The notes under the pieces: generated by a model
Told to the model about the DNA's origin: nothing
The model's input: only the letters and a program-made list of their open reading frames with translations
The model's database searches: none
Program-made: the position numbers and the translations under genes
Part shown: positions 1 through 64,000 of the stretch, one piece after another
Position numbering within the stretch: position 1 is the first letter of the stretch
Layout: every line of letters begins with the position of its first letter
NCBI GenBank assembly: GCA_036489315.1
Contig: DASXFZ010000010.1
Coordinates: 62,001 to 126,000 of the forward strand
Length of the DNA: 64,000 bases
Source of the DNA: Candidatus Cybelea sp.
Lineage (GTDB): Bacteria > Vulcanimicrobiota > Vulcanimicrobiia > Vulcanimicrobiales > Vulcanimicrobiaceae
Direction of reading: 5' to 3'

Positions 1-274
1 TCATCCGCCATTGCAACCCGTCAACCTTTTTCCCGAGGTCGTCGATGCGGACGCCGATCTGCGAGAACCGGGCGTCGATCTGCGAGAACCGGGCATCGAT
101 CTGCGAGAACCGGCCGTCGACCTGCGAGAACCGGGCATCGATCTGCGAGAACCGGCCGTCGATCTGGGCAAAACGGGAATCCAGCGTCGAGTTGAGATCA
201 CCCAGCCGCTTGTCGAGTTGCTCGTAGGCACCTTCGAGATGCGCCATGCGTATCTCGTTCGGCTGGGCGCTCAT
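1..274 (-). CDS. Heptad-repeat coiled-coil protein, C-terminus cut by window edge
   Basis: The frame is open from ATG at 274 to the window edge, giving about 91 residues without a stop. The N-terminus reads MSAQPNEIRMAHLEGAYEQL and is followed by six seven-residue units of the type RFSQIDA/RFSQIDG, ending in a stretch like GKKVDGLQWRM. Regular heptads with I/V/F and charged residues point to a long coiled coil. In similar short proteins a hydrophobic C-terminal anchor follows the LQWRM-like stretch; that part lies outside the window, so membrane attachment is inferred. A TAAGAT element ends 6 bp before the ATG, suggesting a leaderless transcript. Function is unknown. Confidence 0.7.
   Translation of the reverse strand, partial: MSAQPNEIRMAHLEGAYEQLDKRLGDLNSTLDSRFAQIDGRFSQIDARFSQVDGRFSQIDARFSQIDARFSQIGVRIDDLGKKVDGLQWRM
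54..179 (-). repeat. Six tandem 21-nt repeats inside the heptad-repeat gene
   Basis: The + strand shows six consecutive 21-nt units of the form gatctgcgagaaccgg followed by gcgtc, gcatc or ccgtc, at 54, 75, 96, 117, 138 and 159. The first five differ at only a few bases; the sixth has diverged (gatctgggcaaaacggg). Each unit encodes one coiled-coil heptad, so copy-number change keeps both reading frame and heptad phase. Confidence 0.9.
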
Positions 275-280
275 GCGTAC

Positions 281-286
281 ATCTTA
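281..286 (-). promoter_or_regulatory. -10 element (TAAGAT) of a leaderless promoter
   Basis: On the minus strand TAAGAT is followed by six bases and then the ATG at 274, which places the expected transcription start at or next to the start codon. No ribosome-binding site lies in between. No good -35 box is visible. Confidence 0.45.
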
Positions 287-338
287 TCCCGCTGCGGGCG
301 GCTGACGGAAAGTGCCCCATGGCGCCGAAGCGAGCAGC

Positions 339-1250
339 GTGCCCGAACTTCCCGACGTTACCGCGTACGTGACCGCGCTGGAGGCGCGGATTATCGGGCA
401 GCCCCTCGAGCGCGTCACCATCCGAAAACCGTTCGTGCTGCGCACGCTCGATCCGCCGCTCGCCAGCCTCGAGGGGCGCGTCGTCAGCAAGATTCGCCGC
501 ATCGGCAAGCGGATCGCGATCGGCTTGAAAGGCGATTTTTGGCTCGTCATTCATCTCATGATCGCCGGGCGGCTTCACTGGAAGGCTGCCGGTGCCGCAG
601 GCCCCAGCCGCGCGACCCTTGCTGCGCTCGACTTTCCCAACGGCACGCTCGTACTGACCGAGGCCGGCAGCAAACGGCGAGCCTCGCTTCACGCGTTCTC
701 GAGCTGGAAGGACGCGCTTTCGCTCGATGCCGGCGGGATCGATCCCCTGCAGACCGATTTTGCCGCCTTCCGCGCGGCGCTCGAAGCCGAGAACCACACG
801 CTCAAGCGCGCGCTTACCGATCCTGGCGTGCTCGACGGCATCGGCAATGCCTATTCCGACGAGATCCTTCACGCCGCGAAGCTTTCGCCGGTGCTGCTCA
901 CGCAAAAGCTCGGTGACGCGCAGTGGAAGCGCTTGTACGATGCAACGCAGGCGACGCTTGCGCTCTGGATCGATCAACTCGGTGCGACGGCGGCGACTGA
1001 CTTTCCAGAACGCGTCACCGCGTTTCGCGAGGATATGGCCGTACACGGACGGTACGGCAAGCCTTGTCCGGTCTGCGGCGAAAACGTCCAGCGCATTCGC
1101 TACGCAGATAACGAAACCAACTACTGCCCGCGGTGCCAAACCGGCGGCCGCCTTCTGGCGGATCGCGCGCTGTCGCGGCTGCTGAAATCCGACTGGCCGC
1201 GGAGCCTCGAGGAACTCGAAGCCCTCAAACGTGGAGCGCACGCGGAATGA
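339..1250 (+). CDS. mutM: Formamidopyrimidine-DNA glycosylase (Fpg/Nei family)
   Basis: A 303-residue base-excision repair glycosylase/AP lyase that removes oxidised bases. I chose the GTG at 339 because it gives (M)PELPDV, the family N-terminus whose Pro and Glu become the catalytic residues after Met removal; the ATG at 312 would bury them. The H2TH region GIGNAYSDEILHAAKLSP is present, as is a C-terminal zinc finger of four cysteines (CPVCG and CPRC, about residues 243-263). About 40 residues follow the finger, longer than in standard Fpg, so it may be a divergent Fpg/Nei subgroup. The stop overlaps the next ATG by 4 nt, suggesting cotranscription. Confidence 0.9.
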   Translation: MPELPDVTAYVTALEARIIGQPLERVTIRKPFVLRTLDPPLASLEGRVVSKIRRIGKRIAIGLKGDFWLVIHLMIAGRLHWKAAGAAGPSRATLAALDFPNGTLVLTEAGSKRRASLHAFSSWKDALSLDAGGIDPLQTDFAAFRAALEAENHTLKRALTDPGVLDGIGNAYSDEILHAAKLSPVLLTQKLGDAQWKRLYDATQATLALWIDQLGATAATDFPERVTAFREDMAVHGRYGKPCPVCGENVQRIRYADNETNYCPRCQTGGRLLADRALSRLLKSDWPRSLEELEALKRGAHAE

Positions 1251-1696
1251 CCGAACGGCAAAGGCTCGCATCGTTCGTCGGGCGATTCTCGCCGGAGATT
1301 GCCCGCCTCGCGCGATCCGCTCTCGCTTCGATGCGAACCTATCTGCCGGGCGCCTTCGAGCTCGTCTACGATAACGCGTACGCGCTCGTCGTTGGCTTCG
1401 GCCCGAGCGAACGCCCTTCGGCGGCGCTCTTCTCGATCGTGATCTACCCGCGCAAAGTCAGCCTATGCTTCCTCTACGGTGCGCGTCTGCCCGATCCCGA
1501 ACGCCGCCTTGCCGGCGGCGGAAAGCAAGTGCGGCACATCCAAGTAGACGGCGCGAACACGTTAAAAGAGCGCGCCGTCCGCGCGCTGCTCGATGCCGCC
1601 GTCGAAGACGCCGGGAATCCTTTTTTCGGCGCGCCGCGCGGCAGGGTGATCGTTCGCGCGGTTTCGGCCCGGCAGCGGCTGCGCCGGCCGAGCTAG
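1247..1696 (+). CDS. DUF1801-like protein
   Basis: A 149-residue soluble protein. The segment YLPGAFELVYDNAYALVVGF, followed by FSIVIYPRKVSLCFLYGARLPDP and a HIQVD strand, matches the DUF1801 (YdhG-like) fold in order and spacing. Its ATG overlaps the mutM stop as ATGA, so the two are probably translationally coupled. No catalytic residues are recognised and the biochemical role of the family is not established. It has no signal peptide. Confidence 0.6.
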   Translation: MTERQRLASFVGRFSPEIARLARSALASMRTYLPGAFELVYDNAYALVVGFGPSERPSAALFSIVIYPRKVSLCFLYGARLPDPERRLAGGGKQVRHIQVDGANTLKERAVRALLDAAVEDAGNPFFGAPRGRVIVRAVSARQRLRRPS

Positions 1697-1723
1697 GCGC
1701 TAGGGAACGAGCGTCGATTGCCG

Positions 1724-2176
1724 ATGTGGCTACCCTGTTCCGGACGGGACGAGTTCGCCAGGCTCGTCTGGCTGCCGCGGCTCATTCAAAAGGCTCGCCG
1801 CTTCGCGCAGAGCTGCGCCCGCGGCGAGGACCTGATGAACGGCTACTGCTACGGCGACAACGACGTCGCCGATCGCGCCTTGCTCGACTTTCTGAAGCTG
1901 GACGACGCAACCGTGCTGCGGGTCGTCGAGGCGCATCCGCTCGACGAAGAGGCAGCCCGCGAGCTGATCGAACGCAGCGGTCGGACGCTCGAGGAGCGCC
2001 GCCGCTTCAGCGCGTCGCTGCGCCGGCGGCTCTTTAACTTTACGCTGCTGGAGGCCGACGAAGAGCGAATGGCGCCCGGACTGAGCCGCTGGGTGCTTGC
2101 GTTCTTTTACAACCGGGTCGTCATGCCGCCGTTTTATCTTTGGTTCGGTTACGTCGAGCGCAAGCGCCGCAGATGA
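1724..2176 (+). CDS. DUF5069-like protein
   Basis: About 150 residues. The N-terminal half ([20 protein letters not shown], then [20 protein letters not shown] and [16 protein letters not shown]) fits the DUF5069 pattern. The C-terminal half ends in a hydrophobic, aromatic stretch ([20 protein letters not shown]) that could be a membrane-contacting helix. An in-frame TTG at 1718 is an alternative start; ATG at 1724 is preferred because only three bases separate them and ATG is stronger. It lies 27 nt after the preceding gene and in the same direction. Function unknown. Confidence 0.6.
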
Positions 2177-2226
2177 ACCGGCGCCGCCGCGCAGGCGGGC
2201 TCGAGCGATTCGCGGAACCGCGCCTC

Positions 2227-3579
2227 ATGATGCCGCGCTCTTTTGCCGTTATTTCATTGCTCTCATTTGCGGGTTGCGCCTCCGGTGCGCAACCGCCGCT
2301 GCCGTACATGCGTGCCGGCAGCGCGCTCAAAGCGACCAATGCAACGGGGGCCGGCAAGATCGCCCACGTCATCTACGTCGTGCAGGAGAACCGCAGCTTC
2401 GACAATCTTTTCCAAGGCTATCCGGGCGCCGACACGGTCTCATCGGGCAAGAACTCGTACAATCAAACGATTGCGCTGAAGCCCTCGTCGCTAAAGAACA
2501 TCTACATCATCGATCACTCGGCCGGCGCGATGTTTGCCGCCTGTAACGGCACATCCGGCCTTCCCGGTACGAACTGCCGGATGAACGGCTTCAACAACGA
2601 AGGCTCCTACGAAGGCGGACAGAACCCAGAGTATGTCTACGTGCCGCACCGCGAGTCGAAGCCATACTTCGACATGGCGCACGAATGGGTGGTCGGCGAC
2701 AACATGTTTCAGTCGCAGCTCGACGAAAGTTTCGTGGGGCATCAGTATGTGATCGCCGCGCAGGCGCAGTCGAGCGTCAATCTTCCCGACTCCTACCTCT
2801 GGGGTTGCGCGGGAGGGCCATCCGACGTCGTTTCGACGATCACGCAAGATCGCAGTCCCTACGGTCCGGCGCAGCAGGCCTGCTTCGACTATACGACGCT
2901 CGGCGACGAGCTCGACGCCGCGCACCTAACGTGGCGTTTCTACGCGCCGAGATATGGGAACGACGCGGGCGGAAACGGCGGAACCTGGTCCGCGTATCAG
3001 GCGGTCCGGCACATCTTTGACGGCAAAGACTGGAAGAAAGACGTGATCTCGCCGAACTGGCGTTTTCTCACCGACGTTCGTGCCGGTAAGTTGGCGAACT
3101 TTACCTGGATCACGCCCGAATGCGCGGAGTCCGATCATCTCGAGTGCGGCGGCGGCTACGGCCCGTCGTGGGTCTCGGCGATCGTCGACACGGTCGGCCA
3201 GAGCAAGTTCTGGGACTCGACCGCCATCTTCGTTCAGTGGGACGATTGGGGCGGCTTCTACGATCACGTCGCGCCGCCGTATGAAGACTACGACGGCGTC
3301 GGCTTCCGCGTCCCGCTGCTCGTGATCTCGCCGTACGCCCGGAAGAACCACGTCTCGCACACGCGGTACGAAACCGCCAGCGTCCTACGCTTCGCCGAAG
3401 ACCTCTACGGCCTCAAGCAGATGGCCGCCGCCGATGCGCGCGCGAACTCCCCGGCCGACAGCTTCGACTTCACCCAGAACCCGCGTCCCTTCGTGAAGAT
3501 CGCCGCGCCGTATCCGGCACATTTCTTCATCCGCCACAACTTCGGCGCCAGCAGCTATTTCGCGCCCGACTACGAGTAG
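2227..3579 (+). CDS. Secreted/lipoprotein phosphoesterase (phospholipase C / acid phosphatase AcpA family)
   Basis: About 450 residues. The ENRSFDNLF motif near residue 60 and the later segments [25 protein letters not shown] and [14 protein letters not shown] are hallmarks of the PF04185 phosphoesterase family (bacterial phospholipase C and acid phosphatases), where Glu, Asp and His ligate the metal. ATG at 2227 gives [17 protein letters not shown], an export signal with a lipobox-like FAGC, so the mature protein is probably a lipoprotein. The open frame extends back to 2140 but that stretch is very basic and is not a signal peptide. Substrate is unknown; phosphate release from phospholipids or phosphomonoesters is the family role. 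Confidence 0.85.
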
Positions 3580-3591
3580 CGCCTCAGCCGG

Positions 3592-4161
3592 TCAGCGGAA
3601 TCCCCAAAAGAATACGGCGATTCCGCACGCGCCCGACGCCAGGCTCACGTACCAAGTCGGCTTAAAACGCGCGAGCGCCGCTACGGCGCCCAAGGCAATG
3701 CCGACTTGCAGCAGCGCGACCGCGTACTCGAAGAAATGGTGCCGCTCGACTTGCACTGCCGAGTCTTCCTCCAGATGCCGGGCTCGCGCGGAGAGGGGCT
3801 TCTCCTTTGCAGCTTCTTTGGCGATCTCAGCGCGGTACGCACCGATTCGTCCAACGTTCTTCGAGCCCCGGTCGATCAACGCGTCGAGTCCCACCGTGTA
3901 GATGTGCTCTTTTTCGCGGGACGCTTGGTACTCGGCCCACGTATCGGCCGCTTTGATCTGGGCGATCATCGCCTCGTTGATCAGCGCTCCGGAACGAAGC
4001 GCGGCGATCGCCGCAATCACGGCGAAGATCGCCGCCGTCAAGCCGACATATTTCACCCATGCGTTACCGCGCTGCTCTTTGCGCAGCTCTTCGACTTCTT
4101 CGTGCGCCTCGGCGATCTCTTCTTGCAGACGGTGCGGCTCGACGTCCATGTGATTGCCCAT
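3592..4161 (-). CDS. DUF4337-type membrane protein
   Basis: A 189-residue protein. An acidic helix (LQEEIAEAHEEVEELRKEQR) precedes one transmembrane segment (WVKYVGLTAAIFAVIAAIAAL), then a charged soluble region and two further hydrophobic segments at the C-terminus. The order, including SGALINEAMIAQIKAADTWAEYQA after the first membrane helix, matches DUF4337. It starts 2 nt after the amidohydrolase stop on the same strand, so the two form an operon. Role unknown; the fold suggests a bilayer-anchored coiled coil. Confidence 0.7.
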   Translation of the reverse strand: MGNHMDVEPHRLQEEIAEAHEEVEELRKEQRGNAWVKYVGLTAAIFAVIAAIAALRSGALINEAMIAQIKAADTWAEYQASREKEHIYTVGLDALIDRGSKNVGRIGAYRAEIAKEAAKEKPLSARARHLEEDSAVQVERHHFFEYAVALLQVGIALGAVAALARFKPTWYVSLASGACGIAVFFWGFR

Positions 4162-4163
4162 GC

Positions 4164-5930
4164 CTAGGAAGCCTGGACCTTCGTTCCGTTGACCCAGGTT
4201 TCGGAGATTTTGATCTCGCCGAGCTTCGCTGGATCGGTCGCAAGCGGGTTGCTTTCAAGCAGCACGAGATCCGCGTACTTCCCCGTTTCAAGCGAGCCGG
4301 CTTTATCGCCGAGCCCGCACTGGGCCGCCGCGACCGTCGTCATCGCTCGCAAGCCCGCCTCCAAGGGAACGCGCTGACCCTCGCCGATCACCGAGTTGTC
4401 GATCGCGCAGATGCGGGTGACAGCCGTGCCGATCTCGCGCAGCGGTGAGATCGGCGAGCACGGGCAGTCGCTGTGGATCGAGAATGGAATTCCCGCGGCA
4501 AAGAAGTCGTGCGTGGGATTGAAACGGCTGGCCCGCGGGGCTCCGAAGATCTGATCTCGATAGGCCGCACCGTAGTAGTAGACATTGTTCATCAGGTGGC
4601 TTGGCTGCACTCCGAGGCGCTTCATTCGCGCGATCTGATCGGCGTTGGCCAGCGTACAGTGTTCGATTCGATTGATCCCTTCGGGCGGTGGTACGGAGCC
4701 GTACGCCGCTTCGATCGCGTCGAGTGCGCGCTCCAGTGAAGCGTCGCCGTTGCAGTGAATCGAGACGGGCCAGCCGCCTTGTTTGACTTTAACCACCAGT
4801 CCGTTGAGCTCGTCAGCCGTATAGTTCGCCAGACCGACCGACGTGCTGTTCAGATACGGCTGCAGTTGAAAGGCCGTTTCTTGCTGCGGCGATCCGTCGG
4901 AAACGATCTTCACCGCGTAGAATGAGAGCAGCGTACCGGTGATCTCCACCGCCTTGGCACCCGGCTTGCCGTACTGCGCGACGAACGTGTTGGCAACGTC
5001 CAAGAACTCGACCGCCGGGCTTGCACTATAACGAACGGGAGCGGCCGCCATCACGGCCTTGTACGCTTCGAGCGCATCGGGCGTCGGCGCGTAGGCCCCA
5101 GCCTCGTGCACCATCGTGATGCCCAGCGCAGCGCTCTGATTGAGAAACTCTTTGACCGAGCTGGAGACGAGATCGAGCGTCAGCTTCGGGAGGCCGAGCA
5201 TGAACTTCACGAGCGCCGGCGGTTCGAAGATCATGCCGTTGAGATTGCCGGCGGCGTCTTTGCCGAAGTGGCCGCCCCCGGGCAGCGGGCCGGTCGATGC
5301 CGTCACACTCGCTGCCTTGAACGCCGGGGTATTCGCCGTCGCCGAATGCATGCTGATGTAGTAGACGAAGATCGGATGCTGGGTCGACACCGAATCGAGC
5401 TCGGCCATCGACAGATCTCCGCCCTGCAAGACGTTGTCGTAGTATCCGGCGTAGACCCACTGGCCCGCCGGCAGCTGCGCAATCTTTTGCTTGAGCGCCG
5501 CCAGCACGTCGGCTTTGGTTTTGTAGCTGTCGTAGCCGACGTTGCTCATCTGCGTGAGCATGATGCCGCCGGGAATCGGGTGCTGGTGCGGATCGATCAG
5601 CCCCGGCATCAGGGTGCGGCCCTGCAGGTCGACGCGGCGCGCTCCCGAGCCGGCCGCCGCCTGCGCCTCCGCTCTCGTGCCGGCTGCCACGATCTTATTG
5701 GCCGAGATCGCGACGGCCTCGACGAGGCGCATTTGCTCGTCCATCGTCACGATCGGGCCGCCAAAAAACACGGTCGCACCGCTCCCTGCGGCGGCAATTC
5801 CGCGATGCGGAAGCCCTGCAGCGGCGACCCCCGCCGCCGCGGCTGAGGCCGAAAGAAAACTGCCGCGCGTCATCTGCGCGCGAAAAAAGCCTTCGATCCC
5901 AAAGAGATCGCCGATGCAACTCTTACACAT
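4164..5930 (-). CDS. Exported amidohydrolase family 3 (YtcJ-like) protein
   Basis: About 588 residues. Metal-binding features of the amidohydrolase superfamily are visible: DPHQHP after the first barrel strand, SIHCNGDASLERALDA, RIEHCTLANADQIARM and HSDCP near the end. The start at 5930 gives MCKSCIGDLFG, then a hydrophobic Ala-rich stretch (FLSASAAAAGVAAAGL) that looks like an export signal, although the first 30 residues carry a CxxC and are not typical. An AAGGAGG lies about 30 nt upstream, too far for a normal ribosome-binding site, and there is no better in-frame start. Substrate not predictable; family members hydrolyse amide or cyclic C-N bonds. Confidence 0.8.
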   Translation of the reverse strand: MCKSCIGDLFGIEGFFRAQMTRGSFLSASAAAAGVAAAGLPHRGIAAAGSGATVFFGGPIVTMDEQMRLVEAVAISANKIVAAGTRAEAQAAAGSGARRVDLQGRTLMPGLIDPHQHPIPGGIMLTQMSNVGYDSYKTKADVLAALKQKIAQLPAGQWVYAGYYDNVLQGGDLSMAELDSVSTQHPIFVYYISMHSATANTPAFKAASVTASTGPLPGGGHFGKDAAGNLNGMIFEPPALVKFMLGLPKLTLDLVSSSVKEFLNQSAALGITMVHEAGAYAPTPDALEAYKAVMAAAPVRYSASPAVEFLDVANTFVAQYGKPGAKAVEITGTLLSFYAVKIVSDGSPQQETAFQLQPYLNSTSVGLANYTADELNGLVVKVKQGGWPVSIHCNGDASLERALDAIEAAYGSVPPPEGINRIEHCTLANADQIARMKRLGVQPSHLMNNVYYYGAAYRDQIFGAPRASRFNPTHDFFAAGIPFSIHSDCPCSPISPLREIGTAVTRICAIDNSVIGEGQRVPLEAGLRAMTTVAAAQCGLGDKAGSLETGKYADLVLLESNPLATDPAKLGEIKISETWVNGTKVQAS

Positions 5931-6042
5931 ATCGGCCGGGTGGTTGTTTGTGCTTGCCTTACCCTCCTTTGCCTCCCGGTCCCGTCGCGGGGAGGAGGCC
6001 CATGCTTGGGGCGGTATTAGGCACCCCGAACTCACGGCTTAA

Positions 6043-6258
6043 GGGAACCTCAAAGCTGATACGGCCTTGAACCCGCACTGGACCGACACGTTTGTGGTAC
6101 CGCCGCGGATCCCCGGTGTGAACGGAACGTTCAAGCCCGGCTCGATCGAAGCGCTCGTCGACTTTGGGAGCCGCGCCATCCGCGGAATGTTCGTCTTCCA
6201 CTGCCACATTCTCGATCACGAAGACGCCGGCATGATGGCGAAAATTCAAGTGCTATAG
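6043..6258 (+). pseudogene. C-terminal remnant of a multicopper oxidase
   Basis: After a stop at 6040-6042 the frame encodes about 71 residues that match only the last part of a multicopper oxidase: DTFVVPP, then GMFVFHCHILDHEDAGMM. That is the HCH...H....M cluster holding type 1 and type 3 copper ligands. The rest of the enzyme, including the other three His motifs, is missing, and the only candidate start (TTG at 6067) would give a 63-residue fragment that cannot fold as a cupredoxin. It is read as a degraded gene truncated at its 5' side, next to the divergent amidohydrolase. Confidence 0.8.
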
Positions 6259-6319
6259 CACCGCGGCTATATTTGGCCGTCCGGCTGGTTCGGCAGCGGG
6301 AACCGGCGAACGCTTGTCG

Positions 6320-7375
6320 ATGGCTAAATACGCAGGCATTACGGCAATCTTGCTGCTCGCCGCACTGCCGGTCGTTTCGGGGGCGGCCGTGGACGCCGGC
6401 TGGCACGTACCCGGCACGCCTGCCGTCACCTCGCAGAAGATCGTCTTTCGCAACGCGGGTGCCGTGTTACACGGCGTCCTCTACCGGCCGGCGGTCGCTC
6501 GTCCCGTTCCCGCGATCGTCGTGCTGCACGGTGCTTCCAGCGGCAAGGCCTCCGATCACCTCTACGATCACCTGCGAGAGGGTTTGCCGGCGATGGGCAT
6601 CGCCGTACTCATTTATGATCGTCGCGGCAGCGGGGCGTCGACCGGATCTACCGGCACCGTCGACTATCCGACGCTCGCCGACGACGGAATCGCCGGTGCG
6701 CGGGCGATCGCGACGCTTCCATCGATCGAAGCCGCGCACATCGGGTATTGGGGGCTCAGTCAGGGCGGGTGGCTCGCCGTCTTGGCGGCGAGCCGCGATC
6801 CCCGCGCTGATTTCGTGGTCTCCGTCTCCGCGCCGCTGGTCACTCCCGAGGCGCAGATGGAGTTCGCGATGTCGAATCGGCTAACCGTCCTCGGCTATCC
6901 GAAGTCCGACGTCGACGCAATGCTCGCGGCCCGCAAAGCGTGGACGGGATATCTCGCGGGAACGCAGCCGCGCTCCGCGGCGGTCGCAGCGCTCGCCGCA
7001 ATCCAAAACAAACCGTGGTTCGACTTGATGTATCTTCCATCGGCCGCGAGCTTGACGACCGATCCCGCCGCGTCATCCTGGCGCAAAGAGATGAACGAAG
7101 ATATGCTGGCCGTCGTTCGAGCCGTAAGAGTCCCGGCGCTCTTTATCTACGGCGGCGCCGATCCGTGGATTCCCGTCGCCTCTACGCTCGACGCCGTGAC
7201 GCGCCTCGCAAAGACGCAAAGAAACATTCGCTATGCCGTCGTCGCAAATGCCAGTCACGAAATGATGTTCGTCCCCAACGAGCGCATGGAGCTTTCGCCG
7301 GCGGCGGGGCCGCAGGCGCCGGCTTACTTCATGCTGCTCGCCTCGTGGCTGCGGAGCGTCCTCGACGCGAAGTAG
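6320..7375 (+). CDS. Exported alpha/beta hydrolase
   Basis: A 351-residue protein with a Sec signal peptide (YAGITAILLLAALPVVSGAA). The serine hydrolase fold is clear: VVLHGASSG near the oxyanion hole, the nucleophile elbow GLSQGG, an acid in FIYGGADPWIP and a late His in VVANASHEMM. The pattern resembles the prolyl-oligopeptidase/dienelactone hydrolase-type peptidases or esterases. The ATG at 6320 is preferred over the in-frame TTG two codons upstream. It ends directly against the convergent lipoprotein gene. Substrate unknown. Confidence 0.85.
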   Translation: MAKYAGITAILLLAALPVVSGAAVDAGWHVPGTPAVTSQKIVFRNAGAVLHGVLYRPAVARPVPAIVVLHGASSGKASDHLYDHLREGLPAMGIAVLIYDRRGSGASTGSTGTVDYPTLADDGIAGARAIATLPSIEAAHIGYWGLSQGGWLAVLAASRDPRADFVVSVSAPLVTPEAQMEFAMSNRLTVLGYPKSDVDAMLAARKAWTGYLAGTQPRSAAVAALAAIQNKPWFDLMYLPSAASLTTDPAASSWRKEMNEDMLAVVRAVRVPALFIYGGADPWIPVASTLDAVTRLAKTQRNIRYAVVANASHEMMFVPNERMELSPAAGPQAPAYFMLLASWLRSVLDAK

Positions 7376-8317
7376 CTAATTGGCGTTCGAAATCGTTACG
7401 CCGTATGCTCCGGGCGGCTGCTTTATCAAATAGTTCGACGGACCGCCGCCGGGGTAGTTGAAGAGCCAGACGCCGGGACGGCTGGCAGCCGCCAGTGCTC
7501 CCTTTGAGATCCAAAACTGGTTGACCCACTGCGCACCTTTGAGCGCAACGATTCCAGTCCGCTCCGCCGGGTTTCCCTTTACGTTGTAGCGCCAGATCTT
7601 ATAGGGCGTCTTGGGACTTGCCAAGACGGCGAGCGCGAGGCCGTCCCACTGGATCGCGCCGTTGGTCTTGGGCGCGGGGCGCAGCGAAAACTTCGTCGTT
7701 TGCGATCCGCCGGCTCGAAGCCAACCGAAGTGATCCTTCCAGTCGGCGAAATAGAGATCGCCGAAGCCGTCGTACGCGATCGTTTCGACCTGCTTCACGA
7801 TGCCGGCCGTCGAGTAGTACGTCGCGCTGCCGGTTGCGTTGGGATAGACGGCGATGTTCGGCTCGCTCCCGGCGGGCACGTTCGCGACTGCGAGATCTCC
7901 GCTGCCGATATCGACCGAACACGCCGCCGGCGCATTTTGAGGATCTTGCAGCGTCGCGATCGGGTCGCTTCCGCCGTGGGCGTACTCCACCAGGTATCCG
8001 TTCCCGCGGCCGTTGTCGGCGTTGGTGATCCAAACGTTGCCGTGCGTGTCGGCACAGAGCCCTTGTGGATCGTCGAGCCCATTGAGCTCACCGACGAGCG
8101 CACCAGAAGGATACTCAAAGACGTCGACGGAGTTCAACGCCGGCTGACTCACGTAGATGAGGTTCTTGAGCTTGGCCTCCGGTCGAATCCAGAAGCCGCT
8201 GTCGACCAACGGCGATGTCGCCGAGCCGATCAGCGAACGTCCCGTCTGCGCCCCGGCGCAAGCCGCAAGCGACGCGGCAAAAACGACGGCGACGACAAGA
8301 CGAACTGATGGTGCCAT
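7376..8317 (-). CDS. Beta-propeller-like lipoprotein
   Basis: A 313-residue predicted lipoprotein: the signal ends in the lipobox SLAAC. Repeated segments such as NLIYVSQPALNSVDVFEYPSG, GLCADTHGNVWITNAD, NIAVYPNATG and IAYDGFGDLYFADW resemble NHL/SMP-30-type propeller blades. The start is set at ATG 8317, which has a perfect AGGAGG seven bases upstream; an ATG six codons earlier lacks one. Stop codons of this gene and the convergent hydrolase abut. Role probably extracytoplasmic binding; ligand unknown. Confidence 0.75.
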   Translation of the reverse strand: MAPSVRLVVAVVFAASLAACAGAQTGRSLIGSATSPLVDSGFWIRPEAKLKNLIYVSQPALNSVDVFEYPSGALVGELNGLDDPQGLCADTHGNVWITNADNGRGNGYLVEYAHGGSDPIATLQDPQNAPAACSVDIGSGDLAVANVPAGSEPNIAVYPNATGSATYYSTAGIVKQVETIAYDGFGDLYFADWKDHFGWLRAGGSQTTKFSLRPAPKTNGAIQWDGLALAVLASPKTPYKIWRYNVKGNPAERTGIVALKGAQWVNQFWISKGALAAASRPGVWLFNYPGGGPSNYLIKQPPGAYGVTISNAN

Positions 8318-8409
8318 AACGAACCTCCTGATCATTTAGTGCTCGGGCAGTTAGTTTCGCTTTAAGTCTTCGAATTCCACTCTGCCGAAAAGATGACCTG
8401 ACGCAGCGG

Positions 8410-9314
8410 CTAGCCGGAGTACCACTTCATGACGCGCAGCGCGCGCACCGTATTCCAACGGCTGGCCTTGCCGATCTGCTCGTCGAATGCGAGTCCGAGC
8501 CGGTCCGCGTGAAGATGATCTAGCGGCCAGCGGCCGTCCGCGCGGCGCCGCCGCGCGACAATTTCGACCGCCTCGGCGGCACGCTCGTCGGGTTTTACGC
8601 CGGCGCTTTGCAGGTATTCGAGGCCGCGCAGCACGTCGTAGTGCCACGTCGTTGGAAAGCTAAACAGCGCCCAGTTGGAACTGACGACTTCGCCCGTGCT
8701 CAAGCGCCGGAACATACGCCGCTCTAGCAGATATTCGTGGGCTCTCCGCCGCGCGCCGGTGACGGCCCCCGACGCTCCCCACGCTCGTTCGTATTCCGAC
8801 AGGCCTTCAAGAACGCGGATCGTGGAGTTGAAGGAGGAACGCACGCTCGGGGGCGCCTCGCAGTTCCATCCGCCGTCGGCAAGCTGTTCGCCCAAGAGGC
8901 GGTCGACGATCCGATCGCAGCGCTCGCCGAAGTAGCTTCCAAAAGCGAGAATTGCGCCGTTGATGCACGCTTCCGTCTCGCCGTCGAAGTAGGGTCGATC
9001 GCCGAGGCTCTCCCAGCGGAGGTTTGCTTTCACGCGAGCGACGGCCAGACGAGCCTCATCGCTCGACGGGTCGAGCCCCATCTCCCGCAAGAGCGCCAGC
9101 GCATCCATCGTGATCTCCAGCCGCGATCGCTGGTGTTCCACCAGCCCTCCGGCGCTTGTCGACCGAGCAGCGCTTTACCCCAGCCTTCGTTCGCAACGCG
9201 CGATCGCTTGCGCGCGACGGCGTCTGCGGGCTCGTCGGTAAGGTCGCGCATGACCTGCCAGCGAATCGCCGGATCTCCCTCAAGCAGCCACTGGACGGCG
9301 CTTACCTCACCCAT
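8410..9314 (-). pseudogene. Terpenoid-cyclase-like toroid protein, broken by a frameshift
   Basis: Two overlapping frames together make one protein of about 300 residues. The N-terminal part (from 9314) has WLLEGDPAIRWQVMRDL and ANEGWGKALL; the C-terminal part has TMDALALLREMGLDP, CINGAILAFGSYFGE, LADGGWNCE, WHYDVLRGLEYL and ADGRWPLDHLH. These repeats resemble the alpha/alpha toroid of squalene/prenyl cyclase-like proteins. The frames join at about 9117, where TGGAGATC would read correctly as TGGGAGATC, so loss of one G from a GGG run explains the break. It may be a true pseudogene or an assembly error. No cyclase DxDD acid motif is seen, so catalysis is doubtful. Confidence 0.7.
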
Positions 9315-9730
9315 TGTGCCCCATACGATCGACCAATTCGAAAGAGCTCCCCGAGCGGCCCTTCAGTTCGATCTCATTTTGACCCTCAATGAAAAGTCCT
9401 CCGACTGTTCTAGACCGTGACGGCCGGCCGCAATCGTTGCGTGCGTCGGCATCAGTGCGAGAACGAAACCCGGCTTGCACGTCGCCTTACCGAAATCGAG
9501 TGACGGCGGCACTGCAGCCGGCGAGAGCAAAAAGAAAACATCGACATGGTTGCAGCATGAGCGGACCAACGTCCAACTTCCACTGTAAGTGTCTCCTCCA
9601 CGACGTGTGCAATATTAATTCGCACTGATTAGAAATTTGTGAAGGCAGTGCAAGGTCGATATCAACTTTTATAAAACAAAAATAACAATTCCAGCCCTGA
9701 AGGCTGCTGCGTCAGAACGGAGGAGCAATC
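9315..9730. other. Intergenic region with an AT-rich island
   Basis: I see no convincing gene. A 68-codon minus-strand frame at 9363-9569 has no ribosome-binding site and no recognisable content. From about 9580 to 9705 the base composition falls far below the surroundings, with runs such as ttttataaaacaaaaataac; this is probably the promoter region of the gene at 9731, whose GGAGGAG lies at 9719-9725. Confidence 0.5.
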
Positions 9731-10312
9731 ATGCCAAAGCGTGGCGGCATCATCGGGATATCTGATCACGGCGGTTGGGCCGTGTTCGTAACGGTCGCGC
9801 GCGATGGGAGCCTCCTCGATCGCCGCCGCGTCGAGCTCGTTGACGAGTTCTTGCCCGCAATTCCCCATCACCACGAAGCTCAGGGGCTTGCGCCGCGCGA
9901 GGCCGTCGCTTTGGTCGAGCGCGTGCGCGAGTCTGCCGAGCGGCACGCCGCGCTCGCACTCGATGCCGTCGCACTGGCGGTGCGGCCTATTATTGGCGTC
10001 GCACTTCGCGAGTGCCCACCGCTTCCGCCGACGGTTGCCGAGCGAATCAAAGATTACCGTGCACGCAACGTTGCCGACTGGGTGATGTATCGAAGAGCGT
10101 TGTCCGGCGCTGCCGCCGCGCGCGGTTGGCCCGTCTACTGGTACGACTCGAAGAACGTTTTCGGCGCGGCGAGCGCGTCGTTGCGCGTTGACGACTTCGA
10201 CGTTTACTCTCTTGAAATGCGCAAAGCCGTCGGGCCGCCATGGAACAACGATCACAGGCTCGCGATGGCGGCGGCTATTGCCGCATCTTCGGCCTTGCGC
10301 GGCGCTGAATAG
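9731..10312 (+). CDS. Conserved protein of unknown function
   Basis: A 193-residue soluble protein with a good ribosome-binding site (GGAGGAG, six bases before ATG). It opens with a beta hairpin (GGIIGISDHGGWAVFVTVAR, then SLLDRRRVELVDE) and has well-spaced features: PHHHEAQ, RESAERHAALALDAVA, ALRECPPLPPTVAERIKDYR, NVADWVMYRRAL, YWYDSKNV and a final NDHRLAMAAAIAA helix. I recognise it as a pattern seen in bacterial hypothetical proteins but know no function. The layout of strand-1 Asp, middle Glu, Asp and a late D-H helix recalls an RNase H-like fold; that is speculation. It is preceded by the AT-rich island. Confidence 0.7.
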   Translation: MPKRGGIIGISDHGGWAVFVTVARDGSLLDRRRVELVDEFLPAIPHHHEAQGLAPREAVALVERVRESAERHAALALDAVALAVRPIIGVALRECPPLPPTVAERIKDYRARNVADWVMYRRALSGAAAARGWPVYWYDSKNVFGAASASLRVDDFDVYSLEMRKAVGPPWNNDHRLAMAAAIAASSALRGAE

Positions 10313-10455
10313 AAACGTTAACGCGTCATCGCGATTATACACCCGTAAGATAAGCAGATTCGTCGCGCTAGGGCCTTCCGCAGCGGCGCGCTTGGTGTTA
10401 AGATGGGCGCGCTATGTTTCTTTGGCGCCTGCACTTTGGCAGATTTAGTGCAAGC

Positions 10456-10489
10456 GCTGTTCTTTGAATAGCTGTTCTTTAGAACAGCT
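10456..10489 (+). promoter_or_regulatory. Direct repeat plus perfect palindrome before the lipoprotein gene
   Basis: GCTGTTCTTT occurs at 10456-10465 and again at 10471-10480 (15-bp period). The second copy forms a perfect inverted repeat, AGCTGTTCT-TT-AGAACAGCT (10470-10489), ending 11 bp before the ATG at 10501 and touching the GAAAGG ribosome-binding site. It could be an operator for a dimeric repressor or an RNA hairpin that hides the ribosome-binding site. Confidence 0.5.
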
Positions 10490-10500
10490 GAAAGGTTTCA

Positions 10501-11568
10501 ATGTTTGGGTTTACTTCCGTGTGCACGCGCGCCGCGAGCGGCGCACTCATGATCGCGCTGCTGGCCGGATGCGCGGGCGGAGCCCGCTCCGGCAGCTTCG
10601 GCGCCGTGCCTGCGGTATCGGCTCAGGCAGCCTACGTACGCTTTGGCTCGAGCGCGCCGGTGCTGCAGACGCTCGACGTTCCGCTGAGCCAGTTTCCGAA
10701 CGCGGCCGGAACCCTTCTCACCGGTATTCGCGGCAACCTTATCACGGGTTTCATCGACACGCTAAGCGGGTCGAATCTGGGCGTCGTCTACGATCGAAAA
10801 ACCGGCGTCTGGACGCCGATTAAATACCCGGGCTCGGCAAAGACCAGCGTATACGGCCCAGCCGTCACGCAGACGGGCTATCGGCTCGTTGGGAGCTATC
10901 AGAAAAAGGGGCAGGCCAACGCCGACGGATTTGTCTACGACTCCACGACCAAGAAGTACGTCGCCCTAGACGCTCCGGCAACCTTGTGCGCGCCCAAGTC
11001 GTGCAACTACACGATCGTTCACAGCAACTACGGTGATGCGGCCTACAAAGCGGTTGGAAATTACGATGCGGTAGGTTCCGGCTCGGCCCTGGCCCGTCCG
11101 GATACGTATCCCGTTTCGGGACATGCATTCATCTACGATTCGGCCACCTCGAAGTTCTCGACGCTCGAATTTCCCGGCTCCATCAGCGCGACGGCTTACG
11201 GCATTTGGATGGACGGCAATACCGTCGCGATCGCCGGCGGCTATACGGATAAGAAAGGCACGCACGCGTACGTCCGCAACCTCGCGGGGAGCAAAATGCT
11301 GGTCTACACGTGGCCGAAGTCGATCCTCACCCACTTCGAGGGGATCACGGGAGCAGGTGGTGCTGGAAACTACAACGTGGTCGGCGACTACTTCGATCTC
11401 AAAGACAAAACGCTCGAGTATGGGTTCTTCCTACCGATTCGCAACTGGACCGCGGGAACGCCTACAGTCATTGGCCCCGTCAGCGCCAACTCCGTCTTCG
11501 GACGGACCGCCATCGGCGTCTATGTTGGAGCCGGCCTAACCAACGGCTATATCACGGCGATCCCATAG
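10501..11568 (+). CDS. HAF-repeat-type lipoprotein
   Basis: A 355-residue predicted lipoprotein; the signal ends in LLAGC. The mature part consists of repeating strands such as LLTGIRGNLITGFID, YRLVGSYQKKG, ATAYGIWMDGNTVAIAGGYTD and YNVVGDYFD, the G-N-x-x-x-G-x-Y pattern of extracellular HAF-repeat proteins, which probably form a propeller. It is paralogous in style to the next gene. Function unknown; a surface or periplasmic location is inferred from the signal. The palindrome just upstream suggests specific regulation. Confidence 0.75.
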   Translation: MFGFTSVCTRAASGALMIALLAGCAGGARSGSFGAVPAVSAQAAYVRFGSSAPVLQTLDVPLSQFPNAAGTLLTGIRGNLITGFIDTLSGSNLGVVYDRKTGVWTPIKYPGSAKTSVYGPAVTQTGYRLVGSYQKKGQANADGFVYDSTTKKYVALDAPATLCAPKSCNYTIVHSNYGDAAYKAVGNYDAVGSGSALARPDTYPVSGHAFIYDSATSKFSTLEFPGSISATAYGIWMDGNTVAIAGGYTDKKGTHAYVRNLAGSKMLVYTWPKSILTHFEGITGAGGAGNYNVVGDYFDLKDKTLEYGFFLPIRNWTAGTPTVIGPVSANSVFGRTAIGVYVGAGLTNGYITAIP

Positions 11569-11661
11569 AAGTGTGATCGCCGTGAAGTACTACGAGAGCC
11601 GATTTCCTCGAAGACCCCATCAAGAGACAGACCGACACAAACCGGCTATAGGAGAGACGTC

Positions 11662-12696
11662 ATGAACACCCTGTTTCGCAACGCGTTGCTTGCCGCCACG
11701 GCGCTGGCTGGATTAGCCGCCGCAGGCTGTAGCGGATCTTCGGCCCCGATCCCCGCGCCCAATCTCAACTCCGCTCCGGCGGGACTCTCTGCCCATACAA
11801 ATCCCTCGCCGACACCGGTCCCATTAAATTTTACGACCGTCGATAGTCCCGGAAGCACGACCTTCAATAAGGTTCTTGACATCAACGAGCTCGGCGTTAT
11901 CGTCGGTACCGACGGCACCGGGACGGCAAGCGATCCCAGCAACGGATACGACTCATCGCCGCCCTACACGAAGTTCAACGCGCTTAATTATCCCGGGGCG
12001 CTCGATACCGTGTCGGCGGGGTTGTCGAGTAGCCGTTATAAGACGGGATACTTCGTCGACAGAAGTAAGGGACACCATACCTGGGGATTCGTCAAGGATC
12101 GCGGCATCTGGACGCTTTACAAGGATACCAAAGCGCCAAATGGCCCCGGCTGTACTACGGCACTCCTGGGTATCAACGTTTCAGGCCAAGCCGTCGGCTA
12201 CTACATCGACATAAACGGCAATAAGCAGGCAACGGAACTGACCGTTAGCAATCGGCACTTTTCGGGCTTTCATCCGCCGGGAGCGGTCAGCGCTACAGCC
12301 AACGGAATCAATCAGCGCGGAGATGTCGTCGGAACCGAAACGCTCGGCAACGGCGTAACGGAAGGCTGGCTGATGCGTGACGGAGCCTACTTGCAGCTCG
12401 TCTATCCCAACGCCGTCAGCACCCAGGCACTGGGCCTCAACTTCGACGACGACATCGTTGGGTCGTATACCGATGTGTCGGGCGGCACGCACGGATTTAT
12501 CCTCATCCACCCCAATCCGAGCAAAGAGTTTTGGCAGTCGGTGGACGAGCCGAATGCTGCCGGCTATACCGTCCTTACCAGCAACAACTCGCATCACGCG
12601 TTCACGGGTTGGTACGTCGATTCACAAGGGAACACACATGGATTTGTAGCCAACGCTAAACAGGGCGGTAGCGGAAGCGCACGCCCCGTGCGCTGA
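11662..12696 (+). CDS. HAF-repeat-type lipoprotein
   Basis: A 344-residue predicted lipoprotein: lipobox AAAGC, then a Pro/Ser/Ala-rich linker, then repeats of the type DINELGVIVGTDG, GINVSGQAVGYYID, GINQRGDVVGTET, GLNFDDDIVGSYTD and HAFTGWYVDSQGNTHGF. This is the classic HAF pattern (a GIN..G.VVG strand followed by a HGF strand). The ribosome-binding site AGGAGA is nine bases before ATG. It shares fold and orientation with the gene ending at 11568 (93-nt gap), so the two may be ancient duplicates. Function unknown. Confidence 0.8.
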   Translation: MNTLFRNALLAATALAGLAAAGCSGSSAPIPAPNLNSAPAGLSAHTNPSPTPVPLNFTTVDSPGSTTFNKVLDINELGVIVGTDGTGTASDPSNGYDSSPPYTKFNALNYPGALDTVSAGLSSSRYKTGYFVDRSKGHHTWGFVKDRGIWTLYKDTKAPNGPGCTTALLGINVSGQAVGYYIDINGNKQATELTVSNRHFSGFHPPGAVSATANGINQRGDVVGTETLGNGVTEGWLMRDGAYLQLVYPNAVSTQALGLNFDDDIVGSYTDVSGGTHGFILIHPNPSKEFWQSVDEPNAAGYTVLTSNNSHHAFTGWYVDSQGNTHGFVANAKQGGSGSARPVR

Positions 12697-12820
12697 TCGG
12701 TCCGGCAGCTACGAATGGCCGCCGTTTCATTTCAACCAGAATGTAGGCGGCGGCCGTGCCCACAGACTTTCATCAGCGGGCCCTGGATTTTCCAGACTTC
12801 GAGGTAGCGCCCTGAAAAAA

Positions 12821-13175
12821 TGGTGGAGCTGTCGGGGTACCGCCCCCCGAGTCCAAGAAACCTTACCGGCGCGTTCTCCAGGCTCAGCTTCGGCTTTATC
12901 TTATTCGAACGGACGCCCCAAAGCGCGGCTTACCGTTCGCTGCAGATCCTTGATCTCGCACGTGCGTCGAATCACGCGCCCGTGCCAGCCCGAATTTGTG
13001 ACCGGAGGGCAGAGTGGTTCGGGCCGACTCTCTGCGTCCGGTGACTAGCCTAGATTAGGCAGCCAGTGCGTATTCGTTGTTGGCAGTTATTGCCGTTGCG
13101 ATCGTTTTAGGAGTGCTCGCAGCTCCGCCTGCTAACGCCGACTAAAGGCCTTCCTGTCGAACCTATTTCAGCCCC
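12821..13175 (-). ncRNA. ssrA: tmRNA (transfer-messenger RNA), tag ANNEYALAA
   Basis: The minus strand begins GGGGCTGAAATAGGTTCGAC, the standard tmRNA 5' end, and finishes CAGCTCCACCA, which pairs with GGGGCTG to form the acceptor stem with an encoded CCA. The resume region reads ATAACT then GCC AAC AAC GAA TAC GCA CTG GCT GCC TAA at 13084-13055, giving the degradation tag ANNEYALAA. At 355 nt it has the usual length. A TTTTTT follows the CCA end directly and probably serves as part of the terminator. It rescues stalled ribosomes with SmpB, which is not in this window. Confidence 0.95.
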
Positions 13176-13188
13176 ATGTCGGACAAGC

Positions 13189-13194
13189 ATTATA
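13189..13194 (-). promoter_or_regulatory. -10 box (TATAAT) of the tmRNA promoter
   Basis: A perfect TATAAT on the minus strand lies 13 bp before the mature tmRNA 5' end. It allows transcription to start near 13182, leaving a short 5' trailer for RNase P. No clear -35 box is seen at the expected distance. Confidence 0.75.
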
Positions 13195-13226
13195 ACACGC
13201 CGGCCAAGCCTGGAGTTTCGCGACGC

Positions 13227-13592
13227 CTAGGTCTTCGCTTCGGAGCTGCTGGCCGCGTGTAAGAGCGTCGAAACGATCAGCATGATGATCGCGCCGTACA
13301 GGTCGGCAAGCCAGGGGTTGACGCCGCTGCTCGGATCATAGAGGTGGATGAAACGGACGGTGATCACGAAGAGCAGGTAGTTGATCACGAACGAGAAGAG
13401 CCCGAACGTAATCAGGGTGAGCGGCAGCGAGACCAACTTGAGAATCGGCCCGATCAGCGCGTTCACGAGGCCGAATACGATCGCCGCGATAACGGCGTTC
13501 CAGACGGTGGTGTTGTGGTAAAAGCCCGGAACGAACTTCGCGATTAGATAGAAGACCAGTGCGTTGATCAGGAATCTCAGGAGCCAGTTCAA
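13227..13592 (-). CDS. YvlD/phage-holin-4-family membrane protein
   Basis: A 121-residue protein with four hydrophobic segments. The pattern LLRFLINALVFYLIAKFVPGF, then AAIVFGLVNALIGPILKLVS and PLTLITFGLFSFVINYLLF, is characteristic of the PF04020 four-helix family (YvlD). The family is named after holins but most members are chromosomal and of unknown role. Its ATG overlaps the uvrC stop by 4 nt, so it is the last gene of the Clp_N-DedA-UvrC operon. Confidence 0.8.
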   Translation of the reverse strand: MNWLLRFLINALVFYLIAKFVPGFYHNTTVWNAVIAAIVFGLVNALIGPILKLVSLPLTLITFGLFSFVINYLLFVITVRFIHLYDPSSGVNPWLADLYGAIIMLIVSTLLHAASSSEAKT

Positions 13593-15556
13593 GGTTTATA
13601 CCCTCCTTCGAGTGCTTGCTTGACCTTTGCGGCCAAGGTAGGGCTCATCCCTTTAACGGCGGCGATTTCGTCGAGCGCCGCACGGCGAATTCCCGCCGGG
13701 GAGCCGAAAGCGGTGAGCAGGCGCTTTTTGCGGACCGGGCCGACGCCGTCGAGCGCGTCGAGCGCCGAACGCGTCATCGACTTCGCGCGCCGCAGACGAT
13801 GGTAGGTGACGGCGAAGCGGTGCGCCTCGTCGCGAATTCGCGCGACGAGATGCAGCGCCGCCGAGTTCGCAGGCAGGACGATCGGCTCCGACTGGTTGGG
13901 AAGGTACAACCATTCGTGCTCTTTGGCGAGGCCCGCAACCGGCAGTCCCGTCATGTCGAGCTCTTCGAGCACCTCGACGACCGCGCTGAGCTGACCCTTG
14001 CCGCCGTCGATCAGCAAGAGGTCGGGTTTTTTGTTGAACTTCTCTTTTTTCGCCAGCTCGCGTTCCATGAGGGTTTCGGTCCGGTCGGTTTCGCGGCGCA
14101 GATAGCGCAGCCGCCGGCGCAGCGTCTCCTGCATCATCGCGAAATCGTTGGGGCCGCGGTCGTACTGAATCTTGAAACGGCGGTACTCGCTCTTGCGCGG
14201 CCGCCCTTCCACGAAGACGACCATCGATGCGACTGGGTTGGTTCCCTGGATATTCGAGACGTCGTAGCACTCGATGCGATGCGGGGGCTCCGGCAGCTCG
14301 AGCGCGTCCGCGAGGTCGGTGAGCGCGCGCGCCTGCGCGGTCTCCTGTACCTCCTGATGCGCTAAGAATGCTTTGAGATTCTGCTCGGCGTTCTTCTGCA
14401 CCAGCCGCAGATAGTCGCAGCGGGCGCCGCGCTGCGGCTGCAGGATGCGCACGCGCTGTCCTTTGACCGACGACAGCCAGGATTCGATCGTCTCGCGCTC
14501 GTCGGGCAATGCCGTAACGAGCAGTTCCTTGGGAATCGCTGCCGCTTGCGCGGCGGCCGAGCGGCGCGTCTCCGGAACCGGCGCCTGCACGTCGCGCGCG
14601 ACGCGCGCCGGCGAGTACGCTTTGCCATCGAGTGCGCTCGCCGTCCGTGCGGTGTAGAACTGCTTGAGGAACTCAGCGGTCAGCAGCGCGTCGGTCTGGT
14701 CGTAGACGCCGTCGAGGATGAAGTGTTCTTGGCCGATCAGCTTGCCGCCGCGCACGAGGAAGACTTGCATGCAGGCTTGCCCCTGCGAGCGGGCGACGGC
14801 GATAAGGTCCATGTCGAGCCGCGATTTCCATACGACCTTCTGAGCCTCGGTCACGCGGCGCACCTGCACGATGCGATCGCGCAGCCGCGCCGCCGCTTCG
14901 AAGTGCAGCCGCTCGGCGGCGTCGCTCATCTCGTGCTGCAGGCGGTGCAGCAGCGAATCTTGCTTGCCCTCCAAGAAGAGGACGACCTCGTCGATCGTAC
15001 GATCGTAATCTTCTTCCGTCTGATAGCCGACGCACGGCGCGAGGCAGCGCTTGATGTGATACTGCAGGCACGGCCGCTTCCGGCGCCCGTCGATCGGCTC
15101 GCGGCAGGTGCGCAGCGGAAAGACGAGCCGCACGAGATCGATCAGCTCGCGCAGGCCGTGCGCGTTGGTGTACGGGCCGAAGTAGCGTGCGCCGTCATTG
15201 CGGATCATGCGCGTGAAGACGACCCGCGGAAACGGCTCGTTGGTAACCTTCAAGTACGGATAGCGTTTGTCGTCGCGCAGACGCACGTTGAACGGCGGCT
15301 GGTAGCGCTTGATGAGATTTGCTTCGAGTATCAGCGCCTCGACTTCGTTGGTTACGACGATCGTGCGCACGTCGAGGACGCGGGCTGCCATGGCCGCAAT
15401 CCGCGTCTGGTGCGCCGCTCCCTCCTGGAAGTAGGAACGAACCCGGTTGCGCAGCGAGACGGCCTTACCGATGTAAAGGATCTCGTCGCCGGGCCCGACC
15501 ATCAGGTACACGCCGGGCGCGTCGGGGATATGCGCAAGCGTCTCTTGCAGCCTCAC
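13589..15556 (-). CDS. uvrC: Excinuclease ABC subunit C
   Basis: A 655-residue nucleotide-excision repair nuclease that makes the 3' and 5' incisions with UvrB. The N-terminal GIY-YIG domain is intact (PGVYLM, EILYIGKAVSLRNRVRSYF). A cysteine cluster (CLQYHIKRCLAPC) and a UVR helix-pair (LHRLQHEMSDAAERLHFEAAARLRD) follow, then the RNase H-like half with ECYDVSNIQGTNPVASMVVF and LLIDGGKGQLSA, and helix-hairpin-helix repeats at the C-terminus (ALDGVGPVRKKRLLTAFGSP). Length matches the family. It begins 13 nt after the DedA stop. Confidence 0.95.
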   Translation of the reverse strand: MRLQETLAHIPDAPGVYLMVGPGDEILYIGKAVSLRNRVRSYFQEGAAHQTRIAAMAARVLDVRTIVVTNEVEALILEANLIKRYQPPFNVRLRDDKRYPYLKVTNEPFPRVVFTRMIRNDGARYFGPYTNAHGLRELIDLVRLVFPLRTCREPIDGRRKRPCLQYHIKRCLAPCVGYQTEEDYDRTIDEVVLFLEGKQDSLLHRLQHEMSDAAERLHFEAAARLRDRIVQVRRVTEAQKVVWKSRLDMDLIAVARSQGQACMQVFLVRGGKLIGQEHFILDGVYDQTDALLTAEFLKQFYTARTASALDGKAYSPARVARDVQAPVPETRRSAAAQAAAIPKELLVTALPDERETIESWLSSVKGQRVRILQPQRGARCDYLRLVQKNAEQNLKAFLAHQEVQETAQARALTDLADALELPEPPHRIECYDVSNIQGTNPVASMVVFVEGRPRKSEYRRFKIQYDRGPNDFAMMQETLRRRLRYLRRETDRTETLMERELAKKEKFNKKPDLLLIDGGKGQLSAVVEVLEELDMTGLPVAGLAKEHEWLYLPNQSEPIVLPANSAALHLVARIRDEAHRFAVTYHRLRRAKSMTRSALDALDGVGPVRKKRLLTAFGSPAGIRRAALDEIAAVKGMSPTLAAKVKQALEGGYKP

Positions 15557-15569
15557 GGCGCCGGCCGGC

Positions 15570-16190
15570 TCAGGAATCGGCGCGAGCCGGGCGCCTCCGG
15601 AGCCGCAGGATGACGATCGCCGCGATTACCGCGACGACGGCCACGCCGAGCAGCAGATAGGCGCCGCGATGCAGCAGCGGGAGCACGGTATCGAGGTGCG
15701 CGCCCAGGGCGTGGCCGATTAAAATCAAGCCACTGCAAAAGATCAGCGATCCGAGGAACGTCCAAAGGTAGAAATGCGCGAGGTTCATCTCGGCGATGCC
15801 GGCCGGTATCGAGACGACGCCGCGCAGCACCGGTAAAAACCGGCAGATGAAGACCGCAAAGGTGCCCCAGCGTTCGAAAAATCGATGGACGATCATCAGC
15901 CGATCGTGCGTGAAGTGCACGTACTTCCCGTAACGCTCGATGATCGGCACGCCGCCAAAGCGGCCGATAGCATAGCCGACCGTGTTGCCGGCCAGTTCGC
16001 CCGCCATGGCGACCGCGATCGTCAGCCAGAGGCTGCTCAGGTGGCCGGTCGCGGTGAGTCCGCCGGCCACCGGAAGTATGACCTCGGTGCCGATGGGGAC
16101 CGCCATGTTGCCCAGCGCCAGCCCGACGAACAAGCCGAGATAGCCGTACGTGTCGATGAGCGATACGATCGCCTGCTGGAGGTGTTCCAC
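15570..16190 (-). CDS. DedA-family membrane protein
   Basis: About 206 residues. DedA features in order: YGYLGLFVGLALGNMAVPIGTEVILPVAGGL, GELAGNTVGYAIGRFGG, the re-entrant motif FERWGTFAVFICRFLPVLRGVVSIPAG and a MNLAHFYLWTFLGS segment. Members are undecaprenyl-phosphate or phospholipid flippases/scramblases. The open frame extends to 16382 but that part overlaps the Clp_N gene and is not hydrophobic; the GTG at 16190, 8 nt after the upstream stop, is the only fitting start. Confidence 0.85.
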   Translation of the reverse strand: MEHLQQAIVSLIDTYGYLGLFVGLALGNMAVPIGTEVILPVAGGLTATGHLSSLWLTIAVAMAGELAGNTVGYAIGRFGGVPIIERYGKYVHFTHDRLMIVHRFFERWGTFAVFICRFLPVLRGVVSIPAGIAEMNLAHFYLWTFLGSLIFCSGLILIGHALGAHLDTVLPLLHRGAYLLLGVAVVAVIAAIVILRLRRRPARADS

Positions 16191-16198
16191 CGGCTTCT

Positions 16199-16603
16199 TT
16201 ACTCTCGGGCAGACGCGGTGTTTCGAGTCGCTGCGCGGCGCAGAATCTCCGCAGCGGAGCTGCCCCCTTCCATCCGCAGGGCCTCGAAGAGATCGCTGGG
16301 GCCGATCTCGCGGTCCCCGGCGCGCTCCTGGGCGAGCGAGACGATCCGCCGGACTCGGGGCGTGATGAGGATGCCCTCCCACAAACGATCCTCGCCGGTG
16401 CCGAGCGCTCGCCGGACTTGCGCGTGGACTTCGGGTACGTCGATACCGTCGGCATCAAGGGCCTGCAGCGTCGCGGGATCGCGCTCCTCGAGCAAGGCGA
16501 CCAGCAGGTGTTCGGCGCCGACGTAGTAGTGACTGTGATTCCGGCACTCTTGCTCGGCTACTCGAAGCACGCGCCTTGCGGCTGGGTCAAAGTTTGAGAA
16601 CAA
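16199..16603 (-). CDS. Stand-alone Clp N-terminal domain protein
   Basis: A 134-residue protein made of two Clp_N repeats: FDPAARRVLRVAEQECRNHSHYYVGAEHLLVALLEE and ITPRVRRIVSLAQERAGDREIGPSDLFEALRMEG. These are the substrate/adaptor-binding repeats of ClpC/ClpA, here without any ATPase domain. Such orphans (like plant ClpT) may modulate a Clp protease; that is inference. The start is TTG at 16603, supported by GAAGGA five to six bases upstream, and this Shine-Dalgarno lies inside an interspersed repeat. It leads the DedA-UvrC operon. Confidence 0.8.
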   Translation of the reverse strand: MFSNFDPAARRVLRVAEQECRNHSHYYVGAEHLLVALLEERDPATLQALDADGIDVPEVHAQVRRALGTGEDRLWEGILITPRVRRIVSLAQERAGDREIGPSDLFEALRMEGGSSAAEILRRAATRNTASARE

Positions 16604-16606
16604 GAC

Positions 16607-16632
16607 GTCCTTCGACAGGCTCAGGATGACAA
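16607..16632. repeat. Interspersed repeat of the CCTTCGACA-gctcagg family
   Basis: The + strand reads gtccttcgacaggctcagg followed by atgacaa. The same core (tccttcgacaagctcagg) recurs at 35401. On the minus strand it places GAAGGA at the correct distance before the TTG start of the Clp_N gene. It sits between that gene and tRNA-Pro. Confidence 0.65.
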
Positions 16633-16652
16633 GTTAGAGGAGGAAGGAAACT

Positions 16653-16726
<74 letters not shown>

Positions 16727-16789
16727 AAGATTTCTCGCTTTTTCGCAGGGCGATGCTCCCTTCCTTTCCAAAGAGGCCTCTCGTTGCTC

Positions 16790-17464
16790 ATGAGATACCT
16801 CATCGTCGGCTGCGGACGGGTCGGCTCGTCGCTTGCAAAACTTCTCGAATCTGACGGACACGAAGTCATCGTCGTCGACGAAAACGCCGCCGCATTCAAA
16901 CGTCTCGGACCAAACTTCAAGGGACACGTCGTCGTGGGAACCGGCATCGATTACGACGTCCTCAAGCGAGCGGGCGCGGCGACCGCCGACGGCTTCATCG
17001 CCGTCACCAACGGCGACAACCGTAACATCATGGCGGCCCTGATCGCCCAGCGAATGTTCAAGATCCAACGCATCGTCGCGCGCATCTACGATCCGCCGCG
17101 CGGCCAAATGTACCGCCAGCTCGGGGTGCAGACCGTCTGTCCAACGACCGTCGGCGCAAAGATGATCCGCGACACGCTCATCGGCGCGCCGTGGGAGAAT
17201 CAACTCTTCGATTTCGGGCGGCTGACGTCGCTCGCGGCCGTCGTCGGCGACGCCGACGCGGGCAAACGCATCGCCGACATCGAGGAAGAAGGCCGTATCC
17301 GCATCGCCGCCGTGCGCCGCGGTCCCAAAGAGGTGATCGTCGCCTCGGCCGAGCTCGTCCTGCAAGTAGGTGACGAGTTCAGCGCCGTCGTCGGGCCCGA
17401 TGCGATCGGCGATTTCGCCGCGCGCTTCAGCGCCACACCCGTCTTCTCGCGAGCGATCGCTTAA
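16790..17464 (+). CDS. trkA: TrkA/KtrA-type RCK potassium-channel regulatory subunit (first of pair)
   Basis: A 224-residue single-unit RCK protein: a Rossmann nucleotide site (MRYLIVGCGRVGSSLAKLL with GxGxxG and a VVDE acidic end), GTGIDYDVLKRAGAATADG, and a C-terminal TrkA_C-like half (LTSLAAVVGDADAGKRIADI ... LQVGDEFSAVVGP). These bind NAD(H)/ATP or c-di-AMP and gate a TrkH/KtrB-type K+ channel in the membrane; no such channel gene lies in the window. ATG at 16790 is chosen over TTG at 16784 because it begins exactly at MRYLIVG. It is followed after 2 nt by a second RCK gene. Confidence 0.85.
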   Translation: MRYLIVGCGRVGSSLAKLLESDGHEVIVVDENAAAFKRLGPNFKGHVVVGTGIDYDVLKRAGAATADGFIAVTNGDNRNIMAALIAQRMFKIQRIVARIYDPPRGQMYRQLGVQTVCPTTVGAKMIRDTLIGAPWENQLFDFGRLTSLAAVVGDADAGKRIADIEEEGRIRIAAVRRGPKEVIVASAELVLQVGDEFSAVVGPDAIGDFAARFSATPVFSRAIA

Positions 17465-17466
17465 GA

Positions 17467-18147
17467 GTGTTCATTCTGATCGTCGGCGGCGGTAAGGTCG
17501 GCTCGTATCTCTCGCGCGCGCTGCTCGACCAGGGCCACGAAGTCGTCGTCGTCGAGAAAGAGGAGCGCAAGGCGAGGATGCTCGAGCGCCTGATCGACCG
17601 GAAGGTTACGGTCGTGGGCGACGGCTGCGATCCGATGGTCCTCGACGCGGCCGGCGTCAACCGCGCCGACGTCGTCGTCGCCGACACGGGCGACGACGAA
17701 GACAACCTCGTCGTCGTGCTGCTCTCCAAGCGTAAATCGAAGGCGCGCTGCATTGCGCGGGTCAACAATCCCGCCAACAAGCTGATCTTCAGCTCCCTGG
17801 ATAAGGACGATCCGGTTATCGTCATCTCCTCGACGGAGTTGATCCTCGACGTACTCAACGAGCACGTCAACGCCTCGAAGTACCGCTCGATGCTCGAGAC
17901 GATGCATCTCTTTGGCAAAGGCGACATGCAGCTCGTGAAGGTCGCGATACCGGAACGCTCGCCCATCGACGGCAAGCGACTCTCCGAGATCGGGTTTCCG
18001 CACAACTCCGTCGTCGTGGCGATCGATCGCCCCGAACAGGATCTCGAGATCCCCACCGGCGACACCACGCTGCGCGCCGGCGACGCGATGATCGTCATCG
18101 TCAAGAACGGCGCGGTCGAGCGCATCCGCTCGATTATCGGCGGCTAG
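17467..18147 (+). CDS. trkA: TrkA/KtrA-type RCK potassium-channel regulatory subunit (second of pair)
   Basis: A 226-residue RCK protein starting at GTG 17467. It has the nucleotide motif FILIVGGGKVGSYLSRALL with VVVEKEE, then VVGDGCDPMVLDAAGVNRADVV and the RCK_C part (IPERSPIDGKRLSEIGFPHNSVVVAI ... LRAGDAMIVIVKNG). Sequence identity to the preceding gene is modest, so the pair may form hetero-oligomers rather than being a recent duplication. The tail overlaps the convergent small gene by 4 nt. Confidence 0.85.
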   Translation: MFILIVGGGKVGSYLSRALLDQGHEVVVVEKEERKARMLERLIDRKVTVVGDGCDPMVLDAAGVNRADVVVADTGDDEDNLVVVLLSKRKSKARCIARVNNPANKLIFSSLDKDDPVIVISSTELILDVLNEHVNASKYRSMLETMHLFGKGDMQLVKVAIPERSPIDGKRLSEIGFPHNSVVVAIDRPEQDLEIPTGDTTLRAGDAMIVIVKNGAVERIRSIIGG

Positions 18148-18368
18148 TCCTCGGCGCGCCGTACGGCCCGCCATCGCCAAATCGCAACCGCGGCAAAAAC
18201 CGCCTCAACGACTCCGAACGGCCACGCGCCCTGTAAAAAGCCGTATACGGATCCAAGCGCGCACGCGCCCGCGAAGCCGAGGATGTACCAAGGGCTGCGG
18301 CGCTCCAACGCGTACGTCACGAGCATCGCGGTAACCGCAACGAGACCGAAGAGCGTCAGCGCGTTCAA
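18144..18368 (-). CDS. Small membrane protein
   Basis: A 74-residue protein with three hydrophobic stretches (LTLFGLVAVTAMLVTYAL, WYILGFAGACALGSVYGFL, WPFGVVEAVFAAVAIW) and a basic C-terminus (RWRAVRRAED). It starts 7 nt after the response-regulator stop, in the same direction, so it may belong to that operon. I do not recognise a function. Confidence 0.6.
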   Translation of the reverse strand: MNALTLFGLVAVTAMLVTYALERRSPWYILGFAGACALGSVYGFLQGAWPFGVVEAVFAAVAIWRWRAVRRAED

Positions 18369-18375
18369 ACGCAGG

Positions 18376-19017
18376 CTAGATATAACCTTTCTTCAAAGCA
18401 ACGACCGCGGCTTGGGTGCGATCGGTGGCGGAGAGCTTCTCGAGGATGTCGCGGATGTGCCCTTTCACCGTACCAAGGCCTAGATGCAGCGTCTCGGCGA
18501 TCTCCGAGTTCGCGTGTCCATCGGCGATGAAGCGTAAGATCTCCGTCTCGCGCGGCGTCAGCGGCGAGGGGCGCAGGCCCGACGGCGCGCTCGCAGCAAA
18601 GCGCGAGAGCACGACGTGCGCGATCTTCGGGTCGAAGTAGGCACCCCCTTCGCTCGCGATGCGCACCGCGTCGACGATTCGATCGGTATCCGAACTCTTT
18701 AGGCAATAGGCATCGGCCCCGGCACCGAGCGCGGCCAGAACTTCGTCCTCGATATCGAGCATCGTCACGATGACGACGCGCGTGCCGGGCAGTTCCGTTC
18801 GCACGCGCTTCGTCAGTGTGACGCCGTCGACGTCCGGAAGGCCGATGTCGATGACGGCGACGTCGGGACGCTCCCGCAGGATCGCTTCCCATCCGCCGGC
18901 GCCGTCGGCGGCCTCGGCGACGACGTCGAACGTCGCAGCGAGCGCGGTGCGCAAACCGGCGCGCGTGAGCGCGTGATCTTCGACGATCGCGACCCGGGGG
19001 CGCGCGGTCGTCTCCAT
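18376..19017 (-). CDS. NarL/FixJ-family response regulator
   Basis: A 213-residue two-domain regulator. The receiver domain carries the acidic pair ED (residues 13-14), the phosphoacceptor D57 in VIDIGLPD, T in VTMLDIE and K in CLKSSD. A LuxR-type helix-turn-helix follows (LTPRETEILRFIADGHANSEIAETL, LGTVKGHIRDILEKLSA). Its ATG shares one base with the kinase stop, so the two are translationally coupled. The setting beside kdp suggests potassium or turgor control, but canonical KdpE is OmpR-type, so this would be a different wiring. Confidence 0.9.
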   Translation of the reverse strand: METTARPRVAIVEDHALTRAGLRTALAATFDVVAEAADGAGGWEAILRERPDVAVIDIGLPDVDGVTLTKRVRTELPGTRVVIVTMLDIEDEVLAALGAGADAYCLKSSDTDRIVDAVRIASEGGAYFDPKIAHVVLSRFAASAPSGLRPSPLTPRETEILRFIADGHANSEIAETLHLGLGTVKGHIRDILEKLSATDRTQAAVVALKKGYI

Positions 19018-20567
19018 TACTCGTCGATCGCCGGCAAGGTCATCGTGAAGGTGCTGCCCGCGGGCGAACGCGGCGCGTACTGAGCGCTGCCGCCGTGCTT
19101 TTCGGCGATGCGCCACACGATGTAGAGGCCCAAACCGCTCCCTGCGCCGGGATGGCCGCCGGCAAAACGCTGGAAGAGGCCGGCGCGCCGCTCCTCGGGG
19201 ATGCCATAGCCGTCGTCGTCGACCGTCACGGCGATCGTTGCGCCGGTTCGATGCACTCCGGTGATAACGTGGCCGCCGCGCGGCGTCGCGTCGATCGCAT
19301 TGGCGACGAGGTTCGCGATCGCGCGCCTGATCTCGTGCGGATCTCCGCGCGTCGCCAGCGGCCGCGGGCCGATCTCCGCGCGGATCTCGACGCCCTTCAC
19401 GTCGGCGACCGGCTGCAGCTCTTCGACGATTCGTAAGACCAAGTCGTCACAGAAGACGCGCTCGTTGAGCGTCGATGCTTCGCCGGCCTCATAGCGCGCA
19501 ACGAGCAACAGCGTCTCGACGATTCGCCGCTGGTCGTCGTTTGCCGCGAGCGCCGTGTGGATCACCGAACGATACCGTTCCGGCAGCTCCCCGTAGGCGC
19601 CGTTGAGCGCTTGGCTCATGGTGACGTGCGCCGCCGTCAGCGGCGTGCGCAGATCGTGGGCGAGCGCGTAGACGATATCGCGGATCACGTCGCCGCGATC
19701 GGCGAGCTCGTTCTTCTGCCGCGCGTTCTCTTCGCTCTGCTCGCCGAGCTGCGTGAAGAGCGCGGCCTGCCCGAGCGCCATCCCCGCCTGCTGAGCGAAC
19801 GCTCGCAGCGTCGGCGCGGCGTCGGCGTCGAACGGTTTGTTCAGCGCACATTCGATCAGGATATATTCGCCCGGACCGCTGGTCGCAATAGCCGTCGCGA
19901 GCGCCTGCTCGGCGCCGAGCGCATCGAGCGTTAAACGCCCGAGTGCATCGTTTTTCGTAATGACGAGCACTTCGTCGACCTCCGCGGCGTGCGCCGCCAG
20001 CGATGCAACCTCAGTGCTCAGCGCGCGCCGCTCGACGGCGATGTCGCGATCGCCCGAGGTATACGAAAGGGTCAGCGGCGCGCCGAACGACGTCTCGCGC
20101 ACGATCAAGGTCGCCTTCGTCGCCCCGAGCAATGCGACCGATTGGCGCGCGACCGCGCGCTGCACGAGCTCGAGGTTGAGCGTCTCGCGGACGCTCCCGA
20201 TCGCTTGGCGCAGCGCCTTCTCGACCTGGACTTGCCGCATGCGTCCGGCCGAAACGCCGGCTTCGCGCGCGAACTCTTGCGTCTTGACGCTGAGGTAACC
20301 GACCAAGACGAAGGACGCGGCAAGCAGAATCCGGTCGCCGATCGCGACGATGCTCCACGTGTGGCGCGCTATCGCGCCATCGTAGTATCCGGCCAGGGCG
20401 TTGGCGATCTCCGAAGCAATGACCAGCCGCGTCGTTAGCCTGCTCTGCAAGGCCAAGCTGCTAAGCGCAATCGGCGCATTGAACAGGATCGCGACGATCA
20501 GCAGCTGCGGCGTGAGCAGATCGATGATCCACGCGATCAGGAGCAGGACGTAGCAGAGGAAGGCCAC
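19017..20567 (-). CDS. Membrane sensor histidine kinase with GAF-like domain
   Basis: About 516 residues if started at GTG 20567. Hydrophobic segments fill roughly the first 100 residues (FLCYVLLLIAWIIDLLTPQL, IVAILFNAPIALSSLAL, RILLAASFVLVGYLSV). A GAF-like region follows, then the HisKA H-box ALAHDLRTPLTAAH (His near residue 304) and HATPase with NLVANAIDATPRGG, DDGYGIPEERR and GAGSGLGLYIVWRIAEKHGG. Upstream sequence in the same frame to 21044 overlaps the divergent KdpD-like gene and is composition noise. A GTG at 20639 is an alternative start overlapping that gene. It is separated from the KdpD-like sensor, whereas in standard KdpD both are one protein. Confidence 0.85.
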   Translation of the reverse strand: MAFLCYVLLLIAWIIDLLTPQLLIVAILFNAPIALSSLALQSRLTTRLVIASEIANALAGYYDGAIARHTWSIVAIGDRILLAASFVLVGYLSVKTQEFAREAGVSAGRMRQVQVEKALRQAIGSVRETLNLELVQRAVARQSVALLGATKATLIVRETSFGAPLTLSYTSGDRDIAVERRALSTEVASLAAHAAEVDEVLVITKNDALGRLTLDALGAEQALATAIATSGPGEYILIECALNKPFDADAAPTLRAFAQQAGMALGQAALFTQLGEQSEENARQKNELADRGDVIRDIVYALAHDLRTPLTAAHVTMSQALNGAYGELPERYRSVIHTALAANDDQRRIVETLLLVARYEAGEASTLNERVFCDDLVLRIVEELQPVADVKGVEIRAEIGPRPLATRGDPHEIRRAIANLVANAIDATPRGGHVITGVHRTGATIAVTVDDDGYGIPEERRAGLFQRFAGGHPGAGSGLGLYIVWRIAEKHGGSAQYAPRSPAGSTFTMTLPAIDE

Positions 20568-20628
20568 CTCCGCGCGTTTTCGGGCCTGTCGGCGGGGCCG
20601 CCTTGGCCTAGCGCGAAGGGCTGGGCCG

Positions 20629-22761
20629 ATGGATCGCACCGCACGAGCGGAGGAACTGCTGCGCGAGCTTGGGGGCCGCGCGCGCCTCGTCGTATACGTC
20701 GCGGGCGCACCCGGCGCCGGAAAAACGCGCCGCCTTTTAGAGGATGCCCGTCGCCTTGCGGCCGACGGCAAGCGCGTCTTCATCGGGTGGATCGAGACGA
20801 AGGGACGCCCCGATCTCGAGCGCATCGCCGCCGGGCTCCCGCGCGTGCCGCCGCGCCAGGTCGAGATCGGCGACCGAACCTTCGAAGACTTCGATTTTGA
20901 CGCAGCGGCGCGCGCCAAGCCCGACGTCATCGTGCTCGACGAACTCGCCCACGATAACCTCGGCGAGGCGGCGCACGCCAAGCGCTGGCAAGACGCCGTC
21001 GCGCTTCGTGAGCTCGGCATCGGCGTCATCGCCGCGTTTAACATCGCCCATCTCGAGACGGTCGCGCCGACCGCCGAAGCGCTGCTCGGTTATCCCGTGC
21101 GCGAGATCGTGCCGTTCTCGTTTTTGCAATCGGCCGACGAAGTCGTGGCACTGGACGTCTCGCCGAGTTTGCTGCAGAGTCGCGTGCGCGCCGGGAAGAT
21201 CGTCAACGAACAGGACGTCGATCGCGCGCTCAACGGCGCGTTCAAGGAGCAAAACCTGCACATGCTGCGCGAGCTGCTGCTGCGCACGGTCGATAGCCTC
21301 ACGCTCCCGGTCTTTAAAGCCGGTCGTACCTCGATGGCCGCCGCCTTCGTTTATCCCGAGGTCGACGCCGCGCCCTATCTCAAACGCACGGCCGCGATCG
21401 CCAACGCGCTCGATCTCGGCCTCGAAGTCGTTCCGATGCCGGGTGCCGGTGGGCCCGAACTCGAGCGCGTCGCGCGCGAGCTCGGCGGCGAGGTGCTGCA
21501 CGAAGGCGTCGATCCCGCAGCCTCATCCGGCGACTTCCTGCGCGCCGCACTGGTCGCACTGCCGAAGGACCGCGCAGCAACGAAGCTGACTGGGATGCCG
21601 CTCCCATACGATCTCTTCATCGTCGGCCTCGGTCAAACGTACATCGGCGAGAATCCAGCCCGGTCGCCCTACTCGCAGACCGCGGGCGATCGCCTGCGCG
21701 TCGGCTATGGGAAGCTGACCGTCTACATCGGCGCCGCCGCCGGAGCGGGCAAAACCTATGCGATGCTCGATCGCGCGCATCAGCTCAAGGCCGACGGCGT
21801 CGACGTGGTCGCCGGCTTCGTCGAGACGCATGGCCGCAGGGAGACGGCCGCCTTGCTCGATGGGCTCGAGGTCGTTGCGCCGCAGACGATCACGGAAAAC
21901 GGCATCACCTACACGGAGTTCGATCGCGCGGCCGTTATAGCGCGCAATCCGCAGGTCGCGCTGATCGACGAGCTGGCGCATACCAACGCGCCTGGCTCCG
22001 TAGCGCCGAAGCGTTTCTACGACGTGCTTGCGGTGCTTCGCGCCGGCATCGACGTAATTACCACGCTCAACATCCAGCATTTGGAAGGCCTCGGCGATAC
22101 GGTGCTCCGGCTGACGGGCACCGTCGTCCGCGAGACGCTTCCCGACGGCATCCTCTCACTCGCCGACGAGGTGATCCTCATCGACGTCACGCCGGAGACG
22201 CTGCGCCAGCGCTTACGCGAAGGAAAAATCTATCCGCTGGATCGCTGCGAAGCGGCGCTGGCGAACTTCTTCCGCACGGAGAACCTCTTCGCGCTGCGCG
22301 AGCTGGCACTACGCGAGGCGCTGCGCGCGCGCCATCGCGAACGCGTCGCGTCGCCGTTCGATCGCCTGCTGCTTTCGATCGGCTCGCGTGAAGTCGATCT
22401 GCCGATGATTTCCCGCGCCGGGCGGATCGCCGCTCGCCTTGCGATCGAGTTCACGATCGCGCACGTCGTCGGACCGCGCCAACGCATCGATCCCCAGGTC
22501 GTCGAGAGGCTCCGCTCGGAGGCACGTAAGACCAACGTCGAGTGGATCGACGAAGTGGCCGACGACGTACCAAAGCGCATCATAGAGATCGCCCGGTCCG
22601 TACCGCAAACGACGGTCGCGCTGGCCGGCACCCAGCGCCAGCCGCGCTGGCTCGGCCGCCCGTCCTTCGCGCGCCGGCTGCTCGATGCCGGCGCGTACGA
22701 GTTGCTGGTCTTGCTGCGCCCGGCAAACTCAGCACTAAGCACCGCCGCAAGCGAAGAGTAG
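20629..22761 (+). CDS. Tandem-duplicated KdpD sensor-domain protein without kinase domain
   Basis: A 710-residue cytoplasmic protein. Residues about 17-215 are one KdpD N-terminal domain: Walker A GAPGAGKT at 26-33, FIGWIETKGR, VLDELAHDN, FNIAHLETV and the tail FKEQNLHMLRELLLR. A Usp-like segment follows. Residues about 361-575 are a second, more canonical copy: GAAAGAGKT at 368-376, GFVETHGR, LIDELAHTNAPGS, TLNIQHLEGL and NFFRTENLFALRELALREAL, with another Usp-like segment to the end. The four KdpD membrane helices, GAF and kinase domains are absent. KdpD N-domains sense ATP, K+ or c-di-AMP. It is divergent from the kinase gene and its stop abuts the kdpC stop. Confidence 0.9.
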   Translation: MDRTARAEELLRELGGRARLVVYVAGAPGAGKTRRLLEDARRLAADGKRVFIGWIETKGRPDLERIAAGLPRVPPRQVEIGDRTFEDFDFDAAARAKPDVIVLDELAHDNLGEAAHAKRWQDAVALRELGIGVIAAFNIAHLETVAPTAEALLGYPVREIVPFSFLQSADEVVALDVSPSLLQSRVRAGKIVNEQDVDRALNGAFKEQNLHMLRELLLRTVDSLTLPVFKAGRTSMAAAFVYPEVDAAPYLKRTAAIANALDLGLEVVPMPGAGGPELERVARELGGEVLHEGVDPAASSGDFLRAALVALPKDRAATKLTGMPLPYDLFIVGLGQTYIGENPARSPYSQTAGDRLRVGYGKLTVYIGAAAGAGKTYAMLDRAHQLKADGVDVVAGFVETHGRRETAALLDGLEVVAPQTITENGITYTEFDRAAVIARNPQVALIDELAHTNAPGSVAPKRFYDVLAVLRAGIDVITTLNIQHLEGLGDTVLRLTGTVVRETLPDGILSLADEVILIDVTPETLRQRLREGKIYPLDRCEAALANFFRTENLFALRELALREALRARHRERVASPFDRLLLSIGSREVDLPMISRAGRIAARLAIEFTIAHVVGPRQRIDPQVVERLRSEARKTNVEWIDEVADDVPKRIIEIARSVPQTTVALAGTQRQPRWLGRPSFARRLLDAGAYELLVLLRPANSALSTAASEE

Positions 22762-23337
22762 CTAATCCGGCTTTGTTCCGTCGAGCGCGAGGTTGAGCTC
22801 GAGGACGTTGACGCGCGGCTCGCCGAGAAAGCCAAAGATTCGCCCCCGAACGTGTTGCGCAATTAGGGAATTGACCGACGATACGCTGATGCCGCGCACC
22901 TTTGCCACGCGCGGCGCCTCCCAGTACGCTGCTTGCGGGCTGATGTCGGGATCGATTCCGCTGGCGCTCGAGGTCACTAGATCGATCGGCGGCGCGCCCG
23001 CCGCGCCGGGATTCTCTTTCTCGAGCGCGGCGATCGTCGCTTTCGTGGCGTCGATGAGTTTCTTCGACGTTGGGCCGAGATTCGTGCCGCCGGTTGAGGT
23101 TGGGTCGTAGCCTTTGCCGGCCGCCGACGGACGCCCGTGGAAGTACTGCGGCTTCGTCCAGAGCTGCCCGATGATCGCCGAGCCAATGGCCTTTCCGTTG
23201 ACGGAGATCAGCGAACCGTTCGCCTGACGGGGAAAGAGCAGCTGTGCTAACAGCGTCATAACGAGCGGATAGAGCAGCCCGAAAATCACGATCGAGATGA
23301 CCGTTACGCGCAATGCTGTGGAGAGTTCTTTTATCAT
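22762..23337 (-). CDS. kdpC: Potassium-transporting ATPase subunit C
   Basis: A 191-residue single-pass subunit. The N-terminal helix (LRVTVISIVIFGLLYPLVMTLLAQLLFP) precedes ANGSLI, GSAIIGQLWTKPQYFHGRPSA and the conserved late motif TSSASGIDPDISPQAAYWEAPRVA. It stabilises the KdpFABC complex and promotes ATP binding by KdpB. It begins 8 nt after kdpB. Length matches the family (about 190). Confidence 0.95.
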   Translation of the reverse strand: MIKELSTALRVTVISIVIFGLLYPLVMTLLAQLLFPRQANGSLISVNGKAIGSAIIGQLWTKPQYFHGRPSAAGKGYDPTSTGGTNLGPTSKKLIDATKATIAALEKENPGAAGAPPIDLVTSSASGIDPDISPQAAYWEAPRVAKVRGISVSSVNSLIAQHVRGRIFGFLGEPRVNVLELNLALDGTKPD

Positions 23338-23345
23338 CGTTCGAC

Positions 23346-25403
23346 CTACGTGAGATGCAGCGCGGCGAGAATCATGTCGATGGCCTTGATGCCGATGAAC
23401 GGAACGATGATGCCGCCGAGGCCGTAGAGCACCACGTTCTCGAACAGCACGCGGTTGGCACCCTTGGGCTGGTACCGCACGCCGCGCAGTGCGAGCGGAA
23501 TCAGCGCGACGATGATGAGCGCATTGAAGATGACCGCCGAAAGGATCGCGCTCTGCGGGGTCGTCAGCCGCATGACGTTGAGGATCGCCATCGCCGGATA
23601 GGCAACCGCAAACATCGCCGGAAGAATAGCAAAATACTTCGCAACGTCGTTGGCGATCGAGAAGGTCGTCAGCGCACCGCGCGTCATCAGCAGCTGCTTG
23701 CCGATCTCGACGATCTCGATGAGCTTGGTCGGATCCGAGTCGAGGTCGACCATGTTCGCCGCTTCTTTGGCCGCCTGCGTCCCCGAGTTCATCGCGACGC
23801 CGACGTCCGATTGCGCCAGCGCCGGCGCGTCGTTCGTGCCGTCGCCGGTCATGGCGACGAGCCGCCCCGACTGCTGCTCGCGCCTGATCAGATCCATCTT
23901 CGTCTCGGGCGTCGCCTCGGCGAGAAAGTCGTCGACGCCGGCCTCCTTCGCGATCGTGGCGGCAGTCAGGGGGTTGTCGCCGGTGATCATAACCGTGCGG
24001 ATTCCCATCGCGCGCAAGCGGCCGAAGCGCTCCGTCATGTTCGGCTTGAGAATGTCTTTGAGATAGATGACGCCGATGATCAGCGTGTTGCGCGCCAAAA
24101 GCAGCGGCGTGCCGCCGCTTCGCGCAATCTGCTCGATCTGGGGCAGCAGGTCGGTCGTCGTCGAGCCCCCCGCCTCACCGATCCAAGCCAGCACCGAGTC
24201 CGGTGCCCCTTTGCGAATCTTCACGCCGTCGGAGAGATCGAGGCCGCTCATCCGCGTGTAGGCGCTGAACGGAACGAACGTCGAGCCCACCGGCGCCCCG
24301 CCGTTCGAGGAACCGGCCTGCTGTGCGAGCGCGACGATCGAGCGCCCTTCCGGCGTCTCGTCGGCGAGCGACGATAGGTAGGCGATCCGCGCCGTGTCCT
24401 TCGGATCGATCCCGGGCGCCGCAACGATCTGCACGGCCTGCCGGTTTCCCAGCGTGATCGTTCCCGTCTTGTCGAGCAGCAGCGTGTCGACGTCGCCGGC
24501 CGCCTCTACGGCGCGCCCGCTCATCGCGAGCACGTTGCGCTGCATCACGCGGTCCATCCCCGCAATGCCGATCGCCGAGAGCAGACCGCCGATCGTCGTC
24601 GGAATCAGACAGACGAGCAGTGCGATGAGCACGGTGACGCTCTGATGCAGGCCGGCGTACACCGAGAACGGGGCCAGCGTCGCGACCGCGATCAGAAAGA
24701 TGATCGTCAGCCCCGCGAGCAGGATGGAGAGGGCGATTTCGTTGGGCGTCTTCTGCCGCTGCGCCCCTTCGACGAGTCCGATCATGCGATCGAGAAAGCT
24801 TTCGCCGGGATTCGCCGTGACGCGAACGACGATGCGATCGGAGAGTACGCGCGTTCCGCCGGTGACCGCGCTGCGGTCGCCGCCCGACTCCCGAATTACC
24901 GGCGCCGACTCGCCGGTAATGGCGGATTCGTCGATTGTCGCCGCGCCCTCGAGCACGTCGCCATCGGCCGGGACGACCTCGTTGGCCTCGACGACGTAGC
25001 GGTCGCCCTTGCGCAGCTCGCTGCTCGGGACGCGCTCCTGACCGCCATCTTCCTGCAGGCGCCGCGCGTAGGTACCGGATTTAGTGCGGCGCAGAGCCTC
25101 GGCTTGGGCCTTGCCGCGGCCCTCGGCCACGGCTTCGGCGAAGTTCGCAAAGAGCACCGTGAACCACAGCCACGCCGCGATCGCGAAGTCGAAACCGACG
25201 ATTGCCGCGTGCGCCGCCAAATCGCGCACGAAGAAAATGGTCGTCGCCGCGGCCCCGACCTCGACGACGAACATCACCGGATTGCGGGCCTGCCACCGCG
25301 GATCGAGCTTTCTGAAGGAATCGGTAAGGGCGCGCGTCAGGATCCCGCGATCGAACAGCGAGAGCGCTTTCGGACGCCGTTCCAAGCGGCGCTGGCTGAG
25401 CAT
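23346..25403 (-). CDS. kdpB: Potassium-transporting ATPase subunit B (P-type ATPase)
   Basis: A 685-residue P-type ATPase that drives high-affinity K+ uptake. The phosphorylation site DKTGT is at D311, preceded by the [21 protein letters not shown] signature of KdpB; TGES ([10 protein letters not shown]), KGAPDSV and [21 protein letters not shown] are all present. About seven membrane segments. ATG shares one base with the kdpA stop. Confidence 0.97.
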
Positions 25404-27103
25404 CAGTACGTCTTCCCCTGCTGCACGAGCAGGTGCTCGACGACCGGGCCGAGCGAGTCGGCCGGAAGAAAGGTTAGCGCGCCGACGATCACGATCACGC
25501 CGATGAGCAGCGCCACGAAAATTCCCGAGTGGGTCGTGAAGGTGCCCGGGCCTTCGGGTATCGCCTTCTTACCCGCGAGCGCGCCGGCCAGCGCGAGCGC
25601 GGGAATCGCAACCGCGAACCGGCCGAACATCATGTTGACGCCGGTCAGCAGGTTATAGAAGAGATTCGGACCGAGCCCGGCAAACGCCGAGCCGTTATTG
25701 GCATTGGTCGAGGTGAACGCGTAGAGAATCTCCGAAAAGCCATGCGGCCCCGCATTGTTGAGCGTTGCTAGGCCGGCCGGAAGCACCGCCGCGATCGCCG
25801 TTGGTACGAGACATAGCACCGGCGTGACGAGCGCGGCGAGGATCGCGAACTGCACCTCGCGTCGCTCGATCTTCTTCCCAAGATACTCGGGCGTACGCCC
25901 GACCATCAAGCCCGCAATGAAGACCGTCAGCACCACGAAGACGATCATGCCGTAGAGCCCGCTCCCGACGCCGCCGAAGACTACCTCGCCAAGCTGCATG
26001 TCTACCAGCGGAATGAGGCCGCCGAGCGGCATGTAGGAGTCGTGCATGGAGTTGACCGCGCCGCACGACGTGTCGGTGGTGACGGTCGCGAAGAGCGCCG
26101 AGCCGGCCGTTCCGAAACGGCACTCCTTGCCTTCCATGTTGCCGCCGGCGACGCCGAGCTGATGAACGATCGGGTTGCCCGCCGACTCCGCCCAGTACGC
26201 CACCGTGAAGCCCGCAAAGAATAGGATCGCCATCGCGGTGAAGATCGCCCAGCCCTGGCGCGTGTCCTTGACCATCTTGCCGTACATGTACGTCAGGCCC
26301 GCGCCCAGTGCGAAGATGAGCAGCATCTCGACGAGGTTGGTGAGCGGCGTCGGATTTTCGTTGGGTGAGGCGGAGTTCGCGTTGACGAAACCGCCGCCGT
26401 TAGTGCCGAGCTCCTTGATGACCTCTTGCGAGGCCATCGGGCCGCCGGTGATCGTCTGCGTGAAGCCTTCGATCGAGTGCAGCGTCGCGTAGGCGTGGAA
26501 GTTCTGCGGCATTCCCTGCCAAACCAGGAAAAGACCAAACACGACCGCGATCGGCAGCAGCACGTAGAGCGAGCAGCGCGTGAGGTCGACCCAGAAGTTT
26601 CCAAGCGTCTTCACCGAGGTCCGCGCGAGCCCGCGCACGACGGCGACCGCGATCGCGATACCCGCGGCCGCGGAGACAAAGTTGTGCCACGCCAGGCCGG
26701 CCATCTGCGAAAGATAACTCATCGCCTGCTCGCCGGAGTAAAACTGCCAGTTCGTGTTGGTCGTGAAGCTGACCGCCGTGTTCCATGCAAGGTCCGGGGT
26801 CATATTGTCGACGTGCTGCGGATTGAACGGCAGCCACTTTTGCGTCCGCAGCAGTAGGCAGAGATAAGCGAAGCCGAGTATCGAGAACAACAGCATCGAC
26901 AGCGCGTAGGCATACCACGTCATCTCGGCGTCCTCGCGAATCCCGCAGGCGCGGTAGATCATCCGCTCGAGCGGCGCGAAGAAGGATGAAAGCCACGTGC
27001 GCTCGCCGCTAAAGACACGCGCCATGTACGAACCCAGCGGCTTGGTGACCGCGAGCACGATGAGAAAGAAGACGATGGCCTGGAGCCAACCGATGCCGCT
27101 CAA
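25403..27103 (-). CDS. kdpA: Potassium-transporting ATPase subunit A (K+-selective channel subunit)
   Basis: A 566-residue subunit of the SKT fold. Selectivity-filter regions are visible ([69 protein letters not shown]), each with the Gly-containing loop typical of KdpA. The start is TTG at 27103, overlapping the kdpF stop by 3 nt. It transports K+ into the cell with KdpB energising the step. Confidence 0.97.
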
Positions 27104-27189
27104 AACTTCTCCGGCCGCAGCATCGCGAAGATCAGGTAGGCGAGCGCGGCAATCGTCAGCATCAAGCCCAGCACGTCGTCGAACACCAT
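27100..27189 (-). CDS. kdpF: KdpF small subunit
   Basis: A 29-residue peptide. It has a single hydrophobic helix and ends [13 protein letters not shown]; the L-x-P-E-K/R-F ending is diagnostic of KdpF, which packs against KdpA and stabilises the complex. ATG at 27189, stop TGA overlapping the TTG start of kdpA. Confidence 0.9.
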   Translation of the reverse strand: MVFDDVLGLMLTIAALAYLIFAMLRPEKF

Positions 27190-27195
27190 GGAGGC

Positions 27196-27282
27196 CTACA
27201 CCCTTTCGCAGCCGGCAATGTAGAGGTCGAGTGCGACAAAGCAGACGATCGAGAGGACGACGATTCCGAGCTCGAGCAGCAT
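27196..27282 (-). CDS. Tiny membrane ORF at the head of the kdp operon
   Basis: A 28-residue peptide, MLLELGIVVLSIVCFVALDL then YIAGCERV. It is one membrane helix with a short C-terminal tail containing a C-E-R motif. It ends 6 nt before kdpF. Similar short ORFs with a C-(E/D)-R/K tail precede kdp operons in various bacteria, but I know of no named function. A TATCGT six bases before the ATG suggests leaderless transcription of the operon. Confidence 0.65.
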   Translation of the reverse strand: MLLELGIVVLSIVCFVALDLYIAGCERV

Positions 27283-27347
27283 GCCTCTACGATATCCGGC
27301 CGACGCCGCTCGCGCCATCCGCCGAATGGATGATCCGAATGGACGGT

Positions 27348-27376
27348 TTGCGGTGCCCGTGCGCACCTTGTATACT
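27348..27376 (+). promoter_or_regulatory. Promoter (TTGCGG, 17-bp spacer, TATACT), leaderless
   Basis: -35 TTGCGG at 27348-27353 and -10 TATACT at 27371-27376 are separated by 17 bp. The ATG of the barrel gene is at 27384, seven bases after the -10, so the expected transcription start coincides with the start codon. The kdp operon runs in the opposite direction from the same 100-bp region. Confidence 0.65.
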
Positions 27377-27383
27377 TGCCGCT

Positions 27384-28253
27384 ATGGTCTCTGTACGACT
27401 CGTTGCCGCCGCGATCCTTACGTGCTCCGTCGCCGCGACGGCCGGCACCGCGCTTGGACAGCCGGCGCCGTCGAACTCGCCGTCCCCCGCGCCCTCATCG
27501 ACCCCGAGTGGGCCCAGCGATCCGTGCGGCTCGCTGCTCTCGATCGTCAACCGGCCCACGGTGACGACCGGCGTCTGCACGGTGCGCACCGGGCACTTCG
27601 ACGTAGAGCACGGCTATACGAATACGACGACCATCGGACCGGGCGGTGGCAGCAGCGCAAACTACCCACAGTCGCTCATTCGTATCGGAACCGCAGATCC
27701 GCACTTCGATATCGAGCTCGGGCCGCCGAGCGCCGAAACGTCGTCGCTCGGAACGCCGCGCGTCGACGGCTCCAGCGACGTCAATCTCGGCGCGAAGTAC
27801 GAGCTGGGCTACACCTCGAAGGCGGACTGGGGCATTAACGGGGTGGTCACGTTCCCTACCGGAAGCCGCGCCTTTTCCGCCGGGAACGCGCAGTTCACCG
27901 GCAACGTCAACGGTGCGTATACGCTTAGCTCGGAGTTTGCGCTCGCCGGTACCCTCAGCTTCAACGCCTTTAGCGCGCTCAACGCGGGCGGCGTCGCGCA
28001 GTCCTATTTTTGCTTTCTGCCGAGCCTCGAGCTCAGCGCCGCCCTGCCCGGCGGCCCCTCGCAGATATCCGCCGAATACGCCTATTTTTCGTCCGCCGGG
28101 CCGAACGTAGGCGGCAAGAGCCTCGTCGACTTCGTCTATCAGCGTGATTTCGGCAGCCACGTTCAGTTCGACGTCGAGTACGGTTTCTCGCCGACCGCCA
28201 TCAATGGCCAAACGTCGCACTACGTAGGAGCGGGTCTCTCTTTCATGAACTAA
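27384..28253 (+). CDS. Outer-membrane beta-barrel protein (transporter-like)
   Basis: A 289-residue exported protein. Signal peptide VRLVAAAILTCSVAATAGTALG, a Pro/Ser linker, then a Cys-containing plug-like part and alternating strands with aromatic girdles: GHFDVEHGYTN, DVNLGAKYELGYTSKADWGINGVVTFPTG, NAQFTGNVNGAYTLSSEFALAGTLSF, ending in SHYVGAGLSFMN, a typical C-terminal barrel strand. It resembles the phenol-degradation-type (MetA) barrel family. Start at ATG 27384; the open frame upstream is noise. It is leaderless by promoter position. Confidence 0.7.
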   Translation: MVSVRLVAAAILTCSVAATAGTALGQPAPSNSPSPAPSSTPSGPSDPCGSLLSIVNRPTVTTGVCTVRTGHFDVEHGYTNTTTIGPGGGSSANYPQSLIRIGTADPHFDIELGPPSAETSSLGTPRVDGSSDVNLGAKYELGYTSKADWGINGVVTFPTGSRAFSAGNAQFTGNVNGAYTLSSEFALAGTLSFNAFSALNAGGVAQSYFCFLPSLELSAALPGGPSQISAEYAYFSSAGPNVGGKSLVDFVYQRDFGSHVQFDVEYGFSPTAINGQTSHYVGAGLSFMN

Positions 28254-28273
28254 AACGGCCTGGAGGAATGTGA

Positions 28274-29518
28274 ATGAACGCCGCAGTCCCACAGGTCAAT
28301 ATCGGAAACACCGGTTTTATGCTTCTCTGCGCGAGCCTCGTCATGCTGATGACGCCGGGGCTCGCGTTTTTCTACGGAGGCCTCGTCCAGCGCAAAAACG
28401 TCTTGACGATCATGATGCAGAGCTTCATGTCGCTGGGCTGGACGACCGTCCTTTGGTTCGCCTTCGGCTACTCCGAAAGCTTTGGGCCCGATTGGCACGG
28501 CCTGATCGGCAATCCCGCGACGTACGCGATGCTTCGCGGCGTCACGCTCCATACGATGTTCACCGGAAACGACGCCGGCATACCCTTGGTCGTGCACATC
28601 GCCTATCAGATGATGTTCGCAATCATTACGCCGGCGCTGATCACCGGCGCATTCGCAAACCGCGTGACGTTCAAGGCCTATTTTTGGTTCTTGACCGGCT
28701 GGCTGATCTTCGTCTACTTCCCGTTCGTGCACATGCTGTGGAGCCCGGACGGCATCTTGGCGAAGTGGGGCTGTCTGGATTTCGCGGGCGGCATCGTCGT
28801 CCACGCCTCGGCCGGTTTTGCAGCCCTCGCTTCGGTGCTCTACGTGGGGCGCCGCAGCGTCATGGATAACCGGCCGCACAACGTCCCGCTGATTGCGCTG
28901 GGCACCGGCCTGCTTTGGTTCGGCTGGTACGGCTTCAATGCGGGGTCGGAGCTGCGCGTCGATTCGGTCACCGCCAGCGCCTTCCTCAACACCGATATCG
29001 CGGCATCCTTCGCCGCCATCGCGTGGCTGCTGGTCGAGTGGGCCCGCGGACGTCAGCCGAAATTCATCGGCTTGCTCACCGGTGCCGTCGCCGGCCTTGC
29101 AACGATAACTCCCGCCGCCGGCTATGTCTCGCCGACGACGGCCGTCATCATCGGCATCGCGGCCGGCGTCGTCTGCTACTTTGCGGTTACACTGAAGAAT
29201 CGCCTCGGCTGGGACGACGCGTTGGACGTCTGGGGCGTCCACGGCGTAGGCGGCTTCTTAGGGATCTGCCTGCTCGGCGTCTTTGCGTCGACGCTCTGGA
29301 ATCCCAATGGCGCAGACGGCCTGCTGCGCGGAAACCCGTCCTTCTTCTTGAAGCAGGTCGCCGCGGCCGCGGTCTGCAGCGCGTGGGCCTTCTGCTTTAC
29401 CTACGCGATGCTCTGGCTGATCAATCTCGTGACGCGGGTAAAGGTAGACGAAACCGCCGAGGAGCGCGGCCTCGACGTCGAACTGCACGGCGAGGAGGCC
29501 TATCCGCTCGGCGTGTGA
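28274..29518 (+). CDS. amtB: Ammonium transporter
   Basis: A 414-residue Amt protein with about 11 membrane helices. Signatures: MLLCASLVMLMTPGLAFFYGGLV, DFAGGIVVHASAGFAAL with the pore His, GLLWFGWYGFNAGSEL, and DVWGVHGVGGFLG carrying the second pore His. It conducts ammonium into the cytoplasm. The ribosome-binding site GGAGG is seven to eight bases before ATG. No glnK lies beside it. Its last 19 nt overlap the convergent antiporter gene. Confidence 0.95.
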   Translation: MNAAVPQVNIGNTGFMLLCASLVMLMTPGLAFFYGGLVQRKNVLTIMMQSFMSLGWTTVLWFAFGYSESFGPDWHGLIGNPATYAMLRGVTLHTMFTGNDAGIPLVVHIAYQMMFAIITPALITGAFANRVTFKAYFWFLTGWLIFVYFPFVHMLWSPDGILAKWGCLDFAGGIVVHASAGFAALASVLYVGRRSVMDNRPHNVPLIALGTGLLWFGWYGFNAGSELRVDSVTASAFLNTDIAASFAAIAWLLVEWARGRQPKFIGLLTGAVAGLATITPAAGYVSPTTAVIIGIAAGVVCYFAVTLKNRLGWDDALDVWGVHGVGGFLGICLLGVFASTLWNPNGADGLLRGNPSFFLKQVAAAAVCSAWAFCFTYAMLWLINLVTRVKVDETAEERGLDVELHGEEAYPLGV

Positions 29519-30606
29519 CGCAGCGCCGCTCGCCGGACGACACGGTCGAGCGCGAGACCGCCGGCGAGCAAGGTCGCCAGTACAACGGCGAACGTCGCAT
29601 CGACGATCGCTTCGCGAAACGGAAGCGACGCGGGCAGCGCGAGCGCGAGCGCGAGAGAGAGGGCGCCGCGCATCCCCGCGACGCGAACCACGCCGACCCA
29701 TTCCCGCCGTACGGGACCGGGGCACAAAAGGCTAGCGACCGCGAAGCGTGCGATCGCGACGCCCGCTAGGGCGGCGACGGTAAAGATCGGTGCCGCCGTG
29801 AGCCGGCTGATCTCCAAGGCTGCCCCCGCCAAAAAGAAGACGACCGCATTTGCGCAGAGTGCGGCGACGTCCCAGAAGTGCTCGACCTCACGGGCGATCG
29901 TCAACGTGATGGAGGCGCGCTCGTAATAGCGCAGCGCAATCCCGAAAGCGATGGTCGCAAAGATGCCGGAGAGGTGAAGATAGTCGGCCGCAAAGTAGGC
30001 GCCGTAGGCGCAGGAAAGCGTTGTCGCGATTTGCACCGCCGCGCCCCCGGCGGCTCGCTGCAACGCGCGGGCGGCGATAAACGCAAGTGCGATCCCCAGC
30101 GCGACGCCGCACACCGCACCGGCGATCGTTTGCAGGGTGATAAGTGCGATCGAACCCGCACCGGCGACGCCCAGTGCAATTCCGGCCAGCACGGCGCGGT
30201 ACAGCACGACGGCGACGGCATCGTTAAAGAGCGACTCGCATTCGACGATCGTCGCCAGCGTCCGCGGCACGGGCAGCCGGCGGAAGACCGCGACGACGGC
30301 GATCGGATCGGTCGCACTCAAGATCGCGCCGGTAAGCAGCGCCGGGCCGAGCGGTACGCCGACGATCGCGAGCGCGCCGGCAACCATGCCGGCCGTAAGC
30401 AAAACGCCCGGACCCGCGAGCATCGCGATTGGGAGCCACTGCCGTCGCATCGCACGGAAATTCAAGTTCCATGCGGCCTCGAAGAGCAGTGCCGGCAGAA
30501 AGACGTAGAGGGTCGCATGGCCGAATGCGTATGCCAGCCGGCCGGGCTGAAACAATCCGTAGACGACCCCCAGCGCAACGATCGCCAGAATTTGCCAGAG
30601 CTTCAC
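29500..30606 (-). CDS. Cation:proton antiporter (CPA1 family)
   Basis: A 368-residue protein with about ten hydrophobic segments. CPA1 hallmarks: FLPALLFEAAWNLN, GAILSATDPIAVVAVFRRL with the ATDP motif, ECESLFNDAVAVVLYRAVL with the essential ND pair, and AGMRGALSLALALALP near the C-terminus. It exchanges Na+ or K+ for H+ across the inner membrane. It starts with GTG at 30606. It lacks the long regulatory tail of larger CPA1 members. Confidence 0.88.
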   Translation of the reverse strand: MKLWQILAIVALGVVYGLFQPGRLAYAFGHATLYVFLPALLFEAAWNLNFRAMRRQWLPIAMLAGPGVLLTAGMVAGALAIVGVPLGPALLTGAILSATDPIAVVAVFRRLPVPRTLATIVECESLFNDAVAVVLYRAVLAGIALGVAGAGSIALITLQTIAGAVCGVALGIALAFIAARALQRAAGGAAVQIATTLSCAYGAYFAADYLHLSGIFATIAFGIALRYYERASITLTIAREVEHFWDVAALCANAVVFFLAGAALEISRLTAAPIFTVAALAGVAIARFAVASLLCPGPVRREWVGVVRVAGMRGALSLALALALPASLPFREAIVDATFAVVLATLLAGGLALDRVVRRAALRHTPSG

Positions 30607-30629
30607 GGGCCTACGTGCTTCCCAAATCC

Positions 30630-31859
30630 CTAGTGGGTGTGCGTAAAGTTGCCGACACGCGTGAGGTTGCGAATCCGCTCGATCGCCTCACGCATTCCCA
30701 GCGGCTCCGCCGGCCGGCCGACGGCCTCGAAGTAGACGGCGGGATCGATGTTGAGAGTGCGCGTCTGCACCATCGAAACCGGCGAGTCGCGCAAGAACGC
30801 TTCCATCGCCGCGATCTCCGGTGCATCGTCGGTGACGCCCGGGTGGGTCAGCAGATTCAAGCTCACCCGTAAATTACGTTCGCCGGCCAAGCGGATCGAC
30901 GCGAACACGTCGTCGAGCGTGTAGCCCAACGGCCGGTAATACGCCGCGTAGACGCTCGGCCGAAACGAGTTCAGACTAATTCTCACCGCTTGCAGTCCCG
31001 CGTCGATGCAGCGCGCCAGCGGCGCGGGTGCGCTGCCGTTGGTGTTGAGATTGATCGTGCCGTTCGACCGCCTCTTGCGAATGCGCTCGATCGCGCTCGC
31101 GAGCGTGATCGAGCGGAGCAGCGGCTCGCCCTCGCAGCCCTGTCCGAACGAAACGATGCCGTCGTCGACCCGCTCCAAGTGATGCGTCGCGACGTCCGCA
31201 AGCTCGGCGGCCGCGACCTCGTCGGCGATCCGCGCCTGCGGCGACGGCACCCCGGCGGCGTCGTCTTGCTCCGAGATGCATCCGATGCAGCGCGCGTTGC
31301 ACTTCGGTGAAACCGGCAGAGCCGCTTCGCCCCGCTCGAGAAAGACGTTCTGCGCGGTAAAACACGCGTAGTCGCGCGAGCAGAGCGCGACCTGCGCCAG
31401 CACGCGGTTATCCGGCTGCGCGCGAAGGCGGTCCTCGATCAGCCGTTCGAGTTCGCCGCGTTTGTAGCTTCGCGGCCGCCAGTCGTCGCTCTCGTCGGTC
31501 TTCATCGCCGCAACGAAGGTTCGATCGTCGACCGCGCACGCGAACGTGTAGCCGAAGAGCGGCAGGGACGGCGCGCCGCGCTGCGCGGCGTAGGCCGGAA
31601 CCAGCAGGCGCGTATAGCCTGCCGGCAGCGCAACGGCGAATGCGTTGCTTCCGGCGATCGGACCGATCGTCGTCAGCGGCGAGCGCGCCGGGAGAAAGTA
31701 CCGCTGCGCGCCCGGCGGTTCGGCAATCAGCTCGGCGGGAAGGGGTTCGCGAACGAGGCCGCCGTCGGCGAGCGGCGAGCATGCGTAGTCGAACGAAATC
31801 CGGCCTTTTGCATCGCACGAGACGAGCCCCGTCTCAGCGCGCTCATGGTGCGATCTCAT
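30630..31859 (-). CDS. Radical SAM protein
   Basis: About 409 residues. The cluster motif CNARCIGC (CxxxCxxC) sits near the middle, after an unusual N-terminal domain of roughly 180 residues (FGYTFACAVDDRTFVAAMKT, CSRDYACFTAQNVFLERG). Later parts fit the SAM barrel: SFGQGCEGEPLL, INLNTNGSAP, AVRISLNSFRPSVYAAYYRP and LLTHPGVTDD. The start at ATG 31859 overlaps dapF by 17 nt. The product is unknown. Confidence 0.85.
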   Translation of the reverse strand: MRSHHERAETGLVSCDAKGRISFDYACSPLADGGLVREPLPAELIAEPPGAQRYFLPARSPLTTIGPIAGSNAFAVALPAGYTRLLVPAYAAQRGAPSLPLFGYTFACAVDDRTFVAAMKTDESDDWRPRSYKRGELERLIEDRLRAQPDNRVLAQVALCSRDYACFTAQNVFLERGEAALPVSPKCNARCIGCISEQDDAAGVPSPQARIADEVAAAELADVATHHLERVDDGIVSFGQGCEGEPLLRSITLASAIERIRKRRSNGTINLNTNGSAPAPLARCIDAGLQAVRISLNSFRPSVYAAYYRPLGYTLDDVFASIRLAGERNLRVSLNLLTHPGVTDDAPEIAAMEAFLRDSPVSMVQTRTLNIDPAVYFEAVGRPAEPLGMREAIERIRNLTRVGNFTHTH

Positions 31860-32637
31860 GCCCGATGTCAACTTCCGTATCAAAAACGCGAACCGCCGGA
31901 CCGGTGAGATATGCGATCCCGCTGCCGTTCCACTCGACGACGAGCCGTCCCCCCGGAACGAGCAGCTCGACCGGCGAGGCTGTTATCCCGTTTCTGATCG
32001 CGGCGGCCGCACACGCGACCGCGCCCGTTCCGCACGCCATCGTCAGGCCGACGCCACGCTCCCAGTGGCGAACGTTCAGCAATCCTTCTTCGTTGCGCGC
32101 GGCCACGTGGACGTTCGTTCCGTTTGGAAAGGCCGGGTCGCGCTGCAGCTGCGGCCCGGCGATCTCGAGATCCAGGTCGTCGACGCCGTGGCGAAAGACG
32201 ACGACGTGAGGATTACCGAGCTCGACGAACGACCCGCTTCCGAGTGATCCGAGGAAGACGTCATCGATTCGCGGGCGCCCCATCGCGACGCGCACCGCAT
32301 ACTCGAGGCCGCGCGAGACGATCTGCGTGGCGATCGAGCCCGCGTCCGTCTCGAAGGTAAAGCCCTCTCGTGCTTCGGCCTCGTCGAGCCAGCGCGCCGC
32401 ACAGCGGATACCGTTGCCGCACATCTCGGCCTCGCTTCCATCCGCGTTGAAGATCCGCATGCGCGCGTCGGCTAGGCTCGAGGACTCGATCGCAATCACG
32501 CCGTCCGCGCCGATGCCGGCGTGGCGATCGCAGGCCCAACGCGCAAACGACGGCAGATTGCCGTCCTTCTCCCTGCGGCGATCGACAACGACGAAGTCGT
32601 TCCGCGCGCCGTGCATCTTCGTAACCGCCATGCGCAT
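31843..32637 (-). CDS. dapF: Diaminopimelate epimerase
   Basis: A 264-residue enzyme converting LL- to meso-diaminopimelate for lysine and peptidoglycan. Both active-site cysteines are in place: EMCGNGIRC and MACGTGAVACA. KMHGARNDFVVVD, FNADGSEAE and GNPHVVVF are further family motifs. Note GARNDF where most have GLGNDF. It lies between miaA and the radical SAM gene in one operon. Confidence 0.95.
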   Translation of the reverse strand: MRMAVTKMHGARNDFVVVDRRREKDGNLPSFARWACDRHAGIGADGVIAIESSSLADARMRIFNADGSEAEMCGNGIRCAARWLDEAEAREGFTFETDAGSIATQIVSRGLEYAVRVAMGRPRIDDVFLGSLGSGSFVELGNPHVVVFRHGVDDLDLEIAGPQLQRDPAFPNGTNVHVAARNEEGLLNVRHWERGVGLTMACGTGAVACAAAAIRNGITASPVELLVPGGRLVVEWNGSGIAYLTGPAVRVFDTEVDIGHEIAP

Positions 32638-32643
32638 CGCGCC

Positions 32644-33543
32644 TCAATTTGCACGCCACTTCAGTTTTTCCCGTACTATCGTCGCGAGCGACTCGGGCGT
32701 GCACCAGATCGTGGCCGGCTCGCGGCGAAACCACGTGCGCTGGCGGCGCGCGTATTGCCGCGTCGAACGTTCGAGTGAGGCGCGCAGCTCTTCGAGCGTG
32801 CTCCAGCCGCGCAGGTACGCAAAGGCCGCCGGGTAACCGACCGCGCTGGCTGCCACCGCGGCCTCGCCGACGCGCTCCGCCTCGTCGACAAAGCCGCTAG
32901 ACAGCATCCTCGCGGTGCGCTCCGCGATACGCCGGTCGAGCTCCTTCAGCGGCACGTCGAGGAAGACGAGCGTCCACCGCTTTCCATCGCCGGCCAGCGT
33001 TTGCAGCTCGCCCGCTCGCGCGGCCGATCCTCCGGCGAGCGCTACTTCGAGCGCCCGAAGCACTCGATAGGTATCGCCCGGATGGATCGCGCCGGCGCGT
33101 TTGGGATCGCGCTGCACGAGCCATTCGAAGAGAAAATCCGGCGGATGCAGCAGCGCTTCGCGCGCGAGGCGACCGCGCAGCGCGTCGTCGTACTGCGGCG
33201 CCAGCTCCACGCCGCCGCAAAGCGCGCGCAAGTAGAATCCGGTTCCGCCGGTGACGATCGCGCGCTTTCCGCGCCGCAGGATATCGCCAATCGCATCGCA
33301 CGCGTCCTGCGTAAACCGCGCCGCCGAATAGCGCTCGTGCGGATCGAGAAAGCCGACGAGATGATGCGGCACCTGGGCCATCTGCGCCGCTGAGGGCGCC
33401 GCAGTGCCGATCGGCATACCTCGATAGATCTGGCGCGAATCGGCGCCGACGATCTCCGCGTTAAACGCTCGCGCCAGCTTCACGGCGATCTCGCTCTTTC
33501 CGCTCCCCGTTGCGCCGGCGAGTATCAGAACGCCGTCAGACAC
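32644..33543 (-). CDS. miaA: tRNA dimethylallyltransferase
   Basis: A 299-residue enzyme that prenylates A37 of tRNAs reading UNN codons. P-loop GATGSGKS near residue 10, then EIVGADSRQIYRGMPIGTA, VPHHLVGFLDP, GGTGFYLRAL and the tRNA-binding QYARRQRTWFRR. The next step on the same base is done by MiaB, encoded at 39618-41018. Its start overlaps the mutL stop by 8 nt. Confidence 0.95.
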   Translation of the reverse strand: MSDGVLILAGATGSGKSEIAVKLARAFNAEIVGADSRQIYRGMPIGTAAPSAAQMAQVPHHLVGFLDPHERYSAARFTQDACDAIGDILRRGKRAIVTGGTGFYLRALCGGVELAPQYDDALRGRLAREALLHPPDFLFEWLVQRDPKRAGAIHPGDTYRVLRALEVALAGGSAARAGELQTLAGDGKRWTLVFLDVPLKELDRRIAERTARMLSSGFVDEAERVGEAAVAASAVGYPAAFAYLRGWSTLEELRASLERSTRQYARRQRTWFRREPATIWCTPESLATIVREKLKWRAN

Positions 33544-35215
33544 GCTTGAACATGCGGGCGAGCTCGTCGGGTCCCAAGCGCAGCATCGTCGGACGCCCGT
33601 GCGGACAGTGCATGGGATTCGCGCACGCCTGCAGGCGCTCGACGAGCACCGTCATCTCCGCCGGATCGAGGCGTTCCCCCGCGACCGTTACGCTGTGGCA
33701 CGCCAGCGACGCCCAGACGCGCTCGCGCACGTCGCGCTGCTTGGGTTCCTCGCTCAAGTCGTCGAGGAATCCGGCGAGATCGAATGCCCGCGACGAGTAG
33801 CCGCCCGGCGTCGCGACGATGCGGTACGTGCGTTCGCCGAAGGCCTCGATCTCCAGGCCGCCTTCGTGCAGCGTTTCCGCAACGCGGTCCAGCGCGGCGC
33901 TCTGGACCGGGTCCAGTTCGACGATCTGCGGCACGAGCAGCGGCTGATTAGCGCGGCGCTCTGCGGCCGCAGCGACGATCGTTTCGTAAGCGATGCGCTC
34001 GTGCGCGGCGTGCTGGTCGACCAGCAGCAGACTCTCGCCGTCGCTGCAGAGGATGAATGTGCGGTGGAGCTGTGCGAGCACCGCGAGTCCGCTTCCGCCG
34101 CCGGGCTCGGCGCCGTCTACCGGCCGGGCGAACAACGAAATCCCCGTCCCCAAAAGCCCCGCGTTCGCAAAGCCGCCCTCCGGGGCACTCGCGGTCTGCT
34201 GCGCGAATCGTACCCGTGCGTGCTCGCGCAGCGTCGCGCCGATCGCACTGCGTGCGGCATCGAAAACTTGAGACGCATAGCGCAGGCGTACGTCGGCTTT
34301 GGCCGGATGCACGTTGGGATCGACGTGATCCGGCGGCAGGTCGAGGAAGAGCACGCCGTACGGGTGTCGGCCGATCATCGTGAAGGTGCTGTAGCCGCTC
34401 GTCCACGCGCCCGCGACGGGCGCGCTGCGCACCAGCCGTCCGTTGACGAAGAGCAGCTGCATCTTCCGGTCCGGGCGGTCGTGCCCCGGAGCGCTGACGA
34501 AGCCGCGCAGCTCGCCGTCGAGCATTCGCGCCGATTCGGCGCGCAGCGGCAGCAGCGTCTTTGCGTTCTGCGCTCCGAAGACCATAGCGAGCCGCTCGAG
34601 CGGCTCCGGGCTCGCCGGCATTACCCAGACGTCTTTCCCGTCGTGTCGCAGCGTGAAGGTCGTCTGCGGGTAGGCCAGCGCGAAGCTCGAGAGCCACGAC
34701 GAGATGCGGTTGAACTCGCTGCTCGGGCTGCGAAGGTACTCGCGCCGCACCGGAACGCGCTCGAAGAGGGACCGTAGGCGTACGCGGGTGCCGGCCGGCG
34801 CTGCCGCCGGCTCGACCGGTCCGACGTGCTCGCCCGCCGCCTCCACGCGCGCGCCGATCGGCGCCGCGGTTTCGCGCGAGAGCAGCTCCAGCTCCGAGAC
34901 CGCGGCGATCGAGGCTAAGCCCTCGCCGCGAAATCCGAGCGTCGCGATGGATTCTAATTCGGTTGCGGCGCGCAGCTTGCTTGTCGCATGGCGAGCAATT
35001 GCGAGGGGCAGCTGATCCGCGGCGATGCCCAAGCCGTCGTCGACGACTTCGATGAGATCGAGCCCGCCGCGCTCGATATTGACCAGGACGCGCGACGCCT
35101 CCGCATCGATCGCATTCTCGACAAGCTCCTTGACGACCGAGGCCGGGCGCTCGATGATCTCGCCCGCCGCGATCTGACCGATCGTCAGCGAATCGAGCTC
35201 GCGTATCGTTGCCAC
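33536..35215 (-). CDS. mutL: DNA mismatch repair protein MutL (endonuclease type)
   Basis: A 559-residue protein. GHKL ATPase motifs: IAAGEIIERPASVVKELVEN AIDA (split here for length), DDGLGI, RHATSK and TLGFRGEGLASIA. The C-terminal domain has the metal-dependent nicking motif DQHAAHERIAYE and the zinc-site CPHGRP, so strand discrimination is by nicking, not MutH. Start taken as GTG 35215 (VATIRELD); a GTG at 35245 is possible. It is oriented with miaA-dapF, and the Mg2+ transporter unit is divergent from it. Confidence 0.93.
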   Translation of the reverse strand: MATIRELDSLTIGQIAAGEIIERPASVVKELVENAIDAEASRVLVNIERGGLDLIEVVDDGLGIAADQLPLAIARHATSKLRAATELESIATLGFRGEGLASIAAVSELELLSRETAAPIGARVEAAGEHVGPVEPAAAPAGTRVRLRSLFERVPVRREYLRSPSSEFNRISSWLSSFALAYPQTTFTLRHDGKDVWVMPASPEPLERLAMVFGAQNAKTLLPLRAESARMLDGELRGFVSAPGHDRPDRKMQLLFVNGRLVRSAPVAGAWTSGYSTFTMIGRHPYGVLFLDLPPDHVDPNVHPAKADVRLRYASQVFDAARSAIGATLREHARVRFAQQTASAPEGGFANAGLLGTGISLFARPVDGAEPGGGSGLAVLAQLHRTFILCSDGESLLLVDQHAAHERIAYETIVAAAAERRANQPLLVPQIVELDPVQSAALDRVAETLHEGGLEIEAFGERTYRIVATPGGYSSRAFDLAGFLDDLSEEPKQRDVRERVWASLACHSVTVAGERLDPAEMTVLVERLQACANPMHCPHGRPTMLRLGPDELARMFKRV

Positions 35216-35252
35216 GCTCCGAGTTTCGCGTCGACGCCGCCGCACTCATGGG

Positions 35253-35280
35253 TTGACAAAGGGCAGGTCGCGAGTATCCT
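35253..35280 (+). promoter_or_regulatory. Promoter of the M-box / Mg2+ transporter unit
   Basis: -35 TTGACA (35253-35258, perfect consensus), a 16-bp spacer and -10 TATCCT (35275-35280). Transcription would begin near 35287, just ahead of the riboswitch. Confidence 0.75.
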
Positions 35281-35290
35281 GGTTAAGGAT

Positions 35291-35510
35291 TCCTCGTTAG
35301 GTGAGGCGTCTGCACGAAGAGATGCCGCTGCCCGGAAAGGTCGAGAGACCCCAACGGGTAACCAGATCCCGCCGAATCAAGGCGGAATCTAATGCGGCCG
35401 TCCTTCGACAAGCTCAGGACAAGCTCAGGACAAGCTCAGAGTGACGAGTCCGAGGTGACGATGCTGTCGAAGGTCTAGGTTGTGCAGTGCTAAAGCTCGA
35501 CACTGAGGGA
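35291..35510 (+). promoter_or_regulatory. M-box (ykoK-type) magnesium riboswitch with an expanded arm
   Basis: The conserved M-box strings occur in order: CGTTAGGTGAGGC (35295), GATGCCGCTGCCCGGAAA, CCCCAACGGGTAACCAGA, AATCAAGG, ATCTAATGC, and then GTGCTAAAGCTC (35487-35498). P1 can close CCTCG at 35292 with TGAGG at 35504. Aptamers of this class bind Mg2+ and switch off Mg2+ importers. Between TAATGC and GTGCTAAAGC a typical member has roughly 25-30 nt; here there are nearly 90, mostly an inverted-repeat element. The rest of the core looks intact, so it should still fold. Confidence 0.88.
35402..35473. repeat. Inverted-repeat element inside the riboswitch arm, with 11-bp tandem units
   Basis: CCTTCGACA at 35402-35410 pairs with TGTCGAAGG at 35465-35473. 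Just inside the left arm GACAAGCTCAG is repeated three times without gaps (35407-35439). The left end matches the repeat at 16607-16632. The element therefore forms a hairpin extension rather than interrupting the core. Confidence 0.75.
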
Positions 35511-35542
35511 GATTGCGCGGCCTGTCCGCGTGAGGTTTCTCG

Positions 35543-35580
35543 AACTGTCGGCCTGCGAGGAGCAGCGGCAGTTTTTTATT
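35543..35580 (+). terminator. Intrinsic terminator of the M-box expression platform
   Basis: AACTGTCG (35543-35550) pairs with CGGCAGTT (35566-35573; one G-U pair), with an inner CTGC/GCAG, followed by TTTTTTATTTT. It begins 33 nt after the aptamer, a normal place for a Mg2+-controlled terminator. Confidence 0.8.
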
Positions 35581-35604
35581 TTGGAAAGGGGGTGAGGCCT
35601 CGCC

Positions 35605-35703
35605 ATGGATGACGGACCAACTAATCGATCTCGCCGGCGGCTCTCGAAAAGCCGCTTGCTTAACGCTGCGTCCGCTCGTCCCGGGGCAGCACGCATGAGC
35701 TAA
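35605..35703 (+). CDS. Short ORF in the transporter leader
   Basis: A 32-codon ORF beginning MDDGPTNRSRRRLSKSRLL and ending at TAA 35701-35703. A purine-rich GGGGGTGAGG lies eight bases before the ATG. It is rich in Arg and Ser and has no hydrophobic part. It lies between the terminator and the 16-codon ORF. It may be a leader ORF or chance. Confidence 0.35.
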   Translation: MDDGPTNRSRRRLSKSRLLNAASARPGAARMS

Positions 35704-35718
35704 ATAGGAGGAAGTGCC

Positions 35719-35769
35719 ATGAGAAAACTACCGAAGGTTCTGCGCTACAGGCGCTCGCTGGTCGAATGA
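35719..35769 (+). CDS. 16-residue leader peptide overlapping the transporter start
   Basis: MRKLPKVLRYRRSLVE then TGA. The ribosome-binding site AGGAGG is seven bases before ATG and is the best in the region. The stop TGA overlaps the ATG of the transporter as ATGA, so transporter translation is probably coupled to this peptide. It is short and strongly basic, like a regulatory leader rather than a structural protein. Confidence 0.6.
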   Translation: MRKLPKVLRYRRSLVE

Positions 35770-37097
35770 CTCACTCGCCGGCTCGCGATACCACCGTCGC
35801 GCCCGCCCGCCGTCCGACCCTGTGGCGAACGCTGATCATGTTCTTCTCCGTCGTTGGGCCGGGTCTGATCACGGCGAATGCCGACAACGACGTCGGCGGC
35901 ATCTTCACCTACTCGTCCGCCGGAGCACAGTTCGGGTACTCCTTGCTCTGGCTGCTCGTACCGGTGACAATTGCACTCGTCGTCGTTCAGGAGATGTGTG
36001 CGCGCATGGGCGCCGTGACCGGCAAAGGCCTTGCCGATCTAATACGCGAGAACTTCGGCGTCAAGGTGACTTTTTGGTGCCTGCTGCTCTTCGTACTCGG
36101 CGACATCGGCAACACGGCCGCCGAGTTCGCCGGCGTTGCCTCCTCCGCGCCGATCCTCGGCGGCTACCTTCACATCGTCAATGCCGAGGCATTCAAAATC
36201 GCGCTGGTCGCCGGCGCCGCGATCTTCGTTTTTCTCACCGTGACCCGCGGCTCGGCCAAGGTGATCGAACGCGTCTTCTTCGCCTTTTGCTTCGTCTACA
36301 TCGCATACATCGTCAGCGCGTTCGTCGTGCACCCGAACTGGGGCGACGTCCTCCACCAGAGCATCTTTCCGCACTTTGTCGCTTCGAAAGCCTACCTGCT
36401 GATGACCATCGCGATCATCGGCACGACGATCTCGCCCTGGATGCAGTTCTACATCCAAGCAGCCGTCGTCGATAAAGGCGTACGCGAGGACGACTACGCC
36501 TACTCGCGCCTCGATGTCGTCGTGGGTGGGATCTGGACCGACGTCATCGCCTACTTCATCATCGTCTCGTGCGCGGCCACGATCTTCGTCCATAATCTTC
36601 ATGCAGTACATCCGCTCGCGATCAAGGACGTCGGCGACGTCGCCGTAGCCCTAACCCCGCTCGCCGGCAAATTCGCCGCATTGCTCTTCGCCCTCGGCTT
36701 GCTCAACGCGGCCGTCTTCACGGCCTCGATCCTCCCGCTATCGACCGCATATTACGTCTGCGAGGCCTTCGGCTTCGAGCGCGGAGTCGACCACCGCTTT
36801 TTTGAAGCGCCGATCTTCTACAGCTTCTACCTCGTGCTGATCATCATCGGCGCCGGCACCGTGATCGTTCCCGGCGCGCCGCTGGTGGCGATCATCTTCT
36901 ACTCGCAGGTGCTCAACGGCATGCTGCTGCCGATCGTCCTGGTCTTAATGCTCTTACTGATCAACAACAAGAAGCTAATGGGCAAATGGACGAACGGCCC
37001 GCTCTTCAACGTCATCGCCTGGACGACCGCGATCGTCGTCGGTATTCTAACGGTTATCTCGACCGCGCAGTCGATCTTTCCATCGCTAGGAAGTTAG
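35766..37097 (+). CDS. NRAMP-related magnesium transporter (NRMT-type)
   Basis: A 443-residue transporter of the NRAMP/LeuT fold with about 11 helices. Helix 1 reads VGPGLITANADNDVGGIFTY: aligned to classical NRAMPs from GPG to FGY without gaps, the DPGN metal site becomes DVGG. In helix 6, IIGTTISPWMQFY has SPW where Mn/Fe transporters have MPH. Loss of that Met and His is expected of NRAMP-related Mg2+ transporters. The upstream M-box independently points to Mg2+. It carries no ribosome-binding site of its own; the leader ORF overlaps its start. It lies opposite to mutS and mutL. Confidence 0.88.
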   Translation: MTHSPARDTTVAPARRPTLWRTLIMFFSVVGPGLITANADNDVGGIFTYSSAGAQFGYSLLWLLVPVTIALVVVQEMCARMGAVTGKGLADLIRENFGVKVTFWCLLLFVLGDIGNTAAEFAGVASSAPILGGYLHIVNAEAFKIALVAGAAIFVFLTVTRGSAKVIERVFFAFCFVYIAYIVSAFVVHPNWGDVLHQSIFPHFVASKAYLLMTIAIIGTTISPWMQFYIQAAVVDKGVREDDYAYSRLDVVVGGIWTDVIAYFIIVSCAATIFVHNLHAVHPLAIKDVGDVAVALTPLAGKFAALLFALGLLNAAVFTASILPLSTAYYVCEAFGFERGVDHRFFEAPIFYSFYLVLIIIGAGTVIVPGAPLVAIIFYSQVLNGMLLPIVLVLMLLLINNKKLMGKWTNGPLFNVIAWTTAIVVGILTVISTAQSIFPSLGS

Positions 37098-37114
37098 CGC
37101 TTCGAGCGCGCGCG

Positions 37115-39565
37115 TCACAAAAAGGTCAGTTGCCGTTCGGGGGCGGGACGCTTGGGCATCCGCTTGCGCAACGGCACGCGTGTCTCGATATCGGGGTCGC
37201 CGGAGAGTGCGTCGGCGATCTCCGCGGCGCGCTCGATCACTGCATCCGGCAAGCCGGCCATGCGCGCAACTTCGATGCCGAACGAGCGCGAGGAGCTTCC
37301 GGGCTGGACGCGATGCGAGAAGACCGGCGCTCCACCGCGCGCGGTGTTTTCCACCGCGGTTATGTGATAGTTCGCGACGACGCTCCAATGATCGGCAAGC
37401 GAGCACAACTCGTGGAAGTGGGTCGCAAAGAGGGCCAGCGGCGCCTGGTTCTCCAAGCCCAGCAAGAATTCGCAAATCGCTTGCGCGATCGCTAGGCCGT
37501 CGAGCGTCCCCGTGCCGCGCCCCACCTCGTCGATCAGCAGCAGCGAGCGCGACGTGCTGCGCCGCAGGATGTTCGCCGCCTCGGCCATTTCCATGTAAAA
37601 GGTTGACTGCCCCGAGGCGAGGTCGTCGCCGGCCCCGATACGCGTAAAGATCCGGTCGACGGCACCGAGCTTCATGCGCTTGGCGGGAACGAACGAACCG
37701 ATCTGCGCCATGATGGTCAGGAGGCCGGCTTGACGCAAGTAGGTCGACTTGCCGCCCATGTTCGGCCCGGTAAGCAAGATGAAGCGATGCTCGTCGACGC
37801 GCAGCTGCAGATCGTTGGGAACGAAGCTCGCGCTCAGGAGCATCTCCATCACCGGATGACGCCCCTCTTCGATCGCGACGACACTCTCTTCGACGAAGGC
37901 CGGCCGCACGTACCCTCGCTCGGCGGCGCACTGGGCCAGCGCGACGAGCGCGTCTACCTGCGCGATCGCAGACGCGGCGCACGAAAGCGCGTCCGCGGCC
38001 GCCGCAACACGCTCGACGAGCGCGTCGAAGAGCTGCCGCTCGAGCCGCTCTTGGCGCGTTTGCGCGGTCGAAATCGCAAGCTCCAGTTCCTTGAGCTCCG
38101 GCGTGATGTAGCGCTCGCCGGTCGTCAGCGTCTGCTTTCGAACGTAGTCCGGGGGTACGGAGCCGGCGTAACTCTTCGCGAGTTCGATCGCGTAGCCGAA
38201 CGTACTCGCATACTTGACCTTGAGGCCCTTGATGCCGGTGCGTTCCCGCTCCCGCTGTTCGAGTGCGGAGAGTCGCGAGCGGGCGTCGGAACGCAGCGCG
38301 ACGCACTCGGCAAGCTCGGGATCGGCCTCAGGCCGCACCACGCCCCCGTCACCGATCTGCGCGGGCGGCTCGTCGACGAGCGTGAGCTCAAGATCGCGCC
38401 GCAACTCGGCAAAGTCCTCCACGCTCGCCAGCAGTGGTTCGATCGGCGCAACCGCCGCACCGCGCAGGGGCCCGATCATCTCGAGGGTTCGCCGCAGCGA
38501 CGCCAGGTCGCGTGGCGTCGCGCGCCGGCAGCGGACTTTTTGCGCGATGCGTTCGAGATCGAAGACCCCGCGCAGGATCTCCCGCATCGATTCGCGCCGC
38601 GAGTGCTGCTCGACGAGCGCCGCGACCGCCGCTTGACGCTGCGCGATCGTGGCGGCTTCGATCAGCGGCGCGAGAATCCAGCGGGTCAGCATGCGCGATC
38701 CCATCGAGGTCGCGCAGAGGTCGAGCGTTGCCAGCAGCGTCGCGCGCGGGTTGGCGCCCTGCGCGCGCGTCAGCTCGAGGTGCTTTCGCGTGGCGGGATC
38801 GAGGACGAGAAACTCCTGACTCCGATAGAGCTCCGGCTCGCCGAGGCTGCGTTGCCCGTTGCTGACGCCCGTGCGCTTGACGAAGCCTCGGAGCGCGTCG
38901 AGCGCGCGATGGATCGCATGCGACTCTTCGAGCGAAAAACCCGGGAAACTCGAACGCTCGCGCACCTCGACGAGGCCGATTCCGGGCGTAGCCAGCCGCG
39001 CGCCGGCGCTCTCCACCGCAGCCGCGATCGCAACGCGCATCTCGCCGGGAACATCCGCCAGAATCTCGGCCGGCGCGATCCGCGCCAGCTCGGCGAGCAG
39101 TTCGTCGTACGCGTTCTCGCCCGCGATCGCGGTCGCCGCCGAGTAGCTCGTCGAAACATCCGCATAGGCGATCGCAAACGTTTCCCCCGCAATCGCAACC
39201 GCGGCAAGATAGTTGTTCTGCTTGCCGTCGAGCAGCTGCTCTTCGATCAGCGTCCCGGGCGTCACGAGACGAACGACGTCGCGGCGCACCAGCCGGTTCG
39301 GCTGCGGCACCTCGAGCTGCTCCGCGAGCGCGACGATGAAGCGCTGCTGCACGAGCTTTGCTAGATAGCCGCTCAGGGCGTGATGCGGCACGCCCGCCAT
39401 CGCGACGCGCTGGCCTGCACCGGCCTCTTTGCTCGTGAGCGCGATCTGCAGCGCTCGGGCGATCGTCTCCGCGTCTTCACCGTAGGCTTCGTAGAAGTCC
39501 CCGACGCGGGAGAGCAGGATCGCTTCCGGATGCCTCGCTTTCATCCCGAAGTACTGCTCGAGCAT
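37115..39565 (-). CDS. mutS: DNA mismatch repair protein MutS
   Basis: An 816-residue mismatch-recognition ATPase. N-terminal mismatch domain with LLSRVGDFYEAYGEDA (the F-x-E element), the connector and lever domains, then Walker A TGPNMGGKST, LIDEVGRGTGTLDGLAIA and ATHFHEL. The frame stays open to 39618 upstream of ATG 39565 and the residues there (EYEGPPALIKYSP) look like a normal MutS N-terminus, so the true start may be a few codons further up at a rare CTG. It follows miaB after 52 nt. Confidence 0.95.
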   Translation of the reverse strand: MLEQYFGMKARHPEAILLSRVGDFYEAYGEDAETIARALQIALTSKEAGAGQRVAMAGVPHHALSGYLAKLVQQRFIVALAEQLEVPQPNRLVRRDVVRLVTPGTLIEEQLLDGKQNNYLAAVAIAGETFAIAYADVSTSYSAATAIAGENAYDELLAELARIAPAEILADVPGEMRVAIAAAVESAGARLATPGIGLVEVRERSSFPGFSLEESHAIHRALDALRGFVKRTGVSNGQRSLGEPELYRSQEFLVLDPATRKHLELTRAQGANPRATLLATLDLCATSMGSRMLTRWILAPLIEAATIAQRQAAVAALVEQHSRRESMREILRGVFDLERIAQKVRCRRATPRDLASLRRTLEMIGPLRGAAVAPIEPLLASVEDFAELRRDLELTLVDEPPAQIGDGGVVRPEADPELAECVALRSDARSRLSALEQRERERTGIKGLKVKYASTFGYAIELAKSYAGSVPPDYVRKQTLTTGERYITPELKELELAISTAQTRQERLERQLFDALVERVAAAADALSCAASAIAQVDALVALAQCAAERGYVRPAFVEESVVAIEEGRHPVMEMLLSASFVPNDLQLRVDEHRFILLTGPNMGGKSTYLRQAGLLTIMAQIGSFVPAKRMKLGAVDRIFTRIGAGDDLASGQSTFYMEMAEAANILRRSTSRSLLLIDEVGRGTGTLDGLAIAQAICEFLLGLENQAPLALFATHFHELCSLADHWSVVANYHITAVENTARGGAPVFSHRVQPGSSSRSFGIEVARMAGLPDAVIERAAEIADALSGDPDIETRVPLRKRMPKRPAPERQLTFL

Positions 39566-39617
39566 CGGTGAATACTTGATCAGCGCAGGCGGCCCTTCGT
39601 ACTCAAGGCGTTTGAAA

Positions 39618-41018
39618 TCACCTCGGCGTCGCCACCAGGTCGAGCACTGGGCGCCTCACGGGCAGCGCGGGATCGCTCCAGCGCGCCGCGCGTCCGGCGA
39701 TTGAGCCAGCGCAGCCCCACACGTGCGCGCTTTCGACGACAACGTCGAGCCACGGCGTCCCTTCGTACGGGTAATCCGCTGGTTTGGGCGCGACGATCGT
39801 GACGTTATCGAGCGCTTTGGCGGTCACCTTATTGGCGTCTTTCTTCGAATCGCCGACGATCAGCGCGCGCACCGTCGTGCCGGTGCGGCGTTCGTGATAA
39901 GCACGGGTGACGTCGTTTTGTGCTTCCAGCAGCCGCCCAAAACGTTCGAGCGCGATCTCTTTTGGCACCTGCGGCCAGTGTGCTGCCGGCGTTCCGCGCC
40001 GAATCGAGTAGATGAAGGTGAACGCGTTGGCAAAGACGCCGCCTTTCACGTACGCGAGGGTCGCGGCGAAATCGTCCTCGCTCTCGCCGGGAAAACCGAC
40101 GATAAGGTCGGTCGTTATCGCGCACTCCGGCACGCGCCGGCGGATGCCCGCGACGATCTCGTCGAAACGCTCCAGCGTATACTTGCGGTTCATTCGCCGC
40201 AGCATCGCGTTGCTGCCCGATTGCAGCGGCAGATGAATCCGCGGATTGAGCTGCGGTATCGCGGCCAGGTCGTCGAGTATTTTCTCGGTGAAGTCTTTGG
40301 GGTGCGGCGAGATGAAGCTCAGCCGCTCGATGCCGGTCACTTCGACGAGCCGGCGGCAGAGGTCGCCGAAGTCCTCGCCCGTCGCCGGATCCTTCCACGC
40401 GTTGACCGTTTGCCCGACGAGCACGATCTCGCGCGCGCCCTGCGCGACGCGGCCGCGCGTCTCATCGATGATATCGGAGGCCGGCCGATGGTCGAAGCGG
40501 CCACGCACGTGCGGAACGATGCAGAACGTGCAGTAGTACGAGCAGCCGCGCTGCACCGTCACCTGCGCGCGCAGATGCGTGTACGCGCCCGTGACGCCGT
40601 CGGCCGTGCCGCCGAGCGGCGCGAGTAAGACGCGATCGTCGCTGAAATCGACGTCGTCGAAACTCGGTTGCCAGGCAGCCAGCTGATCGCCGAGCTCGCT
40701 CAGCTCCCGGGTACCGAAGATCGCGTCGACGTGCGGGGCAAGCCGCTTCATTCGGTCGCGGTCCTGCTCGGCCAAACATCCGGTGACCACCAGCCGCAGG
40801 TTCGGGTCGACACGCTTGAGCGCGTTGAGATGATTCATGCGCCCGTACGCACGGCGTTCGGCGTTATCGCGAACCGTGCAGGTGTTGAGAACGACGACGT
40901 TGGCCTGCTCCGGCGCGGTCGCGACGCTGTAGCCGGCGGCGACGGCGCGTTCGGCGATGTGGCGAGAGTCGGCCTCATTCATCTGGCAGCCGAAGGTCTC
41001 GATATAGATCCTGGGCAC
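39618..41018 (-). CDS. miaB: tRNA methylthiotransferase MiaB
   Basis: A 466-residue radical SAM enzyme that adds methylthio to i6A37. The N-terminal cluster cysteines are in FGCQMN, NTCTVRDNAE and VTGCLAEQ; the SAM cluster is CSYYCTFC. HLPLQSGSNAMLRRMNRKYT and GFPGESEDDF are family motifs. The TRAM part ends the protein with an extension of roughly 35 residues (RAARWSDPALPVRRPVLDL). Start GTG at 41018. It is divergent from der, 38 nt apart. Confidence 0.94.
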   Translation of the reverse strand: MPRIYIETFGCQMNEADSRHIAERAVAAGYSVATAPEQANVVVLNTCTVRDNAERRAYGRMNHLNALKRVDPNLRLVVTGCLAEQDRDRMKRLAPHVDAIFGTRELSELGDQLAAWQPSFDDVDFSDDRVLLAPLGGTADGVTGAYTHLRAQVTVQRGCSYYCTFCIVPHVRGRFDHRPASDIIDETRGRVAQGAREIVLVGQTVNAWKDPATGEDFGDLCRRLVEVTGIERLSFISPHPKDFTEKILDDLAAIPQLNPRIHLPLQSGSNAMLRRMNRKYTLERFDEIVAGIRRRVPECAITTDLIVGFPGESEDDFAATLAYVKGGVFANAFTFIYSIRRGTPAAHWPQVPKEIALERFGRLLEAQNDVTRAYHERRTGTTVRALIVGDSKKDANKVTAKALDNVTIVAPKPADYPYEGTPWLDVVVESAHVWGCAGSIAGRAARWSDPALPVRRPVLDLVATPR

Positions 41019-41056
41019 GTGGGTCTCGTTCGCCCTCGGTCAGAAAGGAAACTGCC

Positions 41057-42415
41057 GTGCTTGCCCCAGCTACCGTTGCAATCGTCGGCCGTCCGAACGT
41101 CGGAAAGAGCGCGCTCTTCAACCGGCTCATCGGCCGCCGCTTGGCGATCGTCGAGGACACTCCCGGCGTGACGCGCGACCGGCTCTACGCGCTGTGCGAT
41201 TGGCGGGCACGCGTCTTCAGCTTGGTCGATACGGCCGGCATCGATCCAGGTGCCGACGTCGCGCACGGGGCCGAACTCGCCGATGCGACTCGCCGTCAAG
41301 CCGAGGCGGCGGCCGAGGAGGCCGACGTCGTGCTGATGGTCGTCGACGCGCAGACCGGGCTCCATCCGCTCGACGAGGACGTCGCGGCGATCCTGCGCCG
41401 CAAGCGCCGTCCGCTCGTCCTCGTTGCCAATAAAGCCGAGTCCGACAACGCTTCGGCTTCGGTTTATGCAGAGTTCTCGCGGCTGGGCTTCGGCGAACCG
41501 GTCGCTGTCTCGGCGATTCACGGAGAGGGCACGGGCGACTTGCTCGACCGGATCGTCGAGCTCTTACCCGAACAGCCAGCCTCGCCGTCGTACGACGGCG
41601 AACTCGCGCTTGCGGTAATCGGGCGGCCGAACGTCGGGAAGAGTTCGCTCGTCAATGCGCTGCTCGGCGAGGAGCGCACGCTGGTCTCGCAGACTCCGGG
41701 AACGACGCGCGATGCGATCGATACGCGGTTCTTTTGGCACGAACGGCCCTTTCGGCTCGTCGATACCGCCGGCGTGCACCGCAAACCGAAGGCACACGGT
41801 GCGATCGAATACTATGCGGCGCTGCGTTCGCTCAACGCGATCGCGCGCTGCGACATCGCGCTGCTGGTCTTCGATGCGATGGTCGGCATCCAGGCGCAGG
41901 AGCGGCGCTTGGCCGGCATCGCGATCGAGGAGCGCAAAGGTCTGATCGTCGTCGGTAACAAGTGGGATCTCGTGCGCGAGCAGAGCGGCGACTACAGCCG
42001 CAGCGATTTGACCGGCGCCGTCCACGAAGCGCTGCCGTTTGCAGCCTTCGCACCCGTAACGTTTCTCTCGGCGAAGACCCAGCGCCGCCTGGGCTCCCTG
42101 ATGCCGGTCGTCGACAAGGTCGCCGCGAATCTCGACCGCCGCGTGCCGACGCCGCAGCTCAACGCGTTGATCCGCGACGCGGTGCTCGCCCATCCTCCCG
42201 CGATCTCCTCGGGAAAGGCGCTGCGCATCTACTACGCGTCGCAGCCGGGGACGCATCCGCCGCTCTTCCTCTTTCACTGCAACGATCCCGACTTGGTGCA
42301 GACGCACTACAAGCGTTTTCTCGAAAACACTTTGCGCTCGAACTTCGATTTCGAAGGCGTTCCGCTGACGCTGGAGTTCCGGGCTCGGCGCGAGCGCGCC
42401 GAGATCCCCGCATGA
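41057..42415 (+). CDS. der: Ribosome-assembly GTPase Der (EngA)
   Basis: A 452-residue protein with two tandem G domains: GRPNVGKSALFNRL and DTAG, NKAESD in the first; GRPNVGKSSLVNALLGEE, DTAGVHRKPK and NKWDLV in the second; then a KH-like C-terminal domain (YYASQPGTHPPLFLFHCNDP). It acts in 50S subunit maturation. Start GTG 41057 with AAAGGA upstream. The TGA overlaps the plsY ATG. Confidence 0.95.
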   Translation: MLAPATVAIVGRPNVGKSALFNRLIGRRLAIVEDTPGVTRDRLYALCDWRARVFSLVDTAGIDPGADVAHGAELADATRRQAEAAAEEADVVLMVVDAQTGLHPLDEDVAAILRRKRRPLVLVANKAESDNASASVYAEFSRLGFGEPVAVSAIHGEGTGDLLDRIVELLPEQPASPSYDGELALAVIGRPNVGKSSLVNALLGEERTLVSQTPGTTRDAIDTRFFWHERPFRLVDTAGVHRKPKAHGAIEYYAALRSLNAIARCDIALLVFDAMVGIQAQERRLAGIAIEERKGLIVVGNKWDLVREQSGDYSRSDLTGAVHEALPFAAFAPVTFLSAKTQRRLGSLMPVVDKVAANLDRRVPTPQLNALIRDAVLAHPPAISSGKALRIYYASQPGTHPPLFLFHCNDPDLVQTHYKRFLENTLRSNFDFEGVPLTLEFRARRERAEIPA

Positions 42416-43095
42416 GCGATATCGGCCTCTCGGATTCGGCCGCCTACGGGCTGCTGGCGATCCTGATCGCGGTTGCGATCGCGACGTTTATCGGTGCTTT
42501 TTTGATCGGCTCGATTCCGTTCGGCTACTTGATCGGGAAGGCGTATTTCCGGACCGACATCCGCGCGCAGGGCTCCGGCAACATCGGCGCGATGAACGCG
42601 TTGCGCACCCTCGGGACGGGCGGCGCCGTTGCCGTGCTGCTCCTCGACGCACTCAAAGGATTCGCTCCGACGCTGTTTGCGCTCTGGCTCTTCCGCGGGC
42701 ACTTGGATTTCGACCCGCTGCCCCCCGGGCAGGAGATTCTTGCCTCACTCGTCGCGGCCGGAGCGGTCTTAGGGCACTGCTACTCTCCCTGGCTGCGCTT
42801 TCGGGGAGGTAAGGGGGTGGCGACCTCCTTTGGTGCGATCTTCGCGCTCTCGTGGCCGGCCGGGCTCGTCGCGGTCGGCGGCTGGCTCGCCGGTGCGGCG
42901 ATCACGCGTTACTCATCGGTCGGTTCGATGCTGGGCAGCATCCTGGCGCCCTTTGCGCTGTGGTTCTTCAGCCGCTCCCTTCCGGAGACGGCCTACGGCG
43001 TCTTCGCCGCGCTTCTCATCCTTTGGAAGCATCGGGAAAACATCGAACGCTTGCGTGCGGGAAAGGAAGGCGCGATTCGGTTTTCCAAGCCCTAG
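42412..43095 (+). CDS. plsY: Glycerol-3-phosphate acyltransferase PlsY
   Basis: A 227-residue membrane enzyme using acyl-phosphate to acylate glycerol-3-phosphate. The three PlsY motifs are present: GSIPFGYLIGK, GSGNIGAMNALRTLG and RFRGGKGVATSFG. ATG at 42412 overlaps the der stop (ATGA). An N-terminal stretch of about 20 residues precedes the first helix. Followed after 3 nt by efp. Confidence 0.94.
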   Translation: MSDIGLSDSAAYGLLAILIAVAIATFIGAFLIGSIPFGYLIGKAYFRTDIRAQGSGNIGAMNALRTLGTGGAVAVLLLDALKGFAPTLFALWLFRGHLDFDPLPPGQEILASLVAAGAVLGHCYSPWLRFRGGKGVATSFGAIFALSWPAGLVAVGGWLAGAAITRYSSVGSMLGSILAPFALWFFSRSLPETAYGVFAALLILWKHRENIERLRAGKEGAIRFSKP

Positions 43096-43098
43096 GCA

Positions 43099-43659
43099 AT
43101 GATTTCGTCAAACGATCTTCGCAACGGCGTCACGATCAGCGTGGACGGCCAGCTGTGGACCGTCATCGAGTTCCTCCACGTCAAGCCCGGCAAGGGCTCC
43201 GCTTTCGTTCGGACCCGCTTGAAGAACGTTAAAACCGGCACGACGCTGGAACGTACCTTTCGCGCGGGCGAAAAGCTCGAACGCGCCGTCGTCGACAACC
43301 GGCAGATGCAGATGCTCTACAACGATGCCGACGGCTATCACTTCATGGATCAAGAGAATTTCGAGAACGTCACGCTGCAGCGCGACCTGATCGGCGACCC
43401 GGCCGACTTTTTGAAGGACGGCATGGTCGTGGACATGCAGTTTCACGAATCATCCCCAATCGGCGTCGACCTTCCGGCGCACGTCGAGTTGAAGATCGTC
43501 GAAACCGACCCGGGCTTCAAGGGCGATACCGCGCAGAACGCTACCAAGCCCGCCAAGCTGGAAACCGGCGCGACGGTCAACGTCCCACTCTTCGTCGAGG
43601 CCGGAGACGTCATTCGCATCGACACGCGCGACCGTCGCTACATCGGCCGCTCGAGCTAG
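43099..43659 (+). CDS. efp: Elongation factor P
   Basis: A 186-residue translation factor that relieves stalling at polyproline. Three beta-barrel domains; the loop VKPGKGSAF carries the Lys that may be modified, at the position used by Lys-type EF-P. No epmA/epmB is in the window. The polyproline run in the stalk protein at 62670 is a plausible client. Starts 3 nt after plsY. Confidence 0.96.
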   Translation: MISSNDLRNGVTISVDGQLWTVIEFLHVKPGKGSAFVRTRLKNVKTGTTLERTFRAGEKLERAVVDNRQMQMLYNDADGYHFMDQENFENVTLQRDLIGDPADFLKDGMVVDMQFHESSPIGVDLPAHVELKIVETDPGFKGDTAQNATKPAKLETGATVNVPLFVEAGDVIRIDTRDRRYIGRSS

Positions 43660-43728
43660 CGGCCCGACGACCTGCGCTTTTCCCTCGAGCTCTTCGGTGC
43701 GGCGTTCTTAGCCAGCACGTTCGGCTCG

Positions 43729-44442
43729 ATGGTTGGCCTGGGCGGAGGGTTCGTCCTCGTTCCGATCCTCCGTCTCTTTTTGGGGTTCGCGCCGGCCGAC
43801 GCCGCCGGCACCTCGCTCGTGCTCATCGTCGCCAATAGCGCCAGCGGCGCCTTTACGTATCTGCTGCAGCGGAGGGTTCACCTCAAGATCGGATGGCTGA
43901 TCGCCGCCGGCGGTTTACCGGGCAGCATCCTGGGCGCGATCGCGTCGGTTCATATCTCGGCGCGCCTCTTCGATACGATTCTCGCAATCCTGCTCGTCGG
44001 CGTCGCGATCGATATGTTCTGGAACGCGGAGCGGAGAATTGCGGGACGTCCCGAGCACCATCGCGTCTCCGCGATCAAAGGCATGTCCTACCGCGCCGCC
44101 CTCGGCTTGGGATTCGTCGTCGGCATCTTTTCCAGCCTCTTCGGGCTCGGCGGCGGCATCGTTTTGGTGCCGACGTTTCTCTATTTCTCCGAGTTACCCG
44201 CGCACGCGATTAGCGCGACCTCGCACTTTGCGATCCTGCTCACGTCACCCGTCGGCCTGGTGGTCCATATCGCTCAGCACGACATCGTCGGGCGCGACGT
44301 CATTCCGCTGGTTGCGGGCGGACTGCTGGGCGGGCCGGTAGGAGCGCGTCTCTCGCTGCGCCTGAAATCGCCGCAGCTGCTGATCGTCGTCGCCGTCGCG
44401 CTGGTTACGGCGGCACTAACGCTGATCTGGCGGCAGCTCTAA
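43729..44442 (+). CDS. TauE/SafE (TSUP)-family permease
   Basis: At least 237 residues and about seven helices. The repeated motif GLGGGFVLVPIL and GLGGGIVLVPTFLYF, one in each half, identifies TSUP. Members export sulfite or organosulfur/organic anions. The start is uncertain: ATG 43729 falls inside the first helix, and the frame upstream (ELFGAAFLASTFGSM) continues the hydrophobic segment back to the efp stop at 43657-43659 with CTG at 43672 the only near-start codon. Confidence 0.85.
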   Translation: MVGLGGGFVLVPILRLFLGFAPADAAGTSLVLIVANSASGAFTYLLQRRVHLKIGWLIAAGGLPGSILGAIASVHISARLFDTILAILLVGVAIDMFWNAERRIAGRPEHHRVSAIKGMSYRAALGLGFVVGIFSSLFGLGGGIVLVPTFLYFSELPAHAISATSHFAILLTSPVGLVVHIAQHDIVGRDVIPLVAGGLLGGPVGARLSLRLKSPQLLIVVAVALVTAALTLIWRQL

Positions 44443-44446
44443 CGAG

Positions 44447-45871
44447 CTAGCGCGGTGAGGTCATCTCCTTGGGAACGACGATCCGGTCGTACTCTTCTTC
44501 GGTAACGTGCCCGAGCGAAAGCGCCGCCTTCTTCAGCGTCGTCTTTTCGTGGTGCGCCTTCTTCGCGATCTCGGCGGCGCGATCGTAGCCAATTTGCGGC
44601 GAAAGCGCGGTGACGACCATCAGCGATTCGTCGAGATACTTCTTGATCTGCTCTTCGTTGGCTTGCAGTCCTTCGACGGCGTGTTCGCGGAACATCGTAC
44701 AGGCGTCGCGCAGCAGCGTCGTCGAGTGCAGGAAGTTGTAGATCATCACCGGGTTGAAGACGTTGAGTTCGAAGTTCCCCTGCGAGGCGCCGAAGCTCAC
44801 CGCGAGATCGTTGCCGTACACTTGCACGCAGACCATCGTCATCGCTTCGGACTGCGTGGGGTTCACTTTGCCCGGCATGATCGAGCTGCCGGGTTCGTTC
44901 TCCGGCAGGATCAGTTCGCCAATTCCGGCGCGCGGCCCGGAGGAGAGCCAGCGAATGTCGTTGGCGATCTTCATCAGCGCGGCGGCCAACATCTTCAGCG
45001 CGCCGGAGGCGAAAACGAAGTCGTCGTGCGAGGCCAGCGCCGTGAACTTATTTGGGTGCGAGCGGAACGGGAGTCCGGTCAGCTCGGCGATCTTCGCCGC
45101 CACGCGCTCGCCGAACTCGGGATGCGCGTTAAGGCCGGTGCCGACGGCCGTACCGCCGATCCCGAGATCGTAGAGCGGATCGAGCGCCTCTTTGCAGGCG
45201 CGGATCGCCCGGTCGAGCTGCGTGACGTAGCCGGAGAATTCTTGGCCCAGCGTTACCGGCGTAGCGTCCTGCAGGTGCGTGCGCCCGACCTTGACGATCT
45301 GCGACCACTCGCGAGCCTTGGCGTGCAGCGCGTCGCGCAGGGCCTGCACCGCGGGCAGCATCTGCGACATTCCCTGCGCCCCGGCCACGTGCATCGCGGT
45401 GGGGAACGTGTCGTTCGACGACTGCGACATGTTGACGTGATCGTTCGGGTGCACGGGCTTCTTCGATCCCATCTCGCCGCCCGCGAGCTCGATCGCGCGA
45501 TTCGAGATCACCTCGTTGACGTTCATGTTGGTCTGCGTTCCGGAGCCGGTCTGCCAGACGCGCAGCGGAAAGTGCGCGTCGAGTTTTCCCGCGATCACCT
45601 CGTCGGATGCTGCCGCGATCAACCTCGTTCGCTCGTCGTCGAGCTTGCCGAGAGCGTGGTTCACGAGTGCTGCCGATTTTTTCAGCAGCGCCATCGCGCG
45701 AACGACTTCTCGCGGCATGACGTCGCGCGGCCACGAGGCCTCCCCAATGTCGAAATGCACGAGCGAGCGCGCGGATTGCGCGCCGTAATACTTGTCGGCG
45801 GGAACGGCGATCGTTCCCATGGAGTCGCTTTCGATGCGGCTGGCCTCTCCGTTTGCGATTTTTGTCGTCAT
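44447..45871 (-). CDS. fumC: Fumarate hydratase class II
   Basis: A 474-residue enzyme of the TCA cycle, fumarate to malate. Family motifs: [60 protein letters not shown] and the signature [13 protein letters not shown]. The frame continues to 46009 but the MTTKIAN start at 45871 matches the expected N-terminus ([17 protein letters not shown]). Confidence 0.96.
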
Positions 45872-45891
45872 GGCAACGGAAACTTTCGGCG

Positions 45892-46443
45892 TCAGCCGCG
45901 GCCTTTCCGTGCGGCTTTGCGCAGTTCGAGCGTCGTTCCCGCCTCTTTCATCTCGACGATTTCGTAGATCGTCAGCGGGTAGCGCGGATCGAAGCGACGT
46001 TTGTTGCACCTCCCGCAGCTCGACGGCTTGCTCGGGTGGCTCCGGCGCAGCGCCTCAAAGCCGCAAACCTCGCAGCGCAGGACGTAGCGCTTGCCGGATT
46101 CTCGCAGCGGACGGACGTTGCCCAGGTCGTGGTAGATCGAGGACAGGCCGCATTCGCGCAGTTTGCGCTTGAAACGCGCGCCGTGCCCCGTCTCCTTGAA
46201 CTTTGCGAAGCACCAGGCGTGCACCATCTCGTGCAGCAGCGTCTCCTCCAGCGCTTCGGGCTTGTTGCGGAAGTGTTTGGGCGAAAGCTCGATGAACAGC
46301 GGGGGCGCCGTGTAGCTGATGCGCCCGGCGGAGTTTGAGAAGCGTTCGTTGTAGCGGATCCGGCAGTCCGGGACTTCGCCATTGAAGTACCGATAGTTCA
46401 AGCGCGCAAAGGTGAGCTGCAGGTCGGCTTCGGAGGGGAGCAC
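45892..46443 (-). CDS. SprT-like zinc metalloprotease-family protein
   Basis: A 183-residue protein. It has HEMVHAW (HExxH) with [15 protein letters not shown] downstream, and a zinc ribbon [11 protein letters not shown] ... [11 protein letters not shown]. SprT/Spartan proteins cleave DNA-protein crosslinks; the bacterial members are less studied. Start at GTG 46443 ([12 protein letters not shown]) because residues further upstream in the frame look random and overlap the divergent TPR gene. Confidence 0.8.
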
Positions 46444-46479
46444 GCAAGAGTTTTTCGCGATGCGTCCAACCGACTCTTC

Positions 46480-46902
46480 GTGCAGCCCAGTGCGCCCCGT
46501 GGACTTCCCCCTCGGATGTACGTGCCGATCGTCGTCGGAATCGCTGCAATCTTTCTCTGCCTCATGGCATACCTCGTCGCCGATGGATTCGGTGTCTCCG
46601 GGTCGGTCTTCGGCAAGGCCGTCAAATCGCAGAGCGCGGGACAGATGCAGCCGCAGGGCTCGCAGAACGCCGTCGAAGGCGGGCCGCCGGCACCGGTCGT
46701 CGCGCAGCTGCGCACCCTGCGCGCCCGCATCGCCGCGCATCCCAACGACGACGTTGCGCTCACCCAGCTCGCCGACATGTACCTGGCCTCGAACCACTTC
46801 GAGCAGGCGATTCCCTTTTACGAGCGCGCGCTGCGCGCTAACCCGCACAACGTCGCCGCTCAGACGGGCCTCGAACAGGCACGTGACGCACTGCGCCAAT
46901 GA
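46480..46902 (+). CDS. Membrane-anchored TPR protein
   Basis: A 140-residue protein: one membrane helix (YVPIVVGIAAIFLCLMAYLV), a Gln/Pro/Gly linker, and tetratricopeptide units (VAQLRTLRARIAAHPNDDVALTQLADMYLAS, FEQAIPFYERALRANPHNVAAQTGLEQARDAL). It resembles CcmH/CycH-type TPR segments. Start GTG 46480; ATG 46516 is an alternative. The TGA overlaps the ATG of the M55 peptidase. Confidence 0.7.
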   Translation: MQPSAPRGLPPRMYVPIVVGIAAIFLCLMAYLVADGFGVSGSVFGKAVKSQSAGQMQPQGSQNAVEGGPPAPVVAQLRTLRARIAAHPNDDVALTQLADMYLASNHFEQAIPFYERALRANPHNVAAQTGLEQARDALRQ

Positions 46903-47732
46903 CGATCTATATCTCCTGCGACATGGAAGGCACCGCGGGCGTCAGCTCGTGGCAGCAGTGCGATCCCAGCGATACCCATGAGTACCCGATCTTTCGCCGC
47001 TACATGACGCGCGAGGTGCGCGCCGCAATCGAGGGCGCCCGGGAAGCCGGCGCGCGCAAAATCCGGGTCAACGACTCGCACTGGTCGATGCGCAACCTGC
47101 TGATCGAAGAGCTTCCCGGCGACGACGATCTGCGGATAATCTCGGGCGCGCCCAAGCCGTGGAGTATGATGGAAGGCATCGGGCACGGCGCCGCAGCGGT
47201 CTTCTTCACCGGCTACCACGCGAAGGCCGGTGACGCCGCTACGCTGGCGCACACGACGTCGACGAGTGTCTACTCCGTTAGCGTGAACGGAACGCACTGC
47301 AGCGAGGCGCTGATGAACGCGGCGCTGGCCGGCAGCTACGGCGTCCCGGTCGTGCTGATCACCGGCGATCGCACGATCGTCGAGGAGACCCTTGCGGTGA
47401 TGCCCTGGGCCGTCGGCGTCCCCGTCAAGGACGCCATTGGGTACTCAGCGGTCAACACGCTGACGCCGCCGGCGGCCCAGGCCGCGATTCGCGCCGGCGC
47501 GCGCGAGGCGATCGGCCGCATCGAAAATGCAAAACCGTTCACGTTCGCATCGCCCTTCGAGCTTACGATCGAGACCGCCGAGGTCGAGCACGCCGACTTC
47601 ATCGAGCTGCTCCCGGGCTTCGATCGCATCGGCGGGCGTGCGGTCCGCTTCACCAGCAACGACTATCCGACGATTCAGCGCGCCTTTCTCGCCGCGACGC
47701 GCATCGCAGCGGCCGCCGACGCACCCGCGTGA
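46899..47732 (+). CDS. M55-family D-aminopeptidase (DppA-like), copy 1
   Basis: A 277-residue zinc enzyme. M55 hallmarks: YISCDMEGTAG (Asp and Glu zinc ligands), RVNDSHWSMRNLL, FFTGYHAKAG and NGTHCSEALMNAALAG. DppA releases D-amino acids from peptides, so cell-wall peptide turnover is a plausible role. 4-nt overlaps join it to both neighbours, forming a tight TPR-M55-M55 operon. Confidence 0.88.
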   Translation: MTIYISCDMEGTAGVSSWQQCDPSDTHEYPIFRRYMTREVRAAIEGAREAGARKIRVNDSHWSMRNLLIEELPGDDDLRIISGAPKPWSMMEGIGHGAAAVFFTGYHAKAGDAATLAHTTSTSVYSVSVNGTHCSEALMNAALAGSYGVPVVLITGDRTIVEETLAVMPWAVGVPVKDAIGYSAVNTLTPPAAQAAIRAGAREAIGRIENAKPFTFASPFELTIETAEVEHADFIELLPGFDRIGGRAVRFTSNDYPTIQRAFLAATRIAAAADAPA

Positions 47733-48553
47733 AGCTGTATATTTCGAGCGACATGGAAGGCGTCGCGGGCGTCTGCGCTTGGCAGCAGGTCGACGCGCGC
47801 ACGCCCCATCCCGAATACGAGATTTATCGCCGGCTCTATACGGCCGAGGTTCGCGCCGCGATCGAAGGCGCGCGCGCCGGGGGTGCGGGCGAGCTGCTCG
47901 TCAACGACTCGCACGGCCCGATGCGCAACCTGCTGCTCGACGAGCTGCCCGACGACGTGCGGGTGATCTTCGGCAATCGCAAGCCCTTTTCGATGGTGCA
48001 GGATGCCGGCGCCGGCTTCGACGGCGCGTTTTTCATCGGTTACCACGGAGCCGCCGGCGACGCCGATGCGGTTCTTTGCCATACCTATACGCCTTCGGTG
48101 ATCTACGAGGCCCGACTCAACGGCATGCGCTGCAGCGAAGCCACGATCAATGCCGGGCTTCTCGGCTACTACGGCGTGCCGGTCCTGCTGGTGACCGGGG
48201 ATCGCACGACGGTCGAAGGCGTTCGCGCGCAAATGCCGTGGGTGCGCGGCGTCGTGATTAAGGAATCGATCGGAAACTTTGCCGCCGACTCGATGACGCC
48301 CGCCGCGGCCGTGCGCGCGATCGCCGCTGCGGCCGAATCGGTCGTGCGTGAAAGCGCCGGCGCGCGGGCCTTTCGCTTCGAGCCGCCGATCGCTCTCGAC
48401 GTTACGTTCGTCACGGCGGCACAAGCGCATCTCGTTGCTACGATCCCCGGCTTCGAGCGGACCGGTGCGCGCAGCGTGCGTTTCACCGACGATTTGTTTC
48501 CGGTCGTCTTCAAAGCATTTGTTGCGACCTGGCGCCTCGGGGCGCAAGCGTAA
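47729..48553 (+). CDS. M55-family D-aminopeptidase (DppA-like), copy 2
   Basis: A 274-residue paralogue of the preceding gene: YISSDMEGVAG, LVNDSHGPMRNLLLDELP, FFIGYHGAAG and NGMRCSEATINAGLLGYYGVP. Note RCSE where copy 1 has HCSE; if that His acts in zinc binding, copy 2 may differ in activity. Begins with GTG at 47729 overlapping the copy 1 stop. Divergence is clear along the whole length, so the duplication is not recent. Confidence 0.88.
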   Translation: MKLYISSDMEGVAGVCAWQQVDARTPHPEYEIYRRLYTAEVRAAIEGARAGGAGELLVNDSHGPMRNLLLDELPDDVRVIFGNRKPFSMVQDAGAGFDGAFFIGYHGAAGDADAVLCHTYTPSVIYEARLNGMRCSEATINAGLLGYYGVPVLLVTGDRTTVEGVRAQMPWVRGVVIKESIGNFAADSMTPAAAVRAIAAAAESVVRESAGARAFRFEPPIALDVTFVTAAQAHLVATIPGFERTGARSVRFTDDLFPVVFKAFVATWRLGAQA

Positions 48554-48596
48554 GGCCTCGGCCAGGCGTCAGGCGTCGCTTCCCGAAGGAGCACGC

Positions 48597-49070
48597 ATGA
48601 AGTTCTACAAGCTGACCGCCGCGGTTTCGTTTGCCGCCGTTGCGTTTTTGGTGGCGCCGCGGCCGTGCGTTGCCTCCGCTTCGACCGACGCGATGGCGAC
48701 CGTCACCAAGGCCATCATGGCGTTCAATCGTGGCGATCTCAAAGGCTTCGCCGCGCTCTGCACCTCGCCGGCCTCCGTCATCGACGACTTTCCGCCGCAC
48801 AGCTGGTCGGGAGAGAATGCCTGCAACGACTGGGCCGCCGCGCTGGCGGCGGCGAACAAGAGCAGCGACATTAGCAACGAAACGGTCCTTCTTGGAGCAC
48901 CGTGGCACGTCGACGTCACCGGCGATCGCGCCTACGTCGTCGTGCCCGCGTCGTTGCGCTACAACATGAAGGGCAAACCGGTCAAGGAAACGGGTTCGGT
49001 CTTTACCGTCGTGCTCGCGAAAACGGCGAAGGGCTGGCTCATGTCCGCCTGGTCCTGGGCACAACACTGA
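48597..49070 (+). CDS. Exported SnoaL/NTF2-like protein
   Basis: A 157-residue protein. Signal peptide KLTAAVSFAAVAFLVAPRPCVASA, then a small alpha+beta domain with IMAFNRGDLKGFAALCTSPASVIDDFPPH and a C-terminal sheet (GSVFTVVLAKTAKGWLMSAWSWAQH) that suits the NTF2/SnoaL fold. AGGAG lies about six bases before ATG. No catalytic assignment can be made. Confidence 0.7.
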   Translation: MKFYKLTAAVSFAAVAFLVAPRPCVASASTDAMATVTKAIMAFNRGDLKGFAALCTSPASVIDDFPPHSWSGENACNDWAAALAAANKSSDISNETVLLGAPWHVDVTGDRAYVVVPASLRYNMKGKPVKETGSVFTVVLAKTAKGWLMSAWSWAQH

Positions 49071-49117
49071 CGCAAGGCACCCGCGAACCATTCAGCTCGG
49101 CAACCGCTTCGAGCTAA

Positions 49118-49657
49118 TCAAGGGTTGAGCAGCGCGACCTCGGCCCGGCTCATCGATACGAGTTTTGAAACGGTTGCCGAAGATGTATCGAAGCCTGCCA
49201 GCGTCGCCCCAACGACGAGGTTTCCCGATAACGCACCGAGCCCGATGTGGGTCTCCCCCTTCATCGTGACGATTCCCCCAAACGTCCGCCGCCCGAGGTT
49301 CGGCACCTTGATTGACTTGAAGCCTGGAACCTCCTCGCTCTTCTTTAGCGCCACAGCGTAGGCCGAGGCCGCGTCGGCCGCGCTCCCGTAACGATCGACG
49401 CTGATCGTCACTCGCTTCGATCCGCTGCCGTTCTCGTAGAAAACGCTGCGCGTTGATGTCGAATTACTTTGAGCGGTCGTGCCGGCGCCGGTCTGTGCTA
49501 AGCGCGTGACCGCTGGGAAATACGAACGGACCGCTGTCAGATCCAACACGGAGCTCATTGGAAGCAGCGTCGAATCGATGGGCGGCAGTGACGACGCGCG
49601 GCAGGGAGCGCACAGCGCACACAGTATCGCGATTGTTACAATCGTCGCGCTTTTCAT
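49118..49657 (-). CDS. Small secreted protein of unknown function
   Basis: A 179-residue protein with signal peptide KSATIVTIAILCALCAPCRA. The mature part (FPAVTRLAQTGAGTTAQSNS, VFYENGSGSKRVTISVDRYGSAADAASAYAVALKKSEE, LGRRTFGGIVTMKGETHIGLGAL) has a ferredoxin-like alternation of strands and helices. Not recognised. Start at ATG 49657, where the signal peptide begins; the longer frame to 49756 is unlikely. Confidence 0.65.
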   Translation of the reverse strand: MKSATIVTIAILCALCAPCRASSLPPIDSTLLPMSSVLDLTAVRSYFPAVTRLAQTGAGTTAQSNSTSTRSVFYENGSGSKRVTISVDRYGSAADAASAYAVALKKSEEVPGFKSIKVPNLGRRTFGGIVTMKGETHIGLGALSGNLVVGATLAGFDTSSATVSKLVSMSRAEVALLNP

Positions 49658-49773
49658 GAAGTCTGATTCTTGGAACCGTGGCCCTTTTCCGTTAAGTCTC
49701 GCAGGTCGGTCTCGCAGACCCCGCGGAATCTCGTCACTTACGCGCGCGCCGCCCACAGAATGGCAGCGGCAGC

Positions 49774-51165
49774 TTACGAAGCCTTCGCGGGGGTGCCTAG
49801 CGCGATCGCGATATCGACGACGTCATCCTCGCTCAGCGACAGGCGGCGCATCGCAACCTCGTAGAGCTCGATCGTCTCCTCGCTCTTGCTCGAGGCGGCG
49901 CGCTCTTCGCGCAGGCGTTTGACCTCGTCGGTCACGCGATGCGCCAGCTCTGAGCTCGCCTCGACGCCGGCCTGCGCGAGGCGATCGGCGTGGCGGCGAA
50001 GGGTATCCTCGACGAGCGCGGCGCCGGTGTGCTTGCCGAAAACCCAGTCGATGCGTCCACCGACAAGCTCCTTGGGAACGGCCTCGTACATGCGGTGGTC
50101 GATTAGCATCGCCTGCGTGTGGATGCCAGACTCGTGCGCGAAGACTTTCGTGCCGACGATCGGCTCGTGCTGCTGCAGCGGAATGCCGCTCATGCGCTCC
50201 ATGAAGCGCGCCAGCTCGCGCAGCTTATTGTATCTGAAGCCGGGCAGCTCGATGCCGTAGAGCACGCGCAGCGCGACGACGAACTCGTGCAGTTTGACGT
50301 TGCCGGCGCGTTCGCCGTAGCCGTTGGCGGTGACCGAGACGACCTTGAAGCCGCTCGAGACCGCGGTGATCGCGTTGATCGTACCCAAGCCGTAATCGTT
50401 GTGGAGGTGAGCGACGATCGGCAGGCCGGCCGGCAGACCCGCCACGATTCGCGAGCAATACCAGCGCGTTGCCTCGGGTGTCAGCGTGCCGACGGTGTCC
50501 GGCCACGCCGGGCGCGTTCCGCCCGCGGCCAGGCCCGCTTTGAAATACTCGATGAAGTAGTCGACGTCGCCGCGGCTGCCGTCTTCAGCGCCGAACTCGA
50601 TGCGTTCGACCCCGCACTCACGCGCGTGCCGGATCGCATCGCATTGCAGATGAATGTTCGCCTCGCGAAAAAACGAGAGCGGAAGATCTTGCCAGTTCGT
50701 TTCGTCGCGTCCTTCGTAGCGAAGCAGCGTCTTGCCGATCTTATACTTCAGGTGAAGATCGCTGCCGCTGGTAAAGATGAAGAACGTTACTTCTCGCGGC
50801 TCGACGCCGACATCGCGCAGCGTGGCGACCGTGACGTCGATATCGTTACGATTGCTGCGGCACATGACGACGATCTCCGCGTCGCCCAGCTCGCCGCGCC
50901 GCTTCGCCTCCATCACGAGCTGCAGCGTCCGCCGGTCGCCCGCGGATGCCGCCGGAAAACCCACGCTCATGATATGCACGCCGATGCCGGCGAGTTCTTT
51001 GGCGATTTCCAGCTTCTGCGGCGGCGTGTAACAGACGCCGGGCATCTGCTCGCCGTCGCGCAACGTCTCGTCGTAGATACGGATCTCGCCTGCGGCCGGG
51101 AACGCGACGTCTCGCGTAAACTCTTTTGGATCCCGAATCAGGCGCTCGATCGGCTCGTGCAGCAT
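49774..51165 (-). CDS. Homocitrate synthase / 2-isopropylmalate synthase-family enzyme
   Basis: A 463-residue acyl-CoA/2-oxoacid condensing enzyme. Barrel motifs: DETLRDGEQMPGV, HLHNDYGLGTINAITAVSSG with the metal-binding His pair, NGYGERAGNVKLHE and VFAHESGIHTQAML. The part after the barrel (about 80 residues) is shorter than in LeuA and lacks a full leucine-regulatory domain, so homocitrate-synthase-like or an unspecialised member is likely. Presence of dapF in the window suggests lysine is made by the DAP route, so the product is open. Confidence 0.85.
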   Translation of the reverse strand: MLHEPIERLIRDPKEFTRDVAFPAAGEIRIYDETLRDGEQMPGVCYTPPQKLEIAKELAGIGVHIMSVGFPAASAGDRRTLQLVMEAKRRGELGDAEIVVMCRSNRNDIDVTVATLRDVGVEPREVTFFIFTSGSDLHLKYKIGKTLLRYEGRDETNWQDLPLSFFREANIHLQCDAIRHARECGVERIEFGAEDGSRGDVDYFIEYFKAGLAAGGTRPAWPDTVGTLTPEATRWYCSRIVAGLPAGLPIVAHLHNDYGLGTINAITAVSSGFKVVSVTANGYGERAGNVKLHEFVVALRVLYGIELPGFRYNKLRELARFMERMSGIPLQQHEPIVGTKVFAHESGIHTQAMLIDHRMYEAVPKELVGGRIDWVFGKHTGAALVEDTLRRHADRLAQAGVEASSELAHRVTDEVKRLREERAASSKSEETIELYEVAMRRLSLSEDDVVDIAIALGTPAKAS

Positions 51166-51177
51166 AATTCAGGCGTT

Positions 51178-52476
51178 CTACGGCAGCCGGGGTATCTCTT
51201 CGCGCCGCTCGCGGCCTTCGCGCTCGCCGAAGCGCAGTTCCGCGGTATCGCGCGGAAAGAGCAGTTCGAGCGTCCAGTCGAAGGCGACGCGCAGCTTTCG
51301 ATCGAGGCCGGGAAGGCGCAGCAGGTAGTACGTCCGCCAAAAGAACCACGCCAGAAAACCCGTTATGACGAAGTCGCCGGGAAGCTGCGCGACCGCCTTG
51401 CGTCCGCCGAGAGCCGCCATCATGCCGAGCGACCGATAATTGAACGGTTTCGCCGCTTTTCCCCGCAGCGCGGCCACGATATTGTCGGCAAGCCAGGGGC
51501 CTTCCCGGATCGCGTGCTGCGCCGTCATCGGAAAGAGGCCGCCGTGGCCGTCGGGAATTGCAGCGCAGTCGCCGAGCGCCCAGATTCTATCGCTCGAAAC
51601 CACGCGCATGTCTCTGCCGGTCTCGACTGCGCCCCGTTTGGTCGCCGGCAGCGAGGTCTTTGCGATCGACGGTGAAGGCTTTACGCCGGCACTCCACACG
51701 ATTGTCTCGCTCTCAATCTGCCGCCCGCTCTGCAGCGTCAGTCCGTGTTCGTCCGCTCTCGCTACGCCGTCGCCGAGAACGACTTCGACGCCTCGCCGCT
51801 GCAAGATGCGGCGCGAGTAGCGGCCCATCTTCGCGGGCAGCCCGGGCAGCAGCACCGGGCCGGCCTCGACCAGGATCATCTTTACCTCATCGAAGCTCAG
51901 GCGCTTATAGAAGCGCAGGACGCTGCGAAAGAGTTCGTTGATTTCGCCCGCCGCCTCGACCCCCGTGAATCCGCCGCCGACGACCACCATCGTCAGCAGC
52001 CGCACGCGCAGCGCGCGGTCGTCGATCGTGTCGGCCAGCTCGAGCAGCATCACGAGATGATTGCGCAGGGCGTCGGCGTCGTCGAGCGTTTTGAGCGCCC
52101 AGGTGTACTCGGCAATGCCCGGCAGCCCGAACGTCGACGTCGAAGAGCCGAGCGCGAGCACGAGCTGATCGTAGTGCGCGACGTGTGCCTCGCCGGTGAG
52201 CACGTGGTGATACGTCACGGTCCGCCGCTCGATGTCGAACCCATCCACGTCCGCCAGAATGAACTGCGTGCGGCGCAGCTGGGTGCGAATCGGCGTCACG
52301 ACATGGCGCACCTCGAGTTCACCCGAGGTAACCTCCGGCAGCATCGGCGTAAAGAGCGAGTAGTTCTCCCGGCTGATCAGCAGAATTTCAGCCTCCCCAG
52401 CCCTCAAGCGACGCTCGAGGCGCCGCGCGACGGCGACCCCCGCGAATCCTCCGCCGACGATGACGATGGTCGCCAC
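51178..52476 (-). CDS. Type II NADH dehydrogenase-like flavoprotein (NDH-2)
   Basis: A 432-residue FAD enzyme. FAD site TIVIVGGGFAGVAVARRL, a second nucleotide site TMVVVGGGFTGVEAAGEI, ALGDCAAIPDGHGG and TAQHAIREGPWLADNI are in order, and the C-terminus has the amphipathic part that holds NDH-2 at the membrane. It oxidises NADH to reduce quinone without pumping protons. Start GTG 52476 gives VATIVIVGGG; upstream frame overlaps the divergent peptidase. Confidence 0.9.
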   Translation of the reverse strand: MATIVIVGGGFAGVAVARRLERRLRAGEAEILLISRENYSLFTPMLPEVTSGELEVRHVVTPIRTQLRRTQFILADVDGFDIERRTVTYHHVLTGEAHVAHYDQLVLALGSSTSTFGLPGIAEYTWALKTLDDADALRNHLVMLLELADTIDDRALRVRLLTMVVVGGGFTGVEAAGEINELFRSVLRFYKRLSFDEVKMILVEAGPVLLPGLPAKMGRYSRRILQRRGVEVVLGDGVARADEHGLTLQSGRQIESETIVWSAGVKPSPSIAKTSLPATKRGAVETGRDMRVVSSDRIWALGDCAAIPDGHGGLFPMTAQHAIREGPWLADNIVAALRGKAAKPFNYRSLGMMAALGGRKAVAQLPGDFVITGFLAWFFWRTYYLLRLPGLDRKLRVAFDWTLELLFPRDTAELRFGEREGRERREEIPRLP

Positions 52477-52499
52477 GAGGCGCGGTTGAAGAATGCAGC

Positions 52500-53327
52500 G
52501 TGGAATACCTGCCCCCGCCCTCACCCTCGGGAGCGCCCGAAGAAGGGCCCAAACCAGTTCGCAAGCGCGCCCAAGGCGGCATCGGCGCTCTGGCCGCCGC
52601 GCTGCTCGCCTTCGTCCTGAAATTTAAATTTCTGCTGTTGTTGGGCGCGAAGTTCTTTGCGATCAGCTGGACATTTCTGCTCTCGCTGTGGATCTACATC
52701 GTCGTCTTCGGCTGGAAGTTCGCGATCGTGATCATGCTGCTGCTGCTCGCGCACGAACTCGGCCATTACTTCGCCTTTCGCGCATACGGACTGCCGGCAC
52801 GTCTGCCGGCCTTCGTCCCGCTGCTCGGCGCCTTTACGGCCGGCACTCCGCCCGAGGATCTCGAGCACGACGCGTACATTGCATTGGCCGGCCCGCTCAC
52901 CGGGCTCGGGCTCGCGGCGGTTTGCTACGCAATCGGCGCCGCGACGCACGATCGCTTTTGGTACGCGTGCGCCGATCTCTCCGCGTTTTTGAACCTCTTC
53001 AACATGATTCCAACGCCGCCGTTCGACGGCGGACGAGTCATCGGCGCGCTCTGGCCGCCGCTCTGGATCGTCGGTTTCGCGGTCTTCATCGCGCTGGCGA
53101 TCCTTTGGCACATTCCGCTGCTCTTCATCGTAATCATCGGCGCGCTCGGACTCCCCGCGATGATCGCCGCGTGGCGCGGTCACGTCGACCCGCGGGCCGC
53201 ACGCATGACCTTCGCTGCGCGCGGACGCGTCAGCGTCTGGTATCTCGCAACACTCCTGGGGCTGCTGGTCGTCATGGCGCAAGCTCACGCGATCGCAACC
53301 CCCGGCTCCGCCGGTCCGATTTGGTAG
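52500..53327 (+). CDS. Site-2-type intramembrane metalloprotease (M50)
   Basis: A 275-residue protein with about six helices. HELGH near residue 86 and LFNMIPTPPFDGGRVIGAL (the second zinc-ligand Asp) identify M50. There is a Pro-rich N-terminus (YLPPPSPSGAPEEGPKP). No PDZ or CBS domain is present. Substrate unknown; some relatives process anti-sigma factors. Start GTG 52500, 23 nt from the divergent NDH-2 start. Confidence 0.88.
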   Translation: MEYLPPPSPSGAPEEGPKPVRKRAQGGIGALAAALLAFVLKFKFLLLLGAKFFAISWTFLLSLWIYIVVFGWKFAIVIMLLLLAHELGHYFAFRAYGLPARLPAFVPLLGAFTAGTPPEDLEHDAYIALAGPLTGLGLAAVCYAIGAATHDRFWYACADLSAFLNLFNMIPTPPFDGGRVIGALWPPLWIVGFAVFIALAILWHIPLLFIVIIGALGLPAMIAAWRGHVDPRAARMTFAARGRVSVWYLATLLGLLVVMAQAHAIATPGSAGPIW

Positions 53328-54697
53328 CGCTCCGCTTTCTCGCACTTGCGTACGCGGCGATAGCAATCGCACTGGCCGCGGCGCGCCCAGCCGCGACGGG
53401 CGGTCCGCTCGCGCGCGATTTCGAGGCGTATTGGTCCGCGGGCGTCACCGCGAACGCCGGAGCCGATCCCTATTCGCGCCGCATCTGGAAGGCCGAAAGC
53501 AGCGTTGCGGGCGTCGATCGCCGGCGAGACGAACTGCTTCCCTTCATCGGTCCGCCGGCAACGCTGCTCTTGTGGCGTCCGTTGGCGCGCCTGCCGTACG
53601 CCGCCGCCGCCGCGCTCTGGTTAACGCTTCTGACGATCGCCTTGCTGGCGCTGATCCTCGGCGCGCTTTACGGAATTCGCGAACGCATCACGCCGGCGCC
53701 GTTTCTCGCCGCGGCGGCGCTCGCGATCGCCTTCGGGCCGATCACCAGCGACATCGCGCTCGGGCAGATCGCGCTGCCGGCGTTCGTCGCGGCGACGCTC
53801 TTCGTCATCGTCGTCGACCGCTCGCTCCTCGCCGCGGCGGCGGCAGCGGTCGTTGCGTTCGCGCAGCCCAATCTCGCGCTCGGCCTCGCTTCGCAGTTGG
53901 GCCGAGTCCGCGCGCTTCTCGCGATCGCCGGCGGCGCGCTCGTCACTTATGGACTGGGTGCGCTCGCGTTCGGCCTAGCGTGGCCGCTGCACTATGCGAG
54001 CGCGGCGCTCGCGCACGGCACGGCAGAACGCTTCGTTGCAATTCAGATCACCCCGGCGGCCGTTGCGTACGGCTTCGGCATGCCGCGCAGCGCAGCGTGG
54101 GCGCTCGGTGTCGGCGTCGCAATCGTGGCCGTGGCGGCGGGTGTCGCGCTCGTGCTGCGCGTGCGCGAGCCCTTCGCGCGATTTGCCGGCTGCTCCGCGC
54201 TCGTACCGTTTGCCGCGGCCTTCGTGCACGAGCACGACCTGCTCGTCGCCTACGTCGCCGCTCTGGCCTGCGCGCGCGCAGCGCGCGGCGCGGCGCGCGT
54301 CGTGGGTTTTATCGGAACGCTGCTGGTCTGCATCGACTGGCTCGGCCTCGCGCAGCGTCCGTCAGGGGTCGGACAGAGCGCCCTGCTCGGGTTGGCAGCG
54401 GCCGCGGCCTTTGCCGCACTGGCTCCGGCCGGCGAGCCTCGGGCTACGCGCGCGATTCTGCCGATCGCCGTGCTTTTCGCAGTAGCCGCGTCGCTCGCCG
54501 TCCACCATCCCGCGCCCGTCTGGCCCGACACGCTCGGCCTTTTTCACGCCTCCCGCGGGGCCAGTGCCGCGGCCGTCTGGCTCGCCGAGCAGCGCGTAAA
54601 CGGGCTGCTGGCGGTCGCGCCCCTCTGGGCCTTTTTGCGAACGCTCCCGCTGCTCGGCTGCGGGCTTTTAGCTTACGCTATATATCGAGGTCCATGA
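53321..54697 (+). CDS. Polytopic membrane protein, GT87/DUF2029-like
   Basis: A 458-residue protein of about ten hydrophobic helices. Early on DFEAYWSAGVTANAGADPYS and FIGPPATLLLWRPLARLPY recall the periplasmic Asp-containing loop of GT-C glycosyltransferases of the DUF2029/GT87 type (polyprenyl-phosphate mannosyltransferases). Start TTG 53321 overlaps the protease stop by 7 nt; no ATG is close. Its end overlaps the convergent binding-protein gene by 20 nt. Assignment moderate. Confidence 0.65.
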   Translation: MVALRFLALAYAAIAIALAAARPAATGGPLARDFEAYWSAGVTANAGADPYSRRIWKAESSVAGVDRRRDELLPFIGPPATLLLWRPLARLPYAAAAALWLTLLTIALLALILGALYGIRERITPAPFLAAAALAIAFGPITSDIALGQIALPAFVAATLFVIVVDRSLLAAAAAAVVAFAQPNLALGLASQLGRVRALLAIAGGALVTYGLGALAFGLAWPLHYASAALAHGTAERFVAIQITPAAVAYGFGMPRSAAWALGVGVAIVAVAAGVALVLRVREPFARFAGCSALVPFAAAFVHEHDLLVAYVAALACARAARGAARVVGFIGTLLVCIDWLGLAQRPSGVGQSALLGLAAAAAFAALAPAGEPRATRAILPIAVLFAVAASLAVHHPAPVWPDTLGLFHASRGASAAAVWLAEQRVNGLLAVAPLWAFLRTLPLLGCGLLAYAIYRGP

Positions 54698-56318
54698 CGT
54701 TATCGAACGGCGTAATCGCATTTGGATGGAAGTTCTTCAGGTCGCTGTTGTAGGCGAAGATATCCTCGCGCAGCGACGTCACGACCGTGGGCACGTCCTT
54801 CACCAGTTCTTGTTCGACGGTCAGCACGTCGGCGTTACGCTGCGTCTGGTCGAAGTGCCGAAATAGCCCGTCCATCGCTCCCTGCGCGCGCTGGTTGCAC
54901 CAGTGCAGGTTGTTCTGCCCGTTGGGCGGGATCGAGTGGCACGAGTACAGCGGCGACATGTCGCCGATCGCGTCGTTGAGCCACGCGAAGATGATCACGT
55001 CCCACTTGTTGGAGTAGACGATGCCGCCTGACTGGAGCGGAGCGAACATCAGCGCCGGCGGATAGTGCCGCACAGTGATATCGACGCCGATCTGCTTCCA
55101 AGTCGATCGAATCAGCTCGATCTGTTCGTCGGCGTCGGGCGCACCCGCCGTCGTTGCAAACTCGAGCATGAGCTTCGCTCCATTCTTCTGGCGGATTCCA
55201 TCGGAGCCGCGCACCCACCCGTCCTTATCGAGCAGCCCATTGGCCTTGGCGATATCGAATGGAACCGGCGGGATTGAAGAGACGTAGTACGGCGCCGTCT
55301 TCGGCGTGGTCACGTCCTGGAGGATGCCCACGCCGCGTCCGACCTTATCGATCAGCGTCCGCCGGTCGATCGCCATGCGCAGCGCCTGACGAACGATCGG
55401 ATCGCCCACCGTCGCGCGCGTCGTGTTGAAATCGAGGTGATTGAAGAAATAACTCGGCTGACGGAGGACTGAGACGCCGGGGATCGCCTGCACGCGCGAG
55501 AGATAGGCTCCCGGCACGAGATCCCACATGTCGATCTCCTTGGCCTCGAGCTGCGCCAGCACGGTGTTACGATCGGGAACGATCTTGTAGATGATCTCTT
55601 TGAGCTTGGGCTGCCCGCGCCAGTAAAGCGGATTGGGAACCAGTACGATCTGCTGGGCGCGGTCCCAGCGTTCGTACTTGAAGGGCCCAATTCCAATCGG
55701 GAGCGAGTTGTAGGCTACGTGGTTGATGTTGGGATATTGCGCGAGCAGGTGCTTGGGCAGGATGTCCGGGTTCGCGCCCGCCGTCGAAAAGAAGGTTTCT
55801 ACGAACGGCGAGTACGGTTTCTTCATATGGTAGACGACGGTGTATTTGTCGGGCTCGTCGGTCTTCGTGATCTGATCCCAGCCGAGGCGCCCGACTTCGT
55901 TGTTGGCCGGATTGAGCACGACCTTGGTCGAGAAGACGACGTCATCGGCGTCGAACGGCGCCCCGTCCGACCACTTCACGCCCTTACGGATGTGATAGGT
56001 GATCGTCAGCCCGTCTTTGCTCACGCCGCCGTTGGCCTGCGTCGGGATCTCCGTCGCGAGTTCGGGATACGGCCGGTTATGCTCGTCCCATTTGACGAGG
56101 TACGCTTGCGTCATCGACGACAAGTAACCGATGGCGGTGAACTGCCCCAGATGCGGGTTCAGCGTGTTGACGTCTCCGGCATCGGCATACCGCAACACGT
56201 GCGGCTGCGTCCAGGAGTTTGCCCGCCCGCCGGCGGCGGCGCCCCCCGTCTTCGTGCAGGCGCATAGGCCCGCCACTGCGCCGGCTAACGCCGCGACGTA
56301 AAGAAACCGCAGATTCAT
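54678..56318 (-). CDS. Oligopeptide-type solute-binding lipoprotein (SBP family 5), copy 1
   Basis: A 546-residue extracytoplasmic ABC binding protein. Signal with lipobox-like LCAC. Family 5 features: LNPHLGQFTAIGYLSSMTQAY, TYHIRKGVKWSDGAPFDADDVVFS, GIGPFKYERWDRAQQIVLVPN and VRQALRMAIDRRTLI. GAGGAG is nine bases before ATG 56318. It begins 26 nt after copy 2 and has no permease or ATPase gene beside it. Confidence 0.9.
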   Translation of the reverse strand: MNLRFLYVAALAGAVAGLCACTKTGGAAAGGRANSWTQPHVLRYADAGDVNTLNPHLGQFTAIGYLSSMTQAYLVKWDEHNRPYPELATEIPTQANGGVSKDGLTITYHIRKGVKWSDGAPFDADDVVFSTKVVLNPANNEVGRLGWDQITKTDEPDKYTVVYHMKKPYSPFVETFFSTAGANPDILPKHLLAQYPNINHVAYNSLPIGIGPFKYERWDRAQQIVLVPNPLYWRGQPKLKEIIYKIVPDRNTVLAQLEAKEIDMWDLVPGAYLSRVQAIPGVSVLRQPSYFFNHLDFNTTRATVGDPIVRQALRMAIDRRTLIDKVGRGVGILQDVTTPKTAPYYVSSIPPVPFDIAKANGLLDKDGWVRGSDGIRQKNGAKLMLEFATTAGAPDADEQIELIRSTWKQIGVDITVRHYPPALMFAPLQSGGIVYSNKWDVIIFAWLNDAIGDMSPLYSCHSIPPNGQNNLHWCNQRAQGAMDGLFRHFDQTQRNADVLTVEQELVKDVPTVVTSLREDIFAYNSDLKNFHPNAITPFDNVMDLDI

Positions 56319-56344
56319 GTTCGCTGAGCTCCTCTTAGCAAGTC

Positions 56345-58009
56345 CTAGATCGAGTAGTTCCAGGGGTCCCAAAACGCCGAGATGACGGGAGAAGGTTGGA
56401 AGCCCTTGAGGTCTTTGTTGTAGACGTACGGAATGCGATTGAAGTAGAGGATGATCGTGGGAACGTCGCGCGTCAGCTGCTGCTGTACGATGATGTAGTC
56501 TCGCTTGCGCCGCGCTTGATCGACCGTCTTGAGCGCGTCGTTCATCGCTGCCGTCGCCGCAGGATTATTCCAAAGCATCGCGTTCTGACCCTTGGGCGCG
56601 AGGTTATCACCGGAATAGATCGCGCTGTCGTCGGGATCGGCGGCGCCGAGCCAGCCGAAAAGCGCCACGTCGTAGTGCCCGCCTTGGAGAATACCGTTGG
56701 TCGAGTTGTCGAAGAACTGGCTGCTCGGATAGTTTTTAACGTCGGCTTGGATGCCGACGTCGCGCCACTGCCGCTGGAGCACCGTCTGCGTTGCTTTGCC
56801 GCTGGAAGATTCGGTCTGCGTGCTTAAAGTAAACTCGAGCCGCTGGCCGTTCTTGACGCGGATCCCGTCCGGCCCTACCTTCCACCCCTGGGCATCGAGC
56901 AACGCCTTTGCCTTCGCCGGATCGAACGGATAGTGGGTAACGTCGGTCGTAACCGCCCACGAGTAGTGCGGCTGTTGATCGGTATCCGCCGGAATTCCCG
57001 AGCCGTGCTGCACCTTGTTGATGATCTCCGCGCGATCGGTGGCGTACGCGATCGCCCGGCGTATTTGCAAATCGGAAACGATCGGGTGCTTGAGGTTGAA
57101 GTCGACGTGCGACCAAGAAAACGCGTCGACGCGCTCGGCAACCAGACCGTTGCGCGGATCGGCCGCGAGGGCCGAATACTCGGGCCACTTTAGCCCGGTG
57201 CCCAGCGCGAGCAGATCGAGCTCGTGCGTCTGCAGCTGCGTCACCGCGGTGTTCTCGTCGGGCAGGATCTTGTAGACGACCCGCTTGAGCTTGGGCGCAC
57301 CGAGATAGAAATCGGGGTTCGCCACCATCTCGACGTCTTGCCCGCGATGCCAGGCGACGACTTTGAACGGCCCGCTGCCGATCGGCAGCGCGTTGTAGGG
57401 CGCCGTATTGAACGAGCCCTTGTCGTCGTTGTATTTCGCCAGAATGTGTTCGGGGAGAATCGGCATGTTGCCGTTCACGCTCCACAGCTGCTGCAAGAAA
57501 GGCGCGTAGAGCCGCTTCATATGGATAATGGCGACGCTGGGATCGCTGCAGTCGATGCTGCCGATATCTTTGAAGCCGTCGGTGGTGATGACGTTGTTGT
57601 GGGTGTTCATCACGACTTGCCAGCTAAATTTCAGGTCGTTGCAGGTCAGCGCGACGCCGTCTTGCCACTTGATGTTCGGGCGCAGCTTGTACTTGAGCGT
57701 CAGGCCGTCTTTGCTGACGTCGCCGTTGGCGATCGTCGGAATCTCGCGCAGCGCGTCGGGGAACGGATGCGCGTTCTGGTCGTAGCGGATCGTCCACGAG
57801 TAGATGAACATCGAAAGGTCCAGTGTCGGCGAACCCGAGTTGAGCGCGGGATTGAGATTCTTGGGATCGCTGAACTCGGTCCAGCGCAGCACGCCCGGCT
57901 GCGTCCAGCCGTTGCCGCCCGCGCCGCCGCCCTCGTTGGCAACCTTGGTGCATCCGGCGAGTCCCGTGACGGCTATCGCCGCGAGCATGCAAACGGCCCT
58001 CAAGTTCAT
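56345..58009 (-). CDS. Oligopeptide-type solute-binding lipoprotein (SBP family 5), copy 2
   Basis: A 554-residue paralogue of copy 1 with a clear lipobox (LAGC). Shared features: LKYKLRPNIKWQDGVALTCNDLKFSW, PIGSGPFKVVAWHRGQDVEMVANPDF and IRRAIAYATDRAEIINKV. ATG 58009 overlaps the stop of the AhbA/B-like gene (ATGA), so the three genes are one transcription unit. The longer frame to 58924 is a shadow of that upstream gene. Confidence 0.9.
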   Translation of the reverse strand: MNLRAVCMLAAIAVTGLAGCTKVANEGGGAGGNGWTQPGVLRWTEFSDPKNLNPALNSGSPTLDLSMFIYSWTIRYDQNAHPFPDALREIPTIANGDVSKDGLTLKYKLRPNIKWQDGVALTCNDLKFSWQVVMNTHNNVITTDGFKDIGSIDCSDPSVAIIHMKRLYAPFLQQLWSVNGNMPILPEHILAKYNDDKGSFNTAPYNALPIGSGPFKVVAWHRGQDVEMVANPDFYLGAPKLKRVVYKILPDENTAVTQLQTHELDLLALGTGLKWPEYSALAADPRNGLVAERVDAFSWSHVDFNLKHPIVSDLQIRRAIAYATDRAEIINKVQHGSGIPADTDQQPHYSWAVTTDVTHYPFDPAKAKALLDAQGWKVGPDGIRVKNGQRLEFTLSTQTESSSGKATQTVLQRQWRDVGIQADVKNYPSSQFFDNSTNGILQGGHYDVALFGWLGAADPDDSAIYSGDNLAPKGQNAMLWNNPAATAAMNDALKTVDQARRKRDYIIVQQQLTRDVPTIILYFNRIPYVYNKDLKGFQPSPVISAFWDPWNYSI

Positions 58010-59001
58010 GCTGACGCCCTTTCTTCGTCCGGCCCGGTTTGCATCGTTTCGGGGTCGATCCCGTGTCGCTTGCAAAAATCGCGATAGGCGCTGGGCGCAA
58101 TCTCCGATGGTTTGATCTCGCTGCGGCCGCCCCAGAAGACGTTGGTGTAGGAAAACGGGATACCCGCCTCGCGCAGGTGTTCGTCGATGGCCGCCTTGTG
58201 CGCCAGGACGACCGGCTTCTCCATGCCGTGCGCGACCGCCATCACGTTGACGTCGTGAAACTCCGGGCCGCCTTCGCGCCAATAGCCGTGGGTGATCACG
58301 TAGTGACGCCCGACCTCGCAGCCTGCCCGGACCTCCAACCCGCGCGGAACGGCCCAGTGGAAGAGCGCGTTGTAGCGCGTCGCACGTTCGTTTCCGGCCG
58401 TCGCCTTGACGTGCTCGAGGAAGGTCGAAAAGCGTCCGACGACGCCTCGCGCCTGCAGTTCCCGTGCGATCTCCAGGAATGTTTGGAGGTCGACACCGGC
58501 TTCGCCGGCCCGAGCGCTCCACAGGTCGCGCACGATCTCGTCGACGCGAAACTCTCGCTTGAGCGCGATCAGGACGCGCCACTGCAGATCTGAGAGCTCG
58601 ACGAGCGCGGTGTCGAGAGGTTTTGCCGGCTCGTCGGCGCGTGCACCCGGTTCGAGTCCGCGCCGGCGAACGTGCCCCACGCCGAGCGCAAAGAGCATCT
58701 TCGCCGGCATGAGCTTCACGCGTTCGGCGCCGACTTGGCCGCGCAGCCACTCCGCATGCTTGGCCAGCGAGTAGCCCTGCGGAACTTTGAGCGTCGTCCA
58801 CAACCGGTAGCTGCTGCCCACCGACACGGCGTCGGTCGTACGGATCACGACGTGGCCGGAGAAGGGATCCTCCCTGAACATGTAGTCGAAGGCCGCATCG
58901 AGCTTCGCCGGCACCACCTCCCACGCGCAGAGCGCACCGCGCGCGAGGCTCGTCGCGAGCATCGTCTGCCGGACGCGGCGGATCGTACCCGCCTCGAGCA
59001 T
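58006..59001 (-). CDS. AsnC/Lrp-like two-domain protein (siroheme decarboxylase AhbA/AhbB-type)
   Basis: The ATG frame gives 331 residues. Two AsnC-ligand-type units can be seen: LCAWEVVPAKLDAAFDYMFR ... RLWTTLKVPQGYS, and RHYVITHGYWREGG after a second winged helix (LSDLQWRVLIALKREFRVDEIVRDLW). This is the layout of AhbA-AhbB/NirDL-type siroheme decarboxylases. Coding probably extends upstream to about 59136: that stretch encodes the missing first winged helix (SDPVNSAILAVSEDRL, FGEIASRSGLPVETVIERI) in frame but without ATG, GTG or TTG. It could also be a regulator. Overlaps copy 2 of the binding protein by 4 nt. Confidence 0.6.
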   Translation of the reverse strand: MLEAGTIRRVRQTMLATSLARGALCAWEVVPAKLDAAFDYMFREDPFSGHVVIRTTDAVSVGSSYRLWTTLKVPQGYSLAKHAEWLRGQVGAERVKLMPAKMLFALGVGHVRRRGLEPGARADEPAKPLDTALVELSDLQWRVLIALKREFRVDEIVRDLWSARAGEAGVDLQTFLEIARELQARGVVGRFSTFLEHVKATAGNERATRYNALFHWAVPRGLEVRAGCEVGRHYVITHGYWREGGPEFHDVNVMAVAHGMEKPVVLAHKAAIDEHLREAGIPFSYTNVFWGGRSEIKPSEIAPSAYRDFCKRHGIDPETMQTGPDEERASA

Positions 59002-59152
59002 CGCGGCTATTCGCTCGATGACGGTCTCGACCGGAAGGCCGCTGCGGGATGCGATCTCGCCGAACGGGTCGGCCTGAAAACCGGAAAGGCGATCCTCTGA
59101 GACTGCGAGGATCGCCGAGTTTACGGGATCGGAAATAGTAGCTGGAATGTCT

Positions 59153-60754
59153 CTACAGTTGGACGTCGCTCATGCCCATCGCATATAAATAATTCTCTTC
59201 GGCCGTATAGACGCCGTACAGCGCGGTGATGTACCCCGACTGCGCCGTCGTCAGGTTTGCTTCGGCAGTGACGACGTTGAGAATCGTCGTCGCGCCGACT
59301 TTGTACTGCGCCTGCGTCGCATCGAGCGAAACCTGCGCCGAGGTTAGCTCCGAACGCGCCTGCACGAAGGATGCCCGCGATGAAATCAAGGTCGCCAGGG
59401 CCGAGCGAACGTTCGACTCGACCGACAGCCTCGTTAAGTTGAGGTTCGCGATTGCCTGATCGAGCTGCGAGGCCGCGACCGCGACATTATAATTCGTCTG
59501 GCCTTGATCGTAGATCGGGATCGAAACCTGCAAGCCGATCGTTTTGTCGTTGGTCCAGCTGCCCTGGCCCGGGCAGACCGAGAACGGCACGACGTTTCCA
59601 TTCTGATTAGTTTGGGTCGTGGAAAAGCAGTCGATAAACTGGCGCGTTACCCCGTCGCTGGCCGCCGCGGAGAGTATTGGAAAGCGGGCCAGCTTTGCGT
59701 AGCGCAGGTTATCTCTCGCCGAAAAAACGTTGTACGCCGCGGAAATGTAGTCCGGCCGCATGATCAACGCCCGCTTCAACGAGACCGTGTACGACGGATT
59801 CGGTGCGTTCGGCTGCGCGGAGAGCGGCTTGGGTAGGACCATCGCGTCGGCGTCGAGTCCAAGTGTGGTCGCGAAGGTCGCTTGCGCGCCGATTGCCGTG
59901 CCTTGAGCGGTTACCAGGTTCCCTTTCGCCTGCGCGGTCTGGAACTGCGCCGCTGCGATGTCGGACCGGGCTGCCGCGCCGTTGCGAATTTGTGCCGCGA
60001 CCGAGGCTTCGTTGACCTCGAACTCCTTAACGAGTTGTGCGTCCGCGGCAACCGTCGCATTATCTTCCAGCACGGCGTAATACGCCGTAGCGACGTTCAA
60101 CTCGAGCGTTTGGAGGTCGCGCAAGAGCGTACCGCGACCCGCAACATCGGCCTCTTTCGCCGAGCGGATCGCCGCGATCGTCCGGCCGCCGTCGAAAATC
60201 AGCTGGGTGATCGTGATCGACGCTGATTCGTTGACGACGGTCGCGTGTGAAACCGGTGCGGCTTGCCCGAGGCCGAACACGGCGGCCGGACTTGGGCCGA
60301 TGCTCGGCAACGGCGTCGTCGTGCCGCCGCCCGAGCTCGTCGTGCCGTTGCTGAACTCTTTGCCCATTTGGGCGTTCGCGCTGACAGCGGGGAAGAGCGC
60401 CTGGCGTTCGGAGGTGTACTTAGCGTGAATCGCGACCCACTGCGCATTCTCGTTGGCGAAGGTGGGTGAAAGCGCGACGCCGATGCGAACGGCGTCGGTA
60501 AGCGTGATTGTCTGCGGGACGCCTTTCTTGGGCGCCAGCCTTTCGACGTCGGGGGCCGGCGTGCCGTACGCCGGGTACGGAATTGGGCTGCCGCTTATCG
60601 TCGGCTCGGGAAGTGGTGACGGCATGACGATGCCGGGCACGCCCTCGATCTGTCCCGAGTTGGGAACGTTCTGGGCAAGGGCCACGCCGGTCACAAGACC
60701 GCCCAGCCCGAGTGCGGCGGCCAGCACTCGCGCGCGAAACCTTCCTTGCTTCAC
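59153..60754 (-). CDS. TolC-family outer-membrane efflux protein
   Basis: A 533-residue protein. Signal VLAAALGLGGLVTGVALA, a Pro-rich N-terminus (GIVMPSPLPEPTISGSPIPY), then two OEP repeats: ITLTDAVRIGVALSPTFANENAQ ... and SVSLKRALIMRPDYISAAYNV-like segments with coiled-coil helices, ending AEANLTTAQSGYITALYGVYTAEENYLYAMG. It forms the outer-membrane tunnel. Start GTG 60754, 2 nt after the adaptor stop. Confidence 0.9.
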   Translation of the reverse strand: MKQGRFRARVLAAALGLGGLVTGVALAQNVPNSGQIEGVPGIVMPSPLPEPTISGSPIPYPAYGTPAPDVERLAPKKGVPQTITLTDAVRIGVALSPTFANENAQWVAIHAKYTSERQALFPAVSANAQMGKEFSNGTTSSGGGTTTPLPSIGPSPAAVFGLGQAAPVSHATVVNESASITITQLIFDGGRTIAAIRSAKEADVAGRGTLLRDLQTLELNVATAYYAVLEDNATVAADAQLVKEFEVNEASVAAQIRNGAAARSDIAAAQFQTAQAKGNLVTAQGTAIGAQATFATTLGLDADAMVLPKPLSAQPNAPNPSYTVSLKRALIMRPDYISAAYNVFSARDNLRYAKLARFPILSAAASDGVTRQFIDCFSTTQTNQNGNVVPFSVCPGQGSWTNDKTIGLQVSIPIYDQGQTNYNVAVAASQLDQAIANLNLTRLSVESNVRSALATLISSRASFVQARSELTSAQVSLDATQAQYKVGATTILNVVTAEANLTTAQSGYITALYGVYTAEENYLYAMGMSDVQL

Positions 60755-60756
60755 GC

Positions 60757-62019
60757 TCAGTGCACCGCGCCTGGGTTCGAGTTGGCGGGCGCGGGGCCGT
60801 TGGCGACCGCGACTGCGCTGCCATCCTTTAAAGCGTCGGGCCGGGTCGTGATGACCATCGTACCCGCCGTGACCTGCGGTGCGATGATCTGGGAGAGCGT
60901 ATCGGTCTCGACGCCGACTTTGACCGGCACGGCCTGCGCCTTGCCGTTGGAAACGATGTACACGATGCTGCTCCCCGTTGGAGTCTGGGCGACGGCGCCG
61001 CGCGGGACGACGATTGCGTTGGAGGCCTTCTGTTTCGTGACTCTGACCGTCACCAGCATGCCGCCGCGCAGGACATAGCCCGGATTTTGCAGTTCGAGCC
61101 GGGCCAAGTAGGAAAGGGTTCCGGAGGTCGGCACCGCGTTGACCGTCTCAATGGGGCCCGTGAAGCTGTGCCCCGGAAGCGAAGAAGACGAAAAGGTAAC
61201 GGTATTGCCCGAGTGCACGTAGGAGAGGTATTCGTCCGGAACGTTGACGTTGATCCAGACGCGATCGATCCGCGCGACCTGCAGGACCGGCTGCGAGGGT
61301 GATGCATAGGCGCCGGGATCGAGCAGGCGGTTCGCGACGACCGCATCGTAGGGTGAATAAAGGTAGGTCTGCGACAGTTGGGTGCCCAGCACGTGGGCCT
61401 GGGCCGAAGCCGCCTGTGCAGAGGCCTGCTGCGACTTCACGTTCTGGTAGCTGACCGCATTGTTTCGCAGCCCGACCACCGCGTTGTCGTAGGTCTGCTG
61501 CGCCTGGACGAAGTTGGCCTGAGACTGCTGCAGCTGCGTCTCCGAAACGTAGCCCTGTTTGTAGAGTTGCTTGTTCTGATTGTACACGAGCTGGGCGTTC
61601 TGCAGGGACGCCTTCGCGGTTTGGACGGCTGCGGCATTGGTCTGGGTCTGCACGGGGTAGCCGACGACGGCGCCCTGCGCCGACGCCGCGGCCTGAGCCG
61701 CTTGGGCTTGGGCCTGCGAGAGCTGAGCCCGTAAGGTCGAGGGGTCGATCGTTGCCAGCAGCTGGCCCTTGTGGACCATGTCGCCGATGTTCACGTTGAT
61801 CTTCGTGATGGTGCCGCTCTGTTGGAAAGCAAGCGTCGACTGGTTCAGCGGCGCAATCTGTCCGTCGAGCGTTACGTACGTGGCAATGTTTTGGCGCGTT
61901 GCCGGGGACGCGTCCACCGAAAGCGGCGGGGCCCCCATCGCGGGCTTCTTCCCGCACGCGGATAGCGCGACCGTCGCCGCCAGCGCGACGAGCATCGTTC
62001 TGAGCATCTGTATCCTCAT
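60757..62019 (-). CDS. RND-type periplasmic adaptor (membrane fusion) lipoprotein
   Basis: About 420 residues. Lipobox VALSAC, lipoyl halves (TYVTLDGQIAPLNQSTLAFQQSG and KINVNIGDMVHKGQLLATID), a long Gln/Ala-rich hairpin (residues about 100-210), then beta-barrel parts (IDRVWINVNVPDEYLSYVHSG, GGMLVTVRVTK). ATG 62019 has AAGGA at good spacing; 62031 is an alternative. It pairs with TolC, but no inner-membrane RND or ABC pump gene follows. Confidence 0.88.
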   Translation of the reverse strand: MRIQMLRTMLVALAATVALSACGKKPAMGAPPLSVDASPATRQNIATYVTLDGQIAPLNQSTLAFQQSGTITKINVNIGDMVHKGQLLATIDPSTLRAQLSQAQAQAAQAAASAQGAVVGYPVQTQTNAAAVQTAKASLQNAQLVYNQNKQLYKQGYVSETQLQQSQANFVQAQQTYDNAVVGLRNNAVSYQNVKSQQASAQAASAQAHVLGTQLSQTYLYSPYDAVVANRLLDPGAYASPSQPVLQVARIDRVWINVNVPDEYLSYVHSGNTVTFSSSSLPGHSFTGPIETVNAVPTSGTLSYLARLELQNPGYVLRGGMLVTVRVTKQKASNAIVVPRGAVAQTPTGSSIVYIVSNGKAQAVPVKVGVETDTLSQIIAPQVTAGTMVITTRPDALKDGSAVAVANGPAPANSNPGAVH

Positions 62020-62072
62020 CCGGTCCTTCATGGTCTGATATACGGCGCCCGGTGGCTTTTGATTCAACGGGC

Positions 62073-62107
62073 GAGGTAACCTATCGTCTAACCTCGGCAT
62101 GAGGTAA
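62073..62107. promoter_or_regulatory. Palindromic operator candidate between adaptor and thioesterase genes
   Basis: TAACCTCGGCATGAGGTAA (62089-62107) is a near-perfect palindrome, with a further GAGGTAA half-site at 62073-62079 in inverted order. This is the size and symmetry of a TetR- or MarR-type operator, common ahead of efflux genes. No such regulator gene is in the window. Confidence 0.45.
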
Positions 62108-62136
62108 TAGGCTGCAAGGCGTATCTCCCCCAGGCA

Positions 62137-62532
62137 ATGAGCGCGAAACTCGACATCGGCCGCTCGTATAGCCTACAGAGCCGCGTCGAGGAATGGATGA
62201 CGGCTGAGAAGGCCGGTAACAAGGGCGTCGACGTACTTTCCACGTCGATGCTCGTCCAGCTGGTCGAAAGTGCGGCTATCCACTGCATTGAGCCGATCTT
62301 GACCGCCGGGCAGATAACCCTCGGTACGCACATCGATCTCGAGCATCGCAAGCCGGTCCCGGTCGGGTTCATCGTCCGGACCGAAGTCGAGGTCGTGATG
62401 CTCGACGGGCCGCGCGTAAGCTTCGCGGTCCAGGTCTTCGACGAGCAGGAAGCCGTGGCCGAAGGAAGCCACGAACGGTACATCATCGAAAAGGGCAAGT
62501 TCCTCGCAAAACTGCGGGAAAAGCTCGCCTGA
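62137..62532 (+). CDS. Hotdog-fold thioesterase (FlK-like)
   Basis: A 131-residue protein. VLSTSMLVQLVESAAIHCIEP, TLGTHIDLEHRKPVPVGFIV and SFAVQVFDEQEAVAEGSHERYII match the fluoroacetyl-CoA-thioesterase-like hotdog family, which hydrolyses small acyl-CoAs; the T, E and H residues of that family's site (STS, VE, GTH) are present. Start at ATG 62137. It is divergent from the efflux operon and shares its control region. Confidence 0.8.
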   Translation: MSAKLDIGRSYSLQSRVEEWMTAEKAGNKGVDVLSTSMLVQLVESAAIHCIEPILTAGQITLGTHIDLEHRKPVPVGFIVRTEVEVVMLDGPRVSFAVQVFDEQEAVAEGSHERYIIEKGKFLAKLREKLA

Positions 62533-62609
62533 AGAGGCGAAAACCTGCAGGTAATCGGCCTCCCACTGCAGGGGAGCCAATCGGCAGTCCCCGAAGGTGA
62601 ACGGAACGT

Positions 62610-62640
62610 GCCTTAGGCCGCCCCCAGGGCGGTCGAAGGC
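62610..62640 (+). other. Strong hairpin in the leader of the stalk-barrel gene
   Basis: GCCTT-A-GGCCGCCC, loop CCA, GGGCGGTC-G-AAGGC: 13 pairs with one mismatch and one G-U. It ends 29 nt before the TTG start. The 5' side (62545-62600) contains further short stems (CTCCC/GGGAG) and the repeated words CTGCAGG and AATCGGC. No U-run follows, so it is not a standard terminator. It may be a structured 5' leader; I could not match it to a known riboswitch class. Confidence 0.5.
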
Positions 62641-62669
62641 TTAGTTCTCACAACAGCTAGGAGGACACA

Positions 62670-63998
62670 TTGAAGCGACTGAGCACTGGGGTCCTGGCCG
62701 CGCTTATGGTAGCGGGTCTAGGGCTCAACGCGGTCGCGGCCCAGCCTGGCGCATCGCATGGCAACATTGGAACCAACGCGATCGCGCAAGACCAGGCCGC
62801 GAACCCTGCTCCGCCGGCGAATTTTGGTTCGCCGCCGTCGGGTCAGTACCCGATTCTCTACAATGACCATCACGTCTACACCAAGCCCGACGTTCTCAAG
62901 CAGGGCCGCGTTCTCGCGGCGCTGGTGAGAGGCGGAACGCTCTTGATCCCATTACGCTCGATGTTCGAGCAGATGGGCGCAACCGTTTCGTACGACGCGG
63001 GCACGAAGACTGCGACGGTCAGTAAACCCGGCGCCGAGGTCAAAGTGACCGTCGGTAAGCCGGAAGTCATCATCAACGGCGAATCGCGTCCGCTGGACGT
63101 TCCGCCGATGATCTATCAAGGCGCCGTTCTCGTACCGGTCCGTGTCATTTCGGAAGGTATGGGCGCATACGTGCTGTGGGTTCCGGATCGCCGGCTCGTC
63201 GTCGTACGGTACATTCCTGCGACGCCGCCGCCGTCACCGGCTCCGCCACCGCCGCCTCCGCCCCCGCCGCCGCCGCCGACACCGACGCCCGCTCCTTACT
63301 ACGACTTCTACGTGGCGGGCGACTACATCATCTCACCGACGGTGTACAACGAGTTCGTTAACGGCTCGCATAGCGACAACAACAGCGGCGGGTTCTCGTA
63401 CCGTCTCCACGGCGCGATCGAGATCCCGGTTGCGAACCTCCCGTTCATGGTCGCGGTCGACTATCGCCAATACAACTGGCAGCATGCCTGCGGCGGCACC
63501 GGCGATCCGGGCTGCTACGTGACCACGATCGGCGGTCTCGGCCAGGCGTCGGTTCCGGCGTTCCACGGCCAAGACTACTCGTTCGATACGCGTCTGGGGC
63601 TTCGCATCCTCAAGCCGCGCATCTACCTCGCTGCCGCATACCTCTGGCGTGGAAACAACTACGGCTATCCGCGCGAATCCAACATCGGCGTCGGGCTCGA
63701 AAAACTGCCCGATCTCGATCGCGTATTCTCGTTCTACGGTAGCGCGTACTACTTCTTCAACGTCAACGGCAACTACAGCAGCAACCCGCTGTCTTGCGGA
63801 AATCCCACCGGTCCCGGATGCACGTACCAGGTCGGATACAACGTCCTCAAGTACGACATCGGCGTATCCTACACGTTCCCCAGCTTCCCGCTCTTCATAG
63901 AGGCGGGCTTCCTGGGCGACCGTGGCTGGAATCTCAATGCCGCGCCGGTCGGCTTCTCAGAGAGTGGGCCGTACGCAGGCATCGGCCTGAAAATCTAG
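62670..63998 (+). CDS. Stalk-domain (copper-amine-oxidase N-terminal) plus beta-barrel outer-membrane protein
   Basis: A 442-residue protein starting at TTG 62670 with GGAGG five bases upstream. Signal peptide STGVLAALMVAGLGLNAVAA. Residues about 80-185 are a stalk domain: TLLIPLRSMFEQMGATVSYD, TATVSKPGAEVKVTVGKPEVIING and VLVPVRVISEGMGAYVLW. A polyproline linker of about 12 consecutive Pro follows near residue 195. The rest is barrel-like (YDFYVAGDYIISPTVYNEF, NLPFMVAVDYRQYNW, RLGLRILKPRIYLAAAYLW), ending in SGPYAGIGLKI. It probably anchors envelope or surface material to the outer membrane. Confidence 0.8.
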   Translation: MKRLSTGVLAALMVAGLGLNAVAAQPGASHGNIGTNAIAQDQAANPAPPANFGSPPSGQYPILYNDHHVYTKPDVLKQGRVLAALVRGGTLLIPLRSMFEQMGATVSYDAGTKTATVSKPGAEVKVTVGKPEVIINGESRPLDVPPMIYQGAVLVPVRVISEGMGAYVLWVPDRRLVVVRYIPATPPPSPAPPPPPPPPPPPPTPTPAPYYDFYVAGDYIISPTVYNEFVNGSHSDNNSGGFSYRLHGAIEIPVANLPFMVAVDYRQYNWQHACGGTGDPGCYVTTIGGLGQASVPAFHGQDYSFDTRLGLRILKPRIYLAAAYLWRGNNYGYPRESNIGVGLEKLPDLDRVFSFYGSAYYFFNVNGNYSSNPLSCGNPTGPGCTYQVGYNVLKYDIGVSYTFPSFPLFIEAGFLGDRGWNLNAAPVGFSESGPYAGIGLKI

Positions 63999-64000
63999 TC

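Follow-up and report, generated by a model that had tools for sequence, protein, structure and literature searches.

REP-like repeat sequence in the P6 arm of M-box riboswitch leaders of Candidatus Cybelea

M-box/NrmT loci, REP-like repeats and repeats lying in or beside functional RNAs are each already known. The palindromic elements of Rickettsia are found inside functional genes, mainly protein-coding ones, where they are tolerated, and the STRR sequences, which are tandem heptamers, reportedly occur inside the RNase P RNA of heterocyst-forming cyanobacteria, in work by Vioque from 1997 that we know by its title. The former resemble the case described here in being tolerated palindromic repeats, although the repeats themselves are different and their hosts mainly code for protein; the latter likewise place genomic repeats within a functional structured RNA, that RNA being, however, a ribozyme and not a riboswitch. 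Among repeats or MITEs associated with riboswitches in the open papers searched, the only close case is the pneumococcal BOX element of the trp operon, placed between a pair of T-box riboswitches in a leader that appears to keep working (PMC3049150). There too a dispersed repeat is joined to a riboswitch leader, but BOX stands between two aptamers and was reported from one species, whereas the repeat considered here lies inside an aptamer helix. None of the open papers searched describes, for several species, a dispersed repeat that lies within an aptamer helix of a riboswitch. Shin et al. (2014, PMC4072509) describe M-boxes upstream of Nramp-related (NrmT) genes, mostly from Clostridia and Deltaproteobacteria; the present locus shares with them the aptamer, the terminator arrangement and the regulated gene family, and differs in that its P6 is filled by a genome-wide repeat.

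The window is a 64,000-nt stretch of contig DASXFZ010000010.1 of Candidatus Cybelea sp., and the leader parts, the transporter gene and the further repeat copy described below lie on its forward strand. A cmscan search recovered an RF00380 (M-box, ykoK leader) aptamer at 35286–35514, also supported by the predicted fold. The match covers model positions 1–169 with 119.2 bits (E = 4.5e-26) and exceeds the curated cut-off of 44 bits across the entire model. A preliminary description made by reading the letters had placed the M-box core strings correctly and drawn the unit at 35291–35585; its start has to be moved to 35286, while its end takes in the expression platform. It had proposed this very search, expecting a high-scoring hit of full span with a large insert in one arm, and such a hit was obtained, with the model running to 35514 and not ending at about 35400. 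Sixty-eight nucleotides fall outside the model, all of them in the last small arm, 3' of the P3–P5 domain. We take this enlarged arm (35399–35479) to be P6 from its position in the model, following the helix naming of the crystal structure. It measures 81 nt, against 15–22 nt in clearly repeat-free congeners, in keeping with the earlier estimate of an excess of about 60 nt. The repeat-derived element occupies 35402–35473, its first part matching other genomic copies, and is bounded by CCTTCGACA (35402–35410) and TGTCGAAGG (35465–35473), which pair as an extension of P6. It includes three perfect 11-bp tandem units of GACAAGCTCAG (35407–35439; TRF score 66, 100% match), and both these units and the framing sequences are as they had been read before. 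TGTCGAAGG is the reverse complement of the repeat start, and sister genomes have composite elements with such a layout; it may be what is left of a copy in inverted orientation, or of a palindromic composite. Further strings of the leader are CTAATGC at 35389 and GTGCTAAAGC at 35487. The predicted RNA fold of 35286–35514 (-90.9 kcal/mol, z -3.1) comprises the M-box helices together with a 9-bp extension formed by CCUUCGACA and UGUCGAAGG, as anticipated by the proposal that the complementary ends extend the helix and leave the core intact.

The surroundings of the aptamer are those of a regulated leader, with an Nramp-related gene downstream and an expression platform whose terminator is kept in relatives. 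A sigma-70-like promoter, TTGACA-16-TATCCT (35253–35280), ends 5 nt 5' of the aptamer; the consensus scan gave 10/12 matches with 0.1 expected, and the same arrangement is seen upstream of the M-boxes of relatives. On the 3' side, a short hairpin of the expression platform recognized by eye (35514–35532), whose counterpart in two congeners (G002 and G011) carries CTGTCGAAGG, is followed by an intrinsic terminator at 35545–35577 with the stem CTGTCG/CGGCAG and then T6. This terminator, already proposed from the sequence and conserved in relatives, was missed by a simple terminator scan because its loop exceeds 8 nt. The gene at 35766–37097 matches PF01566 (E = 5e-92), its product scores below the PRK00701 and TIGR01197 cut-offs, and its closest solved structure is 7qia (E = 9e-93), which we take to be the Eggerthella NRMT, with MntH structures at E of about 1e-22 or weaker. 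With a sequence nearer to NRMT than to the Mn2+/Fe2+ transporter MntH and an M-box upstream, it is a candidate Nramp-related Mg2+ transporter (NrmT/NRMT), as would be expected for an M-box-controlled gene (PMC4072509).

Two small open reading frames were also noted 3' of the terminator. The one directly adjoining it (35605–35703) has a strong Shine-Dalgarno sequence, AAAGGGGGTGA, and the product MDDGPTNRSRRRLSKSRLLNAASARPGAARMS, and its MDDGP start and Shine-Dalgarno sequence recur in most members of the genus and more loosely in other genera. The product, which we take to resemble the MgtL leader peptide, is a leader-peptide candidate; in M. tuberculosis, too, there is a small uORF under the control of an M-box (PMC12810186). 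The other (35719–35769, MRKLPKVLRYRRSLVE) overlaps the transporter start by ATGA; its counterparts in relatives are longer and end similarly (YWRSLVD in G003, YWRSL in G001), and here it appears to have been shortened mid-way. The M-box and transporter gene are adjacent in the window, while in one congener, G013, a ~600-aa open frame of unassigned function lies between them (locus L171, 4442–6299).

The repeat itself belongs to a dispersed family. Pattern searches counted 32 copies of CTTCGACARGCTCAG in the 3.09-Mb genome to which the window belongs and none of the same pattern read backwards as a control. The fuller form, or core, of the repeat is TCCTTCGACARGCTCAGGATGACA, often found in tandem or in opposed pairs, and within the unit GUCCU and AGGAC can pair as a stem. 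That the insert begins with a repeat also present at 16607 was borne out by CTTCGACAGGCTCAG at 16610–16624, in the dispersed-repeat copy TCCTTCGACAGGCTCAGGATGACA (16608–16631) that lies just 3' of a tRNA gene. A looser pattern gave 3–87 copies per genome in 18/18 congeneric genomes of these soil bacteria (control 0); most of the family's other genera had few copies or none, and the pattern was nearly absent beyond the family. Exact copies in 11 public viral contigs indicate that the sequence is not confined to the genus. As to its placement elsewhere, the same genome has copies immediately 3' of two tRNA genes, at 16608–16631 and at locus L060 (the tRNA at L060 recognized by eye), and GGATGACA of the repeat supplies the ATG that opens long frames of 198 and 424 codons at L054 and L040, which by eye are PdxT-like and 3-hydroxyacyl-CoA dehydrogenase-like.

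Like REP/BIME and other small palindromic repeats, this family is short, imperfectly palindromic, dispersed in many copies (32 in this genome) and arranged in opposed pairs or in tandem. It differs in that no RAYT-type transposase (Y1_Tnp) was detected in any of the 18 genomes of the genus, including that of the window, in searches with positive controls, and for this reason we name it REP-like only; no named REP family is assigned to its letters here, and these had no match in the open literature searched. Given the absence of Y1_Tnp from this genome and the genus, we rejected spread driven by RAYT. Of the features of MITEs, inverted ends are present at the M-box insert and no target-site duplication was seen by eye at this one locus. 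We rejected the idea that the 72-nt element is a copy of another whole element, given that only its first 20–47 nt recur elsewhere, with the exception of one weak 56-nt match in G003. The preliminary description had spoken of a mobile-like dispersed repeat within a functional riboswitch: the repeat identity and the kept core stand, while "mobile" derives from the dispersal and "functional" from conservation.

That conservation emerged from a comparison of 18 congeneric genomes (G000 being that of the window), 14 of which hold a complete M-box; all are drafts, several of them MAGs by name, and local assembly error is possible at single loci such as that of G003. The 112-nt 5' core, up to GCGGC, is nearly invariant in the 14 species, against an identity of only 0.58–0.84 between genomes at third positions of conserved Nramp codons, and the core in the window differs from the commonest sequence by one change, common to G017. 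A stretch of this length with one difference from most relatives points to purifying selection on the core. The arm that follows, from GCGGC to GTGCAGTGC, is entirely variable in the genus, conserved in neither sequence nor length, and when folded the arms form helices with the closing pairs near the arm ends. When arms cut by hand from the alignments were scored against the repeat consensus forms, with dinucleotide-shuffle controls, seven of the 14 matched the genus repeat well above shuffles (z of 16.6 in G016, 10 in G000 and in G013, 5.4 in G007, 5.1 in G017, 4.8 in G015 and 4.7 in G008), and for each of them 0/120 shuffles reached the score. The arm of G016 contains a 25-nt exact match to the repeat consensus. 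Five arms (G001, G002, G009, G011 and G014) are near background and form ordinary short hairpins like those outside the genus, two (G005 and G010) show marginal similarity, and 16/16 arms from outside the genus are near background. The repeat runs forward in G000, G015, G016 and G017 and is reversed in G007, G008 and G013. The case first described is thus not an isolated one, as judged from these sequences: the same arm of sister species carries repeat-derived sequence, and in G003 a repeat composite replaces the core. The leaders of relatives had been named as a check; no single long arm dissimilar to repeats is common to them, and five have short arms.

No RF00380 match was found in the close relative G003. 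Its orthologous leader retains the promoter, GGATTCCTCGTTAGG, TCGACAGTGAGG and the terminator, one P1 strand being kept, and the remainder is filled by a 115-nt sequence with one forward and one reversed repeat. Parts of this sequence recur as a composite at many loci in G003, G009, G014 and G016, the longer matches being 73–96% alike. The nearest relatives of G003 are G009 and G014, in a clade with support 99, and both have intact M-boxes and short arms; a repeat composite in the same leader is, at the level of sequence, associated with aptamer loss in G003. M-boxes without their 3' half, with a terminator-like T-run kept, were also observed at L183 (G012) and L193 (G027).

From these comparisons we consider it highly probable that a REP/BIME-like repeat entered P6 of a Mg2+-sensing M-box, leaving the core unchanged, and that this M-box acts on an Nramp-related Mg2+ transporter gene through transcription termination. 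A short repeat scattered through the genus would enter a peripheral helix that is free of conserved sequence, the complementary ends of the element would let the RNA fold the insert outward into a lengthened P6, and the Mg2+-binding P1–P5 core would stay as it was, whereas any insert into the core would disappear or would abolish regulation. As P6 lacks conserved sequence, an insert with paired ends adds helix and spares the sensor, and the toleration of inserts in P6 against their loss from the core would leave an invariant core with a free arm. The long-arm leader has probably retained Mg2+ switching. That the leader is instead decaying, with the repeat as a sign of decay as in G003, seems unlikely to us: decay does occur in the genus, with the core of G003 and the 3' half of the G012 M-box lost, but the core in the window shows one change in 112 positions against most relatives, neither promoter nor terminator has been lost, and the predicted fold is intact. 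The opposite proposal, that the extended P6 has been recruited, its hairpin altering how fast the RNA folds, its affinity for Mg2+ or the stability of the mRNA, or binding a repeat-recognizing protein, would account for repeat-derived sequence in the same arm of several species, yet neither the sequence nor the length of the arm is conserved and five species have no repeat arm, and we hold it to be similarly improbable. Chance convergence of hairpin arms rich in CTTCG/CGAAG on repeat-like letters is scarcely credible; the marginal arms of G005 and G010 are hard to tell from chance, but the shuffle controls for all seven clear arms, as well as the exact 25-nt copy that G016 holds, speak against it.

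How often P6 received such sequence is a separate matter. The best reading of the data is that the repeat family colonizes or turns over in P6 and is tolerated there, while elsewhere it destroys the switch. We incline evenly for and against its stronger form, in which P6 is a recurrent landing pad and safe harbour that one repeat family entered independently in several lineages and in both orientations. A single palindromic repeat pair might instead have entered P6 in the ancestor of the genus and given rise to the present arms by decay, loss of one half, tandem expansion and shortening, with no need for recurrent capture. The deepest split of the genus (G007 versus the rest) does have repeat-like arms on either side, the arm in the window retains a forward start and a reversed end, and GGTRACGATG-like letters after the repeat are common to G000, G015 and G017 by eye; by eye, too, presence and absence on the tree suit a single ancestral gain followed by at least three losses about as well as several gains, up to six. 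Against this stands the exact copy in G016. At third positions of conserved Nramp codons, G016 is only 59% identical to G000 and 69–80% identical to its nearer relatives, among them two with short arms. Together with the mixed orientation of the repeat among species, this leads us to favor recent turnover, and a single ancestral entry, though possible, appears to us somewhat doubtful. We infer that repeats moved into P6, rather than that one ancestral insert was reshaped, and that selection presumably confines them to this arm.

The leaders of this genus offer a natural series of insertions in one aptamer with an otherwise unchanged core. At one end stand the tolerated ones, in P6 of several species, and at the other the destructive one of G003. 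Such a series allows testing which riboswitch helices accept foreign sequence, and whether repeats give rise to new RNA helices. If P6 is indeed a landing pad, the evolution of this riboswitch would amount to replicate natural insertion experiments, in one of which (G003) the aptamer was lost.
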